Source: a virus. From it: a stretch of 31,431 nucleotides of DNA. Position 1 is the stretch's first letter, and every line of letters begins with the position of its first letter. The translations under genes were made by a program, and so were the position numbers. The notes beneath the pieces were generated by a model. That model saw only the letters and a program-made list of their open reading frames with translations, was not told where the DNA came from and ran no database searches. The stretch is from positions 1 to 31,431 of IMG/VR virus record IMGVR_UViG_3300028025_004382; one strand, written 5' to 3'. Shown here one piece after another: positions 1-31,431 of the stretch.

Positions 1-127
1 GATGTAATTACAAGTCTATTAGCTGCTGATAGACCTGCTGCACCTGTTGCTGATGTAATGTTTATTGTTTTTGATGTTACGTTAGGTTGTGCTGCCATAT
101 CAGCAAATAATGTATTCAATGCTGCTG
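1..127. repeat. 127-bp terminal direct repeat, left copy
   Basis: These 127 bases are identical to the last 127 bases of the window (31305-31431). An exact overlap of 127 is a common maximum k-mer length in short-read assemblers, so this is most simply the overlap of a circular assembly, not a biological terminal repeat. It lies inside the coding sequence of the BspA-like protein, which supports an arbitrary cut point. Closing the circle gives 31,304 bp. Confidence 0.95.
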
Positions 128-2183
128 TTGACATATCTGTATAAGATACATCAATTACTGGGTTTGTTAAACCCCACTGACCCGATCCTGTATTTCTTAG
201 TCTAAGACCAGTTAATTTTGAACGATATGTTGCTGAACCATTTACGGTAACTTGACTTAAACGTGGATATAAATCAACTGTTCCAGCATACTCTTCAGCA
301 TTTGTTAAAAATGCAGTAGCTTGAGCAATTGTACCACCAGTTGCAGTAGCACCTAAATATTGTATATTATTAATTGTTCTTAACTGTGAACAAGCATTAA
401 ACATACTTGCCATGTTACTCATTGAAGTTGTTTGTGTGGTTGGTAATGTAACTGTTGTCAATGAAGTACAGTTAGCAAATGCAGAATTTATATTAGTCAT
501 TGATGCTGATACTGTTGCTGGTAATGTAACTGTTTTAATTGAACTACAACCAGAAAATATAGAACTCAGATTTGTACAAGCTGACATTGAAGTTGGTAAT
601 GTAACGCTAATTAAAGATGTGCAGTTTAGAAATGCGTTAATGGTAGTTGTAACAGAATTTAATGCTGATGGAAAAGTAACTGATGTCAATGCTGGAGATG
701 TCGAAAAAGCACCAGATAATGTTAACAAACCTGTCATTGATGTTGGTAATGTAACTGTTTGTAATGAGTTGCAGTTTTGAAATGCATTCGTCATATCAGT
801 TAAACTATTCTGACTATTAGCTGGTAATATTATTCTTCTAGCACTTCTACAACCAGTAAATGCACCATTTAGTGATGTTATAACATAATTATTACCAATT
901 GTTATTTCACTTAAAGATAAACATGTGTTAAATGCGTTAGCAAAAGTTGTATTTGCAGCTGTACCATCTGGTAATTTAATTTCTTCTAAGTTATGACAGT
1001 TAATAAAAGCATTAGCAAATGATGTAATTGGTTGACCATATATTGTAACATTAGCATCGTTTACACTTGGAAATAAAACTGTTTTCAATGAATAGCATGT
1101 ACTGAATGTGGTAGCCATTGATGTAATACAACCAGCCATTTCTTTTGGAAAAAATACGTATTTTAAATTACTACAGTTTTGAAATGTACTCGCTAGATCA
1201 ACATTACTTGCTGACCTTGGAAAATTAACTGATTCTAATGAAAAACAACCATTGAACATTGATGTTAATGTATTAAGACCAGTAGTTGGCATAGTTGGGA
1301 ATTGAAAGAATGTTAAACAATATGCGTTTTGAAATGCACTTGCATATGTTGTACAAAGTGGTAATGCTGGCATATTTATTTCCTTTAAACTATTAGCACC
1401 AGAACACATAGAACCAATAGTTGTAACACTATCTAAAGATGGTGGAAATATAATTCTTAATAATGAGTTACAAGAACCAAATGTCGAAGCTAAAGTTGTT
1501 AAACCAGTCATATCTTGAGGTAGAATTACTTCAGATAAATTTGTACAACCATTAAAAGCATTTGATAAATCAGTTACGTTTGGTGCTGATGTGGGCATTA
1601 CAATTTTTCTAATACCAACACTACTTCTAAACATGTTAGCCATAGTTGTAACATTTGGCATTGATGCTGGAAACTTAACATATTCCAAAAAGTTAAATGT
1701 TGGATAGTTAAGTTGAGAATAAAATATACCTGATAATGTTGTTGATGCGAAGTTAATGTTATCACCATACCAAGCCTCTAATAAACCAGATGGTTGTAAA
1801 GAGGTTTTAAGATATTGTGAACTAATATTAAAAAATGCACGTTGTAATACGGTACCAGAATCAGCATAAACTCTAATTTTCCATGTATTATAACCACGAG
1901 AACATGCTGTTCCACCAGTTGCTGCAACATAACTATGTTCGAAACTGTTTGTTCCTGTAAATGTATCTACCGTTCCATCACCCCAGTCAACATAACATGT
2001 ACCAGAACCAGAAAAACGACCAACGTTAATTTTATAAAATGGTTCGTTATCAGCTACCAAGAAATACATCTCATCAGCTGGTACAGATGTAATACTTACC
2101 CAGTCACCAGGTCTAGTCCATGAACCTTCATAAACTGGTCTTTTCTTTGCTAAAAATGTTTGGTTTTGAATATTGAATGACAT
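1..2183 (-). CDS. BspA-like leucine-rich-repeat tail/adhesion protein (3' end continues across the circular junction)
   Basis: The reading frame opens at the ATG at 2183, one base after the preceding gene stops, and stays open to base 1. Joined to 31280-31304 it encodes about 735 residues ending in KGWTITG. The N-terminal part holds a YVDWGDGT segment followed by HSY, as in PKD-like beta-sandwich domains. Most of the rest is repeats of 23-25 residues of the type NCxSLxTVTLPT (clear copies at about 450-475, 520-545, 595-625 and 742-776), the pattern of BspA-like LRR_5 repeats. The C-terminus has the TDMSTAALNTLF-like segment and final KGWxITG often seen in phage BspA-like proteins. It follows the collagen-like fibre genes, so a virion surface or receptor-binding role is inferred. 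Family is fairly certain; the exact role is not. Confidence 0.8.
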   Translation of the reverse strand, partial: MSFNIQNQTFLAKKRPVYEGSWTRPGDWVSITSVPADEMYFLVADNEPFYKINVGRFSGSGTCYVDWGDGTVDTFTGTNSFEHSYVAATGGTACSRGYNTWKIRVYADSGTVLQRAFFNISSQYLKTSLQPSGLLEAWYGDNINFASTTLSGIFYSQLNYPTFNFLEYVKFPASMPNVTTMANMFRSSVGIRKIVMPTSAPNVTDLSNAFNGCTNLSEVILPQDMTGLTTLASTFGSCNSLLRIIFPPSLDSVTTIGSMCSGANSLKEINMPALPLCTTYASAFQNAYCLTFFQFPTMPTTGLNTLTSMFNGCFSLESVNFPRSASNVDLASTFQNCSNLKYVFFPKEMAGCITSMATTFSTCYSLKTVLFPSVNDANVTIYGQPITSFANAFINCHNLEEIKLPDGTAANTTFANAFNTCLSLSEITIGNNYVITSLNGAFTGCRSARRIILPANSQNSLTDMTNAFQNCNSLQTVTLPTSMTGLLTLSGAFSTSPALTSVTFPSALNSVTTTINAFLNCTSLISVTLPTSMSACTNLSSIFSGCSSIKTVTLPATVSASMTNINSAFANCTSLTTVTLPTTQTTSMSNMASMFNACSQLRTINNIQYLGATATGGTIAQATAFLTNAEEYAGTVDLYPRLSQVTVNGSATYRSKLTGLRLRNTGSGQWGLTNPVIDVSYTDMSTAALNTLFADMAAQPNVTSKTINITSATGAAGLSAANRLVIT

Positions 2184-2184
2184 A

Positions 2185-3147
2185 TTATGTTATAATTACT
2201 TCTCCTATTATATTTGCGCCAGGCACGTACATGGCTGTTATTTTTGCGTTACCACTATTGCTTTGAATATAAGGGAATATTCTAGCAAATTGAGCTGTAA
2301 CTAAACTATCATTGTATGGTGTAATATCAATTGTTGAACCAGTTGTAATACCAGAATAAGAATAGGTATATTCGTAATAAGTTGTACCAGTATTATAAGT
2401 CCAACCAGTTGCTGTGATAGTTTCATTTGCTAATTTGATAGCAGAAGCTCCACCGCCACCACCAGATGTGCCTGATGTTCCAGCTGCACCATTAGCTCCA
2501 GATGAACCTGATGAACCACTAACACCAGAAGTTCCAGCAACACCAACTGACTGTGCGATAACAATTAAGTTATGGTTATTACTAAAAGAATATCCACCAT
2601 TAAGATATGTTACACCAAATGCAACATACTCACCTACACTTACTGTAACTCCTGTTACCGTAAACCTTTGATAGTTTTCACTTACATCTCGATCTTGAAT
2701 AATTAAAGTTGAACCAATACCTGTTGAACCTAATATAACTTCAATATCATTGTTATCTTGTGTTACGTGTGATAAATAAACTACGGTTGAATCTGTTTGT
2801 GTTGCATTATTCCATTCTACATTACCATCACTAATTGGTGGTGCTTGACTACCTGTAATTGCATTATAACGATAATATGAAGCACTAAGACCATTTTGTC
2901 CACTGCTACCTGAAACACCACTTGTTCCAGCAGTTCCTGAAATACCAGATGTGCCACTAGTACCAGCTATACCTGAAGTTCCTGATGAACCAGCACCACC
3001 GCCACCACCTTCAGAACTATCAAAAATAGCACCATAACTATCGTTTACGATAAGTTTACGGTCTTCTGTTACCTTTATCTCTACATTACCTACTGTTGTT
3101 GGTAAAGTTTCCCCAGTTGGTGAATATGTTATTAATATCTTACTCAT
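2185..3147 (-). CDS. collagen-like tail fibre protein, 320 aa
   Basis: It has a short N-terminal domain (residues 1-45), a glycine-rich hinge, a Gly-X-Y tract of the GTSG type at about 52-88, a globular beta-rich region at about 89-202, a second Gly-X-Y tract at about 203-234 and a C-terminal beta-rich domain. Collagen-like Gly-X-Y runs form trimeric stalks in phage tail fibres, and the globular parts probably bind the receptor. It ends one base before the BspA-like gene and follows other fibre genes in the same orientation. Its start has TATATTTA seven bases upstream. The stalk is directly visible; the ligand is unknown. Confidence 0.75.
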   Translation of the reverse strand: MSKILITYSPTGETLPTTVGNVEIKVTEDRKLIVNDSYGAIFDSSEGGGGGAGSSGTSGIAGTSGTSGISGTAGTSGVSGSSGQNGLSASYYRYNAITGSQAPPISDGNVEWNNATQTDSTVVYLSHVTQDNNDIEVILGSTGIGSTLIIQDRDVSENYQRFTVTGVTVSVGEYVAFGVTYLNGGYSFSNNHNLIVIAQSVGVAGTSGVSGSSGSSGANGAAGTSGTSGGGGGASAIKLANETITATGWTYNTGTTYYEYTYSYSGITTGSTIDITPYNDSLVTAQFARIFPYIQSNSGNAKITAMYVPGANIIGEVIIT

Positions 3148-3181
3148 TACTTATTAAATATAAATTATTGCTTATTGTTTA

Positions 3182-3394
3182 TTAGTCTATATTGACCCAA
3201 GCTGAAATACCAAATACGATACCCATATCTGATATAGCTTTATCGGCATCATATTCATTATTTTCATTTTTATAAACTCTAATAACTTCTAAAATGCTAT
3301 TTTCGTTATCTTTAATTTGAATATTCTTATATTCATTTTCGTTTTCGTCAATTAGAATTGTATCTTCTAATGTGTAGCCTATTGCTATTTTCAT
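3182..3394 (-). CDS. small hypothetical protein, 70 aa
   Basis: This is an acidic, asparagine- and glutamate-rich protein with the start MKIAIGYTLED and the end FGISAWVNID. It has no signal peptide, membrane segment or recognised motif. Its start codon lies one base after the stop of the beta-propeller gene, which suggests translational coupling. Small genes between fibre genes are sometimes fibre-assembly chaperones or short tip subunits, but nothing in this sequence shows that. Real gene likely; function unknown. Confidence 0.6.
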   Translation of the reverse strand: MKIAIGYTLEDTILIDENENEYKNIQIKDNENSILEVIRVYKNENNEYDADKAISDMGIVFGISAWVNID

Positions 3395-3395
3395 A

Positions 3396-4394
3396 TTATC
3401 CTTTATTTAAAATTCCTATTTCAGTTGTCAAATAAGTAGTTCCAATGCTAACTTCCCATTGTAATGCACCACTTGAGTTATATTTTTTTAATTGATTTGC
3501 TTCACCTGAATCATATCCAATATATGAGTTACCATTATTATCAACTTGCATATTGGTAGCATTTCCACCAGAACCATAACTCAATAATAATGTACCAGCT
3601 GAATTATACTTTCTAGTTGTAACACTTCCAGATAATGTACCACATGCATATATATTCTCATTTACATCAACATATACAGCATTCAAAGCTGCACCGTGAT
3701 TTTTACTCCATACTGTTGTACCAGAACTATTTATTTTATACAATGAATTTACACTACCAATACGGTTAGTTACAGCATATATATTTTCATCACCGTCAAC
3801 ACTAATATCATTAACTTGATCAGGTAATGTTACTGTTAATAATGAACTACCAGCTGAATTATATTTTCTTATTCTTGATGCGTTATCGTTTATATAAATA
3901 TTACCACCATAATCAACAAATATTTTAGTAACAACATAAGTTGATGCTGTAAATGTAAATGTAGTAAGTAAATTACCATCAATATCGTATTTCCTAACTG
4001 TTGTATACGGAGTTGCTGATGTATTATATTTTAAAACATAAGTAACCCCTGGGTCATCTAAACCAACACAAATATCAAATAAGTTAGCAGCTGTTTCAGT
4101 TTCACTCCAAATAGAACTTAAACTACTATCATATTTTCTAATATAACATGTATTAGTATTAACATATGGATATGGATTAGCAGTTACTGTTGCAGTACCA
4201 TCTCTTTCTAAAGTAAAAGCTGTTGGTCTATCTGAAGCATATGTAATTGTATTCAATAATGTTCCTGATGAATTAAACCTCTTTAATACACCCCTAGATG
4301 AAGCTGGTATAGCTACTTCCCAACCAGTTATCCACACATCACTAACGGAATTTAATGGGAATGGTTTTAAAGGAATAGAACATAATATTGGCAT
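3396..4394 (-). CDS. beta-propeller (NHL/PQQ-like) tail protein, 332 aa
   Basis: After a short N-terminal segment (MPILCSIPLKPFP, repeated in idea near the blade start), the protein consists of repeats of about 40-45 residues with a KYNSSG-type turn followed by a beta strand and a NIY or NSYIG strand (for example IRKYNSAGSSLLT, TRKYNSAGTLLLS, LKKYNSSGALQWE). This is the pattern of NHL, SBBP or PQQ-like beta-propellers with six to seven blades. It sits among fibre genes, six bases after the large collagen-like gene, so a receptor-binding or virion-decoration role is inferred. The fold is well supported by the repeats; the ligand and exact location are not. Confidence 0.7.
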   Translation of the reverse strand: MPILCSIPLKPFPLNSVSDVWITGWEVAIPASSRGVLKRFNSSGTLLNTITYASDRPTAFTLERDGTATVTANPYPYVNTNTCYIRKYDSSLSSIWSETETAANLFDICVGLDDPGVTYVLKYNTSATPYTTVRKYDIDGNLLTTFTFTASTYVVTKIFVDYGGNIYINDNASRIRKYNSAGSSLLTVTLPDQVNDISVDGDENIYAVTNRIGSVNSLYKINSSGTTVWSKNHGAALNAVYVDVNENIYACGTLSGSVTTRKYNSAGTLLLSYGSGGNATNMQVDNNGNSYIGYDSGEANQLKKYNSSGALQWEVSIGTTYLTTEIGILNKG

Positions 4395-4400
4395 ACTTAA

Positions 4401-6419
4401 TTATAGTTTAGTATCACCCATAACATACCATAGGTTTTGAGTTATTTTTAATATTGATGCCACACTATAAATGTTAGCTAAACGTGTACCATTTGGTGCT
4501 CTTAATGTAACACCAGCTTCAGCTCCAATTGTAACATTGCCTGAACCATATCTTGCAATTAATAATTGTGAACCAGTTGGGAATGCAACATTTGAATGTA
4601 ATGGAACTGTAATTGTTGTATCAACACTTGTTGTTGGTTGTGGGTACATTTCAACAATTTTATTTTGATCGGTTAAAGCCAATGTATAGTTAGCATTAAT
4701 TCTATTTCTAGCAACTAATGAAGTATCAATACCTGAAGTACCAGCAGTTCCAGAAATACCACTTGTTCCAGCAGTTCCAGAAGTTCCGCTTATTCCTGAT
4801 GTACCATTTCTACCTGAAGTTCCAGTTGTTCCACTTGTACCAGATACACCACTCGTACCAGATACACCTGAACTACCTGAGACACCAGAAGTTCCTGATG
4901 TTCCAGCTCTACCTGAAGTTCCAGAAGTTCCTGTTATACCACTTGTTCCAGCACTTCCAGATGACCCATTAGCTCCAGGGTTACCAACAACACCATTGAT
5001 ACCTGAAGTACCATTTACACCAGAAGTACCATTTAAACCAGATGTACCACTCGTTCCAACTGTACCAGAACTTCCATTTGTTCCTGATGTACCTGATGAA
5101 CCACTAACACCAGATGTACCGCTAATCCCACTTGTTCCGCTTGTACCATTTAAACCACTTGTTCCGCTTGTTCCAACTGTACCTGATGTTCCAGCACTTC
5201 CACTAGTACCAGATGTTCCAGCAGTTCCACTTGAACCAGAACTACCATTAATTCCGCTGGTTCCAGCTGTACCATTTGTACCTGAAATACCCGATGTACC
5301 GTTTGACCCACTTTGTCCACTAGTTCCTGATGTACCAGATACACCATTTGTACCACTATCACCACTACTTCCAGCTGAACCAGAAGAACCACTTTGTCCT
5401 GAAGTACCAGATGTACCACTAATAACACTCTCACCAATTGAAACAGTTAACCAGTCAACAATATCTGTTGGAGCCAATGCAGCGCTAACAACAATTCTAA
5501 ATTGGTTATATGCTTTATTTGTATAATGTAATAATACATTTGTTGCTGAATCTGAAACGTAATTTAAAGTTATAGCATAGTTTGCATCACCATAAGGTAC
5601 AGTAAAATAAACATCATAATAATAATATGATGAATTATATGTAAAACCAGAGAATGCCAACATACCAACTTTGGTATTTAAACTTAAACCATCAGCACCA
5701 TCATTACCATTTGCACCACTAGTTCCAGCACTACCATTTCTACCACTTGTTCCAGCTGAACCATTTACACCAGAACTACCATTTGTCCCTGATGTTCCAT
5801 TAATTCCTGAAGTACCAGCTGTACCAGCTGTTCCACTTGTACCAGATGTTCCGTCAATACCTGGGTCGCCATCAATACCATTTACACCACTAGTTCCACT
5901 TGTACCAACCGTACCAGAAGTTCCAGAGGTTCCAGATGTACCTGTTGTACCGCTTGTTCCCGATTCACCACTTGTTCCAGCTGTGCCAGAACTTCCTGAT
6001 GTACCAGATGTACCAGATGTTCCACTGATACCACTTGTTCCAGAAGTACCAGGTACACCATATGGATTTGTGATTACTGTTGTTGTACTTCCCGATGTAA
6101 CGATTGTTTGTTGATCGGTGTCCGAATCTATAAATACTTGACTATCTTCAACTACAATTGAGTTAATAAGTAACTGATAATAGTAATACCCATTACCTTG
6201 CGATAGATAAACTTTAGCGTTGGCTAAATCTTCATTTTCTTTTATGTTTACAAATGTAATTTCACATATAAAGTAGCCATTTGCTTCTTTTGCAATAGCT
6301 GGAGTTACTATCTTTGGCTGATTTGCAGACGCATGCGTTAAAACAATTCTAACACTATCCGTATTTGCAAGGGTATAATAAAATACCAATTTATTATTTG
6401 TATAGTTTATTAGCTTCAT
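4401..6419 (-). CDS. large collagen-like tail fibre, 672 aa
   Basis: Four or five parts can be read. Residues 1-118 form a beta-rich N-terminal domain that resembles baseplate-attachment domains of upper-baseplate fibres. Residues 121-246 are a Gly-X-Y stalk dominated by GTS triplets. Residues 248-333 form a globular domain similar to the C-terminal domain of the 181-residue protein at 13426-13971. Residues 334-564 are a second, longer Gly-X-Y stalk, and 565-672 form a C-terminal head. The likely product is a long trimeric tail fibre. It is the first gene after the terminator at 6470-6506 and a candidate promoter at 6439-6468, so it heads the fibre/portal/lysis unit. The long proline-rich frames on the opposite strand are mirror images of the glycine repeats. 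Confidence 0.8.
4728..5420 (-). repeat. tandem Gly-X-Y coding repeat, long tract
   Basis: About 77 consecutive Gly-X-Y triplets are encoded by degenerate 9-base units, mostly Gly-Thr-Ser and Gly-Ser-Ser. The codons vary between units, so the DNA is an imperfect repeat, which should limit but not prevent slippage and recombination with the shorter tract and with the tracts in the 320-residue fibre. Confidence 0.9.
5682..6059 (-). repeat. tandem Gly-X-Y coding repeat, short tract
   Basis: About 42 Gly-X-Y triplets form the N-terminal stalk of the large fibre. This tract includes several charged triplets ([16 protein letters not shown]) that the long tract lacks, a composition nearer to bacterial collagen. 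Confidence 0.9.
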
Positions 6420-6438
6420 TTAAATTCGTGTATATTGT

Positions 6439-6468
6439 TAAATATAGATTTAATGGTTTTGTTCCAAG
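6439..6468 (-). promoter_or_regulatory. candidate late promoter, CTTG-N18-TATATTTA
   Basis: Read on the minus strand, a TTG box (6465-6467) is followed after 18 bases by TATATTTA (6439-6446), 19 bases before the start of the large fibre gene. It resembles the Bacteroidota promoter but has A in place of the last G and a shorter spacer. The same combination stands before the sigma-like gene at 24090-24119. It lies just downstream of the terminator at 6470-6506, where a new promoter would be expected. Confidence 0.4.
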
Positions 6469-6469
6469 C

Positions 6470-6506
6470 AAAAAAAATGGGACAACCTTTCGGAAGCCCC
6501 ACTTTT
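6470..6506 (-). terminator. intrinsic terminator after the tail tube gene
   Basis: On the minus strand the RNA forms an outer stem of GGG/CCC extended by U-A, one G-U and four A-U pairs, with an inner CC-GAAA-GG tip, followed by a run of eight or more U. It lies 23 bases after the tail tube gene and closes the main morphogenesis unit. Confidence 0.8.
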
Positions 6507-6528
6507 AATTGTTTTGGTTTAAGAGTGA

Positions 6529-7137
6529 TTAGTAGCTAGAGATAACGTTTGTACTAACTTTGATTTGACCAGAAGCCAATTCAACGATAGCATCGTTAGC
6601 ACCATTTTTCTGGTAAACTTCTCTTAACGATTCTGGTTCAGCACCAGTTAAAGTTAAAGTAGAACCGTTTCTGTCACCTTGAGCTACACCAGAGCCCATT
6701 TCAGCAGCAGTTAAGTCCATTCCGTTTACACGACCTAAGTACCATAATTTATCATTACTATCTAGAACGATAACGTCCATTAAAGATAGAGCTAACATTT
6801 GAATGATGTTTCTAGAAGCAGCATCTAATTTGTTGAAAATTAGAGATACAGTAGGAACAAAAGACAATGTACCGTTTTGGATATTAGCAGTGGTTGATTG
6901 AGTAAATGAGCTTGTTTCTTTCACGGTATCAAATTTCCAGAATTTTTTACCGCTTGCCATAGCAATAGATATAACTTGATCAATAGTTGACCCAGTGTAT
7001 ACAGTACCAGTTTCTAAAGTAGTACCAGTAACTTCTGTATGATTAGCAATGAAAACAGCTTTTATACCACCCACGTTGTTCTTTTGGCAGCCAGTTAACT
7101 GACGACCTTCAGAGATTAAACAATTTGCGATTGACAT
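6529..7137 (-). CDS. major tail tube protein, 202 aa
   Basis: The protein resembles a family of about 200 residues that accompanies capsid genes in Bacteroidota phages. It starts with a CLISEGRQLTGC segment and a VGGIK motif, has a central region rich in beta strands, and the late LWYLGRVNGMDLT and GDRNGSTLTLTGAEPESL segments typical of that family. Its expected role is to polymerise into the tail tube around the tape measure protein. It lies 40 bases after the capsid gene and directly before a strong terminator, a position that suits a highly expressed structural protein. Assignment rests on recalled family resemblance and context; a minor virion protein is the alternative. Confidence 0.6.
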   Translation of the reverse strand: MSIANCLISEGRQLTGCQKNNVGGIKAVFIANHTEVTGTTLETGTVYTGSTIDQVISIAMASGKKFWKFDTVKETSSFTQSTTANIQNGTLSFVPTVSLIFNKLDAASRNIIQMLALSLMDVIVLDSNDKLWYLGRVNGMDLTAAEMGSGVAQGDRNGSTLTLTGAEPESLREVYQKNGANDAIVELASGQIKVSTNVISSY

Positions 7138-7177
7138 AATATTTGTTTTTTATTTGTTTTTTTAAGTTATTTTATAA

Positions 7178-8068
7178 TTAGCAAGCCTTTTTGAATACAG
7201 TTTTAGAAACACCAGTTCCCATGTAGAATGAGCTTCTTAACAATACTTGGTTAGTTGGCATATCATAATATACCTGTACACCTTCAGCTTCAGACATCAA
7301 GTTAGTACCGATGTGTAAGTGAGCAGTGTCAGCAAGATACAAGAAAGAGTGACCAGCTAAACCTTCAGTTGCGATAACTTTGATTTTAGTACCAGGGAAA
7401 GTGATTTCCATGTTAGCTTCCAAGTTAGCAGGATTATAGTGGAAGTAGTTTTTAACAACTAATTCTTTTTGCAATGCTCTAAATTTAGCATAGTTTAAGA
7501 AGATAGCAACAGTGTCGCTAGTTTCAAAAGTTGAGTCAGCAGCTACAGCTGTATCGATAGCCAAGTCAATAGCATCGTATACGTTAGAAGTTGAACCAGT
7601 GATAGTATTCAATAAAGAAGCAGTAGTTGCTTGCTTAACGAATCCACTGAATGCATCAGAAGCAGTTGCATCACCTAACCAAGCAAGTACATCTAATCCT
7701 TTAGAGATTTGAGCTACTTTATCGTTTAAGAAAATTTGTGCATATGGTAATGCATCAGAAGCGGTTGTTTCATAAATCAACGCTTTTGCGCTTAATGCTG
7801 GTACACAAACTGATTCTTCGAACAATACAGGTTTAACACCAATTGTTACTTCAGAGAAAGTTGAGCTTCCAGAGTTAGAGAAAGCACCACAGCTTCCACC
7901 AGCTTTTAAAGTTATTGCAGAGGTTAAGAACGGTACAGCAGCAGTGCCTTTAAGACCACTGATAACGTTAACCAATTGTGCTGTTTTACCTTCGGTTACA
8001 GCTTTTACGATTAATGGAAAACCTTCGGCTTTCACATAATCTGTCATTCCAGTTACTACGTAAGACAT
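7178..8068 (-). CDS. major capsid protein, HK97-like, 296 aa
   Basis: The length, the scaffold gene just upstream in transcription and the protease before that all fit a major capsid protein. The sequence is Ala/Thr/Val-rich with few charges, has FLTSAITLKAGG near residue 50, an extended arm region, and a C-terminal region with DTAHLHIGTNLMSEAEGVQVYYDMP, as in HK97-fold capsid proteins of Bacteroidota phages. It should form the icosahedral shell. No separate propeptide is seen at the N-terminus, which agrees with a separate scaffold gene. The 34-base leader contains only A/T-rich sequence. Confidence 0.75.
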   Translation of the reverse strand: MSYVVTGMTDYVKAEGFPLIVKAVTEGKTAQLVNVISGLKGTAAVPFLTSAITLKAGGSCGAFSNSGSSTFSEVTIGVKPVLFEESVCVPALSAKALIYETTASDALPYAQIFLNDKVAQISKGLDVLAWLGDATASDAFSGFVKQATTASLLNTITGSTSNVYDAIDLAIDTAVAADSTFETSDTVAIFLNYAKFRALQKELVVKNYFHYNPANLEANMEITFPGTKIKVIATEGLAGHSFLYLADTAHLHIGTNLMSEAEGVQVYYDMPTNQVLLRSSFYMGTGVSKTVFKKAC

Positions 8069-8102
8069 AATTTTTAGTTTTTAGTTTTTATTTGTTTTAA
8101 TT

Positions 8103-8618
8103 TTATTTTTTTAATAATCCTCTCAAAGCATTTTGCTCTTCAGGTACAACTCCTTTTGATTTAATAGGTTCAGCAGCTGGAGCAGCTCCTAATTTCTCAA
8201 CCTTTTCGTTTAAGTTTTTGTTTTCGTCTTTGAAAGTTTGAGCAGACATCATGATAGCTTCTTCCAACTTAGCGATTTTCTCAACTAAAGCGTTGAAATC
8301 TTCAATTGATACACTTGGAGCAGCTAACTCTTCAGTAGCAGCTTCAACTTCTTCAGCTGGAGCTTCTTCAACAGGAGCAACAACTTCAGTAATAACACCA
8401 TTCGCATCAACTACCAATTTAGTCCCATCAGCCAACATATGCTCACCTTGAGGAGCTGGAGTATAAGCACCATCAGCACCAATTACGTTTAATGGATAAC
8501 CAATTGCAAACTCTTCAGCTTGTACCATTGTTACACCATCTTCCAATAATGATTCTGATAACTTAATTTCAGCTTCAACCAAACCTAGAACGATTCTTAA
8601 TTTTTCGATTAATTGCAT
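8103..8618 (-). CDS. capsid assembly scaffold protein, 171 aa
   Basis: I place the start at the ATG at 8618 (MQLIEKLRI). The longer frame from 8696 adds 26 residues of lysine- and isoleucine-rich sequence that looks like an untranslated leader and overlaps the preceding gene. The protein is acidic, with an Ala/Glu-rich middle (PVEEAPAEEVEAATEE), a coiled-coil at about residues 100-145 and a basic C-terminus ending ALRGLLKK. Internal scaffolds have this layout: a helical middle and a basic tail that docks on the capsid shell. It lies between the prohead protease and the capsid gene, the classical place. No sequence motif proves the role. Confidence 0.65.
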   Translation of the reverse strand: MQLIEKLRIVLGLVEAEIKLSESLLEDGVTMVQAEEFAIGYPLNVIGADGAYTPAPQGEHMLADGTKLVVDANGVITEVVAPVEEAPAEEVEAATEELAAPSVSIEDFNALVEKIAKLEEAIMMSAQTFKDENKNLNEKVEKLGAAPAAEPIKSKGVVPEEQNALRGLLKK

Positions 8619-8695
8619 AATTTTTCGTTTTATTATTTTTATTATATAAACAAATATCTGATTAGTATATTTGTTCGGAAAATCCTTGTTTAGCA

Positions 8696-10042
8696 TTAAT
8701 TTGCATTTCTCAAAATTTCTTTTAATAGCTCCTCAATCTCTTCAGCAGTTAAACTAAATGCAACACCTACTCTTGGTAATTGTCTGATTACAACCCTGTT
8801 GTTATCATAAAATCTGATAAGACCAAGTTCTCTAACTTTGTTCACTTTAGCATTATTAGAACCAGTCGCATACACCCTTGATTCAGGAATACCTAATTGA
8901 TTTGCAACAGCTAACATACCAGATTTATCACTTCTAGCGCTTACTATAAAAATCGTTGAGTTATCTCTAATGTCTTTTCTAACCATTTCTTTACCAGCAC
9001 GAGTTGTTAAAACATTATCATAGTCATACCCGATCTTCTCACCAATTCTTAGTTTTTGAATTTCATCCAATTTACTTTGAGCCCAAGCAATTCCTTCATC
9101 ACCACCCCAGGCATCCCACATAAGTTTGCCACAACCTTCACCATAAGGTGTTGTTGAGTTTTGTCTATGACGTTCAAATGAAGCCATTCTAGCAATTGTT
9201 TCTTCACTTATTGGTTCACGTTTTGCCAATTGATTTGCACGTTGTTTACCAACAGCTGTTCCACAAGAACCCCAACCATTTTCTTCAGCATAATTTAAAG
9301 CACGTTGTGCGTTATCAGATGCAGTTTGTGGGTAGTCAGAATAGCTTTCAGCCAATTCAACATCAGAACCTTTAAATTTGGTATAACAAATGGCAGCAGC
9401 TTGTTCAGTATCCATTCCTTCTGTACCAACATGGTATGCAATACATCTGCTAACAAATTCATCTTCGCTTTCACCAGATTTTGGTTCAATTAATTCAGTC
9501 TTATTTAACTCAACTAATTCCTGAGCAAAACCACCTTCAATTGAGAACCCTTTAATTAAACCAGTCTTAACAAATTCATCCCAATATGCTTTGTCTTCAA
9601 CATGAACTGATAACATCCATGTTCCTACAGGGTAATTAAAGCCATATAAGGCACTTTTATCAATTGCGCTATCTTCTATTATCCAAGACTCATTAACTGT
9701 CGCATTTACGTCTAATAATGCGTTATGCTCCAAATTAAAGTTAATCTGATTACCCTTCTTGAAATATCTATCAACAATTTTCTTGATGGTCTCTTTTGAA
9801 AACTTGATATAATATTCTTCTTTGGTTTTATCATTATAACGATAAATTAATTTATCTGGGATTAACGCAGCACCAATTAATAATTGTTGGTCTTCTACTT
9901 GAGCCAATTTAATTTGTTCCTGTTCTGCCAATGCAACCCATTCACCTTCCATTGCTGGTTTAGATACTAATCCTACTGTATCAACACCTAATTCAAAATT
10001 CTCATCAATTGAGATATCGTATATTGGTAATTTATATTCCAT
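8696..10042 (-). CDS. prohead protease (XkdF-like) fused to a HAD-like domain, 448 aa
   Basis: Residues 1-185 resemble the XkdF-type phage serine protease: VSKPAMEGEWVAL near 27-38, a conserved histidine in NLEHN (His106) and serine in GFSIEGGF (Ser167). Its role would be to cleave scaffold and capsid proteins during head maturation. Residues 190-225 (ESEDEFVSRCIAYHV...AAAICYTKF) and 235-330 (YPQTASDNAQRALNYAEENG...WDAWGGDEGIAWAQ) are short modules often attached to such proteins. Residues 337-415 look like a HAD phosphatase core: DYDNVL (Asp340, Asp342), VSAR at 367-370, a lysine near 399 and YDNN at 412. It directly precedes the scaffold gene. The HAD part may be enzymatic or only structural. 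Confidence 0.75.
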   Translation of the reverse strand: MEYKLPIYDISIDENFELGVDTVGLVSKPAMEGEWVALAEQEQIKLAQVEDQQLLIGAALIPDKLIYRYNDKTKEEYYIKFSKETIKKIVDRYFKKGNQINFNLEHNALLDVNATVNESWIIEDSAIDKSALYGFNYPVGTWMLSVHVEDKAYWDEFVKTGLIKGFSIEGGFAQELVELNKTELIEPKSGESEDEFVSRCIAYHVGTEGMDTEQAAAICYTKFKGSDVELAESYSDYPQTASDNAQRALNYAEENGWGSCGTAVGKQRANQLAKREPISEETIARMASFERHRQNSTTPYGEGCGKLMWDAWGGDEGIAWAQSKLDEIQKLRIGEKIGYDYDNVLTTRAGKEMVRKDIRDNSTIFIVSARSDKSGMLAVANQLGIPESRVYATGSNNAKVNKVRELGLIRFYDNNRVVIRQLPRVGVAFSLTAEEIEELLKEILRNAN

Positions 10043-10053
10043 GTTCTTATTTT

Positions 10054-13000
10054 TTAAAACGAGGCTTGTCTTCTAATTCTATTATTTTTAATTATATCTG
10101 ATTGCACATCACTACTTAATATATATGCTTTAGCTAATTGTCCGCTTTGCATACCATTTTGAATTGCTTGAGTAATTGAATTTTGATCAAACATCATTTG
10201 ACCACCAGTAGCCATTCCACCAGTAAAGTTTGGTGTTAATGATTTACCGCCACCAGCCATGTTAATTGCTGATAGTAATGGTGCATACATTGCTGTTGAT
10301 CGTTTATTAATTACAGCTTCACCACCTTCAACTTCAATTCCAGTATTCCCAATTGGGATACCACCTTGAGCATGTGACTTACCAGTTAAAATACCACCCT
10401 GAGCTAATGATTCAACTTGAGCTAACTGTGCGATAGCAGCAGCAACTTGAACAGCACCAGTTACAGCATTAACAGCTGACCAAGGTAAACCAAATGTTAA
10501 TGGAGATGCGGCAATAGAAGCTGAAATAGCCAATGCTGTATTACCAATAATTTGAGCTATCTGAATAGCAAAATCAATTCTAGCTTGTTCTTTCTTTAAT
10601 CTCTTTAACTCAGCAGCTTTTTCTTCTTCTAATTTTTTATCTTCTTCAGCTTGTTTCTTTCTAATCTCAAACTCTCTTAAAGCATACTCATCTTGAATAT
10701 TAGACTTCTCTTCTTGGCTTAATGAATAATCATTAATCTCATTTAACATTGCCTCAGTATTCTGAGATGATAAACTGTCATAATAATCTTCATTTGCTTG
10801 TAACAAATCATCGTAATGTTGAGTTTGTTTCTGAATCTCAAGAGCATATAAATCATCAATAAAAGCACCAGCTTCACCTAATAATTTATTCGTTTCTTCA
10901 ACATATTTTTGAACTACTGCTAATTTTTGAGCTGCTTTTGTTTTTTCAATATCAATTTCAGCAGTAGCAGATTCACTTTTAAGTTTTAATAATTCAGCTT
11001 CTAATTCTTTTACTTTTTGCGGGTCTGATGTTGGGTCAGCTTTAGCTATCGCAATTTTATCTTGAACTAATTTTAGTTGAATGTTTATTTGGTCTCTTGC
11101 TGTTTTCTTATCTAATAAAGTTTTATAGTTATTAAACTTTTCATAGTCAGTACCAAACTCATTTTGTGCTTGTATTAATTCTTTATAATATGCAGTATTA
11201 ATACTTAATCTATCTGAATTGTTTTGAGTTTCTAATGCAGCAATTTTTTCATTAATAGCTATTTCATTTTCATAATTTTTTTGACGCTCATCAGTTAAAT
11301 CTTTATAAAATTTTAATACTCTTGTTACCTCAGCATCAGTAAATTCTTTATTAAAGTTTTCAATAGCAATATTCATTGCTTTCTCATCACCTTCATTAGC
11401 TTTTCTTAACGCTTGGTAAGCATCATATAAAGCCTTTTGCTTTTCAGTTAACTTACTAACTTCAACATCTTTATTCTGTATCTTTTCTAGAATAGCTTTA
11501 GCATCTGATTCAGTAGCTGACTTGATAGCTGTTTGTTCAAGTCTAACTTTTTCAGCATTATCTAACCTAAATACAGCAAGATTAATTTTAGCTAAATCTT
11601 CAGTAATACCGTTAGTTTTCTTAATATCTTCTAATCTATCTTTATTTAAAGATTTCTCAGCTTCTAATAAAGTTTTATAACCATTAATTAATGCTGTTCT
11701 TCTAGATTTTAATATTAACTCATCACCTAATTTGGTTAATGCTTCAGTATCTTTTCTTTGTTGTTCTTGTTCAGCAGCTATGTCACCACCAGCAGCTTTA
11801 ACAGCAATTATTTGTTGTTCTTGAAATGATTTTAATTCTTGTAAACGTTTTTTATTTGATTCAATTAATAAACTCTCTTCTAATTGGTAATCACCTTGAG
11901 TTATATTAGCTAAATCTACATATATTTGTGCTGTTTCTTTTTTATAAGACTCACCAAATTGTTTAAGAGCGTCTTGTCTATTTTTTAGATAAACTTGTTC
12001 TAGCAATTTTAAACTTTCAAAGTTCTCCTTTGCTTTCTTCTTATCTTCTTTATACTGTTGATCTAGTGTAGCTAATCTCTTTTGTAATTCATTATCAATT
12101 AACTCAATTCTACGTCTAGCATCAGTTACAACAGCAGCTTCTCTTTTCTTTCTATTCTCTTCAGCTTTAGCATCAGCAGCTTCTTTAGCTTTTGAAGTTG
12201 CATCAATACCAGCTAAATCTGCATCAATACCTTGTTGAGCTTTAATTATATTAGTATCTAATACACTTTGTCTATCTCTTAAAGCACTAATGCCCCTCAT
12301 TGTTGCATCAAATTGGTCACTATATGTTTTAACTAAATCAGAATTACCTTTAAAACGAGCATTTTCTAAATTAATTATCGTTTCATCTAATGTTTTGTGC
12401 TTCTCCAATAAAGCATTATTAATATTTTGTAATTCTACCTCATCTTTTTTAAGTTGCTTTCTTCTTTCGTATATTTTAGCAGATTGTTGTACATAATCAA
12501 CTTCTTTACCAGTTAATTTATTCGCTTCTGGAAATAACTTAACAAACTCTTTTAAATTTGATGGGTCAAACAATAAATCACCTTTACCAGCTAATTCACT
12601 TATCTTACGAAGTCTTAACTCGTAGTTATCAAATTCACCAGTTACTTGTCTTAAATTATCAGCTAATTCACCAGCAAATTTTTTATTAGTTTCTTCTTGA
12701 GATTTATTAAATTTTTCTTGAGCAGCAGCTGTTCCATTTAATGCTGCTGTTAAGTCATCCCAATATGCTATTAATGTTGGTACCGCTATTAACAATAAAC
12801 CAATACCAGTTCCAGCAATAGCTGCTTTAATTGAACCAAATGCTTTAACAGCAACAGAACCTAATGCTTTAAAACTTTCTTTAGCGTCTATTAATTGTTG
12901 AACACCTTGAGCTAATGCTAAAGCTGATTGAACTTTAAGTAACGCCTTTTGAACATTCTCACTTTCAGTACTAAATAAACCAATAACACCTTGAGCAGCA

Positions 13001-13389
13001 GCAAAACCACCAGCAACACCAGATAATGAACCAATTAAAGAATCACCAGCTGATTTATTTGCAGCAATACCTCTTCTAGAATCTTCTAACGAATCAGCAG
13101 TTGCAGCAACTTTCTCTTGTAATTGTTTATACCTGTCAGTATTCTCTAAACCTTGAGCAGCTAAAGCCTTTAATTCTTTTTCGTTAGCTTTAACTTCAGC
13201 TAATACTTCTTGATATGATTTAACTACATTTTCATTAGCTGTGACTTGTTCATCACCTGCTTCAGTTGCAGCAGCACCAACTTCAGTGTAAGCTGCACCA
13301 GTTGCTTTTAATTGGTCAATAATTACTTGATTAGAGGTAACTACCTTATCACCGTTTTTTAGCGTAAATTCTATTTCTACTTTAGCCAT
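10054..13389 (-). CDS. tail tape measure protein, 1111 aa
   Basis: This is the longest gene. It is mostly charged, coiled-coil alpha helix (about residues 250-950), with hydrophobic segments near 115-140, 191-210 (GTGIGLLLIAVPTLIAYW) and about 950-1000, and a C-terminal stretch with AQGGIPIGNTGIEVEGGEAVI that is typical of tape measure proteins in Bacteroidota phages. It sets tail length and is ejected with the DNA, where its hydrophobic parts may help cross the host membrane. At about 0.15 nm per residue the tail would be roughly 165 nm long. It lies 36 bases after the 181-residue tail gene and 11 bases before the protease. Confidence 0.85.
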   Translation of the reverse strand: MAKVEIEFTLKNGDKVVTSNQVIIDQLKATGAAYTEVGAAATEAGDEQVTANENVVKSYQEVLAEVKANEKELKALAAQGLENTDRYKQLQEKVAATADSLEDSRRGIAANKSAGDSLIGSLSGVAGGFAAAQGVIGLFSTESENVQKALLKVQSALALAQGVQQLIDAKESFKALGSVAVKAFGSIKAAIAGTGIGLLLIAVPTLIAYWDDLTAALNGTAAAQEKFNKSQEETNKKFAGELADNLRQVTGEFDNYELRLRKISELAGKGDLLFDPSNLKEFVKLFPEANKLTGKEVDYVQQSAKIYERRKQLKKDEVELQNINNALLEKHKTLDETIINLENARFKGNSDLVKTYSDQFDATMRGISALRDRQSVLDTNIIKAQQGIDADLAGIDATSKAKEAADAKAEENRKKREAAVVTDARRRIELIDNELQKRLATLDQQYKEDKKKAKENFESLKLLEQVYLKNRQDALKQFGESYKKETAQIYVDLANITQGDYQLEESLLIESNKKRLQELKSFQEQQIIAVKAAGGDIAAEQEQQRKDTEALTKLGDELILKSRRTALINGYKTLLEAEKSLNKDRLEDIKKTNGITEDLAKINLAVFRLDNAEKVRLEQTAIKSATESDAKAILEKIQNKDVEVSKLTEKQKALYDAYQALRKANEGDEKAMNIAIENFNKEFTDAEVTRVLKFYKDLTDERQKNYENEIAINEKIAALETQNNSDRLSINTAYYKELIQAQNEFGTDYEKFNNYKTLLDKKTARDQINIQLKLVQDKIAIAKADPTSDPQKVKELEAELLKLKSESATAEIDIEKTKAAQKLAVVQKYVEETNKLLGEAGAFIDDLYALEIQKQTQHYDDLLQANEDYYDSLSSQNTEAMLNEINDYSLSQEEKSNIQDEYALREFEIRKKQAEEDKKLEEEKAAELKRLKKEQARIDFAIQIAQIIGNTALAISASIAASPLTFGLPWSAVNAVTGAVQVAAAIAQLAQVESLAQGGILTGKSHAQGGIPIGNTGIEVEGGEAVINKRSTAMYAPLLSAINMAGGGKSLTPNFTGGMATGGQMMFDQNSITQAIQNGMQSGQLAKAYILSSDVQSDIIKNNRIRRQASF

Positions 13390-13425
13390 GTCTTTTTATT
13401 TAAATATAAATTTCATTGTTTCATT

Positions 13426-13971
13426 TTAATATGGTATTGTTACCCAATCAATACTTTCATCAGCACCTAAAATTGCAGATAAATATATTTTAAATTGACT
13501 TGTGGTTTTATTACCATAATTTGTTAATATAAATGCATTAGTTGATGTTGAATAGTTAACACTAACAGCATAATTAGTTGTTGGGTATGCTGGTTCAAAT
13601 GATACAGTATACTCATATCTACCCTCAATATCAGTAAAATCACTGAATAGAACTGAACCAGATTTAATTTCATTAGTACTACCTGTTAATGCACCTATTA
13701 TTTCATCAATAGCTTCTAATCTTGTATTAACCACATCAGTTTGATCTTGTAGATTAATTGTTGTTACTTTAACTTGACTCACATCAGCATATAACAAATC
13801 AATGTTATTATCTGATGATGTTGATTCTGAAAATGTAACAAATGGTGCATCTGGTTGAGCAATATCTCTAACGATACTGTTTCTCTCAGCCATTATATCA
13901 AACCAACTGTCGATTGTTACTCCAGTGACATCTTCCGTCCCAGATTTAAGGGTATATTTTACGCTCGCCAT
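13426..13971 (-). CDS. minor tail protein with a fibre-type C-terminal domain, 181 aa
   Basis: The first 40 residues (MASVKYTLKSG...) are followed by a short helical region (VVNTRLEAIDEIIGAL, probably a trimeric coiled coil) and a beta-rich domain at 115-181. That domain resembles residues 255-330 of the large collagen-like fibre: both have a YxYxVxF strand, NYAxxxNY, then a QFxI strand, a short loop and an (I/V)DW(V/L)T end. The layout suggests a small trimeric fibre or tip protein at the distal tail. It follows the 1055-residue protein by 12 bases. The resemblance is visible by eye; the receptor-binding role is inferred. Confidence 0.5.
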   Translation of the reverse strand: MASVKYTLKSGTEDVTGVTIDSWFDIMAERNSIVRDIAQPDAPFVTFSESTSSDNNIDLLYADVSQVKVTTINLQDQTDVVNTRLEAIDEIIGALTGSTNEIKSGSVLFSDFTDIEGRYEYTVSFEPAYPTTNYAVSVNYSTSTNAFILTNYGNKTTSQFKIYLSAILGADESIDWVTIPY

Positions 13972-13983
13972 ATTATTAAATAT

Positions 13984-16900
13984 TTATTCTGGGTCTGTGT
14001 TTCCAAGTATTCCACCTGCTGAACCACCGCTTATTCCTAAGTAACCAAATGCTTGGTAATCAATCAAACCGTTTGTCTGTGCTCTTACAATCTTAATGAA
14101 TGTACATTTGGTTGTTTTATTAACATCAGATGAGGTATCATAATCACTTATTTCAAGCAATCTCCAGTATTCTTGGTTAAAATAGAATACATCACAGAAT
14201 CTTAAATTAACAATATCAACTGCTGTTAACTCAACAAAGCATGTTACCTTTCTAGCTGTTTGATCGGTTAACTCAATTAGTTGATTTTTGTAGAATACAT
14301 TAATCAAATTCTGAGTGGTGCCAGTTGTTCCTGGTAAGTATGATAAGTCAGTATACCAGTTTAAATCAAATGTTGGTATTTTAGGGTCATTTAAATGTCC
14401 AGCATAACCATAATAATCCAATTTATATTGATAAACTGATATATTATTGTAACCAGCCAATGAAATATATGGTACGAATACAGCTGTTGGTGTATTACCA
14501 ACATAAACATTAAACTCAGTAGCTGGAGTTGCCACCTTTTTATACATCATAATTCTAGGTGATATCTTAAATGGTAAATTTTTAGAGGTTGAATCTGGGT
14601 CAAATAGACTTGGGTTCAATATCTTAGTAATCCTCATATCAGAATCTGGTAATTTTTGTATATATGATGGTGCAAATTTAAGTTCTAAAGTATCCTCATC
14701 TGTGTTATATTCGTTTGGTGAGGTATATTGATATGAACCAAATATTAATTTGTTAGCTGTGTACCCAGTATATTGTGAAGATAAATAATCTTTATCATCA
14801 TCAGCATATTTAAAATAAGATGTCTTTGGAAAATCATGTGATAATATTTCGATATTAAAATCTTTAGTATAATCAATCTTCTTTGACCAGTTTTGAATTA
14901 CACCTAATTCATAGTATGTATCTCTAGGTTCGACAATCAAAGTTTTAGAATCTTCTTTATCAGCTTCAAAATACAAATTAAACATCTTAGATAATTGTAA
15001 GATGAAATCCTTTTGTTTAAAATTCTTTGGTAATAAACTTGCAGCGTTTGTAAATGTTACGTTACTAGCAGCACCCATCTTATAGAATTTAAAGAATGTG
15101 TTGTTTGGGTTAACATCAATATTAATACTTTGAATTAAAGTACCACCATAACTTGGGAATTGTGTGTTAGGGTCACCCATGATAATCACTCTTATCATGT
15201 CACCTTGTTTTAAATCAAATGTTTCATCAATATCAATTGAGAATGTTTCACCACTTGTACCACCAGTTGTTATATATATTTTTTCTTTAATAACACTCCA
15301 CTTATCAAATGCTGGCGCTGTTGAACTATTAGGATAATATCTATATGAACCAATTGATAATTTCTGTAATTGGATAAAGTATTTCTTAGATAAATTTTGA
15401 GCTGTTGAACCAACTAATGTTGGGTTTGAAAATGCTGTTAATTTAGCATTAACTCTATATTTTGCATCATATGGTGCAGTTGGAAATACCCCATATCTAT
15501 CAAGAGATGTTGATACAGTTGTTAAATTATATCCATAGTAACTTGTTAGTGTCGGAGCAAATGGTGTTGGTAATACTGTATGAGCATTTACGTTAACAAA
15601 ATCTCTAGATGGAATGTATGTAACATAAGAATCAACAATATTACTTATAGCCCATATTTTACTTGAGCCAATACTTACCGCATATTCAACATTGCTCATA
15701 CTGATTTCATTATACCTATAATTGGTAACCTGACCTGATGTATTAACAATTTGGGTATCTTTGGTATTAACCATGTTAACATTATTGATAAACCCAGATG
15801 TTGACATATTTTCATTTGCTCTTGATTCAAAAACCAATGATGAAATTTCTTTATCATCAATACCACCACCAATAACCATTGTTTTAAATGTGGTTGAGTT
15901 TAAGAAACTAGATTTGTATTTAAAACCAGCTTGTTTAAATATTGCATCCCAAACTGTTTTAACAAATGTCATTGGTCTTAAATTATCGGAGTTAATTTGA
16001 ATACGATAATCTGGTGACAGGTAAGTATATTTAGATGAGTTATTCTTATCGTAATACTTATAGTTTTGAGAGTAATCAACTAAAGGAAACACGATAGGAT
16101 AATCATCGCTTGTGTTAACTAAGTTAATGTTTCTAATAATATTACCAATGTTTGTTGTAAATCCAGTGGTTGTTGTTGTAAATGATGAACTATAAATACG
16201 ACCATTAATTGTTGAACCAGTTGATGTTGTATAGTTTTTACCATTAGTATTCCATATCTCAACTCTAAACTTATCACCACTTCTTAATGCTATACCAATA
16301 CCAGTTAAAGTTAAAGTAGCTGTTACACCAATACCAGAAACTGGAGATGCAAATGTTCCAGAAGTAACAACATAATCAGTAAATAAACCAGATGTTGGTG
16401 TTGCATAATCAGAAACAATTACCCTATATTGATATGTGGCATAATTAATTGTCGAAAGAGCCATATTAATATCAAGTTCAATATATTGATCAACTATGGC
16501 TTCATATGCACTCATTGATGCTGGACTCCAAGATGTTCCAGCTGGAATACCAGCGGTACTTCTATTTTGACTTGATATAGTACCATAAAAACCAGAACCA
16601 AAGGTAACACCACTATAACTTGTTGCATCAGCCCAATATAATCCAGATGATGTGTATATACCAGTACCAAATCTATCACCAATACCAGTAATATTAAACG
16701 TAGTTAGTAATGAATATGGTGGTGAAATAACTGGAGATGTTGTTCCAGTTAAAGGAATACTTAAATTCTCTAATAAAAATTCATCTAATGCGGCAACAAA
16801 GTTAATTTGTTCCTCAAATAATTGACCGTTATAAGTTACATTTTTACCATCTTTGATTGTAACACCAAGCATTTTAAAATAGCCTTGCATTACTGGCATT

Positions 16901-17151
16901 GAATCAACATATAACACAGCTCTTTTACGGCTGATCGGATTAAATCCACCCTCAATTGTTACATCAAATAATGATGTGAATATAGCATTATTAATATCTG
17001 TTGCTGGTATACTTATCTCTTTTGAATAAGCCGCACTTTTCTTACCAATATCATTGATATCATCAATTGAGAATGACAATGAGAATGACTCATCACCAAA
17101 TAACTGAACCGTTTTACCTTCAACTAGTAATTCAACTTTTTTATTTATCAT
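13984..17151 (-). CDS. large distal tail / baseplate protein, 1055 aa
   Basis: The N-terminal 110 residues (LLVEGKTVQLFGDESFSLSFSIDDINDIG, then SKEISIPATDIN and VDSMPVMQGYFKM) resemble the entry domain of a large tail-tip protein widespread in Bacteroidota siphoviruses. A long beta-rich middle (about 130-450) contains repeated Thr/Gly/Ser-rich strands that may be carbohydrate-binding insertions. The region around 700-760 (KDFILQLSKMFNLYFEAD, then SKTLIVEPRDTYY) resembles the baseplate hub (gp27-like) fold. Its start overlaps the stop of the preceding gene by four bases (ATGA), so the two are translationally coupled. I infer a hub or tail-lysin-like position at the tail tip; no hydrolase motif is visible. 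Confidence 0.6.
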   Translation of the reverse strand: MINKKVELLVEGKTVQLFGDESFSLSFSIDDINDIGKKSAAYSKEISIPATDINNAIFTSLFDVTIEGGFNPISRKRAVLYVDSMPVMQGYFKMLGVTIKDGKNVTYNGQLFEEQINFVAALDEFLLENLSIPLTGTTSPVISPPYSLLTTFNITGIGDRFGTGIYTSSGLYWADATSYSGVTFGSGFYGTISSQNRSTAGIPAGTSWSPASMSAYEAIVDQYIELDINMALSTINYATYQYRVIVSDYATPTSGLFTDYVVTSGTFASPVSGIGVTATLTLTGIGIALRSGDKFRVEIWNTNGKNYTTSTGSTINGRIYSSSFTTTTTGFTTNIGNIIRNINLVNTSDDYPIVFPLVDYSQNYKYYDKNNSSKYTYLSPDYRIQINSDNLRPMTFVKTVWDAIFKQAGFKYKSSFLNSTTFKTMVIGGGIDDKEISSLVFESRANENMSTSGFINNVNMVNTKDTQIVNTSGQVTNYRYNEISMSNVEYAVSIGSSKIWAISNIVDSYVTYIPSRDFVNVNAHTVLPTPFAPTLTSYYGYNLTTVSTSLDRYGVFPTAPYDAKYRVNAKLTAFSNPTLVGSTAQNLSKKYFIQLQKLSIGSYRYYPNSSTAPAFDKWSVIKEKIYITTGGTSGETFSIDIDETFDLKQGDMIRVIIMGDPNTQFPSYGGTLIQSINIDVNPNNTFFKFYKMGAASNVTFTNAASLLPKNFKQKDFILQLSKMFNLYFEADKEDSKTLIVEPRDTYYELGVIQNWSKKIDYTKDFNIEILSHDFPKTSYFKYADDDKDYLSSQYTGYTANKLIFGSYQYTSPNEYNTDEDTLELKFAPSYIQKLPDSDMRITKILNPSLFDPDSTSKNLPFKISPRIMMYKKVATPATEFNVYVGNTPTAVFVPYISLAGYNNISVYQYKLDYYGYAGHLNDPKIPTFDLNWYTDLSYLPGTTGTTQNLINVFYKNQLIELTDQTARKVTCFVELTAVDIVNLRFCDVFYFNQEYWRLLEISDYDTSSDVNKTTKCTFIKIVRAQTNGLIDYQAFGYLGISGGSAGGILGNTDPE

Positions 17152-19043
17152 AGGTTTGTTGTTTGTTCATTAAAGTTATTAGATGGACTTACTTTGATCG
17201 TGATATTAACCAATTTCTTTTCAGGTGAATTTGATGTATATTCAATTTCTGTATCTTGTAAGAAAATTGGATACTCAATATCAAATGAATCATCTGTTAC
17301 GAACTTCTCAAATTTCTCTGGGTTTAATAAGTAAACTTCTGGTGAAGTAAATAAACCTTGTAAGAACTTACCAGTTTCTGGTATAATCCAATCAGATGAC
17401 ATAATGAATGTGTCAATTGTTTTAAGATTTAATGTCTTATAGCCACGTTCTTTATCATCTTCAGAATACTTATAAACACCACCAGATGTTAGGTTAAATT
17501 TACCAGTTGTAATCTTATATTGGTCACGTTCAACTTTGGTTGATGCTGATGATACCATGTTGAATGTAAAGTAATCCCAACCACCTAAATCGTTTAACCA
17601 TTTAACTCTTAATTTCTCATACCTTGAACAGTCATCAGTATCTTGATAAATCAATTCAGAACTACCAATAACATTAGAAGTATTATCCAAAATATTAACT
17701 TTAAAATATTTACCAAATTGAGTTGCTGAATTCTTATAAAAGCCAGTTAATGTATCCTGTTTTGTGTTATTAGCTAACACATTAGTATACATACCAATTG
17801 GTGTATCAAATCTAGAATCACTATATGAATTTGCTGGGATAATATTACTAAAATATCCAGCTGGAATTGAATGCGTTATAGCTGTTGGGAGACCCTGATC
17901 AACTACAATTTGACCACCACCTATTGTGGCACCACTAGTTATAACCTCAAAGAATTTTGCTGAATCAAAGAATGCGGCTCTACCATTAAACTCAGTTAAG
18001 TTATTACCAGCTGTTGGTGAACCATTTAAATAAACCCTAAAGAATAGTTGGACGTTTGTTGATACTGATGTTGTAAATGTTGTTGATAGTTTAACCCAGC
18101 TAGCATTTGCATTCCAGAAAGGTGAATAAACGTTTGCTGTTTCAGTAACACCACTACCATTTACACCAACCGCAACTCTCTTATTACTATTAAATAGTAT
18201 CGTACCTAAACCAGTTCTAACCCACATTTCAAATGTGTATGTTTTACCAGCATCTACTGGTACATTTTTAAATCTCCAATAAGTGTTTGTTGTTGAACCT
18301 GTTGTTAACCATCCTGGTTGTGTAGATACAACATATGATTTACCTGATAATGAAAAGAATGATACTGATGAACTTGACACACCACCAACATGTTCCATAT
18401 TAGTTGAATACGCATCACCCAATGTAACCATTTTATCAAAGCTACCATAATCACCATGTGTTTGTTCTAATAAGTTTGCACCAAAATTTGTTTGAGCCAA
18501 CCAAGATAAAGTCATTGGTTCATTTCTATATAACTTTAAATCTGTTTTTGGTAGGAAATGATGATGTAATGGTTTTAATATAACACTTGGGTCATTATTT
18601 AATACATACTCACTAAGGCTTTCATTTACAGCTGAATTAGTTGCATAATAATCACCAACCAAGATTCTAGAACCAGTAACAAAAACACCACCAGCATCTA
18701 GATATCTTTCAGTGCAGAATATTCTAAATTGTACAATAGAATTTGCACATGGTGTTGCACCAGTTGCCAAGTGAGTACCCAAATCTTGAGTTACAGCACT
18801 CTTAATAATTGCTGATGCGTCAAAGAATCCAGTTAAGTTATCTGGTCTTGGTGGAATAGCAACAGTTGAATATACTCTATATATTCCGTCAGTTTTCATT
18901 GTTCTTACTTCGAACAAATATTTAAATGAACGCTCAACAGCGTCAAAACCTAATGTTGCAAATAAGTCAGAATAGACAACAAATGGAATTGTTTGTCTTA
19001 CTTGGTTAAATCTAGGTGGTTCTTGATATACGGTTAATGCCAT
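17148..19043 (-). CDS. distal tail protein with a carbohydrate-binding-like insertion, 631 aa
   Basis: The N-terminus (LTVYQEPPRFNQVRQTIPFVVYSD) and the C-terminal third (residues about 400-631, with CSRYEKLRVKWLNDLGGWDYF) form one beta-rich tail protein found next to the 1055-residue partner in related phages. Between them, at about 240-370, lies what looks like a CBM4/9-type beta-sandwich: KTYTFEMWVR, then ASWVKLSTTF, NVQLFFRVYLNG and a final FFDSAKFFEV. Such insertions in distal tail proteins bind host polysaccharide. It starts two bases after the gp10-like gene and overlaps the next gene by four. Tail-tip location is inferred from context. Confidence 0.6.
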   Translation of the reverse strand: MALTVYQEPPRFNQVRQTIPFVVYSDLFATLGFDAVERSFKYLFEVRTMKTDGIYRVYSTVAIPPRPDNLTGFFDASAIIKSAVTQDLGTHLATGATPCANSIVQFRIFCTERYLDAGGVFVTGSRILVGDYYATNSAVNESLSEYVLNNDPSVILKPLHHHFLPKTDLKLYRNEPMTLSWLAQTNFGANLLEQTHGDYGSFDKMVTLGDAYSTNMEHVGGVSSSSVSFFSLSGKSYVVSTQPGWLTTGSTTNTYWRFKNVPVDAGKTYTFEMWVRTGLGTILFNSNKRVAVGVNGSGVTETANVYSPFWNANASWVKLSTTFTTSVSTNVQLFFRVYLNGSPTAGNNLTEFNGRAAFFDSAKFFEVITSGATIGGGQIVVDQGLPTAITHSIPAGYFSNIIPANSYSDSRFDTPIGMYTNVLANNTKQDTLTGFYKNSATQFGKYFKVNILDNTSNVIGSSELIYQDTDDCSRYEKLRVKWLNDLGGWDYFTFNMVSSASTKVERDQYKITTGKFNLTSGGVYKYSEDDKERGYKTLNLKTIDTFIMSSDWIIPETGKFLQGLFTSPEVYLLNPEKFEKFVTDDSFDIEYPIFLQDTEIEYTSNSPEKKLVNITIKVSPSNNFNEQTTNL

Positions 19044-19045
19044 GG

Positions 19046-19504
19046 TTATACTTTAATTTTAATGTTTTTCATTTCTGAGTTAATTTTCTTTTGAATATCT
19101 TTTTCAACTAATGCCGCCAAGTTTTTCTCATATATTGGCAACTTCTTTTTTATAATATCAGCCACAAAGTTATTCTTCGTTTCAGCTATTTTTAATGGTG
19201 CTGCTTTAGATGCTATATTTGTGGTTAATCTACCTGATCTAGCTGATACTCTTTTAGCGCTTGTCCTATTTACTGATGAAGTTCTTTTCTTACCAGTTTT
19301 TAATAACGCATAATAATCAGCGATATTAATATCTAATAACACTCTATCTTTAAACGCTTTAATACTTGGGTCAACTGACCTTAATAAATTGCCAGTTCTA
19401 ATCCAATTATTTTTTCTGATTTCATCGGTTATTGATTTAGCTAAATCTTTACCTTGTTCATCAACAAAACGTTTTAATATAATATTAGTAGATGTTAAAT
19501 TCAT
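19046..19504 (-). CDS. HK97 gp10-like head-tail / tail completion protein, 152 aa
   Basis: The protein is basic and helical at both ends, with an IRTGNLLRSVDPSIK segment in the first third, a common signature of HK97 gp10-like proteins (helix, then RTGxLxxSI, then beta strands and an ADYYALLKTG turn). This family sits between the head-tail connector and the tail terminator. Its start overlaps the stop of the preceding gene by one base. The middle holds a lysine/arginine/serine-rich insertion (about 72-95) that is not typical. Assignment is by motif and position. Confidence 0.6.
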   Translation of the reverse strand: MNLTSTNIILKRFVDEQGKDLAKSITDEIRKNNWIRTGNLLRSVDPSIKAFKDRVLLDINIADYYALLKTGKKRTSSVNRTSAKRVSARSGRLTTNIASKAAPLKIAETKNNFVADIIKKKLPIYEKNLAALVEKDIQKKINSEMKNIKIKV

Positions 19505-19953
19505 TAGATTGTATTAAATGGTAATTCACATCCTGTATTATTATAAGGGACTCTTATAGTAAAGTTAGTCTGCCATCCAGCTGTCAAATCTGGTAAATTA
19601 TCGACAAATGGTGTAATAATCATCGATGTTTCATCAATAATCCAATCTGAATTGATGTCACCATTGATTAAATAACTAATAATATCCTTGGTAACCTCAA
19701 GCATTTTACTTTGAATAGTTGTTTGCTGCAATAATCTATCATCAACAATATCACATACCAACATGATCATGTTATAATACATTTCATTTGGTCTGATTTC
19801 AGTTGTGTCACAAACAAAGAATACTAATGGGTATCTAATTTCACCATAGTTTAGTGTCTCCAAAACACCAGCATCAGATGAAGCCACATTGATATGAGCT
19901 CCAGCGATTGTTGTTAATCTTTGTATTAACGTTTGGTAAGTAATTTCTGTCAT
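19504..19953 (-). CDS. tail terminator / completion-like protein, 149 aa
   Basis: An alpha/beta protein with an N-terminal helix (TYQTLIQRLTTIAGAHI), a YPLVFFV strand, a central YNMIMLVCDIVDD strand and a long helix (QTTIQSKMLEVTKDIISYL), followed by a beta region with AGWQTNFTIRVPY. This arrangement resembles tail terminator proteins (gpU, gp17-like), which cap the tail tube and join it to the head. It lies between the frameshifted gene and the gp10-like gene, where such a protein is expected. Sequence evidence is moderate and the name rests partly on order. Confidence 0.5.
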   Translation of the reverse strand: MTEITYQTLIQRLTTIAGAHINVASSDAGVLETLNYGEIRYPLVFFVCDTTEIRPNEMYYNMIMLVCDIVDDRLLQQTTIQSKMLEVTKDIISYLINGDINSDWIIDETSMIITPFVDNLPDLTAGWQTNFTIRVPYNNTGCELPFNTI

Positions 19954-19954
19954 T

Positions 19955-20763
19955 TTATTTAAATTTTCTTTCGTTTTCTTTTCTAACTAATTCTAACATT
20001 TTGTTCTTTGATGTGTTATAAGCCAAGAATGTTAACCCTTCTCTTACATTTAATATTATTGCTTCTTTAATTTTCGTAGGGGTCTCGTTAGCCAAATCCA
20101 TAAGCCATATATAATAAGACCAAGACTTGGCAAAATTTGTTTCATGTTCAGACGAAGCGCCTGTACTTCCAAAGAGCGAGTTATACTCCTCATATAAACC
20201 TTGAACCCATTGAGCAAAAAAAAAGATAGACTTGAGAATTGTGTGCATGGTACTTGGTTCATTAAACGCTCTTTATCGTCCAATGTCATATCAAGTTTCG
20301 TTTGTTTAAATTTAAACTTTAATATATTTTTTGGTTCATATACATCAATTAAATTAGCCATTGCTTTAATAATATTAGTATCACCTAACTCTCTTAAATG
20401 TTGAGTATCCATAAATTCACCAATAGTTAATTTATCAAATTTCTTTACCTTAAAAATATACTTATCATATTTGAATACGGTCAATTGTTTGGTATCAATT
20501 TTTGGCGGTACACTTAAAAACTCTAAATTGTTTTTTAATTGCATATATTCAAGATAAGATATCTTTGGAACATCTAATCTATTAATACCTGATATTGATT
20601 CAACAATCCTAGGAAATAATAGCTCATCGCTTACAGTTAAATTACCTTCTTCATCCTGGAACATTTTTACCATATTGGTAAGTTTGATATAAGTTCCGCT
20701 GCTAACCTCATCCCATGAAGTTGGTACATTGTATTTGGTTTTATTAAATTCTATTACTTGCAT
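19955..20763 (-). CDS. putative -1 frameshift product, 269 aa
   Basis: This product reads the 20763 frame to the T9 run (bases 20216-20224 on the plus strand), slips back one base and continues in the frame that stops at 19955. That gives 182 + 87 residues. The downstream part (QWVQGLYEEYNSLFG..., KSWSYYIWLMDLANETP, MLELVRKENERKF) has the balanced charged composition of a real protein, while the unshifted tail does not. The shifted frame ends one base before the next start codon, as elsewhere in this unit. A shared start with two ends is typical of tail assembly chaperones (gpG/gpGT), but the tape measure gene is 6 kb away. A single ORF with one missing T is the alternative. Confidence 0.55.
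20056..20763 (-). CDS. unshifted product of the frameshift gene, 235 aa
   Basis: The zero-frame product shares its first 182 residues with the 269-residue form (MQVIEFNKTKYNVPTSWDEV, ... IDVYEPKNILKFKFKQTKLD). After the slippery run it has a different tail of 53 residues, hydrophobic and basic (LIIYGLWIWLTRPLRKLKKQ at the end). The common part is an alpha/beta protein found near terminase genes in related phages; I do not recognise a specific function. It starts 36 bases after the large terminase gene. The tail beyond the slip site may be only a by-product of normal decoding. Confidence 0.5.
   Translation of the reverse strand: MQVIEFNKTKYNVPTSWDEVSSGTYIKLTNMVKMFQDEEGNLTVSDELLFPRIVESISGINRLDVPKISYLEYMQLKNNLEFLSVPPKIDTKQLTVFKYDKYIFKVKKFDKLTIGEFMDTQHLRELGDTNIIKAMANLIDVYEPKNILKFKFKQTKLDMTLDDKERLMNQVPCTQFSSLSFFLLNGFKVYMRSITRSLEVQALRLNMKQILPSLGLIIYGLWIWLTRPLRKLKKQ
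20216..20226 (-). promoter_or_regulatory. candidate -1 ribosomal frameshift site (T9 run)
   Basis: On the minus strand the codons tct ttt ttt ttg contain a U-UUU-UUU heptamer in the correct phase (X-XXY-YYZ) for a -1 shift. Both tRNAs can re-pair perfectly after slipping. The shift joins the two overlapping frames. Confidence 0.55.
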
Positions 20764-20799
20764 AATCTATTCTTAAATATATTTTATTAATTATTGTTT

Positions 20800-22053
20800 C
20801 TATCCAATTCTAAATGCTATCTTTCTTTTTGGGACTGATACGCTGTGGTATTGACTATATAGTTTATTAGCCAATGATAATGCGATAACCGTATCATCAT
20901 GTTTACCTGGCAAAGCTGAATACAGTATTTGCTTGCTCTTTTGACTATAACTAAAGCTGAAATTGGTTAACTCATCATATAATGGTGCGAATAACTTGGT
21001 TGTAGGTATTCTAATAGCCTTCTCTTCAATTGAACGTTGCAATTCATGAATTAGTTCAGGTTTACTTACTGCTGTCGTTTTAAAGCCCTCTATACCCCTA
21101 AATTGATAATACATGTGTTCATACACTGATACACCTTGGTTATTTAATTCTATCAGGGTCTTTCTTGGTTTCCATTTGTTATAGAAGGTTTCCAATTGAG
21201 AATTTAAGTTAGCCATTGACCCAGTCCTTTCTCTGTATACATCAACAACATTACCTTGATCATCCAAACATACTGCAACAGCATAATCGGTAAATAAAGC
21301 CACATCGACCCCAACATAATAGTTTCTGGTTGAGTCATATCTACCCCAGCTATCCAATATCGATATATCACCCACATTATTGAATACGGAACCATTCTCT
21401 GTAAATTGACATAAGTACTCAGCATTGAATATTGCTGCTGGTAATTGTCTTCTAATGGTATCTATCTCAGATTCATCAAATATACCATGCGTATAATCAT
21501 AGGTAAAACATGTTATCGATTCTTCTTGTGGGTTTAAACCATCGTTAAATAAATCATAGAAATCATTTTGGGTTCCTCTTGGTGTTGATGCCAATAGTGT
21601 TTTCTTTCCTCTAACCAATGTTGTTGGTTGTATTACTTTCTGCCAGGCTCCAACTGGATAATATGCAAACTCATCACAGAACAAATAATCAAATGTGTGT
21701 CCACGAATGTTATCTGGGTTCTGAACTGTTAGGAATGTAATCTTGGAACCATTTACCAACTCAATCTTTAATTCTGACTTATTATCTGACTTAACTAATG
21801 GTGTGGATTTTAATGATTCTGAGATATTTGCGTATATTAATTTAACTTGTTTATATGTTAATGAAACAATACCAACGTCAACCTTGTCATTATTTATTGC
21901 TGAATATAATACTAACTGACTGATTAGTAATGATTTACCTATCTGTCTAGATGTGTTTAAAACATGCGTTTTATAATCATCATTTATATATGACGCAGTA
22001 ACCTCACGCTGCCATGGTAATAGGTCAGCACCAACCATTGTAATCTCTGCCAT
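20800..22053 (-). CDS. terL: terminase large subunit, 417 aa
   Basis: This is the DNA-packaging motor. The N-terminal ATPase shows Walker A as TSRQIGKS (34-41), Walker B as LFCDE (124-128) and the coupling motif STPRG (156-160). The C-terminal RNase H-like nuclease has GVDVA (Asp250), IELNN (Glu302) and KHDD (Asp386, Asp387) as metal ligands. It cuts concatemers and pumps DNA into the prohead through the portal. The length is on the short side for the family but all motifs are present. The start shares base 22053 with the small subunit stop. The portal gene is not adjacent but about 8 kb away. Confidence 0.92.
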   Translation of the reverse strand: MAEITMVGADLLPWQREVTASYINDDYKTHVLNTSRQIGKSLLISQLVLYSAINNDKVDVGIVSLTYKQVKLIYANISESLKSTPLVKSDNKSELKIELVNGSKITFLTVQNPDNIRGHTFDYLFCDEFAYYPVGAWQKVIQPTTLVRGKKTLLASTPRGTQNDFYDLFNDGLNPQEESITCFTYDYTHGIFDESEIDTIRRQLPAAIFNAEYLCQFTENGSVFNNVGDISILDSWGRYDSTRNYYVGVDVALFTDYAVAVCLDDQGNVVDVYRERTGSMANLNSQLETFYNKWKPRKTLIELNNQGVSVYEHMYYQFRGIEGFKTTAVSKPELIHELQRSIEEKAIRIPTTKLFAPLYDELTNFSFSYSQKSKQILYSALPGKHDDTVIALSLANKLYSQYHSVSVPKRKIAFRIG

Positions 22054-22595
22054 TAAACTCCTTCTGTTGCATCAAAGTCAAGTTGTTCTTTGACCTCTTC
22101 AGCTTCCTGTATATCTTGTTCCTTTATTTTAATTACATTCGGTACCTCAAACTTTATTGTAATATCTGATATGCTTATGCTGCCATCTAAGTTAGATACA
22201 ATCTTACTCATTTCTTTGATAATATCCAAAGCCAATCTATTCTCACCATCAAATATTGCTTCGCTATACATTAGTTCCAGTCTGGATAATAACATGTTTG
22301 CATCAACAATTGCTTTATGTTTTAAATTCTCTCTGAATATGGTTATCATATCCTGCAATTTTGGGTTACCTAACAATTCTCTTGCTTTTCTTTTGATTTG
22401 AGCTCTATCGTCTTTTAAATCATATAAATCCTTAACAACAGTCATTGCATCTTCACCACCAGCCATACGCATGCAGAAATCAACACTATGAGGTGATAAT
22501 CTATATGCATCGAACTTATTCTTAACATATTCTGGTAGATCGTCTATCTTAATAAACTCACTTGTTATAGTTGGTTTGCTATCTTTAGTTTTCAT
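22053..22595 (-). CDS. terminase small subunit (putative), 180 aa
   Basis: The position directly before terL and the one-base overlap with it support a small terminase. The sequence is helical: SPHSVDFCMRMAGGEDAM and VKDLYDLKDDRAQIKRKARELL fit an N-terminal DNA-binding HTH domain, followed by a helical oligomerisation region (NMLLSRLELMYSEAI) and an acidic C-terminus (DIQEAEEVKEQLDFD). It would recognise the packaging site. Its start overlaps the end of the zinc-ribbon gene by 11 bases. Small subunits are divergent, so the name rests on context. Confidence 0.65.
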   Translation of the reverse strand: MKTKDSKPTITSEFIKIDDLPEYVKNKFDAYRLSPHSVDFCMRMAGGEDAMTVVKDLYDLKDDRAQIKRKARELLGNPKLQDMITIFRENLKHKAIVDANMLLSRLELMYSEAIFDGENRLALDIIKEMSKIVSNLDGSISISDITIKFEVPNVIKIKEQDIQEAEEVKEQLDFDATEGV

Positions 22596-23343
22596 ACTCG
22601 TTAAACATATCTTCTATATCATTATCTATTTCAACATCATCATAATCTTCATTTAATTCAGTTGCTTCATATTTAGGTTCTTGTTTATCCTCAATATCTT
22701 TAAAGTCTATTTTAAATTTATTTAATAGATAATCAACCAATGTATTATTTCTAGCCATTTCCATCATCTCACTAAAAATTTTATCTATTTCAGCAGCATT
22801 CTGTGTTTTACGTTCAGCTGATATATTTCTAAGGTTTGTTTCACCTTTTATTCCACGACAATTTTTGCAAGTGACTGAACCATTCCATATTGCTGAGTTT
22901 GTTACAACACTTAATGTTTCGCATTTCATGCATATTATTTCATATGTTCTGAAGTATCTATATTTGGTACCAGTATTATATTTAACCTTTTCTTCACTAA
23001 TAAACTTATCTATTAAAAAGGCTTCATTATATCTGTTCTTAACAATATTACCAATAGCAATTACATTATCTAATTGAGCCTTTGTTATCTTAGCACATGC
23101 CAGACAACGTATCTTCTTCATTACAATTGATGAAGCCAAACAGTTCTTTGGTTCTTTACAGTTACCACAAAGCAACTCAAATTGTCTTACGGTTGTTGTA
23201 AACCCATTTTTTGTTGGGTATACTTTTGATTCAATCTCTTTGTTAATATAAAATATACTACCAACATATGTTTCAATATATTTACCAGGAACAATATGTC
23301 TTACGTGAATACCTTGGTCTTTCTTTATTATCTCTTTTTCCAT
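22585..23343 (-). CDS. zinc-ribbon protein of unknown function, 252 aa
   Basis: Four CxxC pairs are visible: CGNC (59-62), CLAC (80-83), CMKC (138-141) and CKNC (159-162), which would make two treble-clef or zinc-ribbon sites. Residues around them are basic; the C-terminal 40 residues are strongly acidic (NEDYDDVEIDNDIEDMF). The layout resembles phage DNA-binding or HNH-type proteins, but no HNH histidine-asparagine core is seen. It lies between the sigma-like gene and the terminase genes, so it could act in transcription, or in packaging-site cutting. It starts one base before the previous gene's end. Function is not assigned. Confidence 0.6.
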   Translation of the reverse strand: MEKEIIKKDQGIHVRHIVPGKYIETYVGSIFYINKEIESKVYPTKNGFTTTVRQFELLCGNCKEPKNCLASSIVMKKIRCLACAKITKAQLDNVIAIGNIVKNRYNEAFLIDKFISEEKVKYNTGTKYRYFRTYEIICMKCETLSVVTNSAIWNGSVTCKNCRGIKGETNLRNISAERKTQNAAEIDKIFSEMMEMARNNTLVDYLLNKFKIDFKDIEDKQEPKYEATELNEDYDDVEIDNDIEDMFNEYEN

Positions 23344-23577
23344 TTATTCTGGATTTTCGTATTGTTGTTTGTATCCAAATAGTTTATCTAACGCTCTTGA
23401 ATTGCATGAACCACATCCTGATGGTACTGAACGCTCCCCAGTTGCTTTTCCAGCAAGCACATGCAGTGATTCCATCTGTGCGTTGGTTAAAACTCTTGGC
23501 TTCTTTTCATATTCAGTTAAGAAGTCACAAATTTCAAGATATAATGGTTTGTTTAGGTTAAATTTTACTACTGACAT
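23344..23577 (-). CDS. small CGSC-motif protein, 77 aa
   Basis: The start MSVVKFNLNKPLYLEICDFL overlaps the end of the sigma-like gene by 20 bases. Near the C-terminus is SGCGSCNSRALDKLFGY (Cys55, Cys58), a single CxxC that could bind zinc or iron by dimerisation. Similar short proteins with CGSC and a following helix occur beside terminase genes in other Bacteroidota phages as far as I recall, without known function. Overlap with both neighbours makes it very likely to be translated. Confidence 0.55.
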   Translation of the reverse strand: MSVVKFNLNKPLYLEICDFLTEYEKKPRVLTNAQMESLHVLAGKATGERSVPSGCGSCNSRALDKLFGYKQQYENPE

Positions 23578-24076
23578 ATTTTTCTTTTACTTTGGTTCTG
23601 AAATTATCTACTGTGCCAAATAAACTTGATCTTGGTATCTTTGTCATTTTGTTTATATCTCCGTATGATAGTCCATCTTCTCCCTTTAGTTTGAGTACTT
23701 GTTGAGTATACCAAGATTCATTCTTTAATTCTTCTTTGATAAATGCTATCTTCTCATCTATCTCATGGTCGTATTCCTCATCAATTATATCATGAATTTC
23801 AAAGTATTCAACTGATTTAGCCACAGATTTTCTATATTCTTTATAGAATGGACTGGTTGAGCTGTTCCATTGTTTCAATAGAATGCTGATAAAGAAATAT
23901 TTAACGTGATTTTTACGGACAATCTCGTCCATTTTAATCCTATCGTATTCTAATAGGATAAGCAAGCAGTAATGATACAAGTCTTCGCTAAGTTCGTTGT
24001 TCTTAGTGATATTGTTCGTTACTTTCTTTAATTCTTTGTAATTGCTTTCTAAATATTCTGTCAAGTTAATTGCCAT
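23558..24076 (-). CDS. sigma-factor-like protein, 172 aa
   Basis: The N-terminal half (residues 5-95) is helical, with NNELSEDLYHYCLLILLEY and YFFISILLKQW, which fits a degenerate sigma region 2. The C-terminal 45 residues, LKLKGEDGLSYGDINKMTK then IPRSSLFGTVDNFRTKVKEK, form a clear sigma region 4-like helix-turn-helix. It would direct host RNA polymerase to phage promoters. It is the first gene after the terminator at 24128-24170 and a candidate promoter at 24090-24119, and heads the whole morphogenesis unit, which suits a late-gene activator that may also act on its own promoter. Region 2 is weak, so a plain HTH regulator is the alternative. Confidence 0.6.
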   Translation of the reverse strand: MAINLTEYLESNYKELKKVTNNITKNNELSEDLYHYCLLILLEYDRIKMDEIVRKNHVKYFFISILLKQWNSSTSPFYKEYRKSVAKSVEYFEIHDIIDEEYDHEIDEKIAFIKEELKNESWYTQQVLKLKGEDGLSYGDINKMTKIPRSSLFGTVDNFRTKVKEKYVSSKI

Positions 24077-24089
24077 TTACTTTTCATTA

Positions 24090-24119
24090 TAAATATAGGC
24101 AATAAGAGCAAAATGCAAA
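24090..24119 (-). promoter_or_regulatory. candidate late promoter, TTTG-N18-TATATTTA
   Basis: On the minus strand TTTG (24116-24119) is followed after 18 bases by TATATTTA (24090-24097), 13 bases before the start of the sigma-like gene. Spacer length, the C before the box and the A at the last position all match the candidate at 6439-6468. Confidence 0.45.
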
Positions 24120-24127
24120 GGATAAAA

Positions 24128-24170
24128 GAAAAAGCCACAGAATGCATTTAGGGGTGCAACTGTGGCTTCG
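24128..24170 (-). terminator. intrinsic terminator of the early/accessory unit
   Basis: A perfect 9-bp stem AAGCCACAG/CTGTGGCTT (24132-24140 with 24160-24168) encloses a smaller TGCA/TGCA stem. On the minus strand it is followed by a U-rich run (CUUUUUCUUUU). Confidence 0.8.
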
Positions 24171-24182
24171 TATATAAACAGT

Positions 24183-24242
24183 GATAGTGTAGCTAGGAAA
24201 ATAACATTATGGCAATAATACAGATAAAAGCGCCACACTACC
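24183..24242 (-). ncRNA. structured RNA stem (3' UTR element or small RNA)
   Basis: In the minus-strand RNA, the arm GGUAGUGUGGC (24232-24242) pairs along all 11 positions with GCUACACUAUC (24183-24193), two pairs being G-U. On the plus strand those two would be A-C mismatches, so the structure belongs to the minus-strand transcript. The 38-base loop contains a smaller ATTAT/ATAAT hairpin. It lies between the HNH gene stop and the terminator. It may protect the mRNA end, be processed to a small RNA, or be a remnant of the homing element. Together with the terminator it fills the gene-free stretch. Confidence 0.5.
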
Positions 24243-24258
24243 TGAATAAAAATAAATA

Positions 24259-24879
24259 TTAATCTTGTTTAATCGTTCGGAGAAATTCACGAAATTCTTT
24301 AGGATTTTTATATTTATCTAAATTTGCTAATGCAAGTTGATACATTTTATGAGCATCATCTTCATTTTTATAGAATCCAAGTTGTATAATTTTCTTATTA
24401 ATCATAATTTGTGCGTTAAATTTATCATATCTTTTATGCCAACAAACTCCAACATATTGTGAACTACCATCTCTCCTATCTTTGCTTGTGTTATTACGTT
24501 GACTTGTTAGTTGTAAGTTCTCAACACAATTGTTTGATTTATCACCATTGATATGATCAACCACAATATTATGCCCATCTGGTATATGATTTAAAAATGC
24601 AATAGCTACTAACTTATGAATGTTAATACTTTTACTTTTACCATCTTTACTTAATTGAACCAAATGATAACCATTATGAATTGATTGTATTAATATTCTT
24701 TCCTTATTGAATTTAAGGCTCTTTACACGACCTTTATTTGATACTTGATACATTGAGTCATATCCTTCAATATCCTTCCAAATTTCAGTGTTAGAATACA
24801 TTTGGTACTGATAATCGTAGTCATCAATGTTATCTCTTGAGTTAATCTCTTCGAAATAGTAATTTTTAGTTGCGCTCAT
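24259..24879 (-). CDS. HNH homing endonuclease (NUMOD4-HNH-AP2-like), 206 aa
   Basis: Residues 32-70 (EIWKDIEGYDSMYQVSNKGRV) are a NUMOD4 module. Residues 87-130 (IHKLVAIAFLNHIP, VDHINGDKSNNCVENLQLTS) form the HNH nuclease core with His109 and Asn117-type residues. Residues 139-190 (SQYVGVCWHKRYDKFNA, then GFYKNEDDAHKMY) resemble an AP2 DNA-binding domain. This is the layout of free-standing phage homing endonucleases, which cut related genomes lacking the gene. The first 30 residues are unusual and may be a remnant of the gene it entered. It follows the 102-residue gene by 12 bases and is followed by a structured RNA. Confidence 0.85.
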   Translation of the reverse strand: MSATKNYYFEEINSRDNIDDYDYQYQMYSNTEIWKDIEGYDSMYQVSNKGRVKSLKFNKERILIQSIHNGYHLVQLSKDGKSKSINIHKLVAIAFLNHIPDGHNIVVDHINGDKSNNCVENLQLTSQRNNTSKDRRDGSSQYVGVCWHKRYDKFNAQIMINKKIIQLGFYKNEDDAHKMYQLALANLDKYKNPKEFREFLRTIKQD

Positions 24880-24891
24880 TTTTATATTGTT

Positions 24892-25200
24892 TTAATTATT
24901 TTCGTTTTTCCATTCTTGAATTTGTGCTAACGCATCTTCAGGATTTGCATAGTTAAGAGCTGTTCCTTTATGAAATTGTGAATCACTTGGGTATACAACA
25001 CTAATCACATCAGCACATTCATTAAATTCTTCTTTAAAAACTGTGTAATGTACGTGACCAGAATAGTTAACATGATAGATATAATACCCATCTTCTTTAT
25101 GTAATTGAATGTGAACAACAGCATTTTTTACGGGTATCTTTTCACCAGTCTCAATCCCATTTTTATAGAATTCCTTTTTTAGTTCAATAAGTTTCTTCAT
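24892..25200 (-). CDS. hypothetical protein, 102 aa
   Basis: The sequence starts MKKLIELKKEFYKNG, has a beta-rich middle (AVVHIQLHKEDGYYIYHVNYSGHV) with several histidines and ends in a helix (NPEDALAQIQEWKNEN). I recognise no family. A good host-type promoter (25205-25236) ends only four bases before the start codon, so the mRNA could be leaderless or almost so. That separate promoter suggests it is made on its own schedule, as host-takeover genes often are, but this is inference only. Confidence 0.6.
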   Translation of the reverse strand: MKKLIELKKEFYKNGIETGEKIPVKNAVVHIQLHKEDGYYIYHVNYSGHVHYTVFKEEFNECADVISVVYPSDSQFHKGTALNYANPEDALAQIQEWKNENN

Positions 25201-25204
25201 CTTA

Positions 25205-25236
25205 CAAAGTTATTTCTTTTATTTTAATAAATCAAA
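25205..25236 (-). promoter_or_regulatory. Bacteroidota-type promoter TTTG-N20-TAACTTTG
   Basis: Minus strand: TTTG at 25233-25236, 20 bases, then TAACTTTG at 25205-25212, an exact match to the known -33/-7 consensus. It overlaps the 3' end of the glycosyltransferase gene and its expected start point falls at or next to the ATG of the 102-residue gene. Confidence 0.55.
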
Positions 25237-26001
25237 TTTTGTTAGATAATATTTTAGGTTTTCAGTTGTGTAATAACCATAACCTTCACCACCAATTGGA
25301 ATTACATTAGGGCACTGATTGAATACTTCTAATAATCTTGGCACCTTTAACTGCTCCGCAATTGAGAATGAACTTGATTGATTACCAATGAATAGTTTAC
25401 AACTTGAAATGATTTCAGACATATGCAAAGCATCTTTGACATGTAAACGTTTGATACCTAACATAAAATTCTGGTTGAACTGTGTATACTCATCATCCAA
25501 TCCAACAAATAAGCATTTGCTAGCAATTGGTTCCAAAATTGAATAGTTGATCGTATTATTTCTATACCTTTTTGATAAACTAATAATGATTGAGTCATCA
25601 AGATATTCTAGATGCCTCTCTGGAGTCATTAGAGGGGGTATGGTGAGACTATTATTCAATTCTGGATAGATTGCCCAATGCCACATCCTAATGTCACCAG
25701 AGCTCAAATTTATGCCTATATCACGAAACCAATCAAAATTATAATCAATTTCTTGATTTGTATGCTTTTCAACTTTGTTTATCCACGGTTGATATTCCAA
25801 TAATGGTTTCAAATAGTTATAGGTAACATCATTCATACAAAATGCACCTGATGGATGGTTTGGTACCGTGTTCCTAAGATTGAAGCCTACATAGAAATCA
25901 ATTGGTTTATTATGTAATTGATGTGCTGCGTAAGCACTTGATAATGAGTAGATTAAGTCCCCGTTGTTGCCAGACTGAAGTACTGATATTGTGTTTTTCA
26001 T
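25219..26001 (-). CDS. GT-B glycosyltransferase (GT9/heptosyltransferase-like), 260 aa
   Basis: The N-terminus ISVLQSGNNGDLIYSLSSAYAA resembles the first strand and G-x-GD loop of GT9 (ADP-heptose:LPS heptosyltransferase-like) proteins. Near 205-225 the segment CKLFIGNQSSSFSIAEQL corresponds to the nucleotide-sugar binding loop of the C-terminal Rossmann domain. At 260 residues it is shorter than usual heptosyltransferases (about 330-350). Likely roles are changing host surface polysaccharide to block superinfection, or glycosylating virion protein or DNA. It overlaps the HNH gene upstream by four bases, so it is coupled to a homing element and may have travelled with it. Substrate unknown. 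Confidence 0.5.
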   Translation of the reverse strand: MKNTISVLQSGNNGDLIYSLSSAYAAHQLHNKPIDFYVGFNLRNTVPNHPSGAFCMNDVTYNYLKPLLEYQPWINKVEKHTNQEIDYNFDWFRDIGINLSSGDIRMWHWAIYPELNNSLTIPPLMTPERHLEYLDDSIIISLSKRYRNNTINYSILEPIASKCLFVGLDDEYTQFNQNFMLGIKRLHVKDALHMSEIISSCKLFIGNQSSSFSIAEQLKVPRLLEVFNQCPNVIPIGGEGYGYYTTENLKYYLTKFDLLK

Positions 26002-26546
26002 ATTTTATTTTTTATTAAATTTCTAAATTCATTTTTATTACCATTGAACAAATGCATATTATCAATAGTTATTTCTCTTATTTTTAAAGCTAGTTCTTTA
26101 TCATCAAAATAACCAATGTGAACTTTATTATTATTATTTGAAGCTAATCTAACTTCTACTTTCCATTTAGCCATTCTAGAACTCCATGATATCCCATTAT
26201 TAATTTTATGTGTTGTTGAATTATGTCTAGTAGAAGTTATTTCTAAATTATCAACATTATTATTTAATTGATTATTATCAATATGATTAATACATAAAGT
26301 ACCTCTACCATTTGGTACATGACCTAAAAATGCCATTGCAACAAGTTGATGTACTCTATATCTTTTACCATTACCATTTAAATATAAATTAGTTTTAAGG
26401 TATTTACCACACATTGATAAACTTAATGGTTTAGATTCTTTTGATGTACCATACCTACCATTTTTAAATGTTCTAACATTACCTAAATTTGATACCTGAT
26501 AGAGTCCCTCATATCCAGGTATATCTTTCCATATTTCTTTTTCCAT
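25998..26546 (-). CDS. HNH homing endonuclease (NUMOD4-HNH), 182 aa
   Basis: Residues 4-30 (EIWKDIPGYEGLYQVSNLGNV) are NUMOD4, residues 65-112 (VHQLVAMAFLGHVPNGRGT, INHIDNNQLNNNVDNLEI) are the HNH core, and 118-160 (WSSRMAKWKVEV, HIGYFDDKELALKI) is AP2-like. It has the same architecture as the 206-residue protein at 24259-24879 but differs clearly in sequence, so two independent or long-diverged homing endonucleases flank the glycosyltransferase and the 102-residue gene. It begins one base after the HTH gene ends. Function in spreading this genome segment is inferred from the family. Confidence 0.85.
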   Translation of the reverse strand: MEKEIWKDIPGYEGLYQVSNLGNVRTFKNGRYGTSKESKPLSLSMCGKYLKTNLYLNGNGKRYRVHQLVAMAFLGHVPNGRGTLCINHIDNNQLNNNVDNLEITSTRHNSTTHKINNGISWSSRMAKWKVEVRLASNNNNKVHIGYFDDKELALKIREITIDNMHLFNGNKNEFRNLIKNKI

Positions 26547-26547
26547 A

Positions 26548-26967
26548 TTAGTCTTGAATTAATTTGTAAATTCCATGCTTAACCTTTGATATATTCTCAA
26601 TGTTATATCCTCGATCATGTCTTAATCTAAAGATTGAAGCACTTAACCTGTAACATCTAAATAGTTCCAATGCTTCTATTCCTGTAATAGTGTTACCTCT
26701 TTTAAGATAATCTAATATCATTTCATCCTGATTATCAGGAACTGATTGAAACTGAAGTTGAAGTTTCTTTATAAATTCCTTACGGTTATCTTTCTCAATA
26801 AGAAAATTCATATCCTCAGAAAATTTAATAAAATCTTCAAATGATTGAAGGAACTCTTCAAAGTTATTTATGATATCAGCTCTGCTGGTACCACTAATTG
26901 AAACATACAATCTATTATTTAATTGTTTTAGTCTTTCTAATTGTTCTTTTGTTATTTTGTTGCTCAT
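26548..26967 (-). CDS. helix-turn-helix protein, 139 aa
   Basis: The C-terminal 55 residues (NQDEMILDYLKRGNTITGIEAL, then LFRCYRLSASIFRLRHDRGYNI) match the HTH_39-like winged helix common in small phage proteins near replication genes. The N-terminal 80 residues are helical, charged and probably a coiled coil (LKQLNNRLY, EEFLQSFEDFIKF). It lies 125 bases after the replication-initiator-like gene, just across the AT-rich tract and hairpin. It may bind the origin or regulate early transcription. DNA binding is likely; the target is not known. Confidence 0.65.
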   Translation of the reverse strand: MSNKITKEQLERLKQLNNRLYVSISGTSRADIINNFEEFLQSFEDFIKFSEDMNFLIEKDNRKEFIKKLQLQFQSVPDNQDEMILDYLKRGNTITGIEALELFRCYRLSASIFRLRHDRGYNIENISKVKHGIYKLIQD

Positions 26968-26982
26968 ATTTTCTATATATTA

Positions 26983-27015
26983 AGGGCCTAACTGTATCGT
27001 TTATATGTTGGCCCT
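26983..27015 (-). repeat. inverted repeat beside the putative origin
   Basis: Arms AGGGCCTAAC (26983-26992) and GTTGGCCCT (27007-27015) pair over nine bases with one bulge and a 14-base loop. It is strikingly GC-rich for this genome. No U run follows in the minus strand, so it is a poor terminator; a protein-binding or cruciform element of the origin is as likely. A near palindrome CCTG(A)TTAACAGG follows at 27013-27025. Confidence 0.6.
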
Positions 27016-27156
27016 GTTAATCAGGTTTATTAATAGTTTTCTTTAAGTTTATTATTAGTTTAATTAGTTTTATATTGAGGGCAGTGCTTCGGTCAATGCT
27101 TAGGCTCTGCTTGAGTCAATGGTAAGGTCATTGGTTCGGTCAATGCTTCGGTCAAA
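27016..27156. other. putative replication origin: AT-rich tract plus iterons
   Basis: The stretch 27016-27080 is almost pure A+T and contains no gene. It borders six tandem 12-bp repeats in the 3' end of the replication-initiator-like gene, and the inverted repeat at 26983-27015 stands on its other side. Iterons inside the initiator gene next to an AT-rich unwinding element are the known layout of theta origins such as that of phage lambda. Inferred, not shown. Confidence 0.5.
27081..27156. repeat. six tandem 12-bp iterons
   Basis: Units with consensus tcaatgcttcgg run from 27081: gcagtgcttcgg, tcaatgcttagg, an 11-base unit ctctgcttgag, tcaatggtaagg, tcattggttcgg, tcaatgcttcgg, then a partial tcaaatc. 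In the gene they encode the four-residue repeats LTEA, LTEP, MTLP, LTQA. The array runs past the stop codon, which suggests selection on DNA, not on protein. Confidence 0.75.
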
Positions 27157-27467
27157 TCTACCAAAGCAACTACCGTAGCATTATACTGATTTGTTGATAA
27201 TGAGACCAACCTAATTACTTTAAATTCAATCAACTGACTTAATGTCTTTCTATAAGTTTTAGCATTTTTAAACCCAGAATGCATCATAGTAAAATCAGTT
27301 GGTAATTGAATATTCTCAACCCAAGCTAATGTATTTGCCCTGTTAATAATATAATTATATAAAGCACTATGATTTGTGTTTATATATGATGAATTAAGTT
27401 GAAGAAACTTAAACCAATCTCTTTGAAGTTTATATCCGTTAAATTGTTCGCTCATTTTCTTTTTCAT
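27093..27467 (-). CDS. replication initiator-like protein, 124 aa
   Basis: I choose the ATG at 27467 (MKKKMSEQF), one base after the previous stop. An ATG 33 bases upstream overlaps that gene and is less likely. The segment RDWFKFLQLNSSYINTNHSALYNYI, with LPTDFTMMHSGFKNAKTYRKTLSQLIEFKVI, is the winged-helix domain found in DnaD-like or replisome-organiser proteins of Bacteroidota phages. The C-terminus is made of iteron-encoded repeats and ends at TQAEPKH. Known relatives are often longer, so the end may be shortened. No helicase or primase is encoded nearby, so it would have to load host replication proteins. Confidence 0.55.
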   Translation of the reverse strand: MKKKMSEQFNGYKLQRDWFKFLQLNSSYINTNHSALYNYIINRANTLAWVENIQLPTDFTMMHSGFKNAKTYRKTLSQLIEFKVIRLVSLSTNQYNATVVALVDLTEALTEPMTLPLTQAEPKH

Positions 27468-27468
27468 A

Positions 27469-27693
27469 TTACCAAGGTTTACCAGTTGTTTTATAATCAA
27501 ATTTATCTACCACTTTAATATATCCATGTTCAACTAATGAATCAAAGTGTCGTTTTATTGTTGGTTCTGAACTATCCAATAGATTAACCCACCATTTTAC
27601 TTTAGGTGTTGGGCATCCAACTGATTCGAACTCTTTTAATTTGTTGAGAATAGCTTTGTCTAGCAATCTTACTTTAAATGTTTTTTCTGTCAT
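27469..27693 (-). CDS. winged-helix protein, 74 aa
   Basis: The protein is nearly one winged-helix domain: VRLLDKAILNKLKEFE, then the recognition region SSEPTIKRHFDSLVEHGYI and a short wing (KVVDKFDYKTTGKPW). Such domains occur in phage replication and early regulatory proteins. It is the first gene after an exact host-type promoter at 27721-27752, and the initiator-like gene begins one base after its stop. It could be a second half of the initiator (two winged helices split over two genes) or a repressor of this promoter. Confidence 0.6.
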   Translation of the reverse strand: MTEKTFKVRLLDKAILNKLKEFESVGCPTPKVKWWVNLLDSSEPTIKRHFDSLVEHGYIKVVDKFDYKTTGKPW

Positions 27694-27720
27694 AATGTTT
27701 ACTTTTTATAATATATAGTA

Positions 27721-27752
27721 CAAAAGTAAGTAAAGTTATCGATAAAAACAAA
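27721..27752 (-). promoter_or_regulatory. Bacteroidota-type early promoter TTTG-N20-TACTTTTG
   Basis: Minus strand: TTTG at 27749-27752, 20 bases, then TACTTTTG at 27721-27728, an exact consensus match. The start of the winged-helix gene is 27 bases downstream, leaving a leader of about 20 bases. It lies just after the terminator at 27769-27817. Confidence 0.7.
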
Positions 27753-27768
27753 CATTTTTAAAAATAAA

Positions 27769-27817
27769 TAAAAAAAACCCCCTAAATCGAAAATGAGCTT
27801 AAAGATTTAGAGGGTTT
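27769..27817 (-). terminator. intrinsic terminator of the fibre/portal/lysis unit
   Basis: Minus-strand stem AACCCTCTAAATC/GATTTAGGGGGTT (27776-27788 with 27804-27816), one mismatch, 15-base loop, followed by a run of seven U (27771-27777). It is the strongest terminator in the window and separates the long late transcript from the early promoter. Confidence 0.9.
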
Positions 27818-27857
27818 AGTTGTACTTGGCAGTACGGATATATAATTTGAATAACTT
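27769..27857 (-). ncRNA. candidate autonomous small RNA, about 88 nt
   Basis: A promoter-like sequence at 27862-27893 would start RNA near 27857, and the terminator at 27769-27817 would end it. The RNA would contain one small hairpin (GUACU-GCCA-AGUAC, 27822-27835) and the terminator stem, with a single-stranded AU-rich 5' end. No open reading frame lies in it. Boundaries are inferred from the promoter and terminator only. Confidence 0.4.
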
Positions 27858-27861
27858 GATA

Positions 27862-27893
27862 CAAATATAAGAAAGGTTTATTTAAAATGCAAG
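27862..27893 (-). promoter_or_regulatory. Bacteroidota-type promoter CTTG-N20-TATATTTG
   Basis: Minus strand: CTTG (27890-27893), 20 bases, then TATATTTG (27862-27869). The -7 box is exact and the -33 box keeps TTG. No gene starts between it and the terminator 50 bases downstream. Confidence 0.5.
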
Positions 27894-27899
27894 CATTTT

Positions 27900-28040
27900 T
27901 TATCCTTGCCCGACATTCTTCTTCAAATAATTCTTTGAATGTTTCGAACGTGATGCTTTTGTTTTGCTGTGAACACCAGGATTTCTCTTCTTGGTTTTGG
28001 TTCTGTGTGCACTTACTTGTGCTACTTTTGCTTTTGCCAT
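27900..28040 (-). CDS. very small basic protein, 46 aa
   Basis: The frame starts at the ATG one base after the methyltransferase stop and reads MAKAKVAQVSAHRTKTKKRN, then PGVHSKTKASRSKHSKNYLK and KNVGQG. It is lysine- and serine-rich with no hydrophobic core, so it is probably disordered and binds nucleic acid or protein. I recall similar short basic proteins (HSKTK, SKNYKK, GQG) in other Bacteroidota phages, annotated only as hypothetical. Composition, coupling to the upstream gene and a full stop-to-stop fit between genes support it as real. A short AAAATGC/GCATTTT hairpin begins right after its stop. Confidence 0.65.
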   Translation of the reverse strand: MAKAKVAQVSAHRTKTKKRNPGVHSKTKASRSKHSKNYLKKNVGQG

Positions 28041-28041
28041 C

Positions 28042-28701
28042 TTACTTAATCTTAATTGCGGTTATTTGTTCGTGCATTGGTTTCCATCTATCAACGTTGA
28101 TAACCTTAAAACCATTTGCATTTAATAATTCTGTGATGTGAGCTAATGAGTATATCCAAATGTGCTCGATATAGTGAAATGCTCTTTCATCCATAATACC
28201 ATCTTCCAACATGATCGGAGCTTGAATAATCAATATACCATCTTTTACCAATAGTCTATTACATTCTTTAAGGAAAGCATTACCATCTTCAACATGTTCA
28301 ATTACATCAAGTGCAACTATGTTTGAGAATGATTTAGCTTTAAGTTTCTTTGTTACCTGTGGAAAGAACCCAAACATCAATTCAGTTCTTGGTGCCAATC
28401 TTTGAATATCATTAGCATATCTTTCATCAACTTCAATTCCAACAGTTTTGTATTCTGTACTCAAATCACCCATTAATATTCCAGGAGCACATGCTATCTC
28501 AAGAATAGCTTTTGGTTCAATGTCAGTTATCTGAGCTTTTACCAATTCATTTTTGCCAGTTACATTTGGTACCTGACCTTCAATTGTTGAGTGTTTTTGA
28601 CCATCCCAATAATTGTCATTATAGATTTCAGCTGGGATTCCCCATGCTGTGGATTTATAAGTTCCGTTTTGTAGTAACTCGTACTTGTTTTTATCTATCA
28701 T
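28042..28701 (-). CDS. class I SAM-dependent methyltransferase, 219 aa
   Basis: The AdoMet-binding motif I is AILEIACAPGILMGDL (about 66-80), an acidic residue follows at the end of strand 2 (GIEVDE, 89-94), and ALDVIEHVEDG (130-140) is the post-motif typical of Methyltransf_23-type enzymes, followed by LLVKDGILIIQAP. It is not a DNA methylase of the DPPY type; no such motif is present. Substrates of this group are often sugars, lipids or small molecules, so it may act together with the glycosyltransferase on surface glycans. It overlaps the holin gene by four bases (ATGA), between lysis and structural genes. Confidence 0.8.
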   Translation of the reverse strand: MIDKNKYELLQNGTYKSTAWGIPAEIYNDNYWDGQKHSTIEGQVPNVTGKNELVKAQITDIEPKAILEIACAPGILMGDLSTEYKTVGIEVDERYANDIQRLAPRTELMFGFFPQVTKKLKAKSFSNIVALDVIEHVEDGNAFLKECNRLLVKDGILIIQAPIMLEDGIMDERAFHYIEHIWIYSLAHITELLNANGFKVINVDRWKPMHEQITAIKIK

Positions 28702-28982
28702 TTTTTAGCTTTAAATTTCTCGATAATGTATTCTAGCCCATGTTTGCCCATATATCCTACCAAGAAACCTACACCACCAACACTATTTAGATTCATTCCA
28801 AATAAGTCAATTACAACTGGTGCTGTGTAATTTGCAATAAAAGCTCCTGTAAAAACAGTAAATGCTTGAATATACCAAGGTTGACCTTTCTTCATTCCAA
28901 CTAATGCACCAATTGCACCACCAATTAATAATGTAACATTAAGCCCGATCAGTTCTAGGAACTCTTGTATTTGTTTTAACAT
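28698..28982 (-). CDS. putative holin, 94 aa
   Basis: Three hydrophobic segments can be seen: about 12-29 (LNVTLLIGGAIGALVGM), 34-57 (WYIQAFTVFTGAFIANYTAPVVI) and 65-82 (NSVGGVGFLVGYMGKHGL), with a lysine-rich tail (EKFKAKK). Size, segment number and charged C-terminus fit a class I holin, which makes holes in the inner membrane at lysis. It overlaps the 42-residue gene upstream and the methyltransferase downstream. No endolysin was found next to it, so the name rests on topology alone. Confidence 0.55.
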   Translation of the reverse strand: MLKQIQEFLELIGLNVTLLIGGAIGALVGMKKGQPWYIQAFTVFTGAFIANYTAPVVIDLFGMNLNSVGGVGFLVGYMGKHGLEYIIEKFKAKK

Positions 28983-29067
28983 CTTTTTTTACTTTAGTTT
29001 CTTTTATTTCTTCTTTTGGTTTTAAAGCATCAGTTAACTTTAAAATATTCTTTTTATGTTCTGCCAT
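28939..29067 (-). CDS. very small lysine-rich protein, 42 aa
   Basis: The frame reads MAEHKKNILKLTDALKPKEE, then IKETKVKKDVKTNTRVPRTD and RA. It starts one base after the stop of the 59-residue gene and overlaps the first 44 bases of the holin gene in another frame. It is soluble and highly charged. Overlap and spacing suggest translation coupled to its neighbours; it might regulate holin translation or timing. It could also be a non-functional frame, since nothing in it is recognised. Confidence 0.4.
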   Translation of the reverse strand: MAEHKKNILKLTDALKPKEEIKETKVKKDVKTNTRVPRTDRA

Positions 29068-29068
29068 A

Positions 29069-29248
29069 TTAAAATTTGTATGTTCTATTTTCCTTCTTAA
29101 CTAACCAGTTATTCAATTGGTTTCTTCTTTTATTGCATCCGCAGTCTTCGTAACCTAATTTATGTGCTATGTACTGGGCTATCTTTTCTGATTGACCCAG
29201 ACTTATCACTTTAAGTATATAATAGCTTAAATCGCCTAAAAAATGCAT
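29069..29248 (-). CDS. small cysteine-motif protein, 59 aa
   Basis: Its ATG overlaps the stop codon of the connector gene (TAATG), a strong sign of coupling. The sequence is MHFLGDLSYYILKVISLGQS, then EKIAQYIAHKLGYEDCGCNK and RRNQLNNWLVKKENRTYKF. An amphipathic N-terminal helix is followed by a CGCxxRRxxLN motif, a pattern seen in small proteins next to structural genes in Bacteroidota phages. Residues 30-46 could bind a metal or iron-sulphur site as an oligomer. Function unknown. Confidence 0.6.
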   Translation of the reverse strand: MHFLGDLSYYILKVISLGQSEKIAQYIAHKLGYEDCGCNKRRNQLNNWLVKKENRTYKF

Positions 29249-29838
29249 TAATAATTAAATTTCTTATAGGTTTCACCTTCAATAAACGTAAATGGATTAG
29301 CTGGATTAACTCTACGTTTATTTTTGAAGTAAATTCCAGAAGAATATGCTCCAGTATTGCTATCTGGATTCTCATCATCTGTGTAGATAAAGTATTCTGG
29401 GAATAATGCTGAGTTGTTTGCAAGATACTTGATCAAACGTTCTTGGTAATATTCAGCATTGTTTTTTATTTCCATTCTTAGATACTTAACCTCTTCCAAA
29501 CCAATTGAATCTTGGTATGCATCATTACGCACTCCAACACCCTTGTTTTGCATTTTAAATGTCAAAGGTATGATTGACTCATATAAAGAATATTCGGTCA
29601 ATGAAGGGGTGATATAATCATCCAATAGCAATCTATAATTGGTGGTTAAACCAGTTACACTGCCAGCAGCAGCAATATCATTTAACATTTTATCGTATAA
29701 TGATTTACCTAAAACAGGTTTGATATAACGCTCCTGTGCTTTCTTAATTGCAACAGTTAACGGTTCGTTGGAAACGTTAGCAGCAATTGGGCTGAATTGT
29801 TTGAGATAAGTCTCGCTGATTAATAATACGTTTGTCAT
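29248..29838 (-). CDS. head-tail connector-like protein (DUF6712-like), 196 aa
   Basis: The N-terminal half, LLISETYLKQFSPIAANVS then VAIKKAQERYIKPVLGKSLYDKML, is the helical signature of the DUF6712-like proteins that follow portal genes in Bacteroidota phages. It has an LLDDYITPSLTEYSLYESIIPL helix pair and an RLIKYLANN helix like gp6-type adaptors. It would form the ring below the portal that joins the head to the tail. It starts three bases after the portal stop. Family recognition is good; the ring role is inferred from position and helix layout. Confidence 0.65.
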   Translation of the reverse strand: MTNVLLISETYLKQFSPIAANVSNEPLTVAIKKAQERYIKPVLGKSLYDKMLNDIAAAGSVTGLTTNYRLLLDDYITPSLTEYSLYESIIPLTFKMQNKGVGVRNDAYQDSIGLEEVKYLRMEIKNNAEYYQERLIKYLANNSALFPEYFIYTDDENPDSNTGAYSSGIYFKNKRRVNPANPFTFIEGETYKKFNY

Positions 29839-29841
29839 GGC

Positions 29842-31056
29842 TTATGATAATAATATATCCCCGTTAGTTGGTAATGCTTCATATCCCAAATCATCTCTCA
29901 ATTCATTAATTGTTAACACTCTAGCTTGAATAGATTCTGTTAATGAGTTTGAAATAAGTGTTGGTTTAATAATCTCAACATTAGTTGGAATTAGGTTAAT
30001 TGTTAATATTTTATCAATTGATTTATTGATTTGTTTTTGAATTTTGCTGATAACTTGAGCATAGTAAATCTCAAATGCGCTTTCAAGTTCTTGTGTTGTT
30101 CCCAATTGACCAGGAGTTTTAACACCCATCAATGCTGGACTAGTTAATCTGTTTGCTGTCAACAATTGTTGCATTACAGATTCATTCAATGTTAAGAATT
30201 GCTTATCAGCATCGCTAATTGCAATTGGAATAATTTCTGGCGCACCTTCTTTGCCTTCAGAGAATGTAACCATTACCTTTTGACCACGTGAACCAACCAA
30301 TTCAGCTTTAACATTTCTAAAGAACTCATCTTGTTCTTCTTCAGTTGGAATACCAGAAGCAATGTTTAAAATAAAGTTTGGTGATAAACCATTTTGAATG
30401 TTATTTAAGTGGAACTCACCAATCTCATGATCGATTAAAACATAAGGAATTGATGCAACATAACTTGGAGATGGGTAGTAATATTGTGATGGGAAATAGT
30501 CCTTAACATAAATTAATTGAACAGGGTCTTGTCTATCATTAATATCAAATGATTTAATTGCAACTGGAGCATATTCTTTCTTTTTGTATTGACTCCAATC
30601 ATCTGAATAGTAATAACTATTTATTACACCATTTTCATCTGGTTTACCAGCTCTAATCTTACTAAAGTCTGTGTGATAAATTTCAGCAACACTTTGTCTA
30701 TCTTTTGACCATACAATTTGAAGTGCGTAACCACCAAATATAATTTGATCGTATGCTAATTTATAATATACTTCGTTTAATGATTCTTTAGCATTTGCTG
30801 TGTAGTATAACTTATTCAAACGTGCTGTTGCTTCAGGTGTTAAACCATCCCAATCAAAATCAATACCGTCACCGATAGTTAATTCATGTTTACCATTTTG
30901 AATAGCACCATGGATTGCTGATTTATGCATCAATTCAAGCAAAAAATTAGGATACATATTATCCTTACCGTATGCTACCCAATCTTGTCTATTATTAGGT
31001 ATTTGTATTGGATACATTCCGTATTCACCTAAATTTTCTCTTCTAATTATTTTCAT
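29842..31056 (-). CDS. portal protein, 404 aa
   Basis: The sequence has the layout of phage portals: an N-terminal YGMYPIQIPNNRQDWVAYG segment, a helix and beta wing region with NEVYYKLAYDQIIFGGYALQ (about 95-115), SDDWSQYKK, a stem, and the C-terminal GQLGTTQELESAFEIYYAQV helix (about 320-345) that is common to Bacteroidota phage portals. It forms the dodecameric channel used by the terminase. It is followed by the connector protein after three bases. Unusually, it lies after the fibre genes and not next to terL. Confidence 0.8.
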   Translation of the reverse strand: MKIIRRENLGEYGMYPIQIPNNRQDWVAYGKDNMYPNFLLELMHKSAIHGAIQNGKHELTIGDGIDFDWDGLTPEATARLNKLYYTANAKESLNEVYYKLAYDQIIFGGYALQIVWSKDRQSVAEIYHTDFSKIRAGKPDENGVINSYYYSDDWSQYKKKEYAPVAIKSFDINDRQDPVQLIYVKDYFPSQYYYPSPSYVASIPYVLIDHEIGEFHLNNIQNGLSPNFILNIASGIPTEEEQDEFFRNVKAELVGSRGQKVMVTFSEGKEGAPEIIPIAISDADKQFLTLNESVMQQLLTANRLTSPALMGVKTPGQLGTTQELESAFEIYYAQVISKIQKQINKSIDKILTINLIPTNVEIIKPTLISNSLTESIQARVLTINELRDDLGYEALPTNGDILLS

Positions 31057-31074
31057 AGTATCTATTCTATATGT

Positions 31075-31278
31075 TTAAATATCATTTTCATCGTTTTGTT
31101 CCACTGGAATCAATTCAATATTATAATGCTCCATAGCTTCCTCAATTGAGTTAAACTCATCCCAGTCAACATTAATACCATCTGGTGTATAAGCTATCTC
31201 AGCTTCTATTAAGTTTCTAGATTCACCGTTAAGTTTATTTCGGTACTTACCCTCTTCTATAAATAATTTGTATACCAT
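31075..31278 (-). CDS. small hypothetical protein, 67 aa
   Basis: It starts one base after the end of the BspA-like gene and reads MVYKLFIEEGKYRNKLNGES then LIEAEIAYTPDGINVDWDEF, ending acidic (PVEQNDENDI). It is rich in Glu and Asp and looks like a small alpha/beta domain. Another small acidic protein follows a fibre gene at 3182-3394, so both could be fibre assembly helpers, but no sequence similarity strong enough to claim homology is seen. The gap to the portal is 18 bases. Confidence 0.55.
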   Translation of the reverse strand: MVYKLFIEEGKYRNKLNGESRNLIEAEIAYTPDGINVDWDEFNSIEEAMEHYNIELIPVEQNDENDI

Positions 31279-31279
31279 A

Positions 31280-31431
31280 TTATCCTGTAATTGTCCAGCC
31301 CTTAGATGTAATTACAAGTCTATTAGCTGCTGATAGACCTGCTGCACCTGTTGCTGATGTAATGTTTATTGTTTTTGATGTTACGTTAGGTTGTGCTGCC
31401 ATATCAGCAAATAATGTATTCAATGCTGCTG
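31280..31431 (-). CDS. C-terminal end of the BspA-like protein (second copy of the cut gene)
   Basis: This is the 3' end of the gene that occupies 1-2183. The frame reads through the repeated 127 bases and then S-K-G-W-T-I-T-G before the stop at 31280-31282. In the closed circle it is one gene of about 735 residues. It is listed so the gene is not read as truncated. Confidence 0.9.
   Translation of the reverse strand, partial: AALNTLFADMAAQPNVTSKTINITSATGAAGLSAANRLVITSKGWTITG
31305..31431. repeat. 127-bp terminal direct repeat, right copy
   Basis: Exact copy of 1-127. See the left copy for the explanation as assembly overlap of a circular or circularly permuted genome. Confidence 0.95.

What the first reader, a model, noticed from the sequence alone, without database searches (positions are those of the whole stretch)
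19955..20763. Probable -1 programmed frameshift at a T9 run just after the terminase genes
Two overlapping frames join if the ribosome slips back one base at U-UUU-UUU in codons tct ttt ttt. The shifted 87-residue extension looks like real protein and ends one base before the next start, while the unshifted 53-residue tail looks like an out-of-frame shadow. A shared N-terminus with two ends is the style of tail assembly chaperones, yet this gene is far from the tape measure gene. It may be a displaced chaperone pair or a different protein using the same trick. One missing T in a homopolymer is the main alternative.
Basis: partly seen in the sequence, partly recalled or inferred. Interest (0 to 1): 0.72.

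Follow-up and report, generated by a model that had tools for sequence, protein, structure and literature searches.

The report
Conserved T9 frame-switch phage gene
A phage assembly gene is split between two reading frames at a run of nine Ts, and 174 related virus sequences keep the same split with nine or ten Ts, so the virus very probably uses slippage at this run on purpose to make a short and a long version of one protein.

Summary
On the minus strand an ORF from 20763 (235 aa) overlaps a -1-frame ORF, and the two join at T9 (20224-20216); the 87-aa extension stops one base before the next ATG. It is not a lost T. All 174 relatives fetched have T9 or T10 at the homologous site (71 sequences below 90% identity, window included), among them the isolates Nonlabens phages P12024L/S. 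None has T7, T8 or an in-frame run. Codon-position variability switches from frame 0 to frame -1 at the run, and Val/Phe codons inside it are invariably GTT/TTT although these codons vary elsewhere in the genes. The fused product aligns end to end with uninterrupted proteins of Flavobacterium, Cellulophaga, Polaribacter and Microcystis phages, where the homologous site has at most T6. So this is a programmed frame switch in a virion-assembly gene of mainly Bacteroidota-type phages, unannotated in the databases used. The run is 9-10 in all three codon phases and no stimulatory RNA structure or Shine-Dalgarno-like element is evident, which favours RNA-polymerase slippage over, or besides, ribosomal slippage at U_UUU_UUU. 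A tail-assembly-chaperone role is plausible but unproven: no profile match, a very weak HK97 chaperone fold match, and distance from the tape-measure gene.

The parts
20056..20763 (-). 0-frame ORF (235 aa): shared N-terminal part plus 53-residue 0-frame tail; the short product
   Evidence: AF2 model of this product pLDDT 85.7
20216..20224 (-). T9 slippage run; in-frame heptamer T_TTT_TTT at 20224..20218, codons TCT TTT TTT TTG
   Evidence: T9/T10 at this site in all relatives of the split form
19955..20218 (-). -1-frame extension (87 aa plus stop), read after the slip; ends one base before the next ATG
   Evidence: conserved in L002, L095 and the large family
20800..22053 (-). terminase large subunit gene directly upstream (context)
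   Evidence: Pfam Terminase_6N and Terminase_6C; PHROG 2
19504..19953 (-). downstream gene (149 aa); a homologous gene follows the frame-switch gene in L002, and a similar-sized gene follows it in the other split phages (context)
19046..19504 (-). second downstream gene (152 aa); the same-position gene in L002 and P12024L matches PHROG 5 (tail completion / Neck1) (context)
   Evidence: the window protein itself has no PHROG match
10054..13389 (-). probable tape measure protein gene (1111 aa), about 6.6 kb downstream of the frame-switch gene (context)
   Evidence: identification by length and sequence character only, no family match

Best explanation
This is a programmed -1 frame switch in a virion-morphogenesis gene. 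The gene encodes a long protein (269 aa) whose frame is split at T9. Unslipped expression gives a 235-aa short form. Slippage at T9 gives the long form, which carries the conserved helical C-terminal extension. The most likely slip is by RNA polymerase adding one U to the transcript at the T9 run (about 55-60%); a ribosomal -1 slip at U_UUU_UUU is the main alternative and may contribute. The most likely role is an assembly (chaperone-like) protein of the head-tail or tail pathway that needs a ratio of short and long forms, as lambda gpG/gpGT does. Shown by computation: the conserved break, the conserved run, and coding selection before and after it. Inferred: the kind of slippage, its efficiency, the need for both products, and the chaperone role.
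For: T9/T10 at the homologous position with a conserved -1 extension in all 175 loci tested: 71 non-redundant, T9 in 63 and T10 in 8. The extension is conserved at low overall identity. Frame-0 third positions are the most variable upstream, frame -1 third positions the most variable after the 0-frame stop. Val is GTT in 54/54 and Phe TTT in 116/116 codons inside the run, against a mixed Val column (GTG 33, GTA 16, GTT 7, GTC 1) and Phe 128 TTT: 52 TTC upstream in the same genes. The fused protein aligns across the slip site with uninterrupted relatives (hhalign probability 98.3, E 2.2e-14, 232 columns), and those uninterrupted genes have no T run above 7. For polymerase slippage: run length is 9-10 in three codon phases with compensating flank extension; no downstream structure excess; SD-like 4-mer in only 2 of 71. 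Literature: slippage on runs of 9 As or Ts (PMC5009743), insertion frequency rising exponentially with run length (PMC5574713), and two required size variants of TssM made by transcriptional slippage on A11 (PMC4256274).
Against: Every sequence also has a perfect in-frame ribosomal heptamer T_TTT_TTT, so the ribosomal route is not excluded. There are only four flank configurations, so the run-length argument rests on few independent events. No mRNA or protein data exist here. Uninterrupted relatives manage without a visible split, so the short form may be a dispensable by-product. Chaperone identity is not supported by sequence profiles.
Confidence: 0.6

Rival explanations
1. Classical -1 programmed ribosomal frameshift at U_UUU_UUU, as in lambda G/GT, with the long T run incidental or merely helpful.
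For: An in-frame T_TTT_TTT heptamer is present in every phase variant. -1 ribosomal frameshifting is the known mode for tail assembly chaperones (PMC5009743; two genes measured at 6-7% in PMC3711429). Synonymous invariance of GTT TTT TTT is equally expected.
Against: A heptamer needs 7 Ts, yet 7 or 8 were never seen; shortening on one flank is matched by extension on the other. No downstream RNA structure excess and SD-like 4-mers in only 2 of 71, though not all ribosomal sites need them.
Confidence: 0.36
2. Sequencing or assembly error: one T missing from a single intact ORF.
For: Homopolymers are error-prone; distant relatives have an uninterrupted ORF.
Against: The same break occurs in all 174 other loci from many independent assemblies and in two isolates, P12024L and P12024S.
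Confidence: 0.01
3. Phase-variable (contingency) gene or decaying pseudogene switched by replication slippage at the run.
For: A homopolymer in a coding gene is the usual substrate.
Against: No in-frame (ON) length variant in the loci fetched, and purifying codon signatures on both sides of the run.
Confidence: 0.02
4. The extension is a separate cistron with its own start, not joined to the upstream ORF.
For: In the window the -1 ORF has an ATG at 20248 upstream of the run; in P12024L/S the extension is annotated as a separate gene.
Against: End-to-end homology of the fused product with uninterrupted proteins; slip-site codons are under synonymous constraint. I saw no comparable start codon in most relatives' ORF lists, but did not test this systematically.
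Confidence: 0.03

Closest known systems
Lambda gpG/gpGT-type tail assembly chaperones (HK97 gp13 and its frameshifted form, and similar pairs)
   Same: Short product plus a -1-shifted long product with shared N-terminus, slip near the end of the first ORF, in a virion gene cluster.
   Different: Lies directly after the terminase gene, not directly before the tape measure gene; homopolymer T9-10; no sequence-profile match to chaperones tested; distant homologues are single uninterrupted ORFs.
Bacterial genes using programmed transcriptional slippage (Shigella mxiE and spa13, Citrobacter rodentium tssM, Thermus dnaX)
   Same: A/T run at or above the length known for polymerase slippage at the frame junction, two size variants from one gene, no evident ribosomal stimulators.
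   Different: Here in a phage gene, conserved over very divergent viruses; slippage itself not measured.
PHROG 25418 proteins of Duneviridae and other phages (Cellulophaga Ingeline gp05, Flavobacterium laban6-1 gp17, Polaribacter Leef_1 gp02, Microcystis Mea-Yong924-1)
   Same: Homologous to the fused product across the slip site.
   Different: One uninterrupted ORF, at most T6 at the homologous site; function unknown.

Membership tests
G/GT-type tail assembly chaperone | Two overlapping frames joined by a conserved -1 shift near the end of the first ORF | tested here: met
G/GT-type tail assembly chaperone | X_XXY_YYZ-type slippery heptamer in frame | tested here: met
   T_TTT_TTT in the split sequences
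G/GT-type tail assembly chaperone | Gene directly upstream of the tape measure gene | tested here: not met
   About 6.6 kb and several genes between it and the probable tape measure gene; in Cellulophaga Ingeline, whose homologue is unsplit, two genes lie between
G/GT-type tail assembly chaperone | Sequence-profile homology to known chaperones | tested here: inconclusive
   No Pfam or PHROG chaperone match; hhalign against HK97 gp13 probability 0.3; libraries may lack this branch
G/GT-type tail assembly chaperone | Fold of the N-terminal chaperone domain | tested here: inconclusive
   HK97 tail assembly chaperone 2ob9_B at Z 3.3, rmsd 4.0, 72 residues aligned over model 1-89; too weak to count
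G/GT-type tail assembly chaperone | Short form coats the tape measure protein, long form recruits the tail tube protein, ratio critical | not testable with these tools
   Needs genetics and protein interaction assays
Programmed transcriptional slippage gene | Run of 9 or more A/T at the frame junction | tested here: met
   T9 or T10 in all split loci
Programmed transcriptional slippage gene | Run length, not codon phase, is conserved | tested here: met
   Flank extensions (1,1), (1,2), (0,2), (2,0) beyond the heptamer, never a sum below 2; few independent configurations
Programmed transcriptional slippage gene | mRNA population with extra or missing U at the run | not testable with these tools
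   Needs RNA from infected cells
Programmed transcriptional slippage gene | No ribosomal stimulatory signals needed | tested here: inconclusive
   Mean folding z about 0 downstream, SD-like 4-mer in 2 of 71; pseudoknots were not searched

The most novel reading that the evidence does not exclude
A large group of mainly marine, Bacteroidota-type phages has replaced the ribosomal frameshift of a tail-assembly-chaperone-like gene with programmed RNA-polymerase slippage at a conserved T9-10 run, as a way to set the ratio of two virion-assembly proteins, while sister phages encode only the long form.
Probability: 0.4. Interest if true: 0.75.

Novelty: new variant of a known kind. Interest (0 to 1): 0.62.

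Why it matters
It reveals an unannotated recoding event kept in at least 175 collected loci, which PHROGs holds as unrelated unknown families (32199 for the N-terminal part, 38404 for the extension, 25418 for the unsplit form). Gene callers will keep splitting or truncating this protein. If slippage is by RNA polymerase, it would be a conserved phage structural-gene case beside the ribosomal lambda G/GT paradigm. The contrast with unsplit relatives makes it directly testable whether the two-product arrangement is needed for tail assembly.

Tried and rejected
Direct search with the window N-terminus found no relatives in viral contigs, nor did tblastn against phages; relatives came through the neighbouring genes. 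Pfam, PHROG and solved-structure profile searches gave no function. Foldseek PDB: no match at E <= 0.001. Fold search of the extension against viral models: none at E <= 0.001; the best hit, A0A516L611 (258 aa), also matches the N-terminal model. A mixed-fragment alignment misaligned the extensions and was dropped. The genome search relatives are not available for a virus record. Rfam on the window: no match. Considered and rejected: sequencing error, phase variation or decay, separate cistron (see rivals). Flavobacterium phage 6H, a broken copy among intact F. psychrophilum relatives, was first taken as an alternative slip site; its record differs from FPSV-F7 in a block of about 35 bases, so it was not used as evidence.

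Full report
OBSERVATION. On the minus strand of the window a 235-aa ORF starts at 20763 and stops at 20056; a -1-frame ORF overlaps it and stops at 19955, one base before the ATG of the next gene at 19953. The junction codons are CTA TCT TTT TTT TTG, with T9 at 20224..20216 and an in-frame T_TTT_TTT heptamer. A -1 slip gives a 269-aa product with an 87-aa extension; no slip gives a 53-aa tail. This T9 is the only A/T run of nine or more in the window; a dinucleotide model expects about 3.9.

RELATIVES. The gene itself is too divergent for direct search, but the terminase gene led to L002 (58% identity in TerL) and the 631-aa tail gene to L004-L009. Those examined carry a homologue in the same place after TerL, with T9 at the same alignment column and a -1 extension running to, or just into, the next gene. 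Further scans brought the collection to 175 loci including the window. All have T9 or T10 at the site; L139, which the script missed because of an internal deletion, has T10. At under 90% identity 71 sequences remain: 58 T9 in phase 1, 8 T10 in phase 1, 3 T9 in phase 2 (window, L002, L095), 2 T9 in phase 0. The isolates Nonlabens phages P12024L and P12024S have it too, annotated as two hypothetical proteins. This excludes a lost T in one assembly, and the absence of in-frame variants argues against phase variation.

SELECTION. In 58 phase-1 sequences the 0-frame third position is the most variable upstream of the run (mean entropy 1.16 against 0.91 and 0.53), the -1-frame third position is the most variable after the 0-frame stop (1.27 against 0.57 and 0.72), and the overlap is intermediate. 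Within the run the synonymous positions do not vary: Val GTT 54/54 and Phe TTT 116/116, against a mixed Val column (GTG 33, GTA 16, GTT 7, GTC 1) and Phe 128 TTT: 52 TTC upstream in the same genes.

UNSPLIT RELATIVES. Structure search of the AF2 model of the window's short product (pLDDT 85.7) pointed to Flavobacterium phage 6H and uncharacterised viral proteins. Through 6H, homologues were found in F. psychrophilum phages, laban6-1, Cellulophaga Ingeline, Polaribacter Leef_1 and Microcystis phages, where the gene is one uninterrupted ORF of 259-301 aa. A profile of the fused products aligns with these unsplit proteins over 232 columns across the slip site (probability 98.3, E 2.2e-14). At the homologous FF position three of them read TTT TTT flanked by non-T bases, and no T run above 7 occurs in 19 unsplit genes. 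These are distant relatives; every nearer relative fetched is split. The frame split and the long T run therefore go together.

MECHANISM. Relative to the in-frame heptamer, the run extends left/right by (1,1), (1,2), (0,2) or (2,0) bases, never by fewer than two in sum. Ribosomal slippage needs only the seven Ts; polymerase slippage depends on run length (PMC5574713) and is documented on runs of 9 As or Ts (PMC5009743). No downstream folding excess is seen (mean z -0.25 to 0.05 in the three windows starting 3-10 bases after the slip), and SD-like 4-mers occur in 2 of 71. I therefore favour polymerase slippage, at about 55-60%, with ribosomal slippage as a strong rival. The phase configurations are few, so this is not proof. 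Transcriptional slippage giving two TssM size variants, both required, in a type VI secretion system is a close functional precedent (PMC4256274).

FUNCTION. The gene sits between the terminase gene and genes whose relatives match tail completion/Neck1, in a virion-gene cluster. The style resembles lambda G/GT, but chaperone membership is not established: no family match, HK97 gp13 profile comparison negative, HK97 chaperone structure only at Z 3.3 over 72 residues, and the probable tape measure gene lies about 6.6 kb away. The extension is predicted helical (pLDDT 77) with no clear fold match. In PHROGs the pieces are separate unknown families: 32199 (relatives' N-terminal part), 38404 (extension, weak), 25418 (unsplit).

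LITERATURE. Searches of the open-access library found no description of this gene as recoded, nor of transcriptional slippage in a tail assembly chaperone; subscription papers were not searched.

VERDICT. The frame switch is real and conserved. It is a new variant of a known kind (two-product virion-assembly gene by -1 recoding), with an unresolved and interesting mechanism.

Noticed in passing
L177 (Flavobacterium phage 6H, NC_021867) 10352-10927, minus: The 6H copy is interrupted, while FPSV-F7, 23T and relatives have an intact 293-aa ORF; 6H and FPSV-F7 differ in a block of about 35 bases there, so either a real rearrangement or a sequence error in the record.
   Followed up: partly
window 8696-10042, minus: 448-aa protein joins a head-maturation-protease-like domain (PHROGs 24921, 3017) to a second phage domain (PHROG 2859) and a C-terminal stretch that looks HAD-like by eye.
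   Followed up: partly
window 6529-31056, minus: Unusual gene order: portal, terminases, frame-switch gene, tail genes and probable tape measure come before the protease and the probable capsid gene.
   Followed up: no
window 2185-3147 and 4401-6419, minus: Two proteins rich in GTSGTSG-type repeats (collagen-like, probable fibres); 3-2183 is a long repetitive, leucine-rich-repeat-like protein at the contig end.
   Followed up: no
window 24259-24879 and 25998-26546, minus; L002 5751-6236: HNH-endonuclease-like genes (by eye); L002 carries one inserted between the neck-like gene and the tail gene, where the window has none.
   Followed up: no
L090 (contig titled Euryarchaeota archaeon), L091 and L092 (titled Pseudooceanicola sp.): MAG contigs carry members of this phage gene family, so these contigs are probably misbinned phage sequence.
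   Followed up: no
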